A stretch of 64,000 bases of DNA from Herbaspirillum sp. WKF16. GTDB taxonomy: Bacteria; Pseudomonadota; Gammaproteobacteria; Burkholderiales; Burkholderiaceae_D. The notes under the pieces were generated by a model that saw only the letters and a program-made list of their open reading frames with translations, was not told where the DNA came from and did no database searches. Below are positions 1 to 64,000 of the stretch, piece after piece (the first letter of the stretch is position 1; every line of letters begins with the position of its first letter). The stretch is taken from contig NZ_CP118632.1 of NCBI RefSeq assembly GCF_028993615.1, positions 1,550,001 to 1,614,000 of the forward strand, in the 5' to 3' direction. The position numbers were made by a program, and so were the translations under genes.

Positions 1-64
1 CGAAGGCCGGGTCGTTGGTGAAGTGCAGCAGGCTGGCGCGGTAGGCTTGCATGGATGTGCTCAT
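1..64 (-). CDS. guaD: Guanine deaminase, N-terminus only (runs off the window)
   Basis: The first 21 codons of a reverse-strand gene are present, starting at an ATG at 62-64 and reading MSTSMQAYRASLLHF and on to the window edge. The tract QAYRASLLHF resembles the start of bacterial guanine deaminases, which hydrolyse guanine to xanthine. It follows xdhABC on the same strand, the usual partner arrangement, because xanthine is the next substrate of xanthine dehydrogenase. No catalytic residues are in view, so the identification rests on the N-terminus and context. Confidence 0.7.
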   Translation of the reverse strand, partial: MSTSMQAYRASLLHFTNDPAF

Positions 65-271
65 GGGGTAGTCCTCAATGCTGGCCGCCGCGTCCCCGGC
101 GCATTGCGGATGCGGGAGGGCGCGCGGGCGGCGTCGATTCTATGGGCATCATACTGGAAGGCGCGGTCGCGCCTTCCCGATGCGGTTGAAGCGGAATCGA
201 ATGAGGATCCGGCGCGCCGCGGATGGCGCGCCCGGTCTTGATGGATCCTCGGGGCGACGGCAGGGTCTTCC

Positions 272-1366
272 TTAGCCTCTGCCGCCCGGAAAGTGTGTGG
301 CGAGCGCGGGAGGAAAACTGTTGCGGGCCGGCTGGGTCAGGCGCAGTTCCCACAGCTGCATCAGCTGGGCCGCCACGGCGATGGCGATGCTGGCCGGCTC
401 CTTGCCGTAGATGCCGGGGATGCCGATCGGGCAGGTCATGCGGTTCAACTGTTCCTGCGTGCAGCCGCGCTCGGCCAGGCGATGCTCGAACTGCTTGCGC
501 TTGGTATGGGAGCCGATCAGGCCGAACCAGCCGACGTCGCCGCGCGCCGCGTCGCGCTTGAGGATGCGTTCCGTCAGTTGCTGGTCGAGGGCGTGGCTGT
601 GGGTCATCACGAGATAATACGCGCCGGGCTCGGCCATGTCGACGGCGGCATTGGGCACGTCGGTGGCCTCGACGCTGACCTGCGGCGGCAGTTGCCGCGG
701 GAACATGTCTTCGCGCTCGTCCACCCACAGCACGCGGCAGGGCAGGGTGGCGAGCACCTTCACGATTGCCGCGCCCACGTGCCCGGCGCCGAACAGCACC
801 ACCTGCGGCTGGTGCGCGCGGCACAGGTCGAGCAGCCAGCGGCGCCCCCGGGCGTCGCGCGTCAGGTAGCTCTTGCGCACGTCGCGAAACAGCGCCGCGT
901 GCAGGCCGTTGTCCGGGCCGTCCAGGTCGCAGGCTTCGCCGTCGGTTTCATGCAGTTGCATGGGATCGGCATTATCCAGCGGCAGCGCGCGCCAGACGTC
1001 GGCGCCGCTGCGCCAGTAGTGTTCCAGTTCCTTCCACACCCCGCTGCAATCGGCCTCGATGCGTTCGAAGGCGAGGAACACCACGCCGCCGCAGCACTGC
1101 CCGAGGCTGGGGCCGAGCGCGATGCGCTCCAGCCGGCGCCGGGCCGGCAGCTGCGTCGCATCGCCTGCCAGCATGGCGCGCGCGATCTGCGCCGCGCGCC
1201 ATTCCAGGTGGCCGCCGCCGATGGTGTCGTACTGTTGGTCGGCGCTGTAGACCATGCGTGCGCCGGCCTCGCGCGGCGTCGAGCCCTGGACCTCCGCCAC
1301 CGTCACCAGCACCGCCGGCGCCGCTTGCTCCTGCAATGCCCTCAATGCTGCAAGCCATGTCGTCAT
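272..1366 (-). CDS. xdhC: Xanthine dehydrogenase accessory protein XdhC
   Basis: 364 residues from the ATG at 1364-1366. XdhC binds molybdenum cofactor, promotes its sulfuration and delivers it to XdhB; it is not part of the mature enzyme. The N-terminal part carries the family tract EVQGSTPREAGARM and the CoxI-type segment GQCCGGVVFLAFE. The C-terminal half is a Rossmann-like domain with LFGAGHVGAAIVKVL and ends in PIGIPGIYGKEPASIAIAVAAQL, a hallmark of the family. It starts 11 bases after the xdhB stop, so it is the third gene of an xdhABC operon, with guaD next downstream. Confidence 0.95.
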   Translation of the reverse strand: MTTWLAALRALQEQAAPAVLVTVAEVQGSTPREAGARMVYSADQQYDTIGGGHLEWRAAQIARAMLAGDATQLPARRRLERIALGPSLGQCCGGVVFLAFERIEADCSGVWKELEHYWRSGADVWRALPLDNADPMQLHETDGEACDLDGPDNGLHAALFRDVRKSYLTRDARGRRWLLDLCRAHQPQVVLFGAGHVGAAIVKVLATLPCRVLWVDEREDMFPRQLPPQVSVEATDVPNAAVDMAEPGAYYLVMTHSHALDQQLTERILKRDAARGDVGWFGLIGSHTKRKQFEHRLAERGCTQEQLNRMTCPIGIPGIYGKEPASIAIAVAAQLMQLWELRLTQPARNSFPPALATHFPGGRG

Positions 1367-1377
1367 GGTGCTGCTCC

Positions 1378-3738
1378 TCAGTGGGCGGCGCGCACGGCGT
1401 CCACCGCGTCGAGGATGGCCTCGCAGGTGGCCGGCGCGCGCAGCGGCGGGTTGACGCGGTGCCGGCCTACCGCCGAGACCGCGTCGCGGATCGCCAGGAA
1501 CACCGAGAACGGCAGCAGCAGCGGCGGCTCGCCCGTGGCCTTGGAGCGGTGGATGGTGTCGGAGACGTTGCTGTTGCGGTACAGCTCGGTACGCAGATCC
1601 GCCGGGCAATCCGAGATCGCCGGGATCTTGTAGGTCGAGGGCGCGTGCGTCATGAGCTTGCCGTCCTTGTTCCACCACAGCTCCTCGGTGGTCAGCCAGC
1701 CCATGCCCTGGATGAAGCCGCCTTCCACCTGGCCGATATCGATCGCCGGGTTCAGGCTCTCGCCGGCGTCGTACAGCAGGTCGGCCCGCAGCAGCTTGCT
1801 TTCGCCGGTCAGCGTATCGATCACCACCTCGGCCACCGCCGCGCCGTAGGCGTAGTAGAAGAAGGGATGGCCGGTCATGCTCTTGGAATCCCAATGCACC
1901 CGGGGCGTCGAGTAGAAACCGTCGGACCACAGCTGCACGCGCTGCAGGTAGGCCTGCATCACCAGGTCGGCGAAGGCCAGCGACTGCTCGCCGGCGATGG
2001 CGAGGTTGTCGGCGAAGCGCACGTCCGCGGCGTCCACGCCGAAGTGCCTGGCGGCCACCTGGGCCAGGCGAGCGCGGATCTGCAAGGCCGCATCCTGCGC
2101 CGCCTTGCCGTTCAGGTCGCTGCCGGTGGAGGCGGCGGTGGCCGAGGTGTTGGCGATCTTGCTGGTGTCGGTCGCGGTGCAGCGCACGCGCTCCAGCGGC
2201 AGGCCCAGCGCGTTGGCCACCACCTGCGCCACCTTGGTGTTCAGTCCCTGGCCCATCTCGGTGCCGCCGTGGTTCACCAGCACCGAACCGTCGGTATAGA
2301 CGTGCACCAGCGCGCCGGCCTGGTTCAGATGCGGCACATTGAAGGAAATGCCGAACTTCACCGGCGTCAATGCCATGCCCTTCTTCAGCACCGGGTTGGC
2401 GGCGTTGAATTCGGCGATGGCGCGGCGTCGCGCCTGGTAGTCGCTGGTGCGTTCCAGCTGGTCGACCAGGCCGTGGATCACGTTGTCCTCGACCTTCTGC
2501 CCGTAGTGGGTGACGTTGCGCGCCTTCGCTCCGTCGGCGTCGCTCATGCCGTAGAAGTTGGCGCGGCGCACCTCCAGCGCATCGCGGCCCAGGTTGCGCG
2601 CGATCTCGTCGACGATGTACTCGATGGCGATCGCCCCCTGCGGCCCGCCGAAACCGCGGAAGGCGGTGTTGGACTGGGTGTTGGTCTTGCCGCACATGGC
2701 GTGGATCTCCACGTCCGACAGGTAGTAGGCATTGTCGAAGTGGCACACCGCGCGGGTGGCCACCGGGCCCGAGAGGTCGGCCGAGAAGCCGGCGCGCGAG
2801 ACCATGTCGATCTTCGCGGCCAGGATGCGGCCGTCGTCGTCGTAGCCGATCTCGTAGTCGTAGGCGAAGCAGTGGCGCTTGCCGGTGACGATCATGTCGT
2901 CGTCACGGTCGGCGCGCAGCTTGACCGGGCGGCGCAGGCGCACCGCCGCCACCGCGGCCGCGCAGGCCCACAGCGCCGATTGCGATTCCTTGCCGCCAAA
3001 GCCGCCGCCCATGCGGCGGCACTCCACCAGCACGTCGTGCGAGGCCACGCGCAGCACGTGCGCGATGTGATGCTGCATCTCGCTGGGGTGCTGGGTCGAG
3101 CAGTAGACGTGCATGCCGCGCCCCTCCCTGGGGATGGCGTAGGAGATCTGGCCTTCCAGGTAGAACTGCTCCTGGCCGCCGACGTCGAACTTGCCCTGCA
3201 ATGTGTGCGGCGCGCGCGCGAAGGCCTCGGCGGGGGCGCCCCGCGTGAGGTGCATCGGCGGCAGCACATAGGAGCCGGCCGCATGCGCGGCGCGCGGGGT
3301 CAGGATGGGCTCCAGTTCTTCATAGTCGATCACCGCGCAGCGCGCGCCGCGGCGGGCATTGTCGTGGCTGTCGGCGATCACGATGAAGATCGGCTGGCCC
3401 ACATACTGCACCAGGCCGTCGGCCAGCACCGGATCGTCGTGGATGATGGCGCCGCACTGGTTCTCGCCGGGGATGTCGTCGGCGGTGAAGACCGCCACCA
3501 CGCCCGGCGAGGCCTTGACCTTGGCCAGGTCGATGGAGCGGATCTTCGCGTGGGCTTTCTGCGACAGCCCCAGCGCCGCATGCAGCGTGCCTTGCAGCTC
3601 GACGATGTCGTCGGTGTAGGTGGCCTCGCCGGTCACGTGCAGCAGCGCCGACTCGTGCGGATGCGGCTTGCCGACCTCGGCCCAGTCCTTGGCCGGCAGC
3701 GCCGTCGTGGACATGAATTCTTCGGTGTGCTTGTTCAT
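1378..3738 (-). CDS. xdhB: Xanthine dehydrogenase, molybdopterin-binding large subunit XdhB
   Basis: 786 residues; the ATG at 3736-3738 has a GGGAGAA ribosome-binding site and follows the xdhA stop by 20 bases. The subunit carries the Mo cofactor and oxidises hypoxanthine and xanthine to urate in the cytoplasm. Visible family motifs include RMGGGFGGKE, the cofactor-binding GGTEMGQGLNTK, and near the C-terminus ATGEPPLLLPFS, whose Glu corresponds to the catalytic glutamate of xanthine oxidoreductases. A later in-frame ATG (MSTTALPAKDW, 3714) is possible but has a poorer upstream signal. Length is normal for bacterial XdhB. Confidence 0.96.
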   Translation of the reverse strand: MNKHTEEFMSTTALPAKDWAEVGKPHPHESALLHVTGEATYTDDIVELQGTLHAALGLSQKAHAKIRSIDLAKVKASPGVVAVFTADDIPGENQCGAIIHDDPVLADGLVQYVGQPIFIVIADSHDNARRGARCAVIDYEELEPILTPRAAHAAGSYVLPPMHLTRGAPAEAFARAPHTLQGKFDVGGQEQFYLEGQISYAIPREGRGMHVYCSTQHPSEMQHHIAHVLRVASHDVLVECRRMGGGFGGKESQSALWACAAAVAAVRLRRPVKLRADRDDDMIVTGKRHCFAYDYEIGYDDDGRILAAKIDMVSRAGFSADLSGPVATRAVCHFDNAYYLSDVEIHAMCGKTNTQSNTAFRGFGGPQGAIAIEYIVDEIARNLGRDALEVRRANFYGMSDADGAKARNVTHYGQKVEDNVIHGLVDQLERTSDYQARRRAIAEFNAANPVLKKGMALTPVKFGISFNVPHLNQAGALVHVYTDGSVLVNHGGTEMGQGLNTKVAQVVANALGLPLERVRCTATDTSKIANTSATAASTGSDLNGKAAQDAALQIRARLAQVAARHFGVDAADVRFADNLAIAGEQSLAFADLVMQAYLQRVQLWSDGFYSTPRVHWDSKSMTGHPFFYYAYGAAVAEVVIDTLTGESKLLRADLLYDAGESLNPAIDIGQVEGGFIQGMGWLTTEELWWNKDGKLMTHAPSTYKIPAISDCPADLRTELYRNSNVSDTIHRSKATGEPPLLLPFSVFLAIRDAVSAVGRHRVNPPLRAPATCEAILDAVDAVRAAH

Positions 3739-3758
3739 GGCATTCTCCCGGTCATCGC

Positions 3759-5255
<1,497 letters not shown>

Positions 5256-5604
5256 GTCTCTGCTCTGGTAAATGTACAAAAAAATACGTACAAGATTTAG
5301 GGTGCTTAGAGCATGTTGCTTGCTCTATGGCACGCTCCAGGGCTGATCGTGGGGCGCACTCTTATTATTCGATCCTGCAGGAAGCGCGGGTTCCTCCTGT
5401 TACACCTGCGGGGCGGATCTTTTTTCTGCTTCCTGCATTGCCGTTTCTCCGATGGAAGGCCATTCAAGAAACGTGCCGGGGTTCTCAAAGGATGGAACTG
5501 ATTGTGCGCCTCGTTTTGTGAAAAACGATTGTCCAATTCCCTCTTTTGACAATCCCGGGATGCGCCGGCAGGGCGCATCCCGTCGTTGCCGCTTCAGTAT
5601 CCCG
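5256..5604. promoter_or_regulatory. xdhABC upstream region with candidate operators; no gene
   Basis: About 350 bases without a convincing gene; the short ORFs here lack start signals and family resemblance. On the reverse strand TTGTAC occurs twice with eight bases between, just upstream of the xdhA start (about 5275-5295). Farther up is an inverted repeat GATTGTC (5527-5533), 14 bases, GACAATC (5548-5554). Either could be an operator; neither is matched to a known regulator. The hairpin listed at 5556-5582 ends the upstream permease gene. Confidence 0.4.
5556..5582 (-). terminator. Hairpin behind the purine permease gene
   Basis: A perfect 11-bp inverted repeat CGGGATGCGCC (5556-5566) and GGCGCATCCCG (5572-5582) with a 5-base loop starts 22 bases past the permease stop. 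There is no long T run on the reverse strand after it, so it may be a weak terminator or an mRNA-stabilising hairpin. Confidence 0.55.
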
Positions 5605-6903
5605 TCATTCGCCGAGATAGACCAGCTTGAACAGGAAGATCGCCGCGATGATCCAGATGATCGCCGAGACATCCCGCGCGCGCCCGGTCAGCAGCTTCAG
5701 GCCGGCATAGCTGATGAAGCCCAGCGCCAGGCCATTGGCGATCGAGTAGGTGAAGGGCATCACCAACGCGGTGATCACCGCCGGCACGCATTCGGTGGTG
5801 TCGTCCCAATCGATGTGCACCAGCTCGCGCACCATCAGGCAGGCCACGAAGAACAGGGCGGGCGCGGTCGCATAGGCCGGCACCACGCCGGCCAGCGGCG
5901 CGATGAACAGGCACAGCAGGAACAGCAGGGCGATCGCTACCGCGGTCAGGCCGGTGCGCCCGCCGGCCTGCACGCCGGCCGCGCTTTCAATATACGCAGT
6001 GGTGCTGGAGGTGCCAAGCAGGGAGCCGGCGACGATGGCGGTGCTGTCGGCCATCAGGGCCTTGTTCAGGCGCTCCATCTTGCCTTCCTTCATCAGGCCG
6101 GCGCGGGTGGCCACGCCCATCAGCGTGCCGGTGGCGTCGAACAGCTCGACCAGGAAGAACACCAGCACCACGTTCAGCAGGCCCATCGACAGCGCGCCCT
6201 TGATGTCGAGCTGCAGGAAAGTCGGCGCCACCGAGGGCGGCGCGGCGAACACGCCGTTGAAGTGGTTGCCGCCGAACAGGAAGGACAGCACCGTCACCAG
6301 CAGGATGCCGATCAGCAACGCGCCGCGCACCTTGAGCTTGTCCAGCGCCACGATCACCATGAAGCCGACGATGGCCATCACCGGCGCCGGCTGGTGCAGG
6401 TCGCCCAGGGTAACGAAGGTGGCGGGATTGGCGGCGATGATGCCGGAGCTCTTGAGCGAGATGATCGCCAGGAACAGCCCGATGCCGGCCGGGATGGCGG
6501 TGCGCAGCGAGCGCGGGATGCTCTTGATGATCATCTCGCGCACGCGCAGCACGCTGACGATCAGGAACAGGCAGCCCGAGATCAGCACCGCGCCCAGCGC
6601 GGCCTGCCAGGGAAAGCCCATGCCCTTGACCACGGCGTAGGCGAAGTAGGCGTTCAAGCCCATGCCGGGCGCCAGGCCGATGGGGTAGTTGGCGTACAGG
6701 CCCATGATCAGCGTGCCGATGGCGGCGGCCACGCAGGTGGCGACGAACACCGAGTCCTTGGGCATGCCGGCGTCGCCCAGGATGGAGGGGTTGACGAAGA
6801 TGATGTAGGCCATCGTCAGGAAGGTGGTCAGGCCTGCCAGCAGTTCGGTGCGGACGGTGGTGCCGTTCTCGCTGAGTTTGAAAAACTTGTCTAGCGCGTT
6901 CAT
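5605..6903 (-). CDS. AzgA-type guanine/hypoxanthine permease
   Basis: 432 residues, ATG at 6901-6903. This is an inner-membrane, proton-coupled purine permease of the NCS2/AzgA branch (E. coli GhxP/AdeQ relatives). The start (FFKLSENGTTVRTELLAGLTTF) and the NYPIGLAPGMGLNAYFAY segment are signatures of that branch, and the protein has about a dozen hydrophobic segments. A location just upstream of xdhABC on the same strand suggests it imports hypoxanthine or guanine for XdhABC and GuaD. The exact base preference cannot be read from the sequence. Confidence 0.92.
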   Translation of the reverse strand: MNALDKFFKLSENGTTVRTELLAGLTTFLTMAYIIFVNPSILGDAGMPKDSVFVATCVAAAIGTLIMGLYANYPIGLAPGMGLNAYFAYAVVKGMGFPWQAALGAVLISGCLFLIVSVLRVREMIIKSIPRSLRTAIPAGIGLFLAIISLKSSGIIAANPATFVTLGDLHQPAPVMAIVGFMVIVALDKLKVRGALLIGILLVTVLSFLFGGNHFNGVFAAPPSVAPTFLQLDIKGALSMGLLNVVLVFFLVELFDATGTLMGVATRAGLMKEGKMERLNKALMADSTAIVAGSLLGTSSTTAYIESAAGVQAGGRTGLTAVAIALLFLLCLFIAPLAGVVPAYATAPALFFVACLMVRELVHIDWDDTTECVPAVITALVMPFTYSIANGLALGFISYAGLKLLTGRARDVSAIIWIIAAIFLFKLVYLGE

Positions 6904-7235
6904 TCTTGGTTGTCTCCGTTTGGTCCTTTTTTATACGCCGGAAAACTTGCCCGGTTGCGAATCGGGCAAAAAATGGGCGTTCTGGCTTTATGCGTATTGG
7001 TTGCAGCGTACGTAATGTCGTTCAATTTCATGGTGTCGTCGTAAGGGCGCGGGAATAGCCACTATAAACATATGGTTATATGCGCATATGGTACTGAAAA
7101 GTGGGGCAGGACGCGGGGTTTGATGAGGGGGATTGGGGGTGTTTCGGTATGGAATGCCGTGGTGGGTTGGGCGCGTGTTGTTATTGTTGCTTGAAGGTTG
7201 GGTGGGTGGATGGTTTGGACTTGGAGTGGAAGTCT
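6904..7235. promoter_or_regulatory. Permease upstream region with repeated CATATGG motif
   Basis: This AT-richer stretch precedes the permease gene. It carries CATATGG at 7069-7075 and again at 7085-7091, embedded in overlapping palindromes, about 170 bases upstream of the start codon. The same core occurs before other purine genes of the window, so this is a candidate operator pair. No protein-coding gene is credible here. Confidence 0.45.
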
Positions 7236-7460
7236 GGTCTTGCCGCGTGCAGGTGTACTGGCTTGATGCTTTTCTTTCTCCGGTCGTAAGCAAAAAGATA
7301 AGAAAAGGCGCGGCCCCTAAGTGCCAGCCCCTTCGGGGTGCCCGTCGGAGCGGCGCACAAGGGAAAAGCGTGTCCGGCTCGCCTTCGGCCTCGATTCCTT
7401 GGCTCGCTATCTCAATTAATCCGTCGTCCCCGCGAAAGCGGGGATCCAGTGTCGTTCGTC
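7236..7460. repeat. Mosaic intergenic repeat, copy A
   Basis: The segment from GGTCTTGC at 7236 through CCCCTAAGTGCCAGCCCC (about 7313-7330), CACAAGGG and TGTCCGGCTCGCCT to the TTAATCCGTCGTCCC palindrome around 7417-7445 matches, in the same order and orientation, the intergenic region at 17,547-18,000. The copies are diverged, and copy B has extra material in the middle. No ORF is shared by the two, so this is a dispersed non-coding repeat. Confidence 0.7.
7421..7460 (+). repeat. REP-like palindromic repeat (type 1)
   Basis: GTCCCCGCGAAAGCGGGGATCC forms a short hairpin followed by CAGTGTCGTTCG. Related copies are at 7480, 7561, 12473, 12550, 17961, 35769 and 63161. All lie between genes. 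Confidence 0.8.
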
Positions 7461-7479
7461 ATGCCTCGACTACCGTTGC

Positions 7480-7514
7480 AAGACACTGGGTTCCTGCTTT
7501 CGCAGGAACGACAA
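7480..7514 (-). repeat. REP-like palindromic repeat (type 1), inverted copy
   Basis: The order is reversed (GACACTGGG, then TTCCTGCTTTCGCAGGAACG), so this copy lies opposite to its neighbours at 7421 and 7561. Three copies within 180 bases form a small cluster behind the LysR gene. Confidence 0.75.
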
Positions 7515-7560
7515 GCAGGAAGTCACTTGAACATCAGGCGGCATTGGCCACCTCCCCTGT

Positions 7561-7599
7561 GTCGTCCCTGCGAAAGCAGGGATCCAGCGTCGTTCGTCG
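7561..7599 (+). repeat. REP-like palindromic repeat (type 1)
   Basis: GTCCCTGCGAAAGCAGGGAT hairpin followed by CCAGCGTCGTTCG. It sits 30 bases from the LysR stop codon and could act as a 3-prime hairpin of that transcript. Confidence 0.75.
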
Positions 7600-7627
7600 C
7601 ACTTAACAAAACTTAACCACGACCACC

Positions 7628-8545
7628 TTATTTCTTCCCCCCGCCATTCCAGTAATCCGCCCGCGCATATACCTCCTTCAGGTAATCGATGAAGAAGCGC
7701 GTCTTGGCCGGCAAGTGCCGTTGTTGCGGGTACACCGCCATGATGTCGTAGTGCGGCAGGGCGTAGTCGTCCAGCACCGTCACCAGTTCGCCCGAGGCCA
7801 GTTGCGACTGGATCTCCCAGGTCGAGCGCCAGGCCAGGCCCAGGCCTTCGCCGGCCCAGCGGTGCAGCAGTTCGCCGTCGTTGCAGTCGAGGTTGCCTTG
7901 CACCTTGACGATCACCGGCTTGCCGTTCTGCTGGAAATACCAGCCGCGCTGCTGGCCGCCCTGCAGGTTGAACGCCAGGCAATTGTGCCGGGCCAGGTCG
8001 TCCAGGGTATTGGGCATGCCGTTCCTGTGCAGGTATTCGGGCGAGGCGCAGACCACGCGGCGGTTGCTGGCCAGGCGCACGGCGACGAAGCTGGGTTCGA
8101 TCGCGCCGCCGATGCGGATGCCCAGGTCGTAGCCTTCGCGCACTAGGTCGACCACGCGGTCGGTGAGGTTGAAGGAGATCTGGACTTCAGGGTGCGCGGC
8201 CAGGAAGGCCGGGGCATGCGGCGCCACGTGCAGGCGCCCATAGGCGGCGGGGGTGGAGACCACCAGGTGGCCGGTGGCCTTGTGGCGCCCCTCGGCGATG
8301 CTCTTCTCGGCCGTCTCCATCTGCTCCAGCAGCTTGCGGCAGTGGTCTAGGAAGACGCTGCCCTGCTCGGTCAGCGTCAGGTGGCGCGTGGTCCGGTGCA
8401 TCAGCTTGGTGCCCAGGCGCTTCTCCAGCGCGTCGATGCGGCGGCCCATCATCACCGGCGTCACTTTCTCCTCCAGCGCGGCGGCCGCCAGGCTGCCCTT
8501 GTCGACGACGGACACGAAGGCTTCTATCTGTTTGAGTTTGTCCAT
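7628..8545 (-). CDS. LysR-family regulator divergent from gcl
   Basis: 305 residues, ATG at 8543-8545. The N-terminal winged helix-turn-helix is MDKLKQIEAFVSVVDKGSLA, and the rest is the periplasmic-binding-protein-like effector domain (LTDRVVDLVREGYDLGIRIG is typical). It is transcribed away from the glyoxylate carboligase operon, with 169 bases between the start codons. By the usual LysR arrangement it probably controls gcl-hyi-glxR in response to a pathway intermediate; the effector is unknown. The stop lies next to a cluster of palindromic repeats. Confidence 0.9.
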   Translation of the reverse strand: MDKLKQIEAFVSVVDKGSLAAAALEEKVTPVMMGRRIDALEKRLGTKLMHRTTRHLTLTEQGSVFLDHCRKLLEQMETAEKSIAEGRHKATGHLVVSTPAAYGRLHVAPHAPAFLAAHPEVQISFNLTDRVVDLVREGYDLGIRIGGAIEPSFVAVRLASNRRVVCASPEYLHRNGMPNTLDDLARHNCLAFNLQGGQQRGWYFQQNGKPVIVKVQGNLDCNDGELLHRWAGEGLGLAWRSTWEIQSQLASGELVTVLDDYALPHYDIMAVYPQQRHLPAKTRFFIDYLKEVYARADYWNGGGKK

Positions 8546-8714
8546 TATCCGATCCGATTCAATACTTTTTCTATGTTTCCATACTTTCGATTGGTAATAA
8601 ATAGATTTTTAGTGTTCTTATCAAACGAAATTGTAACGACTAGCATGGCCTCCAGACATAGCGAACGGCAAGCCGCACCCGGCGCGCCGCCCACAGCAAT
8701 TCCTAGAGAACAAC
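8546..8714. promoter_or_regulatory. Divergent LysR/gcl promoter region
   Basis: 169 bases, clearly richer in A+T than the flanking genes around 8560-8645. They separate the divergent LysR and gcl starts and must hold both promoters and the LysR binding site. No single box was defined with confidence. Confidence 0.5.
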
Positions 8715-10490
<1,776 letters not shown>

Positions 10491-10593
10491 TCCCGCAGGC
10501 GCCTTCCGCGCCGATCCGAAGAGGAGACAAAAGTCGCCGGCAAGAGCGACGCCTTCCTTGCGCCGCTTTGGATAGGCCTAACGAACCAGATCA

Positions 10594-10687
10594 CCGTTCG
10601 GGCTGAGTAGTCGCGCAGCGGCGTATCGAAGCATCGCCGTCATGCGCGCCTTCGATAGGCACCTTCGGCGCCACTCAGTCCGAACGG
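10594..10687. repeat. Inverted-repeat element (type 2), copy 1
   Basis: Arms CCGTTCGGGCTGAGTAG (10594-10610) and CCACTCAGTCCGAACGG (10671-10687) pair at 15 of 17 positions. Inner arms GCGTATCGAAG and CTTCGATAGG also pair. A second copy with the same outer and inner arms is at 52600-52707. This element separates gcl from hyi and could form a stable hairpin within the operon transcript. Confidence 0.8.
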
Positions 10688-10724
10688 GAATACAGGATTT
10701 AACAGGAAACCACAGGAGCACCCC

Positions 10725-11504
10725 ATGCCCCAACTCGCCGCCAACCTCACCATGCTGTTCACCGAACAGCCCTTCATGGAACGCTTCAAGGCCGCCGCCG
10801 ACGCCGGCTTCAAGGCCGTCGAATTTCTTTTTCCCTATGCCTTCGACGCCGAGCAGATCGCCGGCCAGCTGCGCGCCGCCAAATTGCGGCTGGTGCTGCA
10901 CAACCTGCCGGCCGGCAACTGGGAGGCCGGCGAACGCGGCATCGCCTGCCATCCCGACCGCGTGGCTGAATTTCGCGCCGGCGTCGACGAGGCCATCCGT
11001 TATGCCCGCGCGCTGGAGGCGCCGCAGCTGAACTGCCTGGTGGGGATACTGCCGCAGGGCGTGGCGCGCGAGGCGGCGCGCGAAGTCCTGGTGGGCAACC
11101 TGAAATACGCCGCCGCCAGGCTGAAGGAGCACGGCATCCGTTTGCTGATCGAACCGATCAACAGCTTCGATATTCCCGGCTTCTTCCTCACCACCACGAA
11201 GCAGGCGGTGGAACTGATCCTGGCCACCGGTTCGGACAACCTGTTCGTGCAGTACGACATCTATCACATGCAGCGCATGGAGGGCGAGCTGGCCGGCACC
11301 CTCAAGGCCAACCTCTCGCTGATCGGCCACGTGCAGCTGGCCGACAACCCCGGCCGCTTCGAACCCGGTACCGGCGAGATCAACTGCCGCTACCTGTTCG
11401 GCTGGCTCGACGAGATCGGCTACGGCGGCTGGATCGGCTGCGAGTACAAGCCGCAGGCGGGCACCGCGCAAGGGCTGCGCTGGATCAAGGAACACGGCCT
11501 CTGA
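10725..11504 (+). CDS. hyi: Hydroxypyruvate isomerase
   Basis: 259 residues, ATG with an AGGAG site a few bases upstream. It is a TIM-barrel sugar-isomerase-like enzyme interconverting hydroxypyruvate and tartronate semialdehyde. Typical segments are LLIEPINSFDIPGFF, with a metal-binding Glu, VQYDIYHMQRMEGEL and the C-terminal GCEYKP. Length and position between gcl and glxR match the E. coli-type glyoxylate operon. A 230-bp gap with an inverted repeat separates it from gcl, so some independent expression is possible. Confidence 0.95.
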   Translation: MPQLAANLTMLFTEQPFMERFKAAADAGFKAVEFLFPYAFDAEQIAGQLRAAKLRLVLHNLPAGNWEAGERGIACHPDRVAEFRAGVDEAIRYARALEAPQLNCLVGILPQGVAREAAREVLVGNLKYAAARLKEHGIRLLIEPINSFDIPGFFLTTTKQAVELILATGSDNLFVQYDIYHMQRMEGELAGTLKANLSLIGHVQLADNPGRFEPGTGEINCRYLFGWLDEIGYGGWIGCEYKPQAGTAQGLRWIKEHGL

Positions 11505-11542
11505 GCCGTCACATCAATCAACACGGATCAAGGAGAACAAGC

Positions 11543-12433
11543 ATGGCAAAAGTCGGATTCATCGGCCTGGGCATCATGGGCGCGCCCATGGCGGAAAACC
11601 TGCAAAAGGGTGGCCACAAGCTCTACCTGCATGACCAGAAGAACCCGCCGGCGGCGCTGCTGGAAGGCGGCGCCACCGTCTGCACCTCGGGCGCGGAAGT
11701 CGCCAAGCGCGCCGACATCGTCATCGTCATGGTGCCGGACACGCCGCACGTGGAAGCCGTGCTGTTCAGCGAGAAGGGCGTGGCCGAGGGCCTGTCGGCC
11801 GGCAAGATCGTGGTCGACATGAGCTCGATCTCGCCCATCGCCACCAAGGGCTTCGCGCAGAAGATCAACGCGCTGGGCTGCCAGTACCTGGACGCGCCGG
11901 TCTCCGGCGGCGAGGTCGGCGCCAAGGCCGCCTCGCTGACCATCATGGTGGGCGGCCCGGAAGCCGCCTTCAACGACGTGAAGCCGCTGTTCGAACTGAT
12001 GGGCAAGAACATCACCCTGGTTGGCGGCAACGGCGACGGCCAGACCACCAAGGTGGCCAACCAGATCATCGTGGCGCTTAACATCCAGGCAGTGGCCGAG
12101 GCGCTGCTGTTCGCTTCCAAGGCCGGCGCCGATCCGGCGCGGGTGCGCCAGGCGCTGATGGGCGGCTTCGCGTCCTCGCGCATCCTCGAAGTGCACGGCG
12201 AGCGCATGGTCAAGCGCACCTTCAGCCCGGGCTTCCGCATCGAGCTGCACCAGAAGGATCTGAACCTGGCGCTGCAGGGCGCCAAGGCGCTGGGCATCTC
12301 GCTGCCCAACACCGCCGCCGCGCAGGAGCTGATGAACGCCTGCGCCGCCCATGGCATGAGCGGCCTGGACCACTCGGCGCTGTGCCGCGCGGTGGAGATC
12401 ATGTCCAACCATGAGATCGCCAAGGCATCCTGA
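11543..12433 (+). CDS. glxR: 2-hydroxy-3-oxopropionate (tartronate semialdehyde) reductase
   Basis: 296 residues of the beta-hydroxyacid dehydrogenase family. It reduces tartronate semialdehyde to D-glycerate with NAD(P)H. The nucleotide-binding GLGIMGAPMAENL is at the N-terminus, substrate-binding DAPVSGGEVGAKAASLTIMV is near residue 120, and the catalytic Lys lies in TTKVANQIIVALN around 170. It follows hyi by 38 bases with AAGGAG before the ATG, so it belongs to the gcl operon. Confidence 0.95.
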   Translation: MAKVGFIGLGIMGAPMAENLQKGGHKLYLHDQKNPPAALLEGGATVCTSGAEVAKRADIVIVMVPDTPHVEAVLFSEKGVAEGLSAGKIVVDMSSISPIATKGFAQKINALGCQYLDAPVSGGEVGAKAASLTIMVGGPEAAFNDVKPLFELMGKNITLVGGNGDGQTTKVANQIIVALNIQAVAEALLFASKAGADPARVRQALMGGFASSRILEVHGERMVKRTFSPGFRIELHQKDLNLALQGAKALGISLPNTAAAQELMNACAAHGMSGLDHSALCRAVEIMSNHEIAKAS

Positions 12434-12472
12434 TCCGGCACCGTCGAACGCTGCTTGGGGCGCCGTGAACGC

Positions 12473-12501
12473 CGCTGGGTCCCGGCCTGCGCCGGGACGA
12501 C
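12473..12501 (-). repeat. REP-like palindromic repeat (type 1)
   Basis: GCTGGGTCCCGGCCTGCGCC followed by GGGACGAC. It is the reverse-orientation form of the repeat, placed between glxR and the pyruvate kinase gene. Confidence 0.7.
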
Positions 12502-12549
12502 AGGAAAGGGATGGCCTCGAACAATCGCAGGCTGAAGCTATCTCCTCCA

Positions 12550-12584
12550 CGTCGTCCTGACGAAGGTCAGGACCCCGTGTCGTT
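12550..12584 (+). repeat. REP-like palindromic repeat (type 1), upstream of pykA
   Basis: GTCGTCCTGACGAAGGTCAG followed by GACCCCGTGTCGTTT. The core hairpin is GTCCTGACGAAGGTCAGGAC. With the copy at 12473 it fills most of the glxR-pykA gap. Confidence 0.7.
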
Positions 12585-12666
12585 TGCGCCGTATCCGGCA
12601 TCTGTCGAAATGGTCGTTCGCCTTCCATTTTTCAAACAACAACCACAACCATCCCGGAGATCCACC

Positions 12667-14085
12667 ATGCGCCGCCAACGCCAGGCCAAAATCGTCGCCA
12701 CCCTCGGCCCCGCCAGCGCCACGCCGCAGATGATCCGCGCACTGTTCGAGGCCGGCGCCGACGTCTTCCGCTTCAACTTCAGCCACGGCAGCCACGCCGA
12801 TCACCAGGCGCGTTATCTCATCGTGCGCGAAGTGGAGCGCGAGATCGGCCGGCCGATTGCGGTGCTGGCCGACCTGCAGGGTCCCAAGCTGCGCATCGGC
12901 CAGTTCGCCGACGGTCGCGTGACGCTGCTGCCGGGCCAGTCCTTCACGCTGGACCGCGGCGCCGCGCCGGGCGACGGCAGCCGCGTCTGCCTGCCGCATC
13001 CGGAACTGTTCGAGGTGGTCGCCGCCGGCCAGTCGCTGCTGCTGGACGACGGCAAGCTGCGCCTGCAGGTGGAGCACAGCGACGGCGCGCGCATCCGTAC
13101 CCGGGTGATCAACGGCGGCGCGCTGTCGGACCGCAAGGGCGTCAACGTGCCCGACGCCGTGCTGCCGATCCCGGCCCTCACCGACAAGGACAGGCGAGAC
13201 CTGGACTTCGCGCTGGACATGGGCGCCGACTGGATCGCATTGTCGTTCGTGCAGCGTCCGGAAGATGTGTTCGAGGCGCGCGCCCTGATCGGCGACCGCG
13301 CCGCCGTGCTGTCGAAACTGGAGAAGCCGGCCGCGCTGGATCGCCTGGATGAGATCGTGCAAGCCTCCGACGCCATCATGGTGGCGCGCGGCGACCTCGG
13401 CGTGGAGTTGCCGCCCGAGCAGGTGCCCGGCACGCAAAAGCGCATCCTGCGCGCCTGCCGCCAGCACGGCAAGCCGATCGTCATCGCCACCCAGATGCTG
13501 GAGTCGATGATCGCCGCGCCCGTGCCCACTCGCGCCGAAGTCTCGGATGTCGCCAGCGCCATCTACGACGGCTCGGATGCCGTGATGCTCTCGGCCGAAT
13601 CGGCCAACGGCGCCTATCCATTGCAGGCGGTGGCGATGATGGACCGCGTGATCGCCGAGGTGGAGCGCGATCCGCTCTACCGCAACATGCTGGACGCCCA
13701 GCACGAGGCGCCCCAGCCCAACGGCGCCGATGCCATCTGCTCGGCCCTGCGCGACGTCGCCGGCATCGTCGGCGCCACCGCCACGGTGACCTACACCAGC
13801 TCCGGTCACACCAGCCTGCGCGCGGCGCGCGAGCGGCCGATGGCGCCCATCCTCTCGATCACGCCGCAACTGCAGACGGCGCGCCGGCTGGCGCTGGTAT
13901 GGGGCGTGCATTCCACCATCAGCGACCGGATCCACAACGAAAGCGAGATGGTCAGCGCCGCCTGCCAGACGGCCCTGAAGGAAGGGTTTGCGAAGAAGGG
14001 CGACCAGATCGCGATTACCGCCGGCATGCCCTTCGGACAGCCGGGCAGCACCAATCTGTTGCGGCTGGCGGAGGTGTGGGGGTAG
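12667..14085 (+). CDS. pykA: Pyruvate kinase
   Basis: 472 residues from the ATG at 12667 (MRRQRQAKIVATLGPAS), which has a CCGGAGA site upstream. The reading frame stays open farther 5-prime, but that part covers a repeat and is unlikely to be translated. It converts phosphoenolpyruvate and ADP to pyruvate and ATP. Visible motifs are FRFNFSHGSHADH, the catalytic-lysine segment LSKLEKPAAL, MVARGDLGVELP and ATQMLESM. Its place behind glxR suggests an isozyme serving glycerate made from glyoxylate, but it may have its own promoter. Confidence 0.93.
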   Translation: MRRQRQAKIVATLGPASATPQMIRALFEAGADVFRFNFSHGSHADHQARYLIVREVEREIGRPIAVLADLQGPKLRIGQFADGRVTLLPGQSFTLDRGAAPGDGSRVCLPHPELFEVVAAGQSLLLDDGKLRLQVEHSDGARIRTRVINGGALSDRKGVNVPDAVLPIPALTDKDRRDLDFALDMGADWIALSFVQRPEDVFEARALIGDRAAVLSKLEKPAALDRLDEIVQASDAIMVARGDLGVELPPEQVPGTQKRILRACRQHGKPIVIATQMLESMIAAPVPTRAEVSDVASAIYDGSDAVMLSAESANGAYPLQAVAMMDRVIAEVERDPLYRNMLDAQHEAPQPNGADAICSALRDVAGIVGATATVTYTSSGHTSLRAARERPMAPILSITPQLQTARRLALVWGVHSTISDRIHNESEMVSAACQTALKEGFAKKGDQIAITAGMPFGQPGSTNLLRLAEVWG

Positions 14086-14100
14086 GCGCGCGCAGGCCGG

Positions 14101-14751
14101 TTATCGGCTGGTCAGCTCGGCCAAGCCACCGCTGCGCTGCATGTCCAGGAGGCATTTGATCAGCATCTGTTCCAGCATGTCGTCGAATACCTGCCTGGGC
14201 GGGCGCAGCCTGGCGTCGTCCGGCAGTTTGGATTTTGCCGTCACCGAGTAATATGCGCCACGCACAGCGGAGGACCTGGCGGTCGCGCCCTGGCGCTCGA
14301 TGAGCAGTGAGAGCTCGAACTCCTCTTTGGTCGTGACATGTCCATCTCCCCAACTCTTGCCGAGCTGGGTGCCCTTGTCGATGGCGTCACCTATGTCGGA
14401 AACATTGTTGAGCGTCACCGTCACCGTCCCCATCCCCGATTTCCGTTCTTGAACGATCTCGACCATTCCGGTGCGCTGGAACGCTTCGGTGAACTTCTGT
14501 CGGAGCATGTTCATGTCCGGTGGCGGTATCTCGAGTTCCATGAACCCTTTTTCCCTGGATGGCGGATGGCCGTTCATTTGCCATTCGACTTCGAGTTTCA
14601 GCTTCAACGGCTCACTATTCTGGGTGAGATCCGCCGCGCTGGCCCTGCTCAGGGAGGTATCGGGATAGGCTCCGACGGCAATGGGGGCGCAGCCGGAGAG
14701 CGTGATCGTCAGACTGCAGGCAAGCGCTAGAATGGCTTTTCGGATGTTCAT
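14101..14751 (-). CDS. Putative lipoprotein, 216 aa
   Basis: Starts at the ATG at 14749-14751. A lipoprotein signal peptide with lipobox LSGC is followed by a mature part with no family I recognise. The segment GMGTVTVTLNNVSDIGDAI and the C-terminal VFDDMLEQMLIKCLLDM look like an ordinary folded domain. It converges with pykA with only 15 bases between stops. The next upstream gene on the same strand is another small lipoprotein 25 bases away, suggesting co-transcription. Function unknown. Confidence 0.75.
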   Translation of the reverse strand: MNIRKAILALACSLTITLSGCAPIAVGAYPDTSLSRASAADLTQNSEPLKLKLEVEWQMNGHPPSREKGFMELEIPPPDMNMLRQKFTEAFQRTGMVEIVQERKSGMGTVTVTLNNVSDIGDAIDKGTQLGKSWGDGHVTTKEEFELSLLIERQGATARSSAVRGAYYSVTAKSKLPDDARLRPPRQVFDDMLEQMLIKCLLDMQRSGGLAELTSR

Positions 14752-14776
14752 GGAGGGGCGGTGACCTGACGATGTG

Positions 14777-15301
14777 TTATTTTTCAAAGATACCGAGTTT
14801 GGCGGAACCCTGGGCTTCAATCTTTTCGCCGACGATCGTCTTGCTGGCTTCTTCCTCGATCCAGACGGCCGAATACGCTTCGGTCAATTTCCCTCGCACG
14901 ACATAAACCTTGCCGGCCTCCGGTGTGAAACTGACAACCCCTTTTACGCCATACACGGTGTTGGCCATCGCCATGATGGGCGCGGCATACGTGGTCCGGG
15001 CGGAGACGCCGATCTTCAGCGGCTGCGCGGGAATCGGGCGCTGCACCTTCTGGACCGCCATGATCGATCCCCGGCCTTCGTTGGCGCGGCGCGTGGTAAA
15101 CAGGGCATTGTCGATTTCAGCCTCATTCACGGACAGCGCATAGAAGATGTCGGCCTTGCTCATGCTGTAGACATCGGATGAATCCTTCAGCAGCGCGGTG
15201 GGGCCCCTGTAACCTTCCGGTACTGCCGTCGTGTATGTCGCGCAAGCGGACAGTGCGAGCGCTGAAGCCAAGATCAGGCCGGCGCGAAATGCTGTTTTCA
15301 T
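14777..15301 (-). CDS. Putative lipoprotein, 174 aa
   Basis: The ATG at 15299-15301 is preceded by a GGGGGAA site; an alternative upstream start would add 12 residues. The lipobox is LSAC, giving a lipid-anchored protein that begins CATYTTAVPEGYRGPTA. The mature part has SFTPEAGKVYVVRGKLTEAYSAVWIEEE, reminiscent of small DUF2846-like lipoproteins, but I cannot assign a family firmly. It sits in a run of three exported proteins on the reverse strand. Confidence 0.75.
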   Translation of the reverse strand: MKTAFRAGLILASALALSACATYTTAVPEGYRGPTALLKDSSDVYSMSKADIFYALSVNEAEIDNALFTTRRANEGRGSIMAVQKVQRPIPAQPLKIGVSARTTYAAPIMAMANTVYGVKGVVSFTPEAGKVYVVRGKLTEAYSAVWIEEEASKTIVGEKIEAQGSAKLGIFEK

Positions 15302-15403
15302 GCTGAATTCCCCCTTCATCTGATTTATTCTGATCACCTTCCCGGGTAAGCCCGGAGCCTGATTTTAAATCAATCGGGGCGTATTCTTCCCATGCCGCTT
15401 GCA

Positions 15404-15997
15404 TCAATTCTCGCGTAGGGTGAATCGATAGAAGTTGCCGGTCTCGACGAAGCGGGTTCGAAGGATTTCCCCTGATGGAACGCTGGATTTGCCGTCGTCC
15501 GCGTATTCGATGAACTCGACGCCCTCCGCGTCGTAGGCCGCGCGGTAGTCGATGATCCTTGCCAGGAAGAAGCGAATTCGTTTTTCCCCATCCAGAGCAA
15601 TGCCTTTGCACGATCCGAACAGGCTTGGAAGCTTGCGGATGCGTGCTCCCCTTGCCTCCATAAGATAAACCGACAAGTGCCGGGATCCCGTCCCGCTGCT
15701 CGAACCCGTTCCTTCAATGCAGTAATGACCGGCGCTACGATACAACGTTGCAGTCTTTCCCAGATCCGCGGGATAGACGTCTTCACCGGGAAAGGCAAGC
15801 GCACGGTTGAGACGGTATTGTTTCCCATCGATACGCACGCTATGCCGGGAGGAAACGGCGATCTCCTCGCCATCTCCTGTGAACAGCCGGGCCGGCAAGC
15901 TTGCGTAGAGCTCCTCGTAGCTGCTGAACACGCGCGGTTCCTGCGCATGAGCGCTTAGCAGGCCGCAGAGCAGGGCGGCGGGCAGCAGATTCTTCAT
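15404..15997 (-). CDS. Exported hypothetical protein, 197 aa
   Basis: The ATG at 15995-15997 starts a cleavable signal peptide (MKNLLPAALLCGLLSAHA) with probable cleavage at AHA-QE. The mature protein has two Cys, in GHYCIEGTG and FGSCKGIA, which could form a disulfide in the periplasm. I do not recognise the family. It follows the 8-oxoguanine deaminase gene by 19 bases on the same strand but is unlikely to act in purine metabolism. Confidence 0.7.
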   Translation of the reverse strand: MKNLLPAALLCGLLSAHAQEPRVFSSYEELYASLPARLFTGDGEEIAVSSRHSVRIDGKQYRLNRALAFPGEDVYPADLGKTATLYRSAGHYCIEGTGSSSGTGSRHLSVYLMEARGARIRKLPSLFGSCKGIALDGEKRIRFFLARIIDYRAAYDAEGVEFIEYADDGKSSVPSGEILRTRFVETGNFYRFTLREN

Positions 15998-16016
15998 GGG
16001 CGGAGAGGGCGGGATC

Positions 16017-17396
16017 TCAACGCGCCGCCTCGGCCAGTTCGAGCGACAACTTGTTGTGACGCTCCAGCACCGCCCCCAGGTCGATGGTGGCGAGCTGGCC
16101 TTCGCGCACCACCACGCGGCCGTTGATGATGCTCCATGCCACGTCGCCGGGCGTGCAGAACACCAGCGCCGCGACCGGGTCGTGCAGGGCGCCGGCCAGG
16201 CCGATGCGGCGCGTGTCGAACAGCGCCACGTCGGCCGACATGCCGGGCTTCAGGGCGCCGATGTCGTCGCGGTTCAATACCTTCGCGCCGCCCAGCGTGG
16301 CGATCTCCAGCGCCTGGCGCGCGGTCATGGCGTCGGGGCCGAAGCCCACGCGCTGCAGCAGCATGGCCTGGCGCGCCTCGCCCATCATGTGGGCGGAGTC
16401 GTTGGAGGCGCTGCCGTCCACGCCCAGGCCGACCGGCACGCCGGCATCGATCATCTTGCGGATGGGGGCGATGCCCGAGGCCAGTCGCATGTTGGAGCAG
16501 GGGCAGTGCGCCACGCCGGTGCCGGTGCGGGCGAAGAGTTCGATGCCGTGGTCGTCGAGCTGCACGCAGTGGGCGTGCCAGACGTCGTGCCCGACCCAGC
16601 CGCAATCTTCCGCGTACTGGGCCGGGGTCATGTTGAATTTCTCGCGGCTGTAGGCGATGTCGTTGACGTTCTCGGCCAAGTGGGTGTGCAGCGAGACCTG
16701 GTAGTGGCGCGCCAGGTCGGCGGCTTCGCGCATCAGGTCGCGCGAGACCGAGAACGGCGAGCAGGGCGCGACCACGATGCGCTGCATGGCGTGGCGGCCG
16801 GCGTCGTGGTAGGTCTCGATCAGGCGGCGGGTGTCTTCCAGGATGGCGCCTTCCTCCTCCACCACGCGATCCGGCGGCAGGCCACCCTTGGACTGGCCCA
16901 CGCTCATCGCCCCGCGCGCGCCGTGGAAGCGCATGCCGATCTGGGCGGCGGCTTCCAGGCTGTCGTCCAGGCGGGTCTTGTTGGGATAGATGTAGAGGTG
17001 GTCGCTGCTGGTGGTGCAGCCGGAGAGGATCAGCTCGGCCATCGCGGTCAGCGTGGAGACCTTGATCATCTCGGGGGTGAGGCCGGCCCAGATCGGGTAG
17101 AGGTTGGTGAGCCAGCTGAAGAGTTCGCCGTCCTGCGCGGCGGGGATGGCGCGCGTGAGGCTCTGGTACATGTGGTGGTGGGTGTTGACCAGGCCGGGGA
17201 GGGCGACGTGGTGCGCGGCGTCGATGATCTCGTCGGCTTCTTGCGGCAGCGCGCCGGTGCGGCCTACCTGCTCGATGACGTTGTTGCGGATGAAGATGGC
17301 GCCGTCCTTGATCTCTTCGCGGGTGTCGTTCATGGTGACGACGACGGCGGCATTCCTGATCAGCAGGGTACGGTTGGGGGCGTGCGCTTGGGGCAT
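16017..17396 (-). CDS. 8-oxoguanine deaminase (amidohydrolase family)
   Basis: 459 residues from the ATG at 17394-17396. It is a cytosolic metal-dependent amidohydrolase of the TrzN/AtzB/8-oxoguanine deaminase group that converts 8-oxoguanine to urate. Metal ligands are visible in LVNTHHHMYQSL (His73, His75), SLHTHLAEN, WHAHCVQLDD and GLGVDGSASND. Placement in a urate-producing and urate-consuming locus supports the 8-oxoguanine assignment over other substrates of this group. A frame extension upstream of the ATG runs into a repeat and was discarded. Confidence 0.88.
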   Translation of the reverse strand: MPQAHAPNRTLLIRNAAVVVTMNDTREEIKDGAIFIRNNVIEQVGRTGALPQEADEIIDAAHHVALPGLVNTHHHMYQSLTRAIPAAQDGELFSWLTNLYPIWAGLTPEMIKVSTLTAMAELILSGCTTSSDHLYIYPNKTRLDDSLEAAAQIGMRFHGARGAMSVGQSKGGLPPDRVVEEEGAILEDTRRLIETYHDAGRHAMQRIVVAPCSPFSVSRDLMREAADLARHYQVSLHTHLAENVNDIAYSREKFNMTPAQYAEDCGWVGHDVWHAHCVQLDDHGIELFARTGTGVAHCPCSNMRLASGIAPIRKMIDAGVPVGLGVDGSASNDSAHMMGEARQAMLLQRVGFGPDAMTARQALEIATLGGAKVLNRDDIGALKPGMSADVALFDTRRIGLAGALHDPVAALVFCTPGDVAWSIINGRVVVREGQLATIDLGAVLERHNKLSLELAEAAR

Positions 17397-17700
17397 GTCG
17401 GGACTCCTTGGTGTGTTCCTTGTTTGGTTTTTGGGTTTGTTCCGGCGCAGGTGACAGTGGAGTCCCTTGTTGTCCCTATTGACGCTGCGGCGGGGTGGGT
17501 TGGTATTTGTTTTTAAGTTGTTAGTTTTTGATTGCTTGAGTAGTTTGGTCTTGCTGCCTGCAGATGTACCGGCTTTAGTCTTATCTCTCTCTGGTCGGAG
17601 CGGAGCGCCGGGGACGGCCCGGCAGCCGCTCACTTTCTTTGGCCCGCCAAAGAAAGTAAGCAAAGAAAACGGCCCCTAAGTGCCAGCCCCTTCGGGGTTC

Positions 17701-17786
17701 CCGTCGGTGCGCGCTAAAAAGTGGGGTCGTCAGAGTCGCTGCGCTCCGACTGACGCCCTGATCCACTTTTTAGTGCGCACCGACGG
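17701..17786. repeat. Large inverted repeat (cruciform candidate)
   Basis: The left arm 17701-17724 and right arm 17763-17786 are 24 bases each and pair at 23 positions (ends CCGTCGGTGCGC and GCGCACCGACGG; inner ends AAAAAGTGG and CCACTTTTT). Inside are shorter arms GTCAG-GTCG and CGACTGAC. The whole is a two-tier hairpin of 86 bases. Confidence 0.85.
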
Positions 17787-17875
17787 CTGGCCCACAAGGG
17801 GAACGGCATGTCCGGCTCGCCTGCGGCATCGCGGGTCTCCGACTCGCCTGCGGCTTTGTCTTGCTTGCTGCCGTC

Positions 17876-17924
17876 ACTCGCTACTTGCTACTTGCTACTT
17901 GCTACTCGTTACTTGTTACTCGCT
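17876..17924. repeat. Seven tandem heptamers (ACTTGCT type)
   Basis: Units in order are ACTCGCT, ACTTGCT, ACTTGCT, ACTTGCT, ACTCGTT, ACTTGTT, ACTCGCT, exactly 49 bases. This is a short VNTR-like array in non-coding DNA. Confidence 0.9.
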
Positions 17925-17960
17925 GGCGCTTCGCTTCGGCGAATCACTCTCGCATTTAAT

Positions 17961-18000
17961 CCGTCATCCCGGCGCAGGCCGGGATCCAGTGTCGTTCAAC
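17961..18000 (+). repeat. REP-like palindromic repeat (type 1)
   Basis: GTCATCCCGGCGCAGGCCGG, then GATCCAGTGTCGTTC. It ends 30 bases before the uraD-allC stop and is the right end of mosaic copy B. Confidence 0.8.
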
Positions 18001-18030
18001 GGACGTGGATGCTTAACAAACGTCCCTCCA

Positions 18031-19794
18031 TCACTGCTTCGGCCGGAAGCTGCGCAGGAAATCCAGCAGGATCCGTCCCGATACCTCGGCGTCGTCCGCA
18101 GTCATGGTCTCCAGCGGGTTGTGGCTGATGCCGCCGTTGCCGCAGCGGGTGAACAGCATGCAGACGTCGGTCATCCTGGCGATCGTCATGGCGTCGTGGC
18201 CGGCGCCGGAGGCCAGTTCGAAGGGGGCGATGCCGGCGCGCTCGGTGGCCGCCGCCAGTTGTTGCATCAGCCATGGCGCGCAGGGCGCGGCCGGGGCGGA
18301 GACGGTTTCTTCGATCCTGGCGTCGACGCTGCGGCGTTCGCAGATTTCCTCGATCTTCTCCAAGACGTCGGCCACCGCGGCCAGGCGCACGTCGTCGCGG
18401 GCGGCGCGGATGTCCAGCGAGAGCTGGCAGGCGCCGGGGATGACGTTGGTCGAGCCGCGCGGCACCTGCAGCTGGCCGACGGTGCCCACCAGCGAGGCGT
18501 GCTGGTCCCGCGAGCAGCGTTGCTCCACGTAGAGGATGATCTCGGCGGCCGCCGCGGCGGCGTCGCGGCGCATGTCCATCGGCGTGGTGCCGGCGTGGCT
18601 TGCCACGCCCTTCAAGTCCACCAGGTAGCGCGAACTGCCGGCGATCGAGGTGACGATGCCCACCGGCAGGTCGCGGTTCAGCAGCACCGGGCCTTGCTCG
18701 ATGTGGACTTCCACGTAGCCCAGGATGTCGGACGGGTCGCGCGCGATCTGCGGGATGGCGGCGACGTCGTGGCCGGCCTGGGTGATGACCTCGCGCATGG
18801 AGACGCCGTCGCGGTCTTGCAGCTCCAGCAGGTTCAGGTCGAATTGGCCGATCACGGCGTTGCTGCCGAGGAAGGTGCTCTTGAAGCGCACGCCTTCTTC
18901 TTCCGAGAAGGCGATCACTTCGAAGTGGAAGGGGAGGGTCTCGCCGCGTTCGTTGAGTTCCTTGACGGCCGCGATGGCCAGCAGGATGCCTTCGCGGCCG
19001 TCGTACTTGCCGCCGTTGCGCACCGTGTCGTAGTGCGAGCCGGTCAGCAGCGTCCTGGCCTGCGGGTCGGTGGAAAGGTAGCGGCCGACCACGTTGCCCA
19101 CGGCGTCGATATGCACATGCATGCCGGCTTCGCGCATCCAGTGCGCGATCTGGTCGGCGGTGCGGCGGTGGGCCTCGGTCAGGTAGGTGCAGGTCAGCGC
19201 GCCTTCGTCCTCCGACAGCGCGCCGATTTCCTCCGCCCATTGCATCACGGTGGCGCCCAGCGCGGGCCGGTGGCCGAGCAGGTCGTTGATGCGCATCTCG
19301 GCGATGCGGCCGATCTGGCGCAGCGCTTCGCGCAGCTCGTCTTCCGGCTGGTTGCGCAGGCGACGGGTGAAGGTGGCGAGGATCTGCTGGCGCGTCAGGC
19401 CGGCGCCGGTGGGGCCCTTGACCGCCAGGATGAAGGGGAAACCGAAGCGCGCGTTGTAGTCGGCGTTGAGCTTTTGCAGCGCGGCGAATTCTTCCGGCGT
19501 GCACAGGTTCAGGCCGGCCTTGGCCTGCTCGCCGGTCGACTCGGCGGTCAGCTCGCCGGCGATCGCGGCGCGGCCGGCCAGCTCAGGGTGGGCCCGGATC
19601 AGGCCCAGCTGTTCGGCGCGCTCGGCTTCGGTGACCACCTTTTGCAGCGCCAGCTTGAACGCCGCCAGGGTGCGGAACGGACGCTGCGCCGCGGCGCGCT
19701 CGGGAATCCAGGGCGAGTGCTCGTAGATGCCCTGCAGGGCGGCGATGAAGGCCGGGGCCTCGGCGTGGTTGAGTTGTTCCAGTGTCGTCGTCAT
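18031..19794 (-). CDS. Fused OHCU decarboxylase and allantoate amidohydrolase (UraD-AllC)
   Basis: 587 residues from the ATG at 19792-19794. Residues 1 to about 170 are a 2-oxo-4-hydroxy-4-carboxy-5-ureidoimidazoline decarboxylase domain; the family His is in LIRAHPELAGRAA (His69). Residues about 180 to 587 are an M20 amidohydrolase of the AllC/ureidoglycolate hydrolase/carbamoylase type. Its metal ligands are in TGSHYDTVRNGGKYDGREG (His254, Asp265) and FSEEEGVRF (Glu299-300). The first domain forms S-allantoin from OHCU; the second probably opens allantoate with release of ammonia. Fusing two non-consecutive steps, with allantoinase encoded separately, is unusual. Confidence 0.93.
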   Translation of the reverse strand: MTTTLEQLNHAEAPAFIAALQGIYEHSPWIPERAAAQRPFRTLAAFKLALQKVVTEAERAEQLGLIRAHPELAGRAAIAGELTAESTGEQAKAGLNLCTPEEFAALQKLNADYNARFGFPFILAVKGPTGAGLTRQQILATFTRRLRNQPEDELREALRQIGRIAEMRINDLLGHRPALGATVMQWAEEIGALSEDEGALTCTYLTEAHRRTADQIAHWMREAGMHVHIDAVGNVVGRYLSTDPQARTLLTGSHYDTVRNGGKYDGREGILLAIAAVKELNERGETLPFHFEVIAFSEEEGVRFKSTFLGSNAVIGQFDLNLLELQDRDGVSMREVITQAGHDVAAIPQIARDPSDILGYVEVHIEQGPVLLNRDLPVGIVTSIAGSSRYLVDLKGVASHAGTTPMDMRRDAAAAAAEIILYVEQRCSRDQHASLVGTVGQLQVPRGSTNVIPGACQLSLDIRAARDDVRLAAVADVLEKIEEICERRSVDARIEETVSAPAAPCAPWLMQQLAAATERAGIAPFELASGAGHDAMTIARMTDVCMLFTRCGNGGISHNPLETMTADDAEVSGRILLDFLRSFRPKQ

Positions 19795-20076
19795 GTGCTT
19801 GCCGGGCGGGCTTGGCCGACCGGTCCCTTGGGTTGTGTTCGTGGGCGCGGGCGGCGCCGCTTGCCGGCATCTGATTTTCACGATTGTCGGGCGCGATTGT
19901 CGCGCCCGAATGTCGTGGACAGCCGCCGCCGGGCGCGCTTTTCTCCGCAGGCTAGACTTTAAAACATCCGGGCCGGATTGGCATCAGCCGTTTCATCTGG
20001 GCGCTATGCGATTTCGCTTATCACCGCACATATGGGGCGGCCGATATAAGCCTCATCTGCGCCGCCCGTGGCCGCA
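19795..20076. promoter_or_regulatory. uraD-allC upstream region with CATATGG motif
   Basis: 282 bases between the permease stop and the fusion-gene start. CATATGG is at 20029-20035 in ACCGCACATATGGGGCGG, about 240 bases from the start codon. It matches the core seen before the AzgA-type permease and in the puuE-uraH intergenic palindrome. Confidence 0.35.
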
Positions 20077-21471
20077 TCAGTGGTCGGAACTTTGCGCCGC
20101 CGCCACCGCGTAGCGCGCCGCGTCCTCCTGGCTGCCGCGGCCGTTGAAGAACAGGTTGAGCGCCACGGCCATGCTGGAGGCCAGCAGGATGCCGCTGTGG
20201 AAGATGGTGCCGAGGAAAGGCGGCATCTTGTCGAAGAAGCCCGGGGCGACGATGGGAATCATGCCCACGCCGATGCTGATGGCGACGATGAACAGGTTGT
20301 TGCGGTTGCCGTGGAAATCGACCTTGGAGAGGATCTTGATGCCGGTCGCCGCCACCATGCCGAACATCACGATGCCGGCGCCGCCCAGCACGAACTGCGG
20401 GATCGAGGCCGCCACGTGGGCCATCTTGGGGAACAGGCCGAAGGCCACTAGGATCACGCCGGCGGCCACGCAGACGAAGCGGCTGCGGATGCCGGTCACG
20501 CCCACCAGGCCGACGTTCTGCGAGAACGAGGTGTAGGGGAAGGTGTTGAACACGCCGCCGATGACGGTGCCCAGGCCGTCCACCCGCAAGCCGCGCGCCA
20601 GCGTCTTGTCGTCGACCGGCTTGCCGACGATGTCGCCCAGGGCCATGAACATGCCGGTGGACTCGATCATGGTCACGATCATCACCAGGCACATGCTGAC
20701 GATGGAGGCCAGGTCGAACTGCGGCATGCCGTAGTGGAAGGGGCGGATCATGGCGAACCAGTCGGCCGCGTCCAGGCCGTCGAAGCTGATCTTGCCCAGG
20801 CCGAAGGCGACCACGAAGCCGACCGCCATGCCCATCAGCACCGAGATGTTGGAGATGAAGCCCCGGGTGTACTTGGTGATCAGCAGGATGGACACCAGCA
20901 CCAGGGCCGCGATGGACAGCGACAGCGGCGAGCCGTAGTCGGGGTTGGGCACCTTGACGAACACGCCGTCCACCAGCTTGCCGATCACCGGCTGGCCGCC
21001 GGCGGCCCAGTTGATGCCCACGCCCATCAGCGACACCCCGATCACCGTGATCACGGTGCCGGTGACCACCGGCGGGAAGTAGCGCATCAGCTTGCTCATG
21101 TAGGGCGAGGCGAGGATGCAGAACAGGCCCGAGGCGATCACCGCGCCATAGATGTGCAGGATGGAGAGCGAGGGATTGTTGGCCATCGCCACCATCGGCC
21201 CGACGGCGGCGAAGGTCACGCCCATCATGACCGGCATGCGGATGCCGAACTTCCAGATGCCGGCGCTCTGGATGATGGTGACCAGGCCGCAGCAGAACAG
21301 GTCGGCGCTGATCAGGTAGGCGATCTCGGACTTGGGCAGGTTCAGCGCGCCGCCGATGATCAGCGGCACGGCGATGGCGCCGGCATACATCACCAGCACG
21401 TGCTGCATGCCGAGCGCGAACAGTTTGAATACGGGCAGGCGTTCATCCACCGGATGGCTTTGGGTTTGCAT
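20077..21471 (-). CDS. NCS2-family urate/xanthine permease
   Basis: 464 residues, ATG at 21469-21471. It is an inner-membrane nucleobase:cation symporter of the NCS2 (UraA/XanQ/UacT) type with about 14 hydrophobic segments. The N-terminal LFALGMQHVLVMYAGAIAVPLIIG has the QH pair typical of the family. The central MIVTMIESTGMFMALGDIVGK and FPYTSFSQNVGLVGVTGIRSRF contain the signature substrate-binding Glu and the QN-GL-TGI-SR motif. Its neighbours favour urate or xanthine as substrate, but the sequence alone cannot separate these. Confidence 0.93.
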   Translation of the reverse strand: MQTQSHPVDERLPVFKLFALGMQHVLVMYAGAIAVPLIIGGALNLPKSEIAYLISADLFCCGLVTIIQSAGIWKFGIRMPVMMGVTFAAVGPMVAMANNPSLSILHIYGAVIASGLFCILASPYMSKLMRYFPPVVTGTVITVIGVSLMGVGINWAAGGQPVIGKLVDGVFVKVPNPDYGSPLSLSIAALVLVSILLITKYTRGFISNISVLMGMAVGFVVAFGLGKISFDGLDAADWFAMIRPFHYGMPQFDLASIVSMCLVMIVTMIESTGMFMALGDIVGKPVDDKTLARGLRVDGLGTVIGGVFNTFPYTSFSQNVGLVGVTGIRSRFVCVAAGVILVAFGLFPKMAHVAASIPQFVLGGAGIVMFGMVAATGIKILSKVDFHGNRNNLFIVAISIGVGMIPIVAPGFFDKMPPFLGTIFHSGILLASSMAVALNLFFNGRGSQEDAARYAVAAAQSSDH

Positions 21472-21718
21472 GGCTGTCTCCAGATATTTTTATAAGGGAA
21501 CCTGACATGTGACCGCGCATCCCGCCTGGCGGCGGGGCGTGCCTTGTCGATTGAAAGGTGGTTCCGGTCCAGGTCCGTGTTCCGCGTCTGTGTGCGGATA
21601 CCGGCCTGATGCTGGCGATACTAATGCAATCCGGCAGGTGCGATATATAGGGCGCGGCATACCGCCTGGCGCGTTGCAGATATAGTCGCCAGCCGCGCAA
21701 TCCGGCCCCCGGCGCGGC

Positions 21719-22663
21719 TTAGCCGCGCACCTGCGCGACCAGCTTGGCGGCCGCGCTGACCTGGGCGCGCAGCCATTTGTGTTCGGTCGCCTGGTGCACG
21801 CGCTCGTGCCACAGCTGGTAGAAGCGCAGCGGCGGGAACTTGATCGGCACCGCATAGCTCTTCAGCGCCAGCAGTTTTTCGTAGAAGCTGGCGAACTGCT
21901 GGCCGGCGGTCAGCACCAGGTCGGTTTGCGCCACCATGTAGGGCAGCATGCGGAAATGGGCCGACTCCACCACCACGTTGCGGTGCAGGTTCTGCTTCTC
22001 CAGGAAGGTGTCGATGGTGCCGTGGTAGCCGGGCAGGATCTGCGAGGGCGCGGCGTGCGGCAGCGAGAGATAGTCCTCGATGCTCATGGCGTCGCGCGCG
22101 GTGCGCTTGGCGTAGGCGCAGTCGGCGCGCATCAGGCACACGATGGGATCGTCGAACAGCTTGGAGAGGTGCAGGTGCGGCGGCGGCTCGTCCCAGTTGG
22201 CGATCACCAGGTCCAGCTCGCCGTCCGAGAGCAGGCGCACGTAGTCGGTCTCGGGGCCCAGCGCGTGGATCACGATGTGACTGCGCGGCGACTCGCGCCG
22301 CAGCCGCGCGATCACCTCGGTGAAGAAGGGCGTGTTCATGTAGTCGGGCGCGGCGATGTGGAAGGTGCGTTCCTCCTCTTGCGGCACGAAGGCGGTCTTG
22401 GGCACGAACAGGCGCTCGGTCTCGTCGAGGATGCGCTTGGCAGGCTTCAACAGGCTTTCGCCGTGCTGGGTCGGCACCATGCCGCGCGCGCCGCGCACCA
22501 GCAGCGGGTCGCCGGTGAGCTCGCGCAGCTTGCGCAGCGAGGCCGAGATCGAGGGCTGCGGCTGGTTCAGCTTCAAGGCCACGCGCGAGACGTTTTTCTC
22601 GCACAGCAGCAGGTAGAGGATGCGGATGAGGTGGATGTCGAGATGGTCTGGCAGCCTGGACAT
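21719..22663 (-). CDS. LysR-family regulator near puuD
   Basis: 314 residues from the ATG at 22661-22663, which has a GGAGA site 8 bases upstream; a TTG start 27 bases earlier is less likely. The DNA-binding domain is LDIHLIRILYLLLCEKNVSRV, with helix-turn-helix residues LNQPQPSISASLRKLRELTG, resembling the NodD/SyrM-like subgroup. It lies between the urate permease and the divergently oriented puuD, so it is the likely regulator of urate degradation. The effector is unknown. Confidence 0.9.
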   Translation of the reverse strand: MSRLPDHLDIHLIRILYLLLCEKNVSRVALKLNQPQPSISASLRKLRELTGDPLLVRGARGMVPTQHGESLLKPAKRILDETERLFVPKTAFVPQEEERTFHIAAPDYMNTPFFTEVIARLRRESPRSHIVIHALGPETDYVRLLSDGELDLVIANWDEPPPHLHLSKLFDDPIVCLMRADCAYAKRTARDAMSIEDYLSLPHAAPSQILPGYHGTIDTFLEKQNLHRNVVVESAHFRMLPYMVAQTDLVLTAGQQFASFYEKLLALKSYAVPIKFPPLRFYQLWHERVHQATEHKWLRAQVSAAAKLVAQVRG

Positions 22664-23438
22664 GTGGATGTCTCCGGGTTCTTCGTTCAAGCGCGTGGTG
22701 ATCGCGCAAAAAGGCAGGTGACGGTTTTTCGTTCACTCTGGTGGCGTTCGCGTCTGCACCCGCGAGGCCGGTTGCTTCGTCACTTGGTCTTGCTCCGATG
22801 GCATGCCTGGGGCGGCGTCGGCGGCGCCCATGGGATGCAAGCATCATGCCCGGGGGCAATGGCCTGCGGATGGTCCGCCGCGTCGTGCTCTTGTCGTTTG
22901 CCGCTGTGTCGCCGTTGTTGCGCGCCGGCCGGTCTCTGCGGCCTTTTTACCCGTGTCCCGGCTCGGTGGCACGGTCGGCATGGGTTGGTTGGTATCGATG
23001 AATTGCGCGCGAACGCAAGCGTCCCACATTTCCGACTCATTTTTGTATATGGAACCGCGTATGTCAAATATACGTGGGGGGCCATGTTTTGGCGCGTCGG
23101 CGGCGTTTATCTTTCGTGCAACCGGTCCGAGCCACGGAAAACGCTCGCCTCACAAGGGCGGCCAGTACGCAGCGCGGGCCGACATAACAGATGGCGCAGC
23201 CATCGGGTCGCAGCGGCGGCGACGGCAGGAGACCGGCAGGGTACGCGCCCGCAATGGCTTCCTGGCTCGCTGGAAGCTTCTCATCCACTTGCAATCATGT
23301 TGCCGCGCGGTATCGCAGCCGCGCGCCGGGCGTGCCTGCGCGGGGGAGGGGCTTCCATCGCGGCCCTTTCCTGAGGCGCTGCCTCGCCTGTCCGGAGCAA
23401 GTCGCGGTGGCGGACGGGAATCCTGAGTTGGGGAAGAC
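22664..23438. promoter_or_regulatory. Long LysR-puuD intergenic region (775 bp)
   Basis: No credible gene was found; ORFs here are out-of-register GC-rich frames without start sites. An AT-richer island at about 23030-23080 contains an inverted repeat GTATAT (23045-23050), 17 bases, ATATAC (23068-23073); its left arm runs into TATATGG. That makes it a good candidate operator and promoter for puuD, leaving an untranslated leader of about 360 bases. Confidence 0.45.
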
Positions 23439-24698
23439 ATGGAAGCATTATTGGTATCGTACGGCGTCGAATGGGCCAACCTGCTGGTGCGCTGGTTGCA
23501 CCTGATCACCGGCATCGCCTGGATCGGCGCATCGTTCTATTTCGTCTGGCTGGACAATTCGATCCGCCCGCCCAAGGCCGGCAGCGACCTGGAGAAGAAG
23601 GGCGTGTCCGGCGAGCTGTGGGCGGTGCATGGCGGCGGTTTCTACAATCCGCAAAAATATCTGGTGGCGCCGGCCGAGCTGCCGCAAGAGCTGCACTGGT
23701 TCAAGTGGGAGGCCTACGCCACCTGGATCACCGGCGTCGCCATGCTGTTCATCGTGTACTACTTCAACGCCTCGGCCATGATGGTCGACAGGTCGGTCGC
23801 CAACCTCTCCGGCATCGAAGCGGTGGGCGTGGGCATCGGCACGCTGGTGCTGGGCTGGATCGTCTACGACCTGCTGTGCCGCTCGCCGCTGGGCAGGAAG
23901 GAAGGCTTGCTGGGCCTGGTGATGTTCGTCTTCATCGTGGCCGTGGCCTGGCTGCTGACGCACCTGCTGTCGGGGCGCGCCGCCTACATCCACGTGGGCG
24001 CCATGATCGGCACCATCATGGTGGGCAACGTGCTGATGGTGATCATCCCCGGCCAGCGCAAGCTGGTGGAGGCGATGAAGCAGGGCCGCTCGCCCGACCC
24101 GATCCACGGCCGCCGGGGCAAGCAGCGCAGCGTGCACAACAACTACTTCACGCTGCCGATCCTGTTCATCATGATCAGCAACCACTACGCGATGACCTAC
24201 ACGCATGCGTACAGCTGGCTGGTGCTGGCCGCGATCATGGCGGCGGGCGTGCTGATCCGTCACTTCTTCAACCTGCGGCACAAGGGGCGGGTGTCGGTGG
24301 GCTATCCGATCGCCGGCGCGGCGCTGCTGCTGGCGGTGGCCGTGGCCATCGCGCCCAGGCCGGCGCCGCGGCCTGCCGCAAACACCGGGGCCGTCACGGT
24401 CGATCCGGCCCAAAGTGTACCTGTCGCCGCCGCGGCCGGCGGCGTAGACTTCGGCCGCGTGCAGGAGGTCGTCACGCAGCGCTGCGTGAGCTGCCATGCG
24501 GCGCAGCCGACGCAGGCGGGCTTCGCCACCGCGCCGGCCGGGATGATGCTGCAGACGCCCGAACTGATCCGCCAGCACGCCGCCAAGGTGTACCAGCGCG
24601 CGGTGCAGACCCGGGACATGCCGCTGGCCAACATGACCCACATGACCGACGACGAGCGGGCGCTGATCGGCGCCTGGTTCGAAGCCGGCGCGAAATAA
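23439..24698 (+). CDS. puuD: Membrane urate oxidase PuuD with C-terminal cytochrome c domain
   Basis: 419 residues, with GGGGAAG before the ATG. Residues 1 to about 305 are the multi-spanning PuuD membrane domain (RWLHLITGIAWIGASFYFVWLDN; several His in the membrane part). Residues about 335-419 form a cytochrome c domain with haem motif CVSCH at 349-353 and a candidate axial Met in TRDMPLAN (Met394) or THMTDD (Met402). PuuD oxidises urate to 5-hydroxyisourate and passes electrons to the respiratory chain instead of making hydrogen peroxide, unlike soluble uricase. No other urate oxidase is in the window. Confidence 0.94.
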   Translation: MEALLVSYGVEWANLLVRWLHLITGIAWIGASFYFVWLDNSIRPPKAGSDLEKKGVSGELWAVHGGGFYNPQKYLVAPAELPQELHWFKWEAYATWITGVAMLFIVYYFNASAMMVDRSVANLSGIEAVGVGIGTLVLGWIVYDLLCRSPLGRKEGLLGLVMFVFIVAVAWLLTHLLSGRAAYIHVGAMIGTIMVGNVLMVIIPGQRKLVEAMKQGRSPDPIHGRRGKQRSVHNNYFTLPILFIMISNHYAMTYTHAYSWLVLAAIMAAGVLIRHFFNLRHKGRVSVGYPIAGAALLLAVAVAIAPRPAPRPAANTGAVTVDPAQSVPVAAAAGGVDFGRVQEVVTQRCVSCHAAQPTQAGFATAPAGMMLQTPELIRQHAAKVYQRAVQTRDMPLANMTHMTDDERALIGAWFEAGAK

Positions 24699-24769
24699 GC
24701 CATCGGCATCATTGACATCACCGCGACGCAATCGCACCGGACAACGATAAAAGGAAGGCAAGAATCCCC

Positions 24770-26398
24770 ATGCAGACCATCACCATCGACGGCTTCAACC
24801 TGACCGCGCAGCAAGTGGTCGACGTCGCCCGCGCCCCGCACCTCAAGGTGGCGCTGGCCGACTCCTCTCGCGCGGCATTGAAGCAAAGCCGCGACTACAT
24901 CGAAAGCACCTGGATGCACGACGAGGCGCCGATGATGTACAGCTTCAACACCGGCGTGGGCCTGTTGAAGGACACCCGCATCAAGGTTGAGCACATCGAG
25001 CTGTTCCAGACCCAACTGATCCGCGCCCACAGCGCCGGCATCGGCGAGCCGTTCCCGGAGGAGGTCAGCCGCGCCACCATGCTGCTGCGCGCCAACGCCT
25101 TCGCCTCCAACTATTCGGCGCCGCGGGTGGAGGTGGTGGATCGCCTGCTGGCCTTCATCAACGCCGGCATCCATCCAATCATGCCGCAGAAGGGCTCGGT
25201 GGGCGCCTCCGGCGACCTGGCGCCGCTGGCCTACCTGGCCGCCGCCATCGCCGGCTTCGAGGAGGCCGAGGTGATGTACCGGGGGCAGCGCATGCGCGCG
25301 CCGCAGGCCATCACGCAAGCCGGCATCGGCCCGGTGCGGTTCGACCTCAAGGCCAAGGACGCCTCGGCCCTGATCAACGGCTGCACCGCCTCGCTGGCCG
25401 TTGCGATCCTGGCCGCGCACGACGCCCGCCACCTGCTCACCGACGCCTGCCTGTCGCTGGGCCTGACGCTGGAGGCGATGCGCGCCGAGATGTCCGCCTT
25501 CGACCCGCGCATCCAGCAGGCGCGCCCGCATGCCGGCCAGATCAAGACCGCGCAGGTGGTGCGCACGCTCCTGAAGGGCTCCACCCGCACCACCCACGAG
25601 GCGCGCGCCGTGCAGCTGCCGGACGAGCTGCGCCGCACCGACATCCCCTACACCGCGCGCATCCAGGACGTGTACTCGCTGCGCTGCTCGCCCCAGGTCT
25701 ACGGCCCGGTGTTCGATGCGCTGGATTACATCGACACCATCATCGAAAAGGAGACCAACTCCGCCACCGACAATCCGCTGATCTTCAACAAGGAAGACGG
25801 CGAGGGCTTCGAGATCATCTCCGGCGGCAATTTCCACGGCCAGTACCTGGCGCAGGCGATGGACCTGCTGGCCATGGCCATCACCGACCTGGGCAGCATC
25901 TGCGAGCGCCGCGTGGCGCGCCTGATCGACCCGACGCTGTCGTGGGGCCTGCCGCGCAACCTGATGAGCGGGGTGCGCGGCGTCAACACCGGCTACCCGG
26001 TGGTGCAGTGCTCGCTCAGCTCGCTGGTGATGGAAAACCGCACGCTGTCGATGCCGGGCAGCGTGGACAGCATCCCGTCCAAGGGCAACAGCGAAGACCA
26101 CATCTCCAACTCGACCTGGTGCGCGCGCAAGGCGATGACGGTGGTGCAGAACACGCAGTACATCGTCGGCGTGGAAATGCTGCTGGCGGCGCAGGCGCTG
26201 ACCATGACCGAGGAGCTGCTGAAGGACTTCAGGCTGGGCCAGGGCACGCAGGCCGCCTATGACGAGATCCGTCGCCAGATCCCGGCTTGCCTGGACGGCG
26301 ACCGCTGGTTCCACGACGACATCCAGGCCGCGCACGGCTTCGTGGTCAGCGGCTCGGTGCGCAACGCGGTGATCGCCGGCATCGGGCAGTTCGTCTGA
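24770..26398 (+). CDS. Histidine-ammonia-lyase-like MIO enzyme in the purine locus
   Basis: 542 residues, 71 bases after puuD on the same strand, with AAGGAAGG upstream. It belongs to the aromatic amino acid lyase family: the MIO-forming ASGD is at 146-149 in GSVGASGDLAPLAYL. HAL active-site positions appear conserved: Tyr57 (MYSFNTGVG), His87 (IRAHSAG), Asn203 (LINGCTA), Gln/Tyr/Arg in IQDVYSLRCSPQV, Phe in SGGNFHGQYL and Glu in NSEDHISN. The second residue before His87 differs from classical HutH (AH instead of SH). No hutU, hutI or hutG is nearby, so a role in ordinary histidine use is doubtful. The substrate is unknown. Confidence 0.9.
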   Translation: MQTITIDGFNLTAQQVVDVARAPHLKVALADSSRAALKQSRDYIESTWMHDEAPMMYSFNTGVGLLKDTRIKVEHIELFQTQLIRAHSAGIGEPFPEEVSRATMLLRANAFASNYSAPRVEVVDRLLAFINAGIHPIMPQKGSVGASGDLAPLAYLAAAIAGFEEAEVMYRGQRMRAPQAITQAGIGPVRFDLKAKDASALINGCTASLAVAILAAHDARHLLTDACLSLGLTLEAMRAEMSAFDPRIQQARPHAGQIKTAQVVRTLLKGSTRTTHEARAVQLPDELRRTDIPYTARIQDVYSLRCSPQVYGPVFDALDYIDTIIEKETNSATDNPLIFNKEDGEGFEIISGGNFHGQYLAQAMDLLAMAITDLGSICERRVARLIDPTLSWGLPRNLMSGVRGVNTGYPVVQCSLSSLVMENRTLSMPGSVDSIPSKGNSEDHISNSTWCARKAMTVVQNTQYIVGVEMLLAAQALTMTEELLKDFRLGQGTQAAYDEIRRQIPACLDGDRWFHDDIQAAHGFVVSGSVRNAVIAGIGQFV

Positions 26399-26422
26399 GC
26401 TCGCGACGCCAATGCGCCAATG

Positions 26423-26450
26423 AAAAAGCCCGGCGATGCCGGGCTTTTTT
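26423..26450. terminator. Bidirectional terminator after the HAL-like gene
   Basis: Stem AAAAAGCCCGGC (26423-26434), loop GAT, stem GCCGGGCTTTTT, with one further T. A runs on one side and T runs on the other allow termination for both the plus-strand lyase and the reverse-strand porin. Confidence 0.92.
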
Positions 26451-26482
26451 ATTCGAGTACGGAGGGCGCGCGCCCGAGGTAA

Positions 26483-27301
26483 TCAGAAGTGGTATTCCAT
26501 GCGCACCATCGGCGTGCTGGCGGTAGCGCCCGGCACCTTGTTCTGGTTGCCGAACTTGTTGCGCCAGTATTGGTATTCCAGGCCCAGGCGCAGCGTGTTC
26601 TTGCCCATGCCGATGCTGTTGCCGACGTCGTACATGATCTGGCCGTCGAAGTTCAGCTCGGGCGAGGTGGGTACGCCGAACTCGTCGCGGCCCTTGGCGG
26701 CGATGTAGTTCATGTAGCCCTCGAAGGCGAAGCCGGAGCTGCCGATGGGGATGCCCCAGGCCAGGTTCAGCATCGGGTGCGCGTCGTAGTTGTAGCGGCT
26801 GGAGATGCTCCTGGGCTTGTTGCTCTCGAACAGCGCCAGGATGCTCACGTTGAGGAAGCCCGGCACGTCCATCATCAGGGTCGGGCCGACCACCCACATG
26901 CGCTTCTTCGAGGCGTAGCCGCTGTCGTTCTTGGTGTTCCAGTCGAAGCCCAGCGTCATGCCCACGCCGCGCGCCGGGCCGAAGGAGAGGTCGCGGCCGG
27001 CGATCTTGCCGATGTCCAGCGTGTGGCGATAGGTGACGTAGACTTCCCGCGCGTTGTCGTCCTTGTTGTCGGACATCAACAGGTCGACGTTGAGGAAATT
27101 GGTGCCGTACTTGTAGCCGCTGCTGTGCATGAAGTTGACGACGTTCTTGCTGATGTCCTGCGTGTGGTAGGGCTCGGCGAAGCGGGTGCCGTAGCGGTAG
27201 CCGATGGAATTGTCGGCCCAGTCGACGGCGGCCGCGGCGCCGGAGGCGGCCATCAGGCCGGCGGCGATGACGCCCTGGATGCGCAGGGAAGCTTGTTGCA
27301 T
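26483..27301 (-). CDS. Tsx-like nucleoside-specific outer membrane channel
   Basis: 272 residues from the ATG at 27299-27301, with GAGGAGG upstream. A signal peptide of about 25 residues ends at SGAAAA-VDWADN. The mature protein is rich in alternating aromatic and polar beta-strand segments and ends in VRMEYHF, a terminal Phe typical of outer membrane barrels. The N-terminal IGYRYGTRFAEPYHTQDISK and NVDLLMSDNKDDN resemble the Tsx/outer-envelope family. In this locus it would admit purine nucleosides or bases to the periplasm. It ends at the shared terminator. Confidence 0.85.
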   Translation of the reverse strand: MQQASLRIQGVIAAGLMAASGAAAAVDWADNSIGYRYGTRFAEPYHTQDISKNVVNFMHSSGYKYGTNFLNVDLLMSDNKDDNAREVYVTYRHTLDIGKIAGRDLSFGPARGVGMTLGFDWNTKNDSGYASKKRMWVVGPTLMMDVPGFLNVSILALFESNKPRSISSRYNYDAHPMLNLAWGIPIGSSGFAFEGYMNYIAAKGRDEFGVPTSPELNFDGQIMYDVGNSIGMGKNTLRLGLEYQYWRNKFGNQNKVPGATASTPMVRMEYHF

Positions 27302-27479
27302 GGTTTTTCCTCCTCGTAGGGATGATCGCGCTTGGTTATTGGTATGCGCGTGTCCGTGGTGCCGCCACGGCGGTGCTGCAGCGAGATGCTCAGGGGCTCG
27401 CATTCTACGCCAGCCGGTGGGTGGCGCGATACGGGCACGTGGCCGGCGGCAGGGTGGGCCGGCGCTTTGCGCGCGACGA

Positions 27480-28433
27480 TCAGCTCCTGTTGGGAGCGGA
27501 TGGCGTGTGCGGATGGATCTTGCGCCAGTGGTCGGCGATGTCGATGCGGCGCGCGATCCAGACCCGGTCGCGGCTGCCGATGTAGTCGAGGAAGCGCGCC
27601 AGCGCCGCGGCGCGTGCCGGACGGCCGGCCAGCCGGCAATGCAGCCCGACCGACAGCATCTTGGGCCGGTCCAGGCCGTCCGGGTCGCCTTCGGCGTAGA
27701 GGGTGTCGAAGGCGTCCTTCAGGTAGTCGAAGAACTGGGCGCCGGAGTTGAACCCCTGCGGCGCGGCGAAGCGCATGTCGTTGGTGTCGAGCGTGTAGGG
27801 CACGATCAGCTGGGGCGTCACGGCGCCGCCGGTGGCGACCTCTTCCCAGTAGGGCAGGTCGTCGGCGTAGCTGTCGGCGTCGTAGCTGAAGCCGCCGTGC
27901 TCGGCCACCAGCCGGCGCGTGTTGGGCGAGTCGCGCCCGGTGTACCAGCCCAGCGGCGGCGCGCCGGTGAGTTCGCGGATGATGGCGACGGCCTCGGCGA
28001 TGTGGCGCCGTTCGGTGGCTTCGTCGATGTGTTGGTAGCTGATCCAGCGCAGGCCGTGGCAGGCGATCTCGTGGCCCAGTTCCAGGAAGGCGGCGGTGGC
28101 CTCCCGGTTGCGCTGCAGCGCGCGCGCCACGCCGAACACGGTCAGCGGCAGGCGGCGCTCCTCGAACATGCGCAAGAGGCGCCACAGGCCGGCGCGCGAG
28201 CCGTATTCGTAGATCGATTCCATGCTCATGTGGCGCGCGGCGAAGCTTTGCGCGCCGATGATCTCGGAGAGGAAGGTCTCGGAGCCGGCGTCGCCGTCCA
28301 GGACGCAGTTTTCCGCCCCTTCCTCGTAGTTCAGGACGAACTGCACGGCGATGCGGGCGCCGCCCGGCCAGCGCGCGTGGGGCGGACGGCGGCCGTAGCC
28401 GGCCAGCTCGCGCGGATATGCGGGGTCTTTCAT
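27480..28433 (-). CDS. puuE: Allantoinase PuuE (polysaccharide-deacetylase-like)
   Basis: 317 residues from the ATG at 28431-28433. This is the metal-independent allantoinase related to polysaccharide deacetylases, unlike the amidohydrolase AllB. It hydrolyses allantoin to allantoate. Family segments are RIAVQFVLNYEEGAE, ELGHEIACHGLRWISYQHID, GWYTGRDSPNTRRLVAEHGG and LIVPYTLDTNDMRF. It is divergent from uraH, a common pairing; urate is oxidised by PuuD, opened by UraH, decarboxylated by UraD and then acted on by PuuE. Confidence 0.95.
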   Translation of the reverse strand: MKDPAYPRELAGYGRRPPHARWPGGARIAVQFVLNYEEGAENCVLDGDAGSETFLSEIIGAQSFAARHMSMESIYEYGSRAGLWRLLRMFEERRLPLTVFGVARALQRNREATAAFLELGHEIACHGLRWISYQHIDEATERRHIAEAVAIIRELTGAPPLGWYTGRDSPNTRRLVAEHGGFSYDADSYADDLPYWEEVATGGAVTPQLIVPYTLDTNDMRFAAPQGFNSGAQFFDYLKDAFDTLYAEGDPDGLDRPKMLSVGLHCRLAGRPARAAALARFLDYIGSRDRVWIARRIDIADHWRKIHPHTPSAPNRS

Positions 28434-28603
28434 GTCTCCAGCCTTGTCTTGGTTTTTTAGCGGTAAGGCATTATGTCCGCGCAACGGATGACTGGTATAA
28501 GGTGGTCCATATATGGACTTGGAGGCGGCGGTATATCATGCCCGGCATCGCATCGACGCATGCGCACCCCGCCAGGCAAACCAACGAGGAAAAGGGAAAC
28601 ATC
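28434..28603. promoter_or_regulatory. puuE-uraH divergent promoter with perfect palindrome
   Basis: A 14-bp perfect palindrome GTCCATATATGGAC lies at 28505-28518 near the middle of the divergent gap. Its CATATATGG half resembles the CATATGG and TATATGG motifs before the AzgA-type permease, uraD-allC and puuD, which makes it the best candidate operator of the purine regulon. Confidence 0.6.
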
Positions 28604-28957
28604 ATGGGAAAACTGAGCACGCACGTGCTGGACATCACCAAAGGCAAGCCCGGCGCCGGCGTCAGCCTGGCGCTGTATGCGCTGGAGAACGGCCAGCGCA
28701 GGCTGCTCAAGAACGCCGTCACCAACGGCGACGGCCGCTGCGACGAACCGCTGCTGGCCGGCGACGCGCTGCGCGCCGGCAAGTATGAGCTGGTGTTTTG
28801 CGCCGGCGACTACTTCGCCGCGCAAGGCGTGGAGCTGCCCAGTCCGCGCTTCGTCGACGAGGTGGTGATCGCCTTCGGCATCGCCGACCCGGCGCAGAAT
28901 TACCATGTGCCGCTGGTGGTCTCGCCCTGGGCCTACTCGACCTATCGCGGCAGCTGA
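28604..28957 (+). CDS. uraH: 5-hydroxyisourate hydrolase (transthyretin-like)
   Basis: 117 residues from the ATG at 28604. An ATG farther upstream would add an unsupported tail. It hydrolyses the product of urate oxidation to OHCU. The N-terminal LSTHVLDITKGKPGAGV has the conserved His and the family start. The C-terminal tetrapeptide YRGS is the diagnostic end of this enzyme, distinguishing it from transthyretin proper. No signal peptide is seen, so it is cytoplasmic. Confidence 0.96.
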   Translation: MGKLSTHVLDITKGKPGAGVSLALYALENGQRRLLKNAVTNGDGRCDEPLLAGDALRAGKYELVFCAGDYFAAQGVELPSPRFVDEVVIAFGIADPAQNYHVPLVVSPWAYSTYRGS

Positions 28958-28973
28958 TCTTCCGGCGCCTGCA

Positions 28974-29008
28974 AAAACGGCCGCTCCCGTGACGGGAGCG
29001 GCCGTTTT
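28974..29008. terminator. Bidirectional terminator between uraH and the gamma-CA-like gene
   Basis: A 16-bp perfect stem (ACGGCCGCTCCCG with flanking A run, 28974-28989), loop TGA, and the complementary arm ending CCGTTTT (28993-29008). It sits between convergent stops. Confidence 0.92.
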
Positions 29009-29022
29009 GTTTTGGGGCCGTA

Positions 29023-29583
29023 TCAGAACTCGTTCTGCAGTTTCTTGTAGCCCAGCACCAGCTCGTTGTTGGTGCGCGCCACGTCTTCCGAGAATTCCGA
29101 GGCGGCCACCGACACGCGGGCGATGCTGGCGAGGTCGGTCTTGGGGCCGATGCGTTCGGTGGAGGGCACGTAGAAGCCGGCCGGCAGGTCGCAGCCGTCC
29201 ACCACGGCGTTGTGGCGCACCACGCAGCCGGCGCCGATGCTGCAGTTGAACAGCACGCTGTTGAAGCCGATGAAGGCGCCGTCGCCGACCGTGCAGGGGC
29301 CGTGCACGATGGCGCGGTGGGCGATCGAGGTGCGCTCGCCGATGGTAACGGCGGCGCCGGACTTGGAGTGGATCACCACGCCGTCCTGGATGTTGGAGTG
29401 GGCGCCGATGATGATGGGCTCCATTTCGCCGTCGGCGTCGACTTCGTCGGCGCGGATCACGGCGTAGGGGCCGATGAAGACGTTTTCATGGACGATCACC
29501 TTGCCGCACAGAATGGCGGTCTGGTCGACGTAGGCGGATTCATGGACTTGGGGCCGGTGGCCGGATGGGTTGCGGCGAAGCAT
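29023..29583 (-). CDS. Gamma-carbonic-anhydrase-like hexapeptide-repeat protein
   Basis: 186 residues, ATG at 29581-29583. A left-handed beta-helix of hexapeptide repeats (YVDQTAILCGKVIVHENVFIG and IGERTSIAHRAIVHG) fills most of the protein. His residues in VVIHSKSG and SIAHRAIVHG match the three zinc ligands of gamma-class carbonic anhydrases (Cam/CamH/PaaY relatives). The acidic loop of archaeal Cam is absent, as in CamH types. Bicarbonate/CO2 conversion is likely, but other metal-dependent hydrolase roles are known in the family. Confidence 0.85.
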   Translation of the reverse strand: MLRRNPSGHRPQVHESAYVDQTAILCGKVIVHENVFIGPYAVIRADEVDADGEMEPIIIGAHSNIQDGVVIHSKSGAAVTIGERTSIAHRAIVHGPCTVGDGAFIGFNSVLFNCSIGAGCVVRHNAVVDGCDLPAGFYVPSTERIGPKTDLASIARVSVAASEFSEDVARTNNELVLGYKKLQNEF

Positions 29584-30172
29584 GGGGCGGATTCTCCAGT
29601 TCAGGGTTGGGGCGGTCGCCCGCGGGCCGCAGCTCGTATCCGGCGCGGCGGGGCAAACCGGCTAAAGATCATACCCTGTGTGTCAAGCGCCCGCCGGCGC
29701 AGGGCAGGGACTCGCGCGGCACGGGTGGCGCGCCGCCAAAGGTCTTGTCGTTTCCCTTGTCCGAAGGGCGGGCAGGCAATATAATTGATAATCATTCTCA
29801 AGATAGAGAACAAAGCAAAGCGTCCCGCCGGTGCAACACAGGGCAGGGACGCCAGCCATCGGGAACCAGGGAACGGGTCGGCAACAGGCCAGCAGGAATG
29901 GCCATGGCCATGGTCAGGCGAGGGACCGATGAAGCCGGGCGCGGGAGCGCCCAGGCTTCACCGCCGTCGTCGCCATCGTTGAATACGCCAGCCGCCGCCG
30001 GCATCGTCCGGCCGTCGCGCGCCAGGCATCCTTTTCCAACCGTACCGGTCTCCGACGGCAATCCGTTCGCGCCAAACGAAACGGCATGCGCGCTTGCGCG
30101 CGGCGTGCCGTTTGTCCAGCTCAATGTCATCCAGAGTGTCATCAGAAAACAAACATCGAAAGGAATAAGTTC
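29584..30172. other. 589-bp intergenic region before the iron operon; no gene
   Basis: It contains the Fur-type box listed separately and then a GC-rich stretch of about 370 bases to the start of the DUF4198 gene. The ORFs in it lack ribosome-binding sites and family resemblance, so I treat it as promoter plus a long leader. Confidence 0.6.
29782..29802 (+). promoter_or_regulatory. Fur-box-like operator
   Basis: TAATTGATAATCATTCTCA contains GATAAT-C-ATTCTC, one mismatch from the central GATAAT-C-ATTATC of the Fur consensus. It is in an AT-rich island within otherwise GC-rich DNA and precedes the TonB-receptor operon. The first part (CAATATAATTGATAAT) could include the promoter -10. Confidence 0.75.
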
Positions 30173-30895
30173 ATGAAGCGTTTGGCGATCGTATCGGGTC
30201 TGCTCACTTCCCTCGTGCTGGCGGCGCCGGCCTCTGCCCACCAGATCTGGCTGCAGCAGGACGCCAAGGGCGCCCAGCTGTACTTCGGCGAATTCGGCGA
30301 GAACCTGCGCGAAGCCTCGCCCGGCCTGCTCGACAAGTTCGTCTCGCCCAGCGCCGTGCTGATCAGCCCCAACGGCGACCGCACGCTGGACCTCGCCAAG
30401 AAGTCCAATGCCTTCAACCTGTCGGCCAAGGCCGGCAAGGGCGAATCCATCGTCGCCGAGGAAGCGCACTATCCGGTGTTCGAGAACAAGCACGGCGGCG
30501 GCACGCCGACCCGCACCGCCTGGACCCCGGCCGCGCGCCTGGTGACCTCCGGCGAGGCGCAGGAGCCGCGCCTGACCCTGGACCTGCTGCCCACCGGCAA
30601 GCCCGGCGAGTTCAAGGTGACCTACAAGAACCAGCCGCTGCCCAAGGCCAAGGTCGGCCTGGTGGTGCAATCGGGCTGGATGAAGGAAGCCTATTCCAAC
30701 GAGCAGGGCCTGGTGCAGTTCGAGCTGCCCTGGCAAGGCGTCTACGTGGCTGAAGTCCACCACACCGACAAGACCGCCGGCGAGCGCGACGGCAAGCCCT
30801 TCGACACTGCCAGCTTCGTGACCACCCTGTCGCTGGTGCAGGCCAAGGGCATCAAGGCGCTTGCCGCCGGTCCGGCCGCCAAGCCCAACAAGTAA
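30173..30895 (+). CDS. DUF4198 (NikM-like) periplasmic protein
   Basis: 240 residues from the ATG at 30173, with AAAGGAA upstream. A signal peptide ends at ASA-HQIWLQ. The mature start HQIWLQQDAKGAQLYFGEFGEN and the later transthyretin-like part (GEFKVTYKNQPLPKAKVGLVV) fit the DUF4198 family, periplasmic proteins found with metal transport systems. It heads an operon with DUF3649, PepSY and DUF3325 membrane proteins and a TonB receptor, so a role in ferric siderophore or metal handling is likely. Confidence 0.85.
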   Translation: MKRLAIVSGLLTSLVLAAPASAHQIWLQQDAKGAQLYFGEFGENLREASPGLLDKFVSPSAVLISPNGDRTLDLAKKSNAFNLSAKAGKGESIVAEEAHYPVFENKHGGGTPTRTAWTPAARLVTSGEAQEPRLTLDLLPTGKPGEFKVTYKNQPLPKAKVGLVVQSGWMKEAYSNEQGLVQFELPWQGVYVAEVHHTDKTAGERDGKPFDTASFVTTLSLVQAKGIKALAAGPAAKPNK

Positions 30896-30919
30896 TCGCG
30901 TAAGGCAGCGGCACCGACC

Positions 30920-31222
30920 ATGAAATCGACGACGCAATCCGGCCCGACGGCGATGTATCGCCTGGCGGTCCTCTCCCGCATCGTGGCCGCGGTCGCCTGC
31001 GGCTACGCGCTGGCGGCGCTGTGCACCGCGCTGCTGGCGGCATGGCTGCCGATGGCCAGGGCCGACGCGGCGATGACGGCCACCATGCTGTCCTTCCTGA
31101 TCTATACCTGTGCGGTGATCTGGGTGTTCGCCGCGCGCGACGCCTGGCGCGCCTGGACCGGCCTGGGCTTGCCCACGCTGGCGCTGGCGCTGGCGTACTG
31201 GTTCGGCAGGAGCGCGGCATGA
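30920..31222 (+). CDS. DUF3649 small inner-membrane protein
   Basis: 100 residues with three hydrophobic segments (VAAVACGYALAALCTALLAA, MLSFLIYTCAVIWVFAA, LGLPTLALALAYWFG). The last segment and its place before a PepSY-domain gene fit DUF3649, an iron-transport-associated family. Its stop overlaps the start of the next gene (ATGA at 31219-31222), which points to translational coupling. Confidence 0.85.
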   Translation: MKSTTQSGPTAMYRLAVLSRIVAAVACGYALAALCTALLAAWLPMARADAAMTATMLSFLIYTCAVIWVFAARDAWRAWTGLGLPTLALALAYWFGRSAA

Positions 31223-32859
31223 GGGAAGGATTTCGCCAGTCGATGGCGTGGCTGCACACCTGGAGCGGCCTTCTGGTGTGCTGGGTGCTGCTGCTGGTGT
31301 TTTCGGCCGGCACGGCCAGTTATTTCAAGGAAGAGATCACCTTCTGGATGAGCCCCGAGCTGCATGGCTCGGCCCGCCAGGAGGTAGCGCCGGCGGTGGC
31401 CCTGCAGCATGCGGTGGAGCACCTGCAACAGCAGGCGCCGCAGGCCGAGCGCTGGTTCATCAGCATGCCCTCGGAACGCGGCAGCGCCATGCGCGTGGGC
31501 TGGGTCAGCCCGCCGCCCAAGGACGGCGCCAAGGGCGGGGCGCGCAGCCGCTTCAAGAGCGAGACCATCGATCCCGCCACCGGACAGAAGCTGGCGGCGG
31601 TGCGCGAGACCCGCGGCGGCGAGTTCCTGTATCGCCTGCATTTCGACCTGCACTATATGCCGGCGCTGTGGGCGCGCTGGATCGTCAGCATCTGCGCCAT
31701 GTTCATGCTGGTGGCCATCGTCAGCGGTGTGATCACGCACAAGCGCATCTTCAAGGATTTCTTCACCTTCCGTCCCGGCAAGGGCCAGCGTTCCTGGCTG
31801 GACGCGCACAACGCCGCCGCGGTGCTGGCGCTGCCGTACCACCTGATGATCACCTATACCGGCCTGATCACGCTGATGTTCATGCTCATGCCCTGGGGCG
31901 TACAGGCCAACTACAAGGGGCCGGGCGGCGAGTCCGCCTTCTTCGAGGAAGTGTTCCCGGTCGGCGCCGGCCGCGCCAAGCCGGCCGGCGTGCCCGCCGC
32001 GCTGACGCCGCTGGGGCCGGTCGCCGAGCAGGCCTTGCGGCACTGGAACGGCGCGCGCCTGGCCACTATCGTGGTCAACAACCCGGGCGACGCCAACGCC
32101 ACCATCGTCGTCACGCGCGAGAAGATGCGCACGCTCTCCTACCTGCAGCCGGGCATGATGTTCAACGGCGTCACCGGCGTGCAGGCCTCGGTCGTGGGCG
32201 ACGAGCCCAGCGGCGCGGCGCTCACGCGCGGCGCGCTGTACGGCCTGCACATGGGGCACTTCGCCGACGCCTGGCTGCGCGTGCTGTTCTTCCTGTGCGG
32301 CCTGTCGGGCTGCGTCATGGTGGCCAGCGGCGCGCTGCTGTGGGCGGTCAAGACGCGCCAGAAGCAAGCCAAGGCGATTGCCGCCGGCGCGCGCGCCAGC
32401 TTCGGGCTGCGCCTGGTGGATGCCCTGAACATCGGCGCCATCGCCGGCCTGCCGATTGCCTTCGCCGCCTATTTCTGGGCCAACCGCCTGGTGCCGGTCG
32501 GACTGCCGCAGCGGCCGCAAATGGAGATCACCTGGTTCTTCGCGGCATGGGCGATCGCCGCCGTGCTGGCGCAGCTGCGACCGACCCTGGGCATGTGGCG
32601 CTTCCAGCTCTCGGTGGGCGCGGCCATGCTGATCGGCATTCCCATCCTCAACGTCTTCACCACGCACTCGCACCTGGGCGTGACGCTGTTCCTGGGGCGC
32701 GGCCCGTGGCCGGTGGCCGGCTTCGACATCACCGTGCTGCTGCTGGGCATCGCGTTGGCGCTGGTGGTGCGCGCGCTCAACCGGCGCGGCAGGAAGCAGG
32801 CCAAGGCTGCGCCCGCCCGCGCCGGCCATGACGCCGCCAAGCTGAAGGAGGCCGCATGA
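31219..32859 (+). CDS. PepSY-associated transmembrane protein (iron-uptake operon)
   Basis: 546 residues from the ATG at 31219. The N-terminal helix (FRQSMAWLHTWSGLLVCWVLLL) and later segments with RLHFDLHY, ARWIVSICAMFMLVAIVSG and LYGLHMGHFADAWLRVLFFLCGLSG mark the PepSY_TM family. Members reduce or help import ferric siderophores at the inner membrane; conserved His in LHTW, LHFDLHY and LHMGHF may bind haem. It overlaps both neighbours by four bases (ATGA). An in-frame upstream GTG extension lies inside the previous gene and is rejected. Confidence 0.9.
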   Translation: MREGFRQSMAWLHTWSGLLVCWVLLLVFSAGTASYFKEEITFWMSPELHGSARQEVAPAVALQHAVEHLQQQAPQAERWFISMPSERGSAMRVGWVSPPPKDGAKGGARSRFKSETIDPATGQKLAAVRETRGGEFLYRLHFDLHYMPALWARWIVSICAMFMLVAIVSGVITHKRIFKDFFTFRPGKGQRSWLDAHNAAAVLALPYHLMITYTGLITLMFMLMPWGVQANYKGPGGESAFFEEVFPVGAGRAKPAGVPAALTPLGPVAEQALRHWNGARLATIVVNNPGDANATIVVTREKMRTLSYLQPGMMFNGVTGVQASVVGDEPSGAALTRGALYGLHMGHFADAWLRVLFFLCGLSGCVMVASGALLWAVKTRQKQAKAIAAGARASFGLRLVDALNIGAIAGLPIAFAAYFWANRLVPVGLPQRPQMEITWFFAAWAIAAVLAQLRPTLGMWRFQLSVGAAMLIGIPILNVFTTHSHLGVTLFLGRGPWPVAGFDITVLLLGIALALVVRALNRRGRKQAKAAPARAGHDAAKLKEAA

Positions 32860-33221
32860 TGGATCCCTTCGGTTTCATGCTGGCGATGGTGCTGGCCTAT
32901 TGCGCATGGAGCGCGCTGGCCATCGGCATGGACCGCCACTACGCCGACATCCACGGCCGCGGCGCCGAGCCGCCCGCGGCCATGCGCCGCCGCATGCGCC
33001 GGCTGGGAACGCTGGGCATCGCGCTGACCTTCGCGGTGGCGGTAAGGATGCAGGGCTGGACCATCGGCCCCGTCGGTTGCCTGGGCTTCCTGACCATGGC
33101 CGGCGTGCTGCAGGTGCTGTCGCTGACGTATGTGCCGGCGCGCGTGCCGGTGTGGTCGCGCCGGCTGCTGTATTCGGCGCCGGTCTGGGCCGCGCTGTGG
33201 CTGCTCGACATGGCGGCCTGA
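32856..33221 (+). CDS. DUF3325 small inner-membrane protein
   Basis: 121 residues with three to four hydrophobic segments. The opening FMLAMVLAYCAWSALAIGMDRHY is typical of DUF3325, a companion of PepSY_TM proteins in iron-uptake operons. Its ATG overlaps the previous stop (ATGA). It is the last gene before a terminator hairpin. Confidence 0.85.
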   Translation: MMDPFGFMLAMVLAYCAWSALAIGMDRHYADIHGRGAEPPAAMRRRMRRLGTLGIALTFAVAVRMQGWTIGPVGCLGFLTMAGVLQVLSLTYVPARVPVWSRRLLYSAPVWAALWLLDMAA

Positions 33222-33282
33222 GCCGCAGCGGGGACTGCGCCGCGTAATCCGTTTCAAATCTCATCTTCTCTCTGTTGTATTC

Positions 33283-33317
33283 AAGGGCCGCGACAATATG
33301 CCGCAGCCCTTTTTTTT
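33283..33317 (+). terminator. Terminator after the PepSY operon
   Basis: AAGGGC-GCG pairs with GC-GCCCTT across an 11-base loop, followed by a run of eight T on the plus strand. The TonB receptor gene starts 140 bases further on, so it needs read-through or its own promoter. Confidence 0.75.
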
Positions 33318-33457
33318 CGCCGGTTTTCCGGCTAAGTCCTTGTTGCAAAAAGCTTTTGTCCGCAGCGGCAAACAGGCGCCGGCGAGGGTGCCTGCGCGCG
33401 CTGCCGCAGCGCGGTGCGCGCATGCTAGATTCGCGCACCGCATTGTTGGTTGTCGCC

Positions 33458-35761
33458 ATGAACCCCTTGTCCGCCCCCCTGATTTGTCGCCGCTTCAAAC
33501 CCCATCCGCTGATGCTGGCCCTGCTGTGGGCCTGGCGCGGTTCGGCGTTGGCGCAGTCGGCGGATGCCCAGGCGCCGGACGCCTTGCCCGTCATCGAGGT
33601 GCGCGAGGGCGCCTCGGTCGCCGAGCGCCGGCAGCTGCCGCAGACCAGCGCCAGCGTCACCGCCGCGGCGGCGGCCGACGGCATCAACGTCACCGACAGC
33701 TCGGACGCCTTGAAGTACCTGCCCAGCCTGTCGGTGCGCAAGCGCTACATCGGCGACACGCAGTCGCCGCTGGCCACGCGCACCACCGGCATCAACGCCA
33801 GCGCGCGCAGCCTGGTCTACGCCGACGGCATCCTGCTCTCGGCGCTGGTGAACAACAACAACGGCAACGGCTCGCCGCGCTGGTTCATGGTGGCGCCGGA
33901 AGAGATGGCGCGCATCGATGTCATGTACGGGCCATTCGCCGCCGAGTATCCGGGCAACTCCTACGGCGCGGTCACCGAGATCGTCACGCGCATGCCGCAG
34001 CAGTTTGAAGCCAGCGCCAAGGCGCTGTATTCGCAGCAGGATTTCAGCCAGTACGGCGCCTCCGGCACCTATCGCGCCCAGGAGTACAACCTCGCGCTGG
34101 GCAACCGCGACGGCGCGCTGGCATGGCGCTTTTCGGCCAACCACCTGGACAGCTTCTCGCCGCCGGTCACCTATGTGACCGCCAACGCCGCCCCGGCCGG
34201 CGTCACCGGCGCGGTAGCCACGCAGGACCGTACCGGCAAGCCGGTCTTCGTGCTCGGCGCGGGCAACCTCACCCATACCGTGCAGGACTCGGCGCGGCTC
34301 AAGCTCAGCTACGACTTCACGCCCGCGCTCACGCTCAGCTACACGCTGGGCATGTGGCAGAACCAGGCCAACGCCAATGCGCAGACTTTCCTGAAGAACG
34401 CGGCCAACGGCGCGCCGGCCTACGGCGGCGGCTTTTCCGCCAACAGCGTGGACCAGCAGCAGTGGATGCAGGGACTGGAGCTGCGCAGCAAGACCGAGGG
34501 CGTGTGGGACTGGCAGCTGGCGGCCTCCACCATGACGTCCTCGCGCGACCTCACGCGCACTTCCGCGGCCGCCTTCCCGGCCGGCGCCGGCGGCGGCGCG
34601 GGCACCATCGCCGACGCCGGCGGCACCGGCTGGAGCACGCTGGACGCCAAGGGCATCTGGCGTCCGTCCGGCGCCGACGGCAAGCGCGGCGCGCACGTGT
34701 TCAGCTTCGGCGCGCACTACGACCGCTACACCCTGGCCACGCCGACCTGGAACACCGCCGACTGGATCTCCGGCGGCAATGGCGCGCTGGCGTCCGACTC
34801 GCGCGGCAAGACCGAGACTTCCGCGCTGTGGGCGCAGGATGTCTGGCGCCTCGCGCCGTCGCTCAAGGCCACGCTGGGGGCGCGCTACGAATGGTGGCGC
34901 GCCTTCGGCGGCTACAACTATTCGACCAATGCGTCAGGCGTGGGCTTTCCGGTGAACCAGCCGCAGGTGAGCCAGGACGGCGTGTCGCCCAAGGCGTCGC
35001 TGGCCTGGAGCGTCAACGATGATTGGCTGGCCACGCTGTCGGCCGGGCGCGCGCTGCGCTTCCCGACCGTGGGCGAGCTGTACCAGAACGTGCTGGTGGG
35101 CGGCGTCTACCTGCAGGCCAACCCGAACCTGAAGCCGGAGAAGGTCTGGTCGACCGAGCTGGCCATCGAGCGCGCGCTGGCCGAGGGGCAAGGCAAGTGG
35201 CGCCTGTCGCTGTTCGAGGAGCGGGTCTCGGACGCCCTGATTTCGCAATCCTCGACGCTGGGCAGCGGCGTGGCCTCGTTCACCCAGAATGTGGACAAGA
35301 CGCGCCAGCGCGGCATCGAAGCCGCCTTCGAGCGCAACGACGTGATGACGCGCGGCCTGTCCTTCAACGGCAGCCTGACCTGGGTCGATGCGCGCATCCT
35401 GGCCAACGGCGGCTACGTGCCGACGGCGGCCGGCGCCACCTCGGTGGGCAAGCGCACGCCCTACGTGCCGGAATGGCGCGCCACCCTGGTGGCCACCTAC
35501 AAGCCGGACGACCGCTGGAGCTACACCCTGGCCGGCCGCTACAGCGCGCGGGTATACGCGACGGTGGACAACACCGACGTCAACAGCCACACCTACCAGG
35601 GATTCGACGGCTACACCGTGCTCGACGCGCGCGTGCGCTACCGCTTCGACCGGCACTGGAGCGCGGCGGTGGGCGTGGACAACCTGACCAACCGGGATTA
35701 CTTCCTGTTCCACCCGTTCCCGCAGAGGACGGTGTTTGCGGAATTGAAGTATGACTTTTGA
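33458..35761 (+). CDS. TonB-dependent outer membrane receptor
   Basis: 767 residues from the ATG at 33458; an ATG at 33422 would add 12 residues, and neither has a good ribosome-binding site. The signal peptide ends about WRGSALA-QSADAQ. A TonB-box-like LPVIEVRE follows, then the plug domain (SSDALKYLPSLSVRKRYIGD, RIDVMYGPFAAEYPGNSYG) and a 22-stranded barrel ending in VFAELKYDF. The upstream Fur-type box and PepSY/DUF3325/DUF3649 genes suggest a ferric siderophore as substrate. The specific ligand cannot be predicted. Confidence 0.92.
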   Translation: MNPLSAPLICRRFKPHPLMLALLWAWRGSALAQSADAQAPDALPVIEVREGASVAERRQLPQTSASVTAAAAADGINVTDSSDALKYLPSLSVRKRYIGDTQSPLATRTTGINASARSLVYADGILLSALVNNNNGNGSPRWFMVAPEEMARIDVMYGPFAAEYPGNSYGAVTEIVTRMPQQFEASAKALYSQQDFSQYGASGTYRAQEYNLALGNRDGALAWRFSANHLDSFSPPVTYVTANAAPAGVTGAVATQDRTGKPVFVLGAGNLTHTVQDSARLKLSYDFTPALTLSYTLGMWQNQANANAQTFLKNAANGAPAYGGGFSANSVDQQQWMQGLELRSKTEGVWDWQLAASTMTSSRDLTRTSAAAFPAGAGGGAGTIADAGGTGWSTLDAKGIWRPSGADGKRGAHVFSFGAHYDRYTLATPTWNTADWISGGNGALASDSRGKTETSALWAQDVWRLAPSLKATLGARYEWWRAFGGYNYSTNASGVGFPVNQPQVSQDGVSPKASLAWSVNDDWLATLSAGRALRFPTVGELYQNVLVGGVYLQANPNLKPEKVWSTELAIERALAEGQGKWRLSLFEERVSDALISQSSTLGSGVASFTQNVDKTRQRGIEAAFERNDVMTRGLSFNGSLTWVDARILANGGYVPTAAGATSVGKRTPYVPEWRATLVATYKPDDRWSYTLAGRYSARVYATVDNTDVNSHTYQGFDGYTVLDARVRYRFDRHWSAAVGVDNLTNRDYFLFHPFPQRTVFAELKYDF

Positions 35762-35768
35762 GGGGCGC

Positions 35769-35807
35769 TGAACGACGCTGGGTCCCGGCCTTCGTCAGGA
35801 CGACAAG
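35769..35807 (-). repeat. REP-like palindromic repeat (type 1)
   Basis: AACGACGCTGGGTCCCGGCC then TTCGTCAGGACGAC, the reverse-orientation form with a decayed stem. It lies between the convergent receptor and oxidoreductase genes. Confidence 0.65.
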
Positions 35808-35826
35808 CCGGGGGATTTGCGGCGGC

Positions 35827-37203
35827 TCACGCCACCTGGCGCGGTTGGCCCAATCCCATCTCTTGCCTGAACAAGGCCTCCATCTCGCGGCGCACCTGGA
35901 TCGCCTCGCGCGACGTATCCACGGCCACATCGGCCCAGCTCACCGTCTGCCCGGCCGCCACCGGCCGCTGCAGCACGATGCCGTGCGCCAGGCCGATCGG
36001 CAGCGCCTCATGCCGCAGCGAGGCGGCCGCCGGCATCAGCATGCCGTAGACCATGAAACCGCCTTCGCCGTCCAGCTTCTCGCCGGCCTTGAGGTCGCGC
36101 TTGGCGACCGCCACGGTGTCGCCGGCGAAGCCCAGCGTATTGCCGGTGGGCTGCCCGCGCACGGCGATGTTGGCCACCGAATAGCCCAGCTCCAGCCCGA
36201 TCAGGTGATAGGGTTTGTACATCGAGGCGAAGCGGCCGCTGGCGTCGGTCTTCAGTCCGTACTGGGCGAAGCAGTCGCGCACGTAGTCGGTGGGCGCCTC
36301 GAAGGTGACGTAGACGCCCCAGCGCAGGTCGCGGAACACCGGGCGGCCGTCGCGCTCCAGCGAGGACACCACCTCCACCGTGCCCGAATGCGGCAGGATG
36401 CCGCCGGCCGCCTGCGGGCGCAGGATGCCCGGCAGGTCGTCCACGCCACAGGGCGGGAAGGCCAGGCCGGAGTCGGCCGGCCGCAGGCCGCAGGCGTTGG
36501 CTACAGCCGCCATTTCCAGCGCCGACTTGGTGCCGTCGAGGAAGGAGTTGAACATCTGCGCATTGAAGTCGCCGCCGGCCACCTGTTGCTCGGAAAAGCC
36601 GTAGTGGCCCCAGACCGTGTCGGGCGTGGACTGGTGGTACACCGGCAGGTACTTGGTGCCCTTGCCGGCGCACACCACTTCGAAGCCCGAGGTGCGAGCC
36701 CAGTCCACCATCTCGGCGATCAGCGCCGGCTGGTCGCCGTAGGCCATTGAATAAATGATGCCTGCCTCGGCCGCGCGGCGCGCCAGCAGCGGGCCGGCCA
36801 GGGCGTCGGCCTCGACGTTGACCATGATGATGTGCTTTTTGTGCCGGCAGCACAGCAGGGTGTGGCGGATGCCGGCGGCGGGGTTGCCGGTGGCGTCGAT
36901 GACGATGTCGAGCTGGGGCTGCGAGATCAGCGCCTCGGCGTCATCCTGAACGTAGGTGCTGCCGTGGCGCAGCGCCTCGTCCCACGAGCGCGCCGCGGAT
37001 TGCTCGGCCTTCCAGCCCACGCGCCGCAGCGACTCCTGCGCCCGCTGCGGCGAGAGATCGGCGATGCCCAGCAGGTGCACGCCCGGCGTGCGCGGCACCT
37101 GCGACAGGAACATCGAGCCGAACTTGCCGGCCCCGATCAGGCCCACGCGCACCGGCTTGCCTTGCTCGGCCAGCGCCTTCAATTGGTTGAACATCGTTGC
37201 CAT
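35827..37203 (-). CDS. NAD(P)-dependent oxidoreductase with C-terminal SAF domain
   Basis: 458 residues from the ATG at 37201-37203. The N-terminal Rossmann domain has VRVGLIGAGKFGSMFLSQV and IVIDATGNPAAG; the middle resembles the homoserine-dehydrogenase fold. The C-terminal 110 residues (TVAVAKRDLKAGEKLDGEGG) form a SAF domain, found in sialic acid synthase/AFP proteins and in a group of sugar-acid oxidoreductases. The substrate is unknown; relatives sit in catabolic loci for small sugar acids. It is divergent from a LysR gene that probably controls it. Confidence 0.85.
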   Translation of the reverse strand: MATMFNQLKALAEQGKPVRVGLIGAGKFGSMFLSQVPRTPGVHLLGIADLSPQRAQESLRRVGWKAEQSAARSWDEALRHGSTYVQDDAEALISQPQLDIVIDATGNPAAGIRHTLLCCRHKKHIIMVNVEADALAGPLLARRAAEAGIIYSMAYGDQPALIAEMVDWARTSGFEVVCAGKGTKYLPVYHQSTPDTVWGHYGFSEQQVAGGDFNAQMFNSFLDGTKSALEMAAVANACGLRPADSGLAFPPCGVDDLPGILRPQAAGGILPHSGTVEVVSSLERDGRPVFRDLRWGVYVTFEAPTDYVRDCFAQYGLKTDASGRFASMYKPYHLIGLELGYSVANIAVRGQPTGNTLGFAGDTVAVAKRDLKAGEKLDGEGGFMVYGMLMPAAASLRHEALPIGLAHGIVLQRPVAAGQTVSWADVAVDTSREAIQVRREMEALFRQEMGLGQPRQVA

Positions 37204-37341
37204 GCCGTCTCCTTGTTGTTGGATGCGGGCGAGGGAGGCCACCCACCGGCAAAAAGAGTAGCATTGGGATTTTTCTGCGTAAATGTCGAGTTTTGCACGG
37301 TCTCTGTGCGAAAAATCGCATACCGGGATGGGGCCGCCGCG
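37204..37341. promoter_or_regulatory. Divergent promoter with inverted-repeat operator candidates
   Basis: TTTTGCAC (37291-37298) and GTGCGAAAA (37306-37314) form an inverted repeat across seven bases; overlapping it, TGCGA and TCGCA (37307-37320) form a second. Both are close to the LysR gene start and fit LysR-type dyads. Confidence 0.6.
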
Positions 37342-38256
37342 ATGAGGAATTTCGATTGGGACAACCTGCAGGCCTTCCTCGCGGTGGTGCGCGCCGGGCG
37401 GCTGACGGTGGCTGCGCGCAAGCTGGGCGTGGACCATTCGACGCTGAGCCGGCGCATCGCCGCGCTGGAGCAAGCCGTCGGCGCCAGCCTGTTCGACCGC
37501 CGCGCGGCGGGCTATGCGCTGACCGCCGAGGGCGAGCGCCTGGTGCCGGACGCCGAGGCGATGGAGAACCTGGCCATCCGCATCCGCTCGCGCCAGGACG
37601 ATGCCGCCCAGGGGCTGGCCGGCTCGGTGCGCATCGGCACCCCGGAAGCCTGGGGCACGTATTTTCTCGCGCGCGAGCTGAGGCACCTGGCGCGCCGGCA
37701 TCCGGAACTGGAGGTGGAGCTGGTGGCCAACCCGCGCATGTTCAGCCTGTCCAAGCGCGAGGCCGACCTGGCGGTGAGCATGACGCGCCCGGAGCAGGGC
37801 CGGTTGGTCGCGCGGCGCTTGAACGACTACGAGCTGGGGGTGTACGCCGCGCCTTCCTACCTGGAAGAGCACGGCGCGGTCGCCAGTCGCCGCGACCTGG
37901 AGCGGCACCGCTGGATCGGCTACATCGATGACCTGATGTGGTCGTCCGAGCTGGATTACCTGGGCGAGATCTCACCGTCGCTGAGGCCGCACATCCGCAT
38001 CTCCAATGTGATCAGCCAGGTGCAGGCGGTGGCGGCGGGCGTGGGGTTGGGCGTGCTGCCGTGTTTCCTGGCGCGGCGCGAGCCGGGGCTGGTGCGCCTG
38101 CTGCCGGAGGAGATACGGCTGTCGCGCGCCTATTGGCTGCTCACGCATGCCGATGCGCGCGACCTGGTGCGGGTGCAGGTGGTGGCCGATTTCATCGTCG
38201 CCAGGCTGGCGGCGCTGGGGCCGGACTACTGGCGCGACGGGCGGTCCGTGGACTGA
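37342..38256 (+). CDS. LysR-family regulator divergent from the SAF oxidoreductase
   Basis: 304 residues from the ATG at 37342. The helix-turn-helix domain is FDWDNLQAFLAVVRAGRLTV with LGVDHSTLSRRIAALEQAVG; the effector domain starts about residue 90. The subgroup (FDWDNLQAFL with VDHSTLSRRI) often regulates a single adjacent oxidoreductase or dehydrogenase gene. The overlapping dyads in the divergent promoter support autoregulation and control of the neighbour. Confidence 0.92.
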   Translation: MRNFDWDNLQAFLAVVRAGRLTVAARKLGVDHSTLSRRIAALEQAVGASLFDRRAAGYALTAEGERLVPDAEAMENLAIRIRSRQDDAAQGLAGSVRIGTPEAWGTYFLARELRHLARRHPELEVELVANPRMFSLSKREADLAVSMTRPEQGRLVARRLNDYELGVYAAPSYLEEHGAVASRRDLERHRWIGYIDDLMWSSELDYLGEISPSLRPHIRISNVISQVQAVAAGVGLGVLPCFLARREPGLVRLLPEEIRLSRAYWLLTHADARDLVRVQVVADFIVARLAALGPDYWRDGRSVD

Positions 38257-38277
38257 GGATGGCGGGGAGGGCAGGCC

Positions 38278-38466
38278 TCAGTTGCTGCGGGCCTTCTCGA
38301 TGGTTTCGCGGGCGGCTTCCAGCATGGCTGTCGGCTCGGGGGCATTGGAATCGAGGTAGTGATTCTCCAGCGTGACGGACAGATTGCTCATCTTCTCCGA
38401 CAGCTCCGCCAGCGCAATGCTGAGCTCGCACATCAGGGCCGATATGTTCTTGGGTGACTGCGCCAT
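38278..38466 (-). CDS. Small hypothetical protein, 62 aa
   Basis: The ATG at 38464-38466 has AAAGGGAAG upstream; a GTG 24 bases earlier is less likely. The protein has a heptad-like pattern (ISALMCELSIALAELSEKMS) and a helical C-terminus, so a short coiled coil is likely. It is soluble, without signal peptide. I do not recognise it; it converges with the LysR gene. Confidence 0.6.
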   Translation of the reverse strand: MAQSPKNISALMCELSIALAELSEKMSNLSVTLENHYLDSNAPEPTAMLEAARETIEKARSN

Positions 38467-38694
38467 GTCCGCTTCCCTTTCAGAGTTCACGTCGTCGGTC
38501 GCGGCTTGTTGATAACCGCTTCATGAAAAAACGTACAAACCGATTACGTCGCACACTTCGCGGCTATTCTAAGCCGAATATCCCTGTGACTGTCGAGCGC
38601 GTTGAAAGTGCTGTCGAAAAAATTGAGAAGAAGGCGAAATGCTTGCCGATGTGGCAACGATGCGCTCTGTTGAGTTGATTTGCGGCAAATAAAA
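38467..38694. other. AT-richer gap with a weak 51-codon ORF
   Basis: Between the 62-aa gene and the chemoreceptor terminator is a region of lower G+C than its surroundings. An ORF from the ATG at 38523 (MKKRTNRLRRTLRGYSK, basic, ending ALLS at 38678) is possible, but it lacks a clear ribosome-binding site. It holds the promoter of the 62-aa gene. Confidence 0.35.
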
Positions 38695-38715
38695 AAGCCC
38701 GCGCGAGGCGGGCTT
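38691..38715 (-). terminator. Terminator of chemoreceptor 1
   Basis: Stem AAGCCCGC (38695-38702), loop GCGAG, stem GCGGGCTT (38708-38715). Reading on the reverse strand it is followed by a T run (A run at 38691-38696 on the plus strand), 24 bases past the gene stop. Confidence 0.88.
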
Positions 38716-38738
38716 GGGGTAATGCCGGAGGGGCGGCG

Positions 38739-40514
38739 TCAGAAGGTTTCCCAGTCGTCCGCGTTGTCGCCTGCCGGCAGGCGCGATGGCGATTTGCTGG
38801 CCGGCTTGTCGGCCGGGGCTGCGGCCGCTGCCGCCTTGGCAGGCGCTGCGGGTTTGGCCGCCAGCGGCTTGCGTGCCGCAGCCGGCTGCGCGCGCGGCGC
38901 CGATGGCTTGGCTGCCGGGGTCGGAGGGCGGGCAGGGGCAGGTGCCTGGACGGCGCGGGCCTGGCCGGCATCGACGTGGAAACGGCTGACCAGGCTGGCC
39001 AGCGTCGCCGCCTGGTCTTGCAGCGACTGCGCGGCGGCCGCGGCTTGTTCCACCAGTGCGGCGTTCTGCTGCGTGCCTTCGTCCATCTGCGTGATGGCGC
39101 GGCCCACTTCTGCGATGCCCGAGCTTTGCTCCTGGCTGGCCGAGCTGATCTCGCCGACGATGTCGGTTACGCGCTTGACGCTGGCCACGACCTCATCCAT
39201 GGTCGCGCCGGCCTGCTCCACCAGCTTGCTGCCGGTATCGACCTTGGCCACCGAATCGTCGATCAGCGATTTGATTTCCTTGGCGGCCGAGGCCGAGCGT
39301 TGCGCCAGCGAGCGCACCTCGGAGGCCACCACGGCAAAGCCGCGGCCCTGTTCGCCGGCGCGCGCGGCTTCCACCGCAGCGTTCAGCGCCAGGATGTTGG
39401 TCTGGAAGGCGATGCCGTCGATCACGCCGATGATGTCGGCGATCTTGCGCGAGCTCTCGGTGATGCCTTCCATGGTCTGCACCACCTGGCCGACCACGCT
39501 GCCGCCCTGGATCGCCACCTCGGAGGCGGATTCGGCCAATTGGTTGGCCTGGCGCGCGTTGTCGGCGTTCTGCTTCACGGTCGAGGTCAGCTCTTCCATG
39601 GCCGAGGCGGTTTCTTCCAGCGAACCGGCCTGCTGCTCGGTGCGGCCGGAGAGGTCGAGGTTGCCGCTGGCGATTTCGCTGGAGGCGGTGGCGATGGTGT
39701 CGGCCGAGATCTTGATGTTGGAGATGGTCGAGAGCAGCGAGTCGCGCATGCTGCGCACTGCGAACAGCAGGCTGGCGGTGTCGCCGGGGCGGGTTTCGAT
39801 CTGCGGCGTGAGGTCGCCCTGGGCGATGCGGTTGGCGACTTCCGCCGCGCGCGCCGGATCGCCGCCGATGGTGCGCAGGATGCCGCGGTTGATCACGATC
39901 ACCAGCGCCACCAGGGCCGCAGAGACCAACGCGAACAGCGCGATCATCTGCCACAGCGTGCGCATGAAGGCGGCGTTGATGTCATCCATGTAGGCGCCGG
40001 TGGTCAGGTTCCAGTCCCACGGCTTGTAGTTGATGACGAACGAAGTCTTGGGCACCGGGTCGGATGCGCCGACCTTGGGCCACAGGTAATTGACGAAGCC
40101 GCCCTCCGGCTTGGCGCCGGCCTTGGAGATCTCCACGAACAGCTGGTTGCCGGCCGGATCCTTCAGGTTGGTCAAGTCCTTGCCGTCCAGCTCGGGCTTG
40201 ATCGGGTGCATGATGATGATCTGCTGCGAGGTGGAGATCGAGAAGTAACCGTCGCTGCCGTAGCGCAGGCTCTTGATGGCGCCGAAGGCGCGCTTCTGCG
40301 CATCTTCCTTGGACATCGTGCCGTTCTCGGCCAGCGCGCCGTAGCCCTTGACCAGCGAGAGCGCGGTCTGGCCGATGTTGGTGAGGTCGGCCTTGCGTTC
40401 TTCCAGCCGGATGTTGCGGACCATGACCGCGCTGAAGATGGAAATCGCCAGCAGGGCGATCAGGCTCAAGACGAGCGGAAGCCAAAGTTTCTTGCTGAAT
40501 GACAGCTGGCCCAT
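38739..40514 (-). CDS. Methyl-accepting chemotaxis protein with single Cache sensor and WETF tail
   Basis: 591 residues, ATG at 40512-40514. TM1 at about 10-32, a periplasmic single-Cache domain ([40 protein letters not shown]), TM2 near 187-210, HAMP, then the coiled-coil signalling domain with hairpin tip [21 protein letters not shown] 75-residue Ala/Pro-rich linker leads to the C-terminal DDWETF, a pentapeptide of the kind that tethers CheR and CheB. Cache domains of this kind often bind carboxylic acids. No che genes are adjacent. Confidence 0.94.
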
Positions 40515-40719
40515 TGTGGAGTCTCCTTAGATTGAATGATGCTGTCCTGGCGTCTCTGCACCCTGGAAATTCCGGATATGGCTATCCCTGTTTTACTTGT
40601 GTGAGCAGCGTGTCGCGGGTTGCCGCAGCGTTCACGAAGGGCGCTGCGATAACTCTACTTTACCGGTGCGCCCGGCCGCCAAACAGGCGAAATAGCGGGG
40701 TAAAGGCAGGGTAGTTCGT

Positions 40720-41499
40720 TTATTCCGAATGCGAGCCGTCGCCGTGGTAGCGCAACCGGTACCACAACAGGCCTATCCATTCGTGCATGGCGTAGCCGGC
40801 CAGCGCGAGATTCGATGCGCGGGGGAAATAATCGGTGAGGGCGCCGCGTCCCGCGCTGGCAAACAAGGTGGGCGCGGCCACGGCGTTCAGGCCGGCGTCG
40901 GCGAAGCAGCGCATGGCGCGCGGCATGTGGATGGCGTCGGTCACCACCAGGACGCGTTCGATGCCGGCCCGCTTGAGCAGGGCGGCCGACATGATGGCAT
41001 TGTCGTTGGTATTGTTGGAGCGGCCTTCCTGCCAGCGCGCCGCGACGCCGAAGTTGCGCTGCAGGGCGCGCGCCATCAGCGCCGCTTCGCTTTCGACCGA
41101 ACCGTCGGGCGCACCGCCGGTGACCAGGATCGGCAGTCCGCCGGACTTGTGCAGCCAGGCGCCGTAGGCCAGGCGCGCCAGGCCCAGCGGACGCGGGCTG
41201 TCGGCATGGCCGTATTCCGGCGCGTCGGCCATGCGGCCCTCGCCGAGGATGACGATGGCCTGCGCCTGGCCGGCATCGGCCAGCGCCGCATATTGGTTTT
41301 CCAGCGGCGCCACCAGCAGCAAGGCGCCGGCCCGGGTGCTCAGCACCAGCAACAGCGCCGCGCCCAGCGCGATGAGCAGGTTGCCGGTGCGGCGCAGGCG
41401 CGGCCGCAGCAGGCAGCCGAGTGCGCACAGCAGCATGGCGTTGAGCGGGGGCAGGAGGACGGCGCCGGCGACGGCGGAGAGCAGGACCTGAAAATTCAT
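40720..41499 (-). CDS. YdcF/ElyC-like DUF218 membrane protein
   Basis: 259 residues from the ATG at 41497-41499. Two N-terminal hydrophobic segments are followed by the DUF218 domain with QAIVILGEGRMADAP, LVTGGAPDGSVESEAALMA, EGRSNNTNDNAIMSAALLKR and VVTDAIHMPRAMRCF. Members (ElyC, SanA, YdcF) act in envelope integrity and peptidoglycan or carrier-lipid metabolism. It is divergent from a membrane protein of related taste, 165 bases away. Confidence 0.88.
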   Translation of the reverse strand: MNFQVLLSAVAGAVLLPPLNAMLLCALGCLLRPRLRRTGNLLIALGAALLLVLSTRAGALLLVAPLENQYAALADAGQAQAIVILGEGRMADAPEYGHADSPRPLGLARLAYGAWLHKSGGLPILVTGGAPDGSVESEAALMARALQRNFGVAARWQEGRSNNTNDNAIMSAALLKRAGIERVLVVTDAIHMPRAMRCFADAGLNAVAAPTLFASAGRGALTDYFPRASNLALAGYAMHEWIGLLWYRLRYHGDGSHSE

Positions 41500-41664
41500 G
41501 GCGGGGGACGCGGGTTGGCTGGCGTGGATGACAGCGCATTGTCCGCGATTGCCGCGCCGCGATCCACCCCGCAGGCCGCCACCGGAGAAGCATTTGCCTG
41601 TCCGCATGGAAACACGGAAAATCACGGCATCGAAAAAGGAAGGGCCGACGGCCCGGGGAACATA

Positions 41665-43152
41665 GTGATACGTCTTGTCTTGCTGCTCTTGGGGGCCGAT
41701 TTCATCCGCCGCAACTGGCACGCGCTGGCCTTCGCCGGGCTGCTGTGGGGGACCATCGGCGTCTCGCTGATGATCGACGCGCTGGACGGCGTGCTCAACT
41801 TCCCGCTGACCCTGTTCGGCTACCTGCTGCTGGCCGAGAGCCTGGTCACGCTCTGGGTCGCCAACAGCGGCATCGGCGCGCAGAAGACGCTGCGCTACGC
41901 CAAGGGCGCGCTGTTCCTGCTGATCGCGCTTCTGGTCATTACCCGGCACCAGGCCAGCGACATGGCGCTGGCCATGCTGTTCGGGATCGCTTTCGCCATC
42001 GGCGGCTCGCTGCAGATCACCTCGGCGCTGGTGGTGCGCTTCCCGCGCTGGCGCATGGCGGTGGCCGGCGGCGGGGTGCAGATCCTGCTGGCGATCGTGT
42101 TCTTCCAGCCTTATCCCACGCACTACAAGGGGACGGTGCCGTTCTGCCTGGCCCTGGGGTTGATCTTCGGCGGCTGGAACATCATCTGGCTGGCGCTGCG
42201 CACGCGCATGCTGCCGCAGCAGGTGTCGGTGGACATGCTGGCGCGGCGCAACGGCGGGCCGGACATGCCGTTCGACGCCGGCCTTTATCGCGGCGACGAA
42301 GCCATGAAGCCGAACTTGCGCCTCAACGGCGGCATGCCCGGCAAGGGCTGGAAGGCGCCGCCCGCCGCATCCCCCGACGTCGCGCCGGCGGCCGCAAGCG
42401 ATGCGCCGCAGGCGGCGGCCGACGCAGAGGCAGAGGCCACAAGCGCGCCGGCCCTGACCGTGCACGTCTGGACGCCGACCGGGAGCGCCAAGGGCCCGGC
42501 GCGGCGCCAGCCGGTGATCGACCGCTACATCGCGGCGGTCGACACCAATGGCGTGATCTCCACCGGCCATGCCGCGCTGGAGGTGTTGCCCGAGCTCTAC
42601 ATCAGTCTCTATCCTGCCGAGGAGATCGATCGTTCGCCCGACCAGTTCGCGCGCCTCCTGCGCGCCACCGCCGACAACAACGTCAAGGGCCGCTACCTGA
42701 CCGACTACCGCAGCGAAGCGGCGGCCTGGTGCGAGTCGACCGAGAAGATCGTGTTTCGCGACTACAGCCGCGCGCACCTGGAACGCTTCTGGGACGACTA
42801 TCGCCGCACCGAGATCTACAACCTGACCTACCGCAATTGCTCCAGCACCGTGGCGCATGCGCTGGAGGCGGCGCTGGAAGGCGTGATCGGCGTGCGCGAC
42901 CGTCATTGGTCCAACGCCGTGCGCATGATGTTCACGCCCGAGATCTGGGTCGCCAGCCAGATCCGCAAGCGTGCGCTGACCATGGCCTGGACGCCGGGCA
43001 TGGTGCTGGACTACTCGCGCGCGCTGCGTGCGGTGGTGCATCCGCGACCCTTGTCCTGGGCCGCCTCGCTGCAACTGGCGCTGCGCCAGAGCCGGCGCCT
43101 GCGGCAGGTCTGGCGCGCGCGGCGCCGCTATGCCGAGCGCAACGATCCCTGA
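41665..43152 (+). CDS. HdeD-like membrane domain fused to a papain-like (permuted NlpC/P60-type) domain
   Basis: 495 residues from the GTG at 41665, which has GGGGAAC upstream. Residues 1 to about 180 have six hydrophobic segments in the DUF308/HdeD pattern (GLLWGTIGVSLMIDAL, GGSLQITSALVVRFPRWR). An Ala/Pro-rich linker (about 230-265) leads to a domain with VISTGHAALEV (His302) and YRNCSSTVAHALEAAL (Cys392). The order His then Cys fits a circularly permuted papain-like fold, so an amidase or acyl-transfer activity is plausible but unproven. A lipase-like gene follows 39 bases later. Confidence 0.75.
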   Translation: MIRLVLLLLGADFIRRNWHALAFAGLLWGTIGVSLMIDALDGVLNFPLTLFGYLLLAESLVTLWVANSGIGAQKTLRYAKGALFLLIALLVITRHQASDMALAMLFGIAFAIGGSLQITSALVVRFPRWRMAVAGGGVQILLAIVFFQPYPTHYKGTVPFCLALGLIFGGWNIIWLALRTRMLPQQVSVDMLARRNGGPDMPFDAGLYRGDEAMKPNLRLNGGMPGKGWKAPPAASPDVAPAAASDAPQAAADAEAEATSAPALTVHVWTPTGSAKGPARRQPVIDRYIAAVDTNGVISTGHAALEVLPELYISLYPAEEIDRSPDQFARLLRATADNNVKGRYLTDYRSEAAAWCESTEKIVFRDYSRAHLERFWDDYRRTEIYNLTYRNCSSTVAHALEAALEGVIGVRDRHWSNAVRMMFTPEIWVASQIRKRALTMAWTPGMVLDYSRALRAVVHPRPLSWAASLQLALRQSRRLRQVWRARRRYAERNDP

Positions 43153-43191
43153 ACCCCGGCGCCGACGTCGGCCCATCGAAACGGAGAGCGC

Positions 43192-44040
43192 ATGAACACC
43201 TGGCAGCCCACGCAGGAGCATTGGATCGACGCCGCCGACGGCACCCGGCTGTTCTGCCGCGACTGGCTGCTGCCGGGCGCGACAGGCGCGGTGCAACTGG
43301 TGCACGGCCTGGGCGAACACGGCGGCCGCTATGGCGGCCTGGCGCGGCTGTTCAACGAGGCTGGCTTCTCGGCGCGCATCTGCGACCATCGCGGCCACGG
43401 CAACTCGGGCGGCCGCCAGGGCAGCCTGGCGCATCCGGACGACTTGCTGCGGGACCTGAAATTGAGCTTCGACGATTTCACGCGGCGCGCGCAGTGCACG
43501 CCCATCCTGTTCGGCCACAGCATGGGCGGCCTGGTGGCGGCGCGCTTTGCCACCGGCGGCTTCAGTCCGGTGCGCGCGCTGGCGCTGTCGTCGCCGGCCC
43601 TGGCGCTGGACCTGTCGGCATGGCAAAAGCTGCTGCTGGCGGTATCGAGCGCGCTGGCGCCGGGCCTCGCGCTGCCGACCTCCTTGCCGGCTGCGCGCAT
43701 CTCGCATGATGCGCAGCAGGTGCAGGCCTATCGCCGCGATCCCCTGAACCACGGCAAGATCGCGCCGCGCATGCTCAATTTCATGCTGGATGCCATGCAT
43801 CACGCCGCCCGCGACGCCGGCCGCTTCCTGCAACCGGTGTTGCTGCAGGTGGCCGGAGACGACGCCTTCGTCGCGCCGCGCGGCAGCCGCGCCTTCTTCG
43901 AGGCCTTGCCGGCGGGGCGCAAGACGCTGCGCTGGTACGACACGGCCTATCACGAGATCTTCAACGAGGAGCCGGCCCTGCGCGAACGGGCCATGGACGA
44001 CCTTAGGCAATGGCTGGCGCAATTGCCGGCAGGCGGGTGA
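43192..44040 (+). CDS. Alpha/beta hydrolase, monoacylglycerol-lipase-like
   Basis: 282 residues, with GGAGAGC before the ATG. It has the lysophospholipase/monoglyceride lipase pattern: oxyanion-hole QLVHGLGEHGGRYGGLA, nucleophile in LFGHSMGGLVAARFA, acid in QVAGDDAFV and His in TAYHEIFNE. No signal peptide, so cytoplasmic. It probably hydrolyses monoacylglycerols or lysophospholipids. It follows the HdeD-papain fusion closely and may share its transcript, hinting at joint work on membrane lipids. Confidence 0.9.
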   Translation: MNTWQPTQEHWIDAADGTRLFCRDWLLPGATGAVQLVHGLGEHGGRYGGLARLFNEAGFSARICDHRGHGNSGGRQGSLAHPDDLLRDLKLSFDDFTRRAQCTPILFGHSMGGLVAARFATGGFSPVRALALSSPALALDLSAWQKLLLAVSSALAPGLALPTSLPAARISHDAQQVQAYRRDPLNHGKIAPRMLNFMLDAMHHAARDAGRFLQPVLLQVAGDDAFVAPRGSRAFFEALPAGRKTLRWYDTAYHEIFNEEPALRERAMDDLRQWLAQLPAGG

Positions 44041-44150
44041 CGCGGTGGGATGGGATGAACCCGCGGGCACAGGTTCGAAAATTAACAATAAATTACCCGT
44101 GTAAAGCCCTCATGAGCGAGGATTCCACGGCCGCCGGGCGTTGATCGGCG

Positions 44151-44282
44151 TCAGGGTTGCCCGCTGGGAACGTTGCTGAACGCGCAGCGGCTGTCGAAGC
44201 CGACGAAGCCGGGCGCGCAGGCGCAGCCCTGCAGCGCCAGCAGCAGCGCGGTTGCAGCGACGATGGAGGCGAGACGCATCAT
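44151..44282 (-). CDS. Very small lipoprotein, 43 aa
   Basis: ATG at 44280-44282 (a second Met follows directly), with GAAAGAAA upstream. The peptide opens MMRLASIVAATALLLALQGC with lipobox LQGC and continues ACAPGFVGFDSRCAF to VPSGQP. After cleavage a 25-residue lipid-anchored peptide with three Cys would remain. It is convergent with the lipase-like gene. Family unknown; the clean lipobox makes it a real gene candidate. Confidence 0.6.
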   Translation of the reverse strand: MMRLASIVAATALLLALQGCACAPGFVGFDSRCAFSNVPSGQP

Positions 44283-44606
44283 GCGGTTTCTTTCGTTCCG
44301 GTTTGCAAACCAGCGAGTGTAATGGCATGTCAGCCATTTGCAAGTGAGGCCGGAACGCCAGCCCGGGCGAAAATGCCGCCGCTCTTTTCAATCGCTGCCG
44401 GCGCCGATCCGCTTTTCTGGACTTTTCCAAGTTATCAGGATTAATGATAAGAATGGAAATAGTTGTCCAATACCGGCGTTTGCGCGGCCCAAAACAAAAA
44501 GCGGCTTGTCCGCATTGCAATGCGACAATAACCGCTTTTCAGGACTTGCTGTGTTGCTCGCCGGCGCAGGCAGGCATGCGCCGACGGGAGTGCGCCGGAT
44601 GGCTGC
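44283..44606. other. Gap between two very small genes; contains a terminator
   Basis: 324 bases. An AT-rich piece near 44430-44475 has an inverted repeat TTATC-N8-GATAA, a possible promoter/operator for the 43-aa lipoprotein. The terminator at 44496-44538 is listed separately. No other gene is seen. Confidence 0.5.
44496..44538. terminator. Long bidirectional terminator hairpin
   Basis: Nested arms AAAAGCGG / CCGCTTTT, TTGTC / GACAA and CGCATT / AATGCG form one long hairpin. Reverse-strand reading ends in TTTTTGTTTTGG; plus-strand reading ends in TTTT. It lies 70 bases after the 26-aa gene. Confidence 0.85.
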
Positions 44607-44687
44607 TTACTTGACCGAGATCAGGTAGCGGGCGACCATTGCGCCGATCAGCAGGGTGTACGGGAGGATGTCGACGACGATGTTCAT
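44607..44687 (-). CDS. 26-aa single-span membrane peptide
   Basis: ATG at 44685-44687, TAA at 44607-44609. The upstream sequence ACGGAGCC supplies a ribosome-binding site. The peptide is MNIVVDILPY followed by TLLIGAMVARYLISVK: one hydrophobic helix with a Lys end, like known small membrane proteins. A strong terminator follows, which supports a discrete transcript. Function unknown. Confidence 0.6.
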   Translation of the reverse strand: MNIVVDILPYTLLIGAMVARYLISVK

Positions 44688-44975
44688 GGTTGGCTCCGTG
44701 AGGAAAAATGATCTGTTGCATTGCAATATATGCGTTCGATCCTCATGGAGCCAATTTTGAATCCCAATATCAGTTATCGATTTCTTGAATAACTGTCGAG
44801 AAGGGTGGCCGGGTTCGGTGGGAAGGTTATTTAATCCCTTTTAAATCAATGGGTTGTGAAATTAATTGCCGACGTGGAAAGCGCCGGGAAGGGCATCCCG
44901 GCGCGTCCTGGGTTCGCAGCTTGTTTCATTCGTGCGACAGGCCGGCAAGCGCCGGCAGCGCGGCAATGTCAGGAG
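44688..44975. promoter_or_regulatory. AT-rich region upstream of the 26-aa gene
   Basis: Unusually low G+C for this chromosome. An inverted repeat CAGTTAT (44771-44777) and ATAACTG (44789-44795) is separated by 11 bases. No further gene seen. Confidence 0.4.
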
Positions 44976-45395
44976 TCATTGGCCGTCCAGCTTTATTTCC
45001 AGGCCGCGGATCTGGTTGGTGATGCGGACTTGTTGCCCGGCGCCACTCTTGACCTCGACCGTCAGCCGGCTCTGCCTGGCTGCCGAAGAGCTGTTGAGCG
45101 AGCTGGCCGGCTTGACGCTGAAATCGTAGCGTCCCGGCTTGACCCAGATCGCCAGGTGTTCGCCGCGGCTGATCTGCGCCAGCACCACGTCATTGATCGC
45201 AAGCTCGAGCATCTCGGTGTCGAGCAAGGTGTCGCTGCGGCTGAACCTGACCTGCGCCAGGCCAGCCTCCTGCTGGATCATGCTCTTGATATAGATGCGC
45301 GACGGCGGGATTTCCCCGCTGGCGGTCTTTTCCACCGGCGTCGCGCAGGCGGCCAGGGCCAGGACGGTCGCGCATGCGGCGAGGGCTTTGATCAT
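44976..45395 (-). CDS. Putative lipoprotein, 139 aa
   Basis: ATG at 45393-45395 with AAAGGAAG upstream; a longer frame was not preferred. The lipobox is LAAC in MIKALAACATVLALAACATP. The mature part has regularly spaced beta-strand-like segments (HLAIWVKPGRYDFSVKPASS, RLTVEVKSGAGQQVRITNQI), resembling small DUF2846-type lipoproteins that carry a carboxypeptidase-regulatory-like fold. Family not assigned with certainty. Confidence 0.75.
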   Translation of the reverse strand: MIKALAACATVLALAACATPVEKTASGEIPPSRIYIKSMIQQEAGLAQVRFSRSDTLLDTEMLELAINDVVLAQISRGEHLAIWVKPGRYDFSVKPASSLNSSSAARQSRLTVEVKSGAGQQVRITNQIRGLEIKLDGQ

Positions 45396-45465
45396 GTTCT
45401 TCCTTTGGTGTTTTTGGGGAGTGGGCATCGGCCAACGATATCATGCCGGTCCCGTGCCTGATCGG

Positions 45466-46047
45466 CTATCGTCCGGCCGTTTCGCGTTCGAGCCGCAACA
45501 GGTGGCGTTCGATCGCAAACACGTGGGCATCGTCGGAGCCCAGTTCGCGCAGCGCCTGCGCCAGCAGCAGCAGGTATTCGCTGTTGCGCCCGCTCGGTCC
45601 GGCGGCGCGGGCGATCTGCCAGGCGATCTCCTCTTCGTCGGCGGGGCCGGCGAAGGCGGCATTCTCTTCCGAGGCGATATAGAGCAGGCCGTCGGTCTTT
45701 TCTTCTTCCGAAAAATGAATCTCGGCGACTACCCGCAGGTAGCCGTTCTTCTCGCGGTGGTCGAGATGGGCGAAGACTTCCGGCGTGATCAGGTAAGCCA
45801 TGCCGGCGCAGATCGCGCCCTCCTGCGGCACCAGGGTCACCACGCGCCCCGGCGCCTCGGCGGTGCCGCGGTGGTCGTGCGAACCCTGCCAGAAACGGCG
45901 GGCCCAGCCAGCGATATGCGCCGGGCGGCGCTGCAGGAACGGGAAATCGGCCTTGAAGATGATGGAGCCGTAGCCGAACAGCCAGACGCTGTCGTGGCTG
46001 TCGAAGTGGTTCATCTGGCTGTTGATGGAAATGGTATCGGCGGACAT
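45466..46047 (-). CDS. chaC: ChaC-like gamma-glutamylcyclotransferase
   Basis: 193 residues, ATG at 46045-46047. The substrate loop VWLFGYGSIIFKADFPF and REKNGYLRVVAEI match ChaC proteins, which split glutathione into 5-oxoproline and cysteinyl-glycine. The catalytic Glu is expected in the DHREKNGY region. A TATAAT -10 is visible on the reverse strand around 46092-46097. Bacterial ChaC is cytoplasmic. Confidence 0.9.
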   Translation of the reverse strand: MSADTISINSQMNHFDSHDSVWLFGYGSIIFKADFPFLQRRPAHIAGWARRFWQGSHDHRGTAEAPGRVVTLVPQEGAICAGMAYLITPEVFAHLDHREKNGYLRVVAEIHFSEEEKTDGLLYIASEENAAFAGPADEEEIAWQIARAAGPSGRNSEYLLLLAQALRELGSDDAHVFAIERHLLRLERETAGR

Positions 46048-46403
46048 GGCATGGGCAGCGACTGACGGCGCGGCCGTCGGAAGCTTTCCATTATAAAACC
46101 GGCCGCGCCTGGCGCGTGAGGGACGCGCCGATCTTGTCTTGGGGGCAAGATCGCAAGCCCGAAATACATCGGAAAAAACGTCGTTGCTTGCGCTTTGCCG
46201 GCGCCAGGCCGCAACCGGAGAGGGTTTGCGAGGATTCTCAGCGCGCAGCTGTACAAGCTTTCACTGGTCAGTCCAATTTTTTTGCCGTTTAATATCGTCC
46301 GCGACGCATTTGCCATGCGGAAATACAAGAAGAGAAGCGGCCGGCCTGCGGGCACGGGCGCCACAGACCGCTCGAACAACAATCAGAACTGAGGGAAGAG
46401 AAC
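46048..46403. promoter_or_regulatory. chaC / chemoreceptor 2 divergent region
   Basis: 356 bases without a gene. It holds the chaC -10 (TATAAT, reverse strand), and an 8-bp stem CGATCTTG (46129-46136) / CAAGATCG (46146-46153). The part nearest the chemoreceptor is AT-richer (46260-46310) and probably carries its promoter. Confidence 0.45.
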
Positions 46404-48032
46404 ATGAAAATCATCAGCAACATGACGATAGGCAAGCGCCTGTCCCTGGGCTTCGGGCTGGTCCTGGCGCTGTCCATCGTGATCACCGCGATCGGCTTCT
46501 GGCGCCTGCAGACGGTGTCCGAGGCCACGCACCAGATGATGCAGCAGCCGTTGGTCAAGGAGCGCCTGATCTCGGATTGGTACGCCAACCTGTACGGCGG
46601 CATCCGCCGTACCCTGGCCATCGCCAAGAGCGCCGATCCGTCGCTGGCGGACTACTTCGCCAGCGACGCGGCGGCATCGTCCAAGAGCTCGGCCGATACC
46701 CAGTCCAAGATCGAGCCGCTGCTGCGCAGCGAGGCCGAGAAGGCCGCGTTCGCGCAGATCGCGGTGGCGCGCAAGGCATACCTGGCCGGGCGCGACGACA
46801 TCAACAAGGTCAAGGCCACCGGCGACCTGGCCGAGAGCAACCGCGTGCTGGACCAGGTGTTCGTGCCTGCGGCCAACCGCTACCTGGGCGCGATGCAGCA
46901 GCTGCTGCAGATCCAGCGCGAGGACATCGATCGCATGGCGCAGGACATCGACACCATCGCCGCCCGCAGCAAGGTGCTGATGCTGGCGCTGGAGGCCCTG
47001 ATCCTGGCCTTCGGCGTGCTGTGCGCCTGGTGGCTTACGGCCAGCATCATCGGTCCGCTGCGCACTGCGGTGGACATTTCGCGGCGCGTGGCGCAGGGCG
47101 ACCTGACCGCGCGTTTCCAGGCGTCCAGCCGCGATGAGACCGGCCAATTGCTGGCCGCGCTGGAGGAGATGAACGGCAGCTTGCGCACCATCGTCAGCCA
47201 GGTGCGCAACGGCACCGACAACATCGCCAGCGCCTCGCAGGAAATCGCCAGCGGCAACCTCGACCTGTCGGCCCGCACCGAGCAGCAGGCCGGCTCGCTG
47301 GAAGAAACCGCCTCGGCCATGGAGCAACTGACCTCGACCGTGAAGCAGAACGCCGACAACGCGCGCCAGGCCAACCAGCTGGCCAGCTCCGCTTCGCAGG
47401 TGGCGATCCAGGGCGGCAGCGTGGTGGGGCAGGTGGTGCAGACGATGAGTTCGATCAACGACTCGTCCAAGAAGATCGTCGACATCATCAGCGTGATCGA
47501 CGGCATCGCCTTCCAGACCAACATCCTGGCCTTGAATGCCGCGGTGGAAGCGGCGCGCGCCGGCGAGCAGGGCCGCGGCTTCGCCGTGGTGGCGTCGGAA
47601 GTGCGTTCGCTGGCCCAGCGCTCGGCCTCGGCCGCCAAGGAGATCAAGGCCCTCATCGACGACTCGGTGGACAAGGTCGGCGCCGGCAGCAAGCTGGTGG
47701 AGCAGGCCGGCCAGACCATGAGCGAAGTGGTCGAGAGCGTGCGCCGGGTCACCGACGTGGTGGCCGAGATCAGCGCCGCAAGCCAGGAGCAGAGCACCGG
47801 CATCGAAGAGGTCAACCGCGCCATCACGCAGATGGACGAGAGCACGCAGCAGAACGCCGCGCTGGTGGAGCAGGCCGCCGCCGCCGCGCATGCGATGCAG
47901 GAGCAGGCCGCGAGCCTGGCCTCGCTGGTGTCGGTGTTCCGGCTGCAGGAAGGGCTGGGGCGCTCCCGTGCCGGGCACGACGATGCACGCGTTATCGAGA
48001 TGGCCGCGCCCAGTCCGAAGCTGGAGGCGTGA
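46404..48032 (+). CDS. Methyl-accepting chemotaxis protein with four-helix-bundle sensor
   Basis: 542 residues, with GGGAAGAG before the ATG. TM1 at about 10-32; the periplasmic part is helical (4HB_MCP type) with TM2 at about 190-212; then HAMP and the signalling domain. The cytoplasmic part from [20 protein letters not shown] through [20 protein letters not shown] is nearly identical to chemoreceptor 1 (38739-40514). There is no WETF-type tail here; the protein ends [11 protein letters not shown]. Ligand unknown. Confidence 0.94.
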
Positions 48033-48228
48033 GCGCGCGCCGATGAACGAAACTGCGCGCCGGCAGGGCAAACGTGCATGCCGGCGGCGCCGAAAATCTT
48101 TCTTCCCACCTTGCGCTGCGGCATCCCTTTTGGGCATAAAATGGCGCCAGCCGGCGGCCCCGGGGGATGTGCACAAGCGGCCGCCATCCAGGATGGGGAG
48201 GCCTCATCCGAATTTTCAGGGGAATATC

Positions 48229-48372
48229 ATGCGTGTGGTCGTCATGTTGCTGACGCTGGTCGTCGGTGCCGTTCTGGCCGGTTGCGAAAAGACCGACTTC
48301 GAAAAGAAATCCGAAGCCGACGCCAAGGCGCGGCAGATTTTCAACCTCAAGCGCGAGTCGTCCAAGGACTGA
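48229..48372 (+). CDS. Small lipoprotein, 47 aa
   Basis: ATG at 48229 with AGGGGAA upstream. The signal ends in lipobox LAGC (LVVGAVLAGCEKTDFEKKSE); the mature part is charged and helical (EADAKARQIFNLKRESSKD). It is followed 24 bases later by a strong terminator. Family unknown; size and lipobox resemble small entericidin-like or stress lipoproteins, without real homology seen. Confidence 0.7.
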   Translation: MRVVVMLLTLVVGAVLAGCEKTDFEKKSEADAKARQIFNLKRESSKD

Positions 48373-48396
48373 TGGCCCGGGCGCGCGAGCGCGGAT

Positions 48397-48431
48397 AAAA
48401 AAACAGCAGGCGTGTGCCTGCTGTTTTTTTT
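48397..48431. terminator. Bidirectional terminator between the 47-aa lipoprotein and pyrD
   Basis: AAAAAAACAGCAGGC, loop GTGT, then GCCTGCTGTTTTTTT. Perfect stem with A and T tracts for both convergent genes. Confidence 0.93.
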
Positions 48432-48450
48432 CGTCCCGACCTGGCGCGAC

Positions 48451-49512
48451 TCAGTGGTGATCCGCCGTCGCCGCCGGCGCGCGCAGCGCCTCGGCGCATT
48501 CGCGCACCAGCGCCGGGCCGCGGTAGATCAGGCCGGTGTAGAGCTGCACCAGCGAGGCGCCGGCGTCGATCTTGGCGCGCGCGTCGTCGCCGTTGAAGAT
48601 GCCGCCCACGCCGATGATGGGCAGGGCGTCGCCCAGCTCCGCCTTCAAGCCGCGGATCACGCGGTTGGACAGGGCGAACACCGGCTTGCCCGACAGCCCG
48701 CCGGCTTCCTCGCCGTGCCGCATGCCCTTGACCGCGTCGCGCGTGATGGTGGTGTTGGTGCCGATGACGGCGTCGATCCGGTGGCGCAGCAGCGCGTCGG
48801 CGACGTTCTTGACCTGTTCGTCATCCATGTCCGGCGCGATCTTCAGCGTCACCGGCACGTAGCGACCGTAGCGGTCGGCCAGGCGGCGCTGGGCCGATTT
48901 CAGCTGCGACAGCAGCGCGTCCAGTTCGGAGGCGCCCTGCAGCTGGCGCAGGTTCTTGGTGTTGGGCGAGGAGATGTTGACGGTGACGTAGCTGGCGTAG
49001 GGGTAGACCTTCTCCAGGCAGTGCACATAGTCCTCGGCCGCACGCTCGATCGGCGTGTCGGCGTTCTTGCCGATGTTCAGGCCCAGCACGCCCTGTTTTT
49101 CCTGGTAGAAGCGCGAGGCCTGCACATTGGCCACGAAGGCGTCCACGCCGCCGTTGTTGAATCCCATGCGGTTGATCACGGCATCGGCCGCCGGCAGGCG
49201 GAACATGCGCGGCAGCGGGTTGCCCGGCTGGGCGCGCGGGGTGACCGTGCCGACCTCGATGAAGCCGAAGCCCAGTGCCGCCAGGCCGTCGATGTAGGCG
49301 CCGTCCTTGTCCAGGCCTGCCGCCAGGCCCACCGGGTTGGGGAATTCGATGCCCATCACGGTGCGCGGGTCGCGCGCCGGCTTGGCGATGACGTCGGTCA
49401 GGCTGTAGCGGGCGGCGCAGCGCAGCGCCGGCAGCGTCAGGTGATGCGCGGTCTCGGGTTCGAGGGAAAACAGCAGCGGACGCGCGAGGGCGTAGAGGAA
49501 TTTGTCGGACAC
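48451..49512 (-). CDS. pyrD: Dihydroorotate dehydrogenase (quinone), class 2
   Basis: 353 residues, ATG at 49510-49512. FMN enzyme of pyrimidine synthesis that reduces membrane quinone. The N-terminal helical quinone-binding extension ([20 protein letters not shown]) marks class 2. Other motifs are [44 protein letters not shown] with the catalytic Ser, [11 protein letters not shown] and [13 protein letters not shown]. It is last in a same-strand run with bpt and aat. Confidence 0.97.
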
Positions 49513-49589
49513 GATGGCGGATGGCGATGAAAAAGTGCCGCTATTCTAACGTGTCCGCGCCGCCGTTCCACGGTTTTGGCGCGACGGCC

Positions 49590-50318
49590 TCACTCTTCCA
49601 GCGGCGCCCATTCACCCTTGCGCAGGGCCTCCAGCGGCTGGAAATTGGTCTTGTAGGCCATCTTCTGGCTCTCCTTGATCCAGTAGCCCAGGTAGACGTA
49701 AGGCATGTCGAGCTGGCGCGCCTGCTCGATCTGCCACAGGATGTTGTAGGTGCCGAAGGAGGCGGACGGCAGGTCGGGGTCGAAGAAGGTGTAGACCGAG
49801 GACAGGCCGTCGTTGAGCACGTCGATGATGCTGACCATGCGCAGCGTGCCATCGGCCTCGCGGAACTCGACCAGGCGCGTGTTGACCTTGCTCTGGAGCA
49901 GGAACTGCGCGTACTGGTCGCGGCTGTCCTGGTCCATGCCGCCGCCGGCGTGGCGCGCAGACTGGTAGCGCAGGTAGAGCTCGTAGTGTTCGTGGGCGTA
50001 GGTCAGGTTGGTGACCAGCGCCACCAGGTGGCGGTTGCGTTCCCAGGCGCGGCGCTGGCTGCGGTTGCGGCTGAACTCGGCGGCGCGGATGCGCACCGGG
50101 GTGCAGGCATTGCAGCCGTCGCAATAGGGGCGGTAGGTGAAGATGCCGCTGCGGCGAAAGCCGGTCTTGACCAGCTCCGAATAGACGTCGGCGTTGATCA
50201 GGTGCGAGGGCGTGGCCACTTGCGAGCGGGCCTGCTGGTTATCGAGATAGCTGCACGGGTAGGGCGCGGTTGCATAGAACTGCAACGTCGAGAAGGGCAA
50301 GTCTTTGAGATGCGTCAT
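49590..50318 (-). CDS. bpt: Aspartate/glutamate leucyltransferase Bpt
   Basis: 242 residues, ATG at 50316-50318. Bpt transfers Leu from leucyl-tRNA to proteins with N-terminal Asp or Glu, marking them for ClpAP in the N-degron pathway. Typical segments are [15 protein letters not shown], the Cys-rich [16 protein letters not shown], and [20 protein letters not shown]. It follows aat by 140 bases and precedes pyrD, a conserved betaproteobacterial order. Confidence 0.96.
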
Positions 50319-50458
50319 GAGCGTCCTGTCCTGTCTTGCGCGAGCCCGGCGGCGGGATGGCGAGGGCAGCCGGGGCGATGGGCCGAAGGCTTAATTTACA
50401 CTACTTTGGCGGCTGCGGTGGCAAAGCACGGGGCGGCAGCGTGGCCGGCGCGCGTGAA

Positions 50459-51202
50459 TCAGGCGGCCGCGGCCGGCGGGATCCCGGTCTCCAGCAGGTT
50501 CAGCGGCTGCCAGCCGTGGATCTGCGGTTCGCGCACCGCCGCGCGCAGGTGGCGAAGGAAGTCGTCGCGCGCGATGGGGCGGGCGCCCAGCGAGGCCAGG
50601 TGCGAGGTTTCCTGCTGGCAGTCGATCAGCGTCACGCCGCGGCTGCGCAGGAAGAACACCAGGTGCGCCAGCGCCACCTTGGAGGCGTCGCTGACCCGGG
50701 CGAACATCGATTCGCCGTAGAACATGCGGCCGATACACACGCCGTAGGCGCCGCCCACCAGCTCGCCGTTGAGCCAGACTTCCGAGGAGTGCGCATAGCC
50801 GGCGCGGTGCAGGCCGGTGTAGCCCTCGATGATCTCGGGCGAGATCCAGGTGCCGTGCTCGTGCCGGCGCGGTCCGGCGCAGCCGCGCATGACTTCTTCG
50901 AAGACGGTGTCGAAGCTGACCTGCCACAGGCCGTCGCCGTGGCGGCTGCGCTCGATGCGGCGCAGCGTCTTCTTCAGGCTGTCGGCGACGGTGAACTGGT
51001 CGGTGCGCAGCACCATGCGCGGATCGGTGCTCCACCAGAGGATGGGCTGGCCTTCCGAGAACCAGGGGAAGATGCCCTGGCGGTAAGCCTCCAGCAGGCG
51101 CGGCGGCGACAGGTCGGCCCCGGCCGCGAGCAATCCCGCGGGATCTTTCAGCGCGCGCGAGACATCCGGGAAGGGGGTATCTATATTGAGCCAGGCGATC
51201 AT
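50459..51202 (-). CDS. aat: Leucyl/phenylalanyl-tRNA-protein transferase
   Basis: 247 residues, ATG at 51200-51202 with GGAGG upstream. Aat adds Leu or Phe to N-terminal Arg or Lys of proteins for ClpAP degradation. Motifs include [55 protein letters not shown] [15 protein letters not shown] and [19 protein letters not shown]. It follows the Nudix gene by 17 bases. Confidence 0.96.
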
Positions 51203-51219
51203 CCGCTTACCTCCACGGA

Positions 51220-51786
51220 TCAGATCATGCGGCGCCGTATGTCTTCGGTGTGCAGCGTGAAGCCGCCGTCACCGGTGCGCACCTTCTTCAGGTCGGAGAA
51301 GAACGCGCGCAGCGTGAACTCCACCGTGGGGAAGGCGATGTCCTGCCAGGGAATCTGCTCCTCGGAAAACATCTCCACCTCAAGGCTCTCGATGCCGGCC
51401 TGGTAATCCAGGTCGAGCAGGGTGGCGCGGTAGAACAGATGCACCTGGTGCACATGCGGCACGTTCACCACTGTATACAGCTGGTGCAGCCGGATGCGCG
51501 CGCCGGCTTCTTCCTCGGTCTCGCGCACGGCCGCATCCTCGGTGGTCTCGTCGTTCTCCATGAAGCCGGCCGGCAGCGTCCAGTAACCCAGGCGCGGTTC
51601 GATGGCGCGCTTGCACAGCAGCACCCTGACCTCGCCGTCCTGCTCCCAGACCGGCACCGACCCGACCACCATCTTGGGATTCTGATAGTGGATCGTGCCG
51701 CAGCTGCCGCAGACGTAGCGCTGGCGCGTGTCGTCCTGGGGAATCTGCAGCGAGACCGGCTGACCGCATTCGGAACAGAAATTCAT
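51220..51786 (-). CDS. Nudix hydrolase with N-terminal zinc ribbon
   Basis: 188 residues from the ATG at 51784-51786; an upstream start is possible but weaker. A four-Cys zinc ribbon (Cys4, Cys7, Cys26, Cys29) precedes the Nudix fold. The Nudix box spans about 74-96 ([20 protein letters not shown] then AG), with the full G-x5-E-x7-RE-x2-EE-x-G pattern. NADH pyrophosphatase (NudC)-like or ADP-ribose-type substrates are possible. It is the first gene of the aat-bpt-pyrD run. Confidence 0.9.
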
Positions 51787-51933
51787 AAGAGTGGATCGTC
51801 GTGGCTTGATGTGTTTGTTATCGGCATGCATGCGCGTCTCGCTCCGTGGCTGTCGCTGCGCCGGAAATGTCGCGCGCAGACATCGGCAAATGCGGATGGA
51901 AGTGTATCACTGTAAAAAGATTGCAGAGAGTAG

Positions 51934-51962
51934 TTGCATTCCTGTTTTACCTGCCCTATAAT
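51934..51962 (+). promoter_or_regulatory. Promoter of the initiator tRNA gene
   Basis: TTGCAT (51934-51939), 17-bp spacer, TATAAT (51957-51962); the tRNA starts 14 bases later. A near-consensus sigma-70 promoter. Confidence 0.85.
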
Positions 51963-51975
51963 CATTTTCTTCAGA

Positions 51976-52052
<77 letters not shown>

Positions 52053-52195
52053 AATTGTGAAAGCCGTTGAATGCATTGCGTTCAGCGGCTTTTTGCATTG
52101 GACCGCCGGTTCTGCAAGCGCATGGATTGCACCCGTTGCCGCGCAGTATGGCCCCTGTTAGTATGCAGCGATCAATTGATCGGGGAGAGTGGCAG

Positions 52196-52495
52196 ATGGA
52201 TACGCAAGACCAGAAGGATACCCAAGAACAAGCGCAGGGCCAGCAGCCGGAGCAGCCGCAGGATCCCTGGATCGTGCGCGCCGAGGAGCTCAAGGGACAG
52301 ATGGAAGTGCTGCTGCAAGCCCAGCTCGAAGAGTATGAGCTGATGAACACCAAGCTGGAGCAGTGGAAGCAGAACCCGCACGAAGGGCAATGGTTGACCG
52401 TGGCCGACTACGAACCCTGGCAGGCGGCGCTGAAGAACCTGGAAGCCGCGCACCGCGCCTTCGACGAGCACATCAGCACCCGCGTGAAGAAGTAA
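52196..52495 (+). CDS. Hypothetical protein, 99 aa
   Basis: ATG at 52196 with GGGGAGAG upstream; an earlier in-frame stretch is not needed. The first 25 residues are Gln/Asp-rich and probably disordered; the rest (RAEELKGQMEVLLQAQLEEY) is helical and may form a coiled coil. No signal peptide. I do not recognise a family. It follows the initiator tRNA. Confidence 0.75.
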   Translation: MDTQDQKDTQEQAQGQQPEQPQDPWIVRAEELKGQMEVLLQAQLEEYELMNTKLEQWKQNPHEGQWLTVADYEPWQAALKNLEAAHRAFDEHISTRVKK

Positions 52496-52540
52496 GCGGG
52501 AGCGACATTCCCGCACCGATGAAAAAGCCCGCTTGCGCGG

Positions 52541-52580
52541 TAATGCCGTTCAGTTAAGCACTGAACGGCATTATTTTTTT
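52541..52580 (+). terminator. Terminator formed by the left end of the inserted element
   Basis: TAATGCCGTTCAG, loop TTAAGCA, CTGAACGGCATTA, then TTTTTTT. A 13-bp perfect stem followed by T7 gives a strong plus-strand terminator that replaces the disrupted one. Confidence 0.88.
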
Positions 52581-52599
52581 GGTTGTTGGAAGTGATGCT

Positions 52600-52707
52600 C
52601 CGTTCGCCCTGAGTAGCCGCGTAGCGGCGTATCGAAGGGCCGCTTAGGGCAATGCTCTTGGCAAAGGGGCTTCGATACGGTCCTGTGGACCTACTCAGCC
52701 CGAACGG
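52600..52707. repeat. Inverted-repeat element (type 2), copy 2
   Basis: Outer arms CCGTTCGCCCTGAGTAG (52600-52616) and CTACTCAGCCCGAACGG (52691-52707), 15 of 17 paired; inner arms GTATCGAAG and CTTCGATAC. Same architecture as 10594-10687. Confidence 0.82.
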
Positions 52708-52771
52708 GGGAGGGCGCATAGGGAGCATCGCGCGCTTAACTGAACGGCATGACCGCTTGCGCGGGCTTTTT

Positions 52772-53227
52772 TCATGGGGCCGGCGGCGTGCGCGAGGGCG
52801 CGCCGCGCGTCCTGCGGCGCTTGCCCCAGCGCCGCGCGCATTCCAGCACGGCCTTCGTGTACTCGTCGGCGGATTCCGGCTTGAGCAGGTATTGGCTGGC
52901 GCCTGCGGCCAGCAGCTCGGGCATGGCCGGCGGGTAGTCCGGGTCGGGGAACACCACGATGGGCACTGCGCGCGTGGCGCGGCCGGCTTTCATGGCCAGG
53001 ATGAAATCCAGGCCATTGTTCTCCATCATGCCGGGATCGAGGAAGATCATGCCCGGCAACTCGCCGTCGGCGCCTTCGCGGCGCGCGAACAGCAACCGGT
53101 TGATGGCGGCGTCGGCTTCGTCGTACCACTGCAGCACGCAATGGAAATTGCTTCGCCAGAGGGCGAAGCGCGCCATTTCGACTGCTTCGCCGTTCGACTC
53201 AATCATCAGGATGATCGGCGGTTTCAT
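52772..53227 (-). CDS. Stand-alone receiver-domain protein, atypical
   Basis: 151 residues, ATG at 53225-53227. CheY-like fold with phospho-acceptor Asp64 in MIFLDPGMMENNGLDF and Lys116 in YLLKPES. The acidic pair after beta-1 is reduced to Glu10-Ser11 (LMIESNGEA), and the usual Thr/Ser switch is replaced by FPDP in VVFPDPDYPP. A basic tail follows. It has no output domain or adjacent kinase, so partners are unknown. Confidence 0.82.
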   Translation of the reverse strand: MKPPIILMIESNGEAVEMARFALWRSNFHCVLQWYDEADAAINRLLFARREGADGELPGMIFLDPGMMENNGLDFILAMKAGRATRAVPIVVFPDPDYPPAMPELLAAGASQYLLKPESADEYTKAVLECARRWGKRRRTRGAPSRTPPAP

Positions 53228-53636
53228 GATGTCTCTTTCGGTAGTCCGGCTGACGCGCTCGATTTCCCGTTGGCCGGGAAAATTCCGGAGGCCGTCTTGG
53301 GCGGCCCTGCATGAGCGAATCCTTGATGCCAGTCTTACAAAAACAAGGCCTCGGCCATATCATGGAATTCCTGATAAGCCTCGCGGCAAACGTCGCGTGC
53401 GGCGCCTGCCGATGAGCTGTTCTCCTATGGGGAAGCGGATTTTTCGCCGCTGCGCACGCGCCGCGCCGAAATGGGGTGTAATGTGGTTTGTGTTGCGAAA
53501 AGCGCGCTTGGCAGGCTCATCGGCCACACCGGCTCTGCGGTGGCACGGGGCTTGCTGCTGAAGTTGCCGGAGCGCACGGCGCGCGGCGGATCATCTGCCG
53601 CGCCCGGCTCCGGAATTGAACAGGCAAAACATCACC
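53228..53636. other. 409-bp gap between the receiver gene and argE
   Basis: Divergent promoter region without a credible gene. A 19-bp near-perfect palindrome TATCATGGAATTCCTGATA is at 53358-53376. The argE ribosome-binding site (AGGCAAAACATCACC before ATG) is poor. Confidence 0.5.
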
Positions 53637-54842
53637 ATGAACGCACCCTTGAAAACCGCAGCTTCGGAACCGACGAAGCAGACGCTGGACATCCTCAACA
53701 CCCTCATCGGTTTCAACACCGTCAGCCGCGAATCCAACCTCGGATTGATCGAATGGGTTCGCGACTACCTCGAGCGCCACGGCGCCGTCACCCGCCTCAC
53801 CTACGACGCCGAGCGGCGCAAGGCCAACGTGTTCGCCACCATCGGCGGCGCGGCCGGCAATGCCAGGTTCGGCACGGTCTTCTCCGGCCACACCGATGTG
53901 GTGCCGGTCAAGGGCCAGAACTGGGACAGCGATCCCTTCGTCGCCCGCATCGCCGACGGCAAGCTGTTCGGCCGCGGCGCCTGCGACATGAAAGGCTTCA
54001 TCGCCGTATGCCTCTCGCGCCTGCCCTTCATCGACCAGGGCCGCCTGCACACGCCGCTGCATTTCTCGTTCTCGTATGACGAGGAAGTCGGCTGCCTGGG
54101 CGTGCGCGAACTGCTGGCCGACCTCAAGCAACACGAGATCCGGCCCACCGGCGTCATCATCGGCGAGCCGACCTCGATGCAGGCGGTCATCGCGCACAAG
54201 GGCAAGCGCTCGTATCGCTGCTCGGTGCACGGCCACGCGGCGCACTCGTCCTGCCCGCACCTGGGCATCAACAGCATCGACTTCGCCGCGATGATGCAGC
54301 TGAAGATTCGCGACATCGCCCGCCGCGTGCGCGAGAACGAGGCCAACGACTACGACTTCGACGTGCCGTATTCCTCCATCGTCACCACGCTCTCCAACGG
54401 CGGCTCCGCGCCCAACATCATTCCCGACAAGGCCGAGTTCGTGTTCGAGCACCGCTTCCTGCCGGGCATCGATCCGCGCGAAGTGTTCGAGGAAGTGAAG
54501 GCCTACGCCGAGCGGGAAGTGATGCCGCAGATGAGCGCGGACGGCGCGCAAGGCCGGATCGAGTTCGAGACCCTGACCGCCTACCCGGGCATGAGCACGC
54601 CGGCCGACGACCCCTTGGTGGCCTCGGCGCTGCGCATCCTCGGCAGCGAACGCGCGCGCAAGGTCGGCTTCGGCACCGAGGGCGGGTTGTTCGGCGAAGC
54701 CGGCATGCCGGCCGTGATCTGCGGCCCCGGCGACATCGTGCAGGCGCACAAGCCCAACGAGTTCGTCACGCTGGAGCAACTGGCGCGCTGCGAGAGCTTC
54801 TTCGACAACTTCATCGCCTCAGCCAACCTCAACGCGGCCTGA
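53637..54842 (+). CDS. argE: Acetylornithine deacetylase
   Basis: 401 residues from the ATG at 53637. M20 metallopeptidase of arginine synthesis that hydrolyses N-acetylornithine. Metal ligands lie in VFSGHTDVVPVKGQNW, GRGACDMKGFIA, FSYDEEVGCLGV and the C-terminal GPGDIVQAHKPNEFV. The RGACDMKGF form and NGGSAPNIIP favour ArgE over DapE or carboxypeptidase relatives. A terminator follows. Confidence 0.92.
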   Translation: MNAPLKTAASEPTKQTLDILNTLIGFNTVSRESNLGLIEWVRDYLERHGAVTRLTYDAERRKANVFATIGGAAGNARFGTVFSGHTDVVPVKGQNWDSDPFVARIADGKLFGRGACDMKGFIAVCLSRLPFIDQGRLHTPLHFSFSYDEEVGCLGVRELLADLKQHEIRPTGVIIGEPTSMQAVIAHKGKRSYRCSVHGHAAHSSCPHLGINSIDFAAMMQLKIRDIARRVRENEANDYDFDVPYSSIVTTLSNGGSAPNIIPDKAEFVFEHRFLPGIDPREVFEEVKAYAEREVMPQMSADGAQGRIEFETLTAYPGMSTPADDPLVASALRILGSERARKVGFGTEGGLFGEAGMPAVICGPGDIVQAHKPNEFVTLEQLARCESFFDNFIASANLNAA

Positions 54843-54861
54843 GCTTTCTTCCGTCCAAAGG

Positions 54862-54898
54862 AAAACGGCGCTGGTCCCATCGGACCGGCGCCGTTTTT
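54862..54898. terminator. Terminator between argE and the MFS gene
   Basis: AAAACGGCGCTGGTCC (54862-54877) pairs with GGACCGGCGCCGTTTT (54882-54897) with one T:G wobble, followed by T. Serves the convergent genes. Confidence 0.9.
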
Positions 54899-54915
54899 CA
54901 TTGCCGCGGCGGGGA

Positions 54916-56073
54916 TCAGGCTGGCACGCGCGCGCGCTTGTCCAGCGAGGCCGAGAGCGCCACCGTGGCCAGGCCCAGCACCGCGAAGGCGGCGCCGATC
55001 AGCGGCAGGTCGGTCAGCGGCAGGCCGGCGGAAATCGCGATGCCGCCGACCCAGGCGCCGGTCGCGTTGCCCAGGTTGAAGGCGCCCTGGTTCAGCGTCG
55101 AGGCCAGGTTGGGCGCGCCGCGCGCGGTATCGAGCACGCGGATCTGCGCCCCCGGCACCACGGCGAAGGCGAAGGCGCCCCAGGCAAACATGGTGGCCAG
55201 CGTCGGCCACTTATAGTGGCTGGTGAAGGAGAACAGGCCCAGCACCACGGCGATGCACACGAACACCCCGCACATCACCGGCATCAGCTTCCAGTCGGCC
55301 AGCTTGCCGCCGACCAGGCCGCCCACGGTGATGCCGGCGCCGAACAGCAGCAGCACCCAGCTCTCCTCGCGCGCGCTGAAGCCGGTGACGTCGAGCAGGA
55401 TGTAGGCAATGTAGGTAATCACGCTGAACATGCTGATCGAGGCCAGCGTCGAAGTCAGCAGCGAGAGCTGCACCCGGGTGTCGACGATGGAGCGGAACTC
55501 CTGGAAGATGTTGCCGCCCTGCATGGGGATCTTCTTGGGCAGCATGGCCCACAGCATGACGGCGGCGACCACGCCGATCACGGTCACCACGCCGAAGGTC
55601 GAGCGCCAGCCGGCGGCGTGGCCGAAGGCCGTGCCCAGCGGCACGCCCAGGATGTTGGCGACCGTCAGGCCGGTGAACATCAGCGCCACCGCCTGCGCGC
55701 GCTTGGCCGGCGCCACCAGTTCGGCGGCCACCACCGAGCCGATGCCGAAGAAGGCCGCGTGGCAGAACGCGGTGACCACGCGCGCCACCATCAGGAAATT
55801 GTAGGAAGGCGCGACCGCGCACAGCACGTTGCCCAGGATGAACAGCGTCATCAGGCCCACCAGCGCCTGCTTGCGCGGCCACTTGGCCGTCACGATGGCC
55901 AGGATGGGCGCGCCGGCGGCCACGCCCAGCGCATATCCCGAGACCAGCATGCCGGCCGCCGGCGCCGAGACGGCGAGGTCGCGGGCGACATCGGGCAGCA
56001 GGCCCATGATGACGAATTCGGTGGTGCCGATGCCGAAGGCGGCGACGGCAAGGGCAAACAGGGGCCAGTTCAT
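54916..56073 (-). CDS. MFS transporter, DHA1 (AraJ/YdhP-like)
   Basis: 385 residues, ATG at 56071-56073. Twelve hydrophobic segments. The start ALAVAAFGIGTTEFVIMGLL with PDVARDLAVS and the GYALGVAAGAPILA segment are characteristic of the AraJ/YdhP/PbuE branch, whose members export arabinose polymers, nucleosides or drugs. The substrate cannot be assigned from sequence. It lies between convergent argE and the upstream yhhQ gene. Confidence 0.9.
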   Translation of the reverse strand: MNWPLFALAVAAFGIGTTEFVIMGLLPDVARDLAVSAPAAGMLVSGYALGVAAGAPILAIVTAKWPRKQALVGLMTLFILGNVLCAVAPSYNFLMVARVVTAFCHAAFFGIGSVVAAELVAPAKRAQAVALMFTGLTVANILGVPLGTAFGHAAGWRSTFGVVTVIGVVAAVMLWAMLPKKIPMQGGNIFQEFRSIVDTRVQLSLLTSTLASISMFSVITYIAYILLDVTGFSAREESWVLLLFGAGITVGGLVGGKLADWKLMPVMCGVFVCIAVVLGLFSFTSHYKWPTLATMFAWGAFAFAVVPGAQIRVLDTARGAPNLASTLNQGAFNLGNATGAWVGGIAISAGLPLTDLPLIGAAFAVLGLATVALSASLDKRARVPA

Positions 56074-56169
56074 GCGGAGTCCAGGGAGGGGAAGGGCGCG
56101 GCGGGGATCGCCGCGCGAAGCCGCAAGTTTACCGTCTGGCGGGAAATGTTGCTGGGCAATGTCGCCGTT

Positions 56170-56826
56170 CTACAGCGCGCGCGTCGCCAGCGGCCGGCCG
56201 AACCAGTTCTTGAGCAGCGACATCAGCGCGCCATAGGCCGGCAGGAAGAACAAGAGGCTGATGGCGATCTTGAAGCAATAGTCCACCACCGCGATCTCCA
56301 CCCAGTGCTCGGCCATGAAAGGATCGCTGCTGCGCCAGAAGGCGATCGAGAAGAAGGCCAGCGTGTCGCTGGCGTTGCCGAACAGCATCGACACCGACGG
56401 CGCCAGCCACCAGCGGCGGTTGCCGCGCAGGCGGTTGAACACGTGCACGTCCAGGACCTGCCCCAGCGCGTAAGCCATGAAGCTGGCCGCGGCGATGCGC
56501 GCCACGAACAGGTTGAAATGCGCCAGCGCCGCCAGGCCCTGCCATTGGCCCATGTAGAACAGCGCCGAGACGCCGTAGGAAATGAACAGCGCCGGCAGCA
56601 TCACCGCGAAGATGATGCGCCGGGCCAGCGGCGCGCCGAAGAAGCGCACCGTCAGGTCGGTCGCCAGGAAGATGAAGGGGAAGCTGAACGCGCCCCAGGT
56701 CGTGTGGAAGCCGAAGATGGAAACCGGCAGCTGCACCAGGTAGTTGCTGGAGGTGATCACCACCAGGTGGAACAGCGAAAGCCAGGCCAGCACAGCCGTG
56801 TGCCGCCGCAAGTCGAGGGTTGTCAT
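56170..56826 (-). CDS. yhhQ: Queuosine precursor transporter YhhQ (VUT family)
   Basis: 218 residues from the ATG at 56824-56826; an alternative start 36 bases upstream would include the riboswitch. Six hydrophobic segments. SIFGFHTTWGAFSFPFIFLATDLTVRFFG and the NASDTLAFFSIAFW segment are signatures of YhhQ/COG1738, the inner-membrane importer of preQ0/preQ1 bases used to make queuosine-modified tRNA. The preQ1-I aptamer immediately upstream strongly supports this assignment. Confidence 0.94.
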   Translation of the reverse strand: MTTLDLRRHTAVLAWLSLFHLVVITSSNYLVQLPVSIFGFHTTWGAFSFPFIFLATDLTVRFFGAPLARRIIFAVMLPALFISYGVSALFYMGQWQGLAALAHFNLFVARIAAASFMAYALGQVLDVHVFNRLRGNRRWWLAPSVSMLFGNASDTLAFFSIAFWRSSDPFMAEHWVEIAVVDYCFKIAISLLFFLPAYGALMSLLKNWFGRPLATRAL

Positions 56827-56831
56827 AGTGA

Positions 56832-56862
56832 CCTTTTTGATGAATGGGGTAAGGGAACCCAT
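56832..56862 (-). ncRNA. preQ1-I riboswitch aptamer controlling yhhQ
   Basis: On the reverse strand the leader reads ATGGGTTCCCTTACCCCAT, then TCATCAAAAAGG, ending 5 bases before the start codon. P1 is ATGGG/CCCAT; the loop bases CCTT can pair with the 3-prime AAGG to make the pseudoknot P2; the A-rich third loop is present. AAGG is also the ribosome-binding site, so ligand binding would block translation. The layout closely follows the known H-type preQ1-I fold. Confidence 0.9.
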
Positions 56863-56865
56863 AGA

Positions 56866-56888
56866 AAAATCCCGCGCGGGGCGGGATC
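56866..56888 (-). terminator. Terminator-like hairpin just upstream of the aptamer
   Basis: Reverse strand ATCCCGC, loop CCCGC, GCGGGAT, then TTTTC. It precedes the riboswitch rather than following it. It may end the lactonase transcript. A possible yhhQ -10 (TAAAGT) lies upstream of it near 56900-56906. Confidence 0.65.
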
Positions 56889-56994
56889 GGAGAAGGCGCT
56901 ACTTTACCACATCGCGCCCGCCCGGGCGGGCTGCGGGCGGGCCGGCGGGCCAATAGCGGGTATATCCGGCGGGCGCTTGACTTGCCCGGTCCGC

Positions 56995-57915
56995 TCAGGG
57001 GCGGGCCGCGCCATTGACCGCCAGGTAGACCGCGTACAGCGAGGTGGTGGCGGTGATGAACAGGCGGTTGCCGCGCGGGCCGCCGAACACCACGTTCGAC
57101 ACCACCTCCGGCACCAGGACCTTCCCCAGCAGCGTGCCGTCCGGCGCGTAGCAGTGCACGCCGTCGCCGGCCGAGGTCCAGATGTTGCCGTGCGCATCGA
57201 GTCGGAAGCCGTCGGCCAGGCCGGGACTGATGGTGGCAAACACCTCGCCGCCGCGCAGCCTGGCGCCGTCGACCACGTCGAACACGCGGATATGGTGCGG
57301 GCCGCCGGCGCGGTGGGTCAGCCCGGTGTCGGCGATGTAGAGGCGGCTTTCATCCAGCGAGAAGGCCAGGCCGTTGGGGCGCTCCATGTCGCCGGCGACG
57401 AGGGTGATCTCGCCGCTGGCGCCGTCGATGCGATAGACGTTGCAGGCGCCGATCTCGCTGTCGGCCTTGTGGCCCTCGTAATCGCTGTCGATGCCGTAGG
57501 CCGGGTCGGTGAACCAGATCGAGCCGTCCGACTTCACCACCACGTCGTTGGGCGAATTGAGGCGCTTGCCCTGCCAGTGCGAGGCCAGCACCGTGCGGCT
57601 GCCGTCGTGCTCGGTGCGCACCACGGCGCGCGCGCCGTGCAGGCAGCCGACGATGCGGCCTTCGCGGTCCAGCGTGTTGCCGTTGTTGTAGTCGGAAGGC
57701 TGGCGGAACACGCCGGCGCCCGCGCCTTCGGACCAGCGCAGCAGGCGGTTGTTGGGGATATCGCTCCAGATCAGCTCATCGGTGGCCGGCAGGTAGACCG
57801 GCCCCTCGGTCCAGCGGCTGCCGGTGTGCAGGCAATCGAGGCCGGCGGTGCCGATGACCAGCGCGCGGAAGCGCGCGTCGGCGTGGACGTAAATCGAAGC
57901 GGGGGATGCGGCCAT
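56995..57915 (-). CDS. SMP-30/gluconolactonase family protein
   Basis: 306 residues from the ATG at 57913-57915, with AAGGAGA upstream. Six-bladed beta-propeller of the SMP-30/gluconolactonase/LRE family: SRWTEGPVYLPATDELIWSD has the metal-binding Glu, then RLNSPNDVVVKSDGSIWFTD with Asn/Asp ligands and MERPNGLAFSLDESRLYIAD. It probably hydrolyses a sugar lactone. It is divergent from hemN with an FNR box between. Confidence 0.9.
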   Translation of the reverse strand: MAASPASIYVHADARFRALVIGTAGLDCLHTGSRWTEGPVYLPATDELIWSDIPNNRLLRWSEGAGAGVFRQPSDYNNGNTLDREGRIVGCLHGARAVVRTEHDGSRTVLASHWQGKRLNSPNDVVVKSDGSIWFTDPAYGIDSDYEGHKADSEIGACNVYRIDGASGEITLVAGDMERPNGLAFSLDESRLYIADTGLTHRAGGPHHIRVFDVVDGARLRGGEVFATISPGLADGFRLDAHGNIWTSAGDGVHCYAPDGTLLGKVLVPEVVSNVVFGGPRGNRLFITATTSLYAVYLAVNGAARP

Positions 57916-58027
57916 GTCGTCTCCTTGATCTGTGTCAGTGGCGTCGCCGATCGCATGGGCGCGCCCGTCGGCCATGATGATACCTTGCGCATCGAAATCG
58001 ATTCGGCCGGCCGCGGCTCGCGGGGTC

Positions 58028-58041
58028 TTGATGCACATCAA
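58028..58041. promoter_or_regulatory. FNR/Anr box upstream of hemN
   Basis: TTGATGCACATCAA, a perfect match to TTGAT-N4-ATCAA. It lies 94 bases before the hemN start, within the divergent gap. Confidence 0.88.
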
Positions 58042-58134
58042 GGCGCGGCGGCGACGGCCGGCCTATCCTGCAATCTCCACCCAATCCCTGTTCGCCGGCC
58101 GCGTCTTGCGCCGGCGCGCGGCCAGGAGCACCGA

Positions 58135-59568
58135 ATGCACGTCGCCCATCCGTCCACCCTGCACAATGCCGCCAGCCTGGCCGGCATGAGCAAAGCCGTG
58201 CTGCGCAAGATGGACCAGCGCGGCCCGCGCTACACCTCCTATCCGACCGCCGACCGCTTCTCCAGCGAATTCGCCGTGAAGGATTACCTGCACGCGGTGT
58301 CGGACCGGCGCAGCATGGGCGCCTGGCGCGCGCTGTCGCTGTACCTGCACATTCCATTCTGCGACACCATCTGCTACTACTGCGCCTGCAACAAGATCGT
58401 CACCAAGAACCGCGCCAAGGCCGCGCTCTACCTGAGCTACCTCAAGCGCGAGATCGCCATGCAGGGCTCGCTGTTCTCGGGCATGAACCAGGTCGAGCAG
58501 TTGCACTTCGGCGGCGGCACGCCGACCTACCTGTCGGACGAGCAGATGGGCGACCTGATGGAGCACATCCGCAAGAGCTTCACGCTGGCGCCCGACCAGG
58601 TGGGCGAATACTCGATCGAGATCGATCCGCGCACGGTGTCGGTGGCGCGCGTGCACGCGCTGCGCGCGCAGGGCTTCAACCGCATCAGCCTGGGCGTGCA
58701 GGACTTCGATCCCGAGGTGCAGCGCGCGGTCAACCGCGTGCAGTCCGAGGAGCAGACGCTGGAGATCATGCGCGCCGCGCGCGAAGCGGGATTCCGCTCG
58801 ATCAGCATCGACCTGATCTACGGCTTGCCCAAGCAGAACGTGATGTCGATGTCGCGCACCCTGGCCAAGGTGATCGCCGCCAGCCCGGACCGCATCGCCG
58901 TCTACAACTACGCGCACATGCCGCAGCTGTTCAAGACCCAGCGCCAGATCAACGAGGACGACCTGCCCAGCGCCGACAGCAAGCTCGACATGCTGTCGCT
59001 GTGCATCCGCCAGCTGACCACGGCCGGTTACGTCTACATCGGCATGGATCACTTCGCCAAGCCCACCGACGACCTCGCCATCGCCCAGCAGCAGGGCCGG
59101 CTGCACCGCAATTTCCAGGGCTATTCCACGCACTCCGAGAGCGACCTGGTGGCCTGCGGCGTCTCGGCCATCAGCGCCGTGGGCGGCAGCTACAGCCAGA
59201 ACGAGAAGACCCTGGACGACTATTACGCGCGCCTGGAAAACGCCACGCTGCCGATCGCCCGCGGCATCCAGCTGGGCATGGACGACGTGTTGCGGCGCCT
59301 GATCATCCAGCGCCTGATGTGCAACTTCGAACTGTCGATCAACTCGCTGGAGATCGCCTATCCCATCGTCTTTCGCGAATACTTCGCGGCCGAGGTGGAG
59401 AAGCTCAAGGCGCTGGAAGAGGACGGCCTGATCAAGATCGAGCCGGAGTGGATCACCGTCGAGCCCAAGGGCCGCCTCCTGATCCGCAACATCTGCATGG
59501 TGTTCGACCGCTACCTGAAGGAAGACCGCGAGAAGGCCGCGCCGCAGCGATATTCGCAGACGGTCTGA
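58135..59568 (+). CDS. hemN: Oxygen-independent coproporphyrinogen III dehydrogenase
   Basis: 477 residues from the ATG at 58135, with AGGAGCA upstream. Radical-SAM enzyme converting coproporphyrinogen III to protoporphyrinogen IX without oxygen. The cluster motif is FCDTICYYCAC (Cys76, Cys80, Cys83). PRYTSYPTADRF, LHFGGGTPTYLSDEQM and GLPKQNVMSM are HemN-type. It heads a cbb3-oxidase maturation group, for which haem is needed under low oxygen. Confidence 0.96.
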   Translation: MHVAHPSTLHNAASLAGMSKAVLRKMDQRGPRYTSYPTADRFSSEFAVKDYLHAVSDRRSMGAWRALSLYLHIPFCDTICYYCACNKIVTKNRAKAALYLSYLKREIAMQGSLFSGMNQVEQLHFGGGTPTYLSDEQMGDLMEHIRKSFTLAPDQVGEYSIEIDPRTVSVARVHALRAQGFNRISLGVQDFDPEVQRAVNRVQSEEQTLEIMRAAREAGFRSISIDLIYGLPKQNVMSMSRTLAKVIAASPDRIAVYNYAHMPQLFKTQRQINEDDLPSADSKLDMLSLCIRQLTTAGYVYIGMDHFAKPTDDLAIAQQQGRLHRNFQGYSTHSESDLVACGVSAISAVGGSYSQNEKTLDDYYARLENATLPIARGIQLGMDDVLRRLIIQRLMCNFELSINSLEIAYPIVFREYFAAEVEKLKALEEDGLIKIEPEWITVEPKGRLLIRNICMVFDRYLKEDREKAAPQRYSQTV

Positions 59569-59578
59569 CGGAGTGCCT

Positions 59579-60427
59579 GTGAACCTGCTGCCGATCTTCC
59601 TGGTGGGGCTGATGGGAAGCGTCCATTGCATCGGCATGTGCGGCGGCATCGTCGGCGCGCTCAGTTCGGCCGCGCCGGGGCGGGGCGCGCAAGCCGCGCC
59701 TTCCCTCCTGCGCTACGCGCCGTCGGCCGCGGGCGCGTCGGCCCGCATCATTTCCATCCATCCCTCTCCCGTCGCACGCGACAGCGCCATCGCGCAGGAT
59801 CTCGCGCGCGTGCTGTGCTACAACCTTGGCCGCCTCTCCAGCTATGCCGCCGCCGGCGCGCTGGCAGGCGGCATCGCCGCCGGCCTGCTGCGCGGCGCCG
59901 ACGTGCTGGGCTGGCTGGCGCCGGCGCAGCAGCTGGCGTATGCCGCGGCCAACCTAGTGCTGGTGCTGCTGGGCCTGTACCTGACGCAATGGTGGGGCGC
60001 GCTGGCGCGCATCGAACGATTGGGGCAGGGCCTGTGGGCGGCGGTGCGGCCGCTGGCTGCGCGCTTCATTCCCGTGGATACTCCCGCCAAGGCACTGGCG
60101 CTGGGCGGCCTGTGGGGCTGGCTGCCGTGCGGCATGGTCTACAGCGCCTTGCTCACCGCGCTGATGGCCGGCAGCGCCGTGGACGGCGCGCTGACCATGC
60201 TGGCCTTCGGCGCCGGCACCTTGCCGGTGTTGCTGGCGGCCGGCATCTCCGGCGCGCGGCTGCGCCGGCTGGCCTCGCGCCCGGCCTGGCGGCGCGCGGC
60301 CGGCATCGTGGTGCTGGCCTTCGGCGTGCTGGGGCTGCTGCGCGCCGCCGACATCGGCGGGCTGGGCATCGCGCGCGGCTGGATCGACGTGTTCTGCGCC
60401 AGCCCGGCGCACGGGAGCGGGCAATGA
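59579..60427 (+). CDS. SafE/UreH-like membrane protein of the cbb3 cluster
   Basis: 282 residues from the GTG at 59579, which is 5 bases after GGAG; GTG at 59573 is the alternative. Six hydrophobic segments; the N-terminal FLVGLMGSVHCIGMCGGIVGAL is typical of the sulfite-exporter/UreH-like (DsbD-related) family with a CxGMCGG motif. The Cys pair suggests thiol or copper handling. Members next to ccoI and ccoS help oxidase copper supply, though that role is inferred here. Its stop overlaps the ccoI start (ATGA). Confidence 0.85.
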   Translation: MNLLPIFLVGLMGSVHCIGMCGGIVGALSSAAPGRGAQAAPSLLRYAPSAAGASARIISIHPSPVARDSAIAQDLARVLCYNLGRLSSYAAAGALAGGIAAGLLRGADVLGWLAPAQQLAYAAANLVLVLLGLYLTQWWGALARIERLGQGLWAAVRPLAARFIPVDTPAKALALGGLWGWLPCGMVYSALLTALMAGSAVDGALTMLAFGAGTLPVLLAAGISGARLRRLASRPAWRRAAGIVVLAFGVLGLLRAADIGGLGIARGWIDVFCASPAHGSGQ

Positions 60428-62928
60428 GCGGGGCCGACGGCAGCGGCGGCCGGCTGTGCTTCCATTGCGGCCAGCCGGTGCCGGCCGGCGAACGCCTGTC
60501 GCTGCGCATCGGCAATGCCGCGCGCGACATGTGCTGCGTCGGCTGCCAAAGCGTGGCGCAGCTGATCGTCGACAGCGGCTGCGAGGATTTCTACCTGCGC
60601 CGCAGCGCGCCTTCGGCGCGCGTCGATCCCGAGCAATTGCTGCCGCCCGAATTGGCCCTGGCCGACCTGCCGGCCGGCGCCGATGGCGAGGGTGACGACG
60701 CCGCGCAAGAACTGGTGCTGTCGGTGGACGGCCTGCGCTGCTCGGCCTGCGTCTGGCTGATCGAAAAATACCTGGCGCGCCAGCGCGGCGTGCGCATGGC
60801 CGAGCTCAACGTGGCCAATGGCCGCCTGCATATCCGGCGCGACCCGGCGCTGTGCTCCACCTCGTCCATCCTGCGCGGCCTGCGCGGCCTCGGCTACACC
60901 GCCTATCCCTTCGACCCGCTGCGGCAAGGAGAGCAGGCGCGCCGCGCCTCGCGCCGGCTGTTCCGCCAGCTGTTCATCGCCGGCCTGTCGATGATGCAGG
61001 TGATGATGTACGCCGTGCCGGTGTACATGAGCCCGGACGGCATCGAGCCCGACATGATGGCGCTGATGCGCTGGGCCAGCCTGTTCCTGACCTTGCCTGC
61101 GGTGTGCTATTCGGCCTTGCCGTTCTTCTCCGGCGCCTGGGCCGGCCTGCGCGCCCGCGCGCCCGGCATGGACCTGCCGGTGGCCATCGGTATCGGCGCC
61201 GCCTTCATCGCCAGCGCGGTCGCCACCTGGCGCGGCGAGGGCGAGATCTGGTTCGACAGCGTCAGCATGTTCATCTTCCTGCTGCTGGCCAGCCGCTACC
61301 TGGAAGCGGCCGCGCGACGCAAGTCGGCGGCGGCGCTGGAGCGCATGCAGCAAGCCTTCCCCGCGGCGGCGCTGCTGCTGCGGGATTATCCGCAGGGGCG
61401 CGAGACCACGCTGGTGGCCGCCGCCGCGCTGCAGTCGGGCGACGTCATCCTGGCGCGCCCCGGCGACACCATCGCCGCCGACGCGCGGTTGATCGAAGGC
61501 GGCGCCGAGCTGGATCTTTCGCTGCTCTCCGGCGAAAGCCGGGCGCAGCAGTTCCAGGCCGGACAAGAGGCGCCCGGCGGCGCCGTCAACCTCAGCCAGC
61601 CGGTGCTGCTGCGGGTGGAGCGCGCCACCCGCGAAAGCACACTGGCCGCGTTGACGCGCCTGGCCGAGCAGGCCGGGGCCGGCAAGCCGGCGCTGGCGCA
61701 GTGGGCCGACATCGTCGCCTCGCGCTTCGTGGTGGCGCTGCTGGCGCTGGCCGCGGCCACTTTCCTGGCCTGGCATTTCATCGATCCGGCGCAGGCCTGG
61801 CCGACCGCCATCGCGGTGCTGGTGGTGTCCTGCCCGTGCGCGTTGTCGCTGGCCACGCCCTCGGCGCTGGCCGCCGCCACCGATCGCCTGCTGCGCGAAG
61901 GCACGCTGGTGGTGCGCGGCAACGTGCTGGAGACACTGCGGCGCGCCGACACCATCGTCTTCGACAAGACCGGCACCCTGACACAGGGCCGGCCACGCCT
62001 GGCCGCGTTGCATCTCGCCGCCGGCGGCGAGGCGCAGTCGCTGGCGATCGCCGCGGCGATGGAGCGCGGCAGCCTGCATCCGCTGGCCAGGTCGCTGGTG
62101 GAAGAAGCGGCGCGCCGCGGCATCGCGCCGGCGGAAGCGGAGCAGGTGGAATCCTTCACCGCCGCCGGCATGCAGTGCCGCATCGGCGGCCGCCTTCATC
62201 GCATCGGCTCGCAGGCCTTCGTCGCCGGGCTGGCCGGTGGCCGGCTGCCGCCGGCATTGGATGCGCGCGCGACGGCCGGAGCCGGTTCGGTCTACCTGGG
62301 TAATGAGGAGGGCTGGCTGGCGCGCTTCGACCTGGCCGACGCCTTGCGCCCGGATGCGGTGGCCACCGTGGCCGCCTTCCGCGCGCTGGGTTTGCGCACG
62401 GTGCTCTTGAGCGGCGACCAGGCCGACGTCTGCGCCGAGGTCGCGCGCGCCACGGGCATCGCCGAGGTGGCTGCCGGCTGCTCGCCCCAGCGGAAACTGG
62501 ACTATGTGCGCGACCTGCAGCGCCAGGGCGCGGTGGTGGCCATCGTCGGCGACGGCATCAACGACGCCGCCATGCTGCGCGCCGGCGATGTGTCCTTCGC
62601 CATGGGACGCGGCGCGGCGCTGGCGCAGGTCAGCGCCGATGCGGTGGTGATGGGCGACCGCCTGTCCTCGGTGGCCGATTGCGCGCGCATGGCTGCGCGC
62701 GCGATGCGCGTGGTGCGGCAGAACCTGGGTTGGGCGGCGGCCTACAACTTCCTGGCGATTCCGGCGGCCGCCTTCGGCTGGCTGAATCCATGGATGTCGG
62801 CGGTGGGGATGTCCTTGAGTTCTCTGCTGGTGGTCGGCAATGCCTTGCGCCTGAGCCGGGCGGAGCCGGCTGCGGCTTTGCCGGAGCGGGTGGCGAACGG
62901 TGTGCCGGTGTTGGCGGGAGAGGCTTGA
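60424..62928 (+). CDS. ccoI: Copper-transporting P-type ATPase CcoI/FixI
   Basis: 834 residues from the ATG at 60424. An N-terminal Cys-rich metal-binding part (LCFHCGQPVPAGE, CCVGCQS) precedes a heavy-metal-associated domain with GLRCSACVWLIEKYL. The ATPase core has SCPCALSLATPSAL (CPC motif), phosphorylation site FDKTGTLTQGRP, HPLARSL and VGDGINDAAML. CcoI exports copper for the Cu-B centre of cbb3 oxidase. It is coupled to both neighbours by overlapping stop and start codons. Confidence 0.96.
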   Translation: MSGADGSGGRLCFHCGQPVPAGERLSLRIGNAARDMCCVGCQSVAQLIVDSGCEDFYLRRSAPSARVDPEQLLPPELALADLPAGADGEGDDAAQELVLSVDGLRCSACVWLIEKYLARQRGVRMAELNVANGRLHIRRDPALCSTSSILRGLRGLGYTAYPFDPLRQGEQARRASRRLFRQLFIAGLSMMQVMMYAVPVYMSPDGIEPDMMALMRWASLFLTLPAVCYSALPFFSGAWAGLRARAPGMDLPVAIGIGAAFIASAVATWRGEGEIWFDSVSMFIFLLLASRYLEAAARRKSAAALERMQQAFPAAALLLRDYPQGRETTLVAAAALQSGDVILARPGDTIAADARLIEGGAELDLSLLSGESRAQQFQAGQEAPGGAVNLSQPVLLRVERATRESTLAALTRLAEQAGAGKPALAQWADIVASRFVVALLALAAATFLAWHFIDPAQAWPTAIAVLVVSCPCALSLATPSALAAATDRLLREGTLVVRGNVLETLRRADTIVFDKTGTLTQGRPRLAALHLAAGGEAQSLAIAAAMERGSLHPLARSLVEEAARRGIAPAEAEQVESFTAAGMQCRIGGRLHRIGSQAFVAGLAGGRLPPALDARATAGAGSVYLGNEEGWLARFDLADALRPDAVATVAAFRALGLRTVLLSGDQADVCAEVARATGIAEVAAGCSPQRKLDYVRDLQRQGAVVAIVGDGINDAAMLRAGDVSFAMGRGAALAQVSADAVVMGDRLSSVADCARMAARAMRVVRQNLGWAAAYNFLAIPAAAFGWLNPWMSAVGMSLSSLLVVGNALRLSRAEPAAALPERVANGVPVLAGEA

Positions 62929-63107
62929 TGGAAGCGCTTTATTTGTTGATACCCATGAGTACGGTGCTGGTGTTCCTGGCGATCTGGGTGTTTTTCCGGG
63001 CCAGCGACAGCGGGCAGTTCGACGATCTCGAGGGGCCGGCCTTGCGGATCTTGCATGACGATGACGGCGTCGTCGCGGTTGCGCCGGATGACACCGTTCT
63101 TCGCTGA
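62928..63107 (+). CDS. ccoS: cbb3 oxidase assembly protein CcoS
   Basis: 59 residues; the ATG overlaps the ccoI stop. One N-terminal membrane span (ALYLLIPMSTVLVFLAIWVFF) then RASDSGQFDDLEGPALRILH, the CcoS signature. CcoS is needed for cofactor insertion into subunit CcoN, encoded just downstream. Confidence 0.96.
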   Translation: MEALYLLIPMSTVLVFLAIWVFFRASDSGQFDDLEGPALRILHDDDGVVAVAPDDTVLR

Positions 63108-63160
63108 GTCGGATGGCGCTGTCTTCTCTTGAACATGAGGCAGTGCTGACCACCACCTCC

Positions 63161-63198
63161 GGGCCGTCCCCCCGAAAGTGGGGATCCAGCGTCGCTCG
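63161..63198 (+). repeat. REP-like palindromic repeat (type 1)
   Basis: CCGTCCCCCCGAAAGTGGGG, then ATCCAGCGTCGCTCG. It lies between ccoS and the ccoN promoter. Confidence 0.75.
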
Positions 63199-63289
63199 CC
63201 GCGCAACGCCGATAATGGCCGGGGGCAAGCGACAGTCCAGCATCGCGCCCCCTCGATTTGCCCGCCGTTCCCTCCCGCTTCTCCCCGTT

Positions 63290-63303
63290 TTGATACACGT
63301 CAA
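63290..63303. promoter_or_regulatory. FNR/Anr box upstream of ccoN
   Basis: TTGATACACGTCAA, one mismatch to TTGAT-N4-ATCAA, 65 bases before the ccoN start. A second instance of the motif seen before hemN. Confidence 0.85.
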
Positions 63304-63368
63304 TACCCCCGCCAGCCCCTCCCCGTAAGCTCGCATTGGATAGTACTCAACACAGTGGGGAGAGTTTC

Positions 63369-64000
63369 GTGAGCAAAGAAAATAGCTACAACTACAAGGT
63401 AGTTCGCCAGTTTTCCGTGGCGACCATCCTGTGGGGCGTAGTCGGTATGCTGGTCGGCGTCATCATCGCCGCCCAGCTGGCATGGCCTGAACTGAACATG
63501 GGGATTCCCTGGCTGAGCTTCGGCCGGCTGCGGCCCCTGCATACCAATGCGGTGATCTTCGCGTTCGGCGGCAGCGCGCTGATGGCGACGTCCTATTACG
63601 TCGTCCAGCGCACCTGCCAGGTGCGGCTGTTCTCCGACTTCCTGGCCGCCTTCACCTTCTGGGGATGGCAGGTGGTGATCGTCGGCGCGGCCGTCACGCT
63701 GCCGCTGGGAATGACGCGCGGCAAGGAATACGCCGAGCTGGAATGGCCCCTGACCATCCTGATCGCGGTGGTGTGGGTGGCCTACGCGGTGGTGTTCTTC
63801 GGGACTCTCCTCAAACGCCGCGTGCAGCACATCTACGTGGCCAACTGGTTCTACGGCGCCTTCATCCTGGCCGTGGCGCTGCTGCACATCGTCAACGGCG
63901 CCACCATGCCGGCCACGCTGACCAAGTCCTACTCGGTCTACAGCGGCGCGCAGGATGCGATGATCCAGTGGTGGTACGGCCACAACGCGGTGGGCTTCTT
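63369..64000 (+). CDS. ccoN: cbb3-type cytochrome c oxidase subunit I, N-terminal part
   Basis: The first 210 residues are present; the gene runs past the window. The GTG at 63369 has GGGGAGAG upstream. The haem ligand region [18 protein letters not shown] (His58) and the later [20 protein letters not shown] and [10 protein letters not shown] are CcoN signatures. CcoN holds the haem b/haem b3-Cu-B centre of the high-affinity oxidase. The upstream FNR box and ccoI-ccoS fit expression under low oxygen. Confidence 0.96.

Follow-up and report, generated by a model that had tools for sequence, protein, structure and literature searches.

We describe a MIO-type ammonia-lyase from Herbaspirillum sp. 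WKF16, encoded within a window of 64,000 nucleotides (the whole stretch of DNA analyzed here). It belongs to a genuine subfamily of purine catabolism that is well conserved and has so far been mislabelled. The assignment of the enzyme to the breakdown of urate and allantoin is strong, as it adjoins genes for urate oxidation or allantoate hydrolysis in nearly every relative surveyed, and, judged from its sequence, the subfamily is distinct from the ordinary histidine ammonia-lyase HutH. As to the reaction, we tentatively propose, at somewhat under an even chance, that the enzyme is an ammonia-lyase of a separate subfamily in ureide catabolism acting on (S)-ureidoglycine, a substrate that we infer. 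If this is true, the lyase would supply a missing step in the recovery of purine nitrogen by a group of soil and plant bacteria, MIO chemistry would extend beyond aromatic amino acids, and the annotation "histidine ammonia-lyase, HutH2" on many database proteins would be corrected.

The open reading frame begins with ATG and encodes an intact MIO-type lyase of 542 amino acids, of which residues 11 to 501 match the aromatic amino acid lyase profile PF00221 (Lyase_aromatic) over its full length, far above the cut-off of 27.3 bits and in keeping with the fold of the MIO aromatic amino acid lyase superfamily (Table 1). It is the sole PF00221 gene in the complete genome of 4.99 Mb (single contig). 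The sequence-only reading had placed the gene 71 bases behind puuD, which is exact, puuD ending at 24698, and purine-rich AAAGGAAGG precedes the ATG. The same reading saw a terminator shared with the porin at the gene end, and there is indeed a hairpin between the lyase gene and the opposite-strand porin-like gene, equalled by none of 200 shuffles, which appears terminator-like for both genes; it was not listed by a simple terminator scan, and simple promoter and terminator scanning was otherwise unhelpful. The surrounding genes belong to purine use and, farther upstream, to the glyoxylate branch, where pyruvate kinase was identified along with gcl, hyi and glxR. The porin-like gene matched no Pfam or NCBIfam family, and the frame of hydroxyisourate hydrolase probably has its true start internally, as the family match runs from residue 64. 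A second puuD elsewhere in the genome (C1:4271749-4273008, L188; 54% to the first) lies near puuE and genes for an NCS1 permease, a GntR protein and a Porin_4 protein, giving two urate-type loci in one genome.

Table 1. Features of the window around the lyase gene, with family scores given as bits against the model cut-off where available
Feature	Coordinates	Strand	Evidence and remarks
Glyoxylate carboligase (gcl), start of glyoxylate branch	8715..10490	+	TIGR01504 1195.1 vs 711.2
Hydroxypyruvate isomerase (hyi)	10725..11504	+	TIGR03234 384 vs 353.45
Tartronate-semialdehyde reductase (glxR)	11543..12433	+	TIGR01505 422.9 vs 340.75
8-oxoguanine deaminase	16017..17663	-	NF006055 742.7 vs 532
UraD (OHCU decarboxylase)-AllC (allantoate amidohydrolase type) fusion	18031..19881	-	TIGR03164 190.6 vs 96.25; NF006775 517.7 vs 479
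Xanthine/urate-type permease	20077..21471	-	TIGR03173 544.5, over cut-off
LysR-type regulator, divergent from puuD	21719..22690	-	PF03466, PF00126; position kept in most related A-type (puuD) loci
puuD, membrane urate oxidase, 71 bases upstream of lyase	23439..24698	+	PF06181 468.8; CXXCH motif in C-terminal part
MIO-type ammonia-lyase, HAL-like subfamily of purine loci	24770..26398	+	PF00221 538.5; under both HutH cut-offs
Hairpin between lyase and porin-like gene	26419..26453		-24.3 kcal/mol, z -5.6
Porin-like protein	26483..27403	-	kept in place in part of related loci
puuE allantoinase	27480..28484	-	TIGR03212 516.9 vs 424.6
Hydroxyisourate hydrolase (HIUase)	28418..28957	+	TIGR02962 127.1 vs 87.45

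To place the gene among its relatives, we took 125 loci from named genomes and surveyed the 80 best, of which the six cut off by a contig end less than 1.3 kb upstream (L062, L069, L071, L108, L112 and L115) were left out of the ratio. Among the 74 readable loci, puuD lay just upstream on the same strand in 54 (gap 15-553 bases) and a stand-alone AllC-type gene in another 18 (gap 22-132 bases), together 72 of the 74; the two loci with neither gene were L046, next to a divergent DctA gene, and L084, next to a divergent nucleobase permease. The AllC partners that were scanned scored over the cut-off for allantoate amidohydrolase (NF006775) and under that for ErtE. The 20 loci of the AllC type or with neither gene differ in their further surroundings, with a GntR gene close by in 13, a DctA-like gene in seven and a divergent nucleobase permease in three Janthinobacterium loci; the Collimonas sp. 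OK607 locus (L051) runs from an NCS1 permease through an Asp/Glu/hydantoin-type racemase, PuuE and AllC to the lyase and a porin, and the allC-lyase pair of Noviherbaspirillum denitrificans (L113) is transcribed away from puuE and a glxR-like gene. The tie of the lyase to a urate locus, as first read from the sequence, is thus borne out, and neither of the findings named as telling against it was made: homologues mostly adjoin purine genes, and the genome lacks a urocanase match. Most of the loci come from one bacterial family, the Oxalobacteraceae, with synteny shared by descent. In a search across the order, three of 399 genomes gave matches at E <= 1e-100, and all three belonged to the family of Herbaspirillum sp. 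WKF16.

The linkage recurs at greater distance. Among 398 genomes drawn from the phylum, four outside the class carried an orthologue, at 55-60% identity, three of them with purine or allantoate linkage: in G491 and G437, of one genus, puuD is just upstream; in G464 a TPP enzyme and AllC (568.8 bits against a cut-off of 479) precede the orthologue; and in G784 it stands without a purine neighbour. Database relatives of the G491 protein came from Microvirga, Bosea, Bradyrhizobium, Phreatobacter, Alsobacter and Beijerinckiaceae, and the twelve Hyphomicrobiales-type rows in a tree set of 34 rows mostly carry the same new signature. A search of plasmids returned only homologues under 60% identity.

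Eight genomes possess two lyase copies whose DNA is 92.7-98.2% identical across roughly the length of the gene alone, the match starting no more than 11 bases from the gene start and ending within about 75 bases of the gene end or at the contig end (pairs include L038/L039, L040/L041, L047/L049, L057/L064, L059/L113 and L060/L063). In all seven pairs compared in an identity matrix the partner copy was the closest sequence, and six of the eight within-genome pairs were sisters in a within-subfamily tree of 58 chosen rows, with L038/L039 and L045/L046 falling in unresolved forks. Seven pairs combine the puuD and allC settings and the eighth, L045/L046, puuD with another setting, and setting labels are scattered over the same tree (label A changes 13 times, vs 18 on average after shuffling). 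In several draft genomes contigs end inside the lyase gene, as repeated DNA would lead one to expect. The simplest reading is that gene conversion keeps the copies alike; such homogenization implies a need for one and the same protein in the two settings, and suggests one shared reaction behind puuD and behind allC.

The pathway offers a plausible vacancy for such a reaction. Passages of earlier work describe AllC as yielding ureidoglycine, which ureidoglycine aminohydrolase (AllE/UGlyAH) turns to ureidoglycolate with loss of ammonia (PMC4016543, PMC3793230) and which also decays spontaneously (PMC4016543). The model for UGlyAH (TIGR03214) was over its cut-off in none of 61 genomes, with no match whatever in Herbaspirillum sp. 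WKF16, and this shortfall is unspecific, being common to lyase-bearing and lyase-free genomes alike. AllC itself was present in all 27 lyase-bearing genomes (three of which, G010, G032 and G033, show end-of-contig fragments only) vs 15 of the 34 without the lyase. The view that purine degradation needs no such step, taken in the sequence-only reading, is therefore one we no longer share: the ureidoglycine made by AllC has to shed ammonia, and none of the 61 genomes has the known enzyme for this above its cut-off. The lyase would do the same metabolic job as UGlyAH, releasing ammonia from ureidoglycine after AllC, by MIO chemistry rather than metal-dependent hydrolysis; UGlyAH belongs to the cupin family and is unrelated to the lyase.

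The main uncertainty of the ureidoglycine reading is an M20 ArgE/DapE-like deacylase, a protein of an unrelated family whose gene takes the place of the lyase gene behind puuD or allC in other genomes, so that the step may be filled otherwise. The order LysR-puuD-M20 occurs in G036, G092, G304 and G333, and AllC-M20 in seven genomes (G014, G016, G026, G045, G052, G057 and G205). We rejected a strict replacement of the M20 gene by the lyase, since the M20 gene is found in 25 of the 27 lyase-bearing genomes (at another place in most of them, Herbaspirillum sp. WKF16 among these), as well as in 12 of the 15 lyase-free genomes with AllC. The lyase and the M20 protein may stand in for each other at a single step or may serve different steps. 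In other Burkholderiales the M20 gene stands directly behind puuD or allC (L148:5889-7118, L150:8817-10148, L191:10722-11960 and others), making its product a candidate enzyme of ureide catabolism in its own right. Ureidoglycolate lyase (PF04115) was rejected as an obligate partner, being present in 20 of the 27 lyase-bearing genomes and absent in seven; the copy in Herbaspirillum sp. WKF16 is under the NCBIfam ureidoglycolate lyase cut-offs.

The MIO triad, the catalytic set and the linkage to urate oxidation and allantoate amidohydrolase can be read from the sequence itself, and on them we build the following mechanism. AllC would release (S)-ureidoglycine, an unstable alpha-amino ureide, from allantoate; the MIO group of the lyase would take up its amine, with R305, N203, Q299 and Y57 holding the amino-acid end of the substrate, while H87 and E442, the histidine-site residues in HAL, would face the ureido group. 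A base could then take the acidic ureido N-H as ammonia leaves, giving an N-carbamoyl imine that would hydrate to ureidoglycolate and so lead to glyoxylate and gcl, the lyase replacing UGlyAH. We know of no MIO enzyme that forms a C=N bond, and this counts against the ureidoglycine reading. Held more loosely still is a fuller version, in which a subfamily spread over Oxalobacteraceae and Hyphomicrobiales was recruited from histidine breakdown; in this possible scenario the elimination of ammonia from ureidoglycine runs across C-N to give C=N and not C=C, ureidoglycine is the first known aza-type, non-aromatic MIO substrate, UGlyAH is replaced by a non-homologous enzyme, and gene conversion maintains the likeness of two copies that answer to different regulators.

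A different ureide is the strongest competitor, though an unlikely one: the lyase could act in ureide catabolism on allantoate, on ureidoglycolate, or on a carbamoylated amino acid from the neighbouring M20-type amidohydrolase. The same puuD and allC linkage would fit these substrates; the AllC-type protein of L039 scored higher against a solved ureidoglycolate hydrolase than against allantoate amidohydrolase (200 vs 172 bits), so that the exact substrate of the AllC partner may differ from allantoate; and a homologue in Agrobacterium vitis, described below, sits with hydrolases of N-carbamyl-glutamate and hydantoin-propionate. Against this, the Oxalobacteraceae AllC proteins scanned were all under the ErtE cut-off, and the chemistry is restrictive. 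A substrate for MIO chemistry normally has to carry a primary amine adjacent to a carboxylate, a feature that ureidoglycine alone possesses among the ureides on the way from urate to glyoxylate.

Histidine itself is a slightly weaker candidate, in our judgment rather unlikely, on the supposition that the protein is a genuine histidine ammonia-lyase that happens to be regulated together with purine genes to scavenge nitrogen, its urocanate being excreted or used elsewhere. The case for it lies in the likeness to HutH (PF00221; Pseudomonas putida HAL 1b8f, TIGR01225), which shares the fold, MIO triad and catalytic residues of the lyase and supplies its best family models, the nearest solved structures being HALs and a tyrosine aminomutase. 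In an alignment of 74 full-length subfamily rows, the triad A146-S147-G148 has Ala in 73 rows (Thr in one) and Ser and Gly in all 74, and Y57, H87, N203, Q299, Y302, R305, F355 and E442 are invariant; these eight we take to equal the HutH catalytic set Y53, H83, N195, Q277, Y280, R283, F329 and E414 in P. putida numbering. With H87, E442 and all HAL catalytic residues kept, histidine could still bind. Counterparts of Y57, H87, N203 and E442 are given as essential in GkHAL in PMC11432326, which also links the SH motif of HALs to histidine recognition and describes Met380 as conserved in all the bacterial HALs it covers. Both of the latter features are lost in the lyase. The SH motif reads AH (S86A; Ala in 72 of 74 rows and Ser in two, vs Ser in six of six HutH proteins), and position 410, equated with Met380 by alignment, is Pro in 70 rows, Thr in three and Ser in one, vs Met in six of six HutH. 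The initial view that every position important in HAL is recognizable thus stood for the triad and the eight residues above and failed at the SH motif.

Further differences also argue for a separate enzyme. The lyase missed the cut-offs of both HutH models (TIGR01225, 494.1 vs 539.15; NF006871, 503.4 vs 524), 60 positions are fixed differently between the subfamily and six HutH proteins, GQY stands for AEP and NSED for NQED, and a loop near 270-295 is longer. In the 34-row tree, the subfamily and HutH fall into two separate clades, with support of 100 and 99, respectively. No hut genes are linked to the lyase, and urocanase (hutU, TIGR01228), whose absence had already been suspected, had no match in the whole Herbaspirillum sp. 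WKF16 genome or in 25 of the 27 lyase-bearing genomes; G034 holds both a lyase gene beside PuuD and a separate HutH-like gene beside hutU. With cut-off, motif and operon tests failed, we rejected an ordinary HutH and favor the new lyase class that the sequence-only reading had raised as an option, while the histidine or imidazole-type substrate it also suggested is now less likely than a ureide. Ergothionase (6s7j, Treponema denticola; acting on ergothioneine according to its PDB title) was rejected as well, its similarity being lower than that of HAL, at 25% identity to the lyase over the structural alignment.

One homologue calls for caution. On plasmids of Agrobacterium vitis and Allorhizobium ampelinum, a HAL homologue with 46% identity to the lyase lies behind ErtD- and ErtE-type genes. 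Like the lyase, it is directly behind an M20 amidohydrolase gene and shares F59, V63, K67, E240, N397 and K438; unlike the lyase, it is over the HutH cut-offs (540.5 vs 539.15; 562.2 vs 524), keeps S86 and Q441 of HutH, has a mixed signature, and has neighbours over the ErtD and ErtE cut-offs. Because these neighbours are of types belonging to another pathway, we rejected the homologue as a clean third line of support and count it as a warning that a lyase adjoining an M20 hydrolase need not mean allantoate. The operon may be of the kind from which the lyase subfamily was recruited. In both L226:7252-11614 (Allorhizobium ampelinum pAtS4e) and L227 (A. vitis), the ErtD-type, ErtE-type and HAL genes stand in a row behind an ABC transporter, which looks like an imidazole- or hydantoin-propionate pathway with HAL in place of ergothionase.

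It is improbable that the lyase acts off the main line, its substrate being an amino acid of imidazole or hydantoin type that arises on the side when urate or histidine is broken down: the lyase does retain H87 and E442 of the imidazole site, and the neighbours of the A. vitis homologue handle hydantoin-5-propionate, but the L051 operon holds allantoin-type genes only, and no hydantoin-propionate hydrolase was recognized beside the AllC neighbours in the several genera whose loci were scanned. Least credible of all is that the lyase became fixed beside purine genes by chance in one family and plays no role in purine use, given that the shared synteny of the Oxalobacteraceae loci and the isolated G784 orthologue are set against homogenized copies and two different settings that recur at 55-60% identity beyond the class.

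Open-licence literature, searched by title or abstract start, gave no description of a HAL-like lyase with urate or puuD, ureidoglycine, allantoate amidohydrolase or allantoinase, and the main text of the PuuD paper (PMC4562309) makes no mention of a lyase, "ureidoglyc" or Herbaspirillum. A ureidoglycolate assay, close to one usable for ureidoglycine, is described in a passage of PMC3793230. Two further observations concern other genes of the same genus. (i) L146:7164-8828 in G014 encodes a thiourocanate hydratase (1036.2 bits vs a cut-off of 930), and the hutU-model match in G004 has a score similar to that of this gene, which suggests ergothioneine breakdown in some members. (ii) Many genomes of the genus, Herbaspirillum sp. 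WKF16 not among them, possess a second MIO lyase of about 33% identity (L137:7906-9612, L147:8610-10301), with Gln at the position of E442 and a neighbour of 800 amino acids, possibly in a pigment-type cluster.
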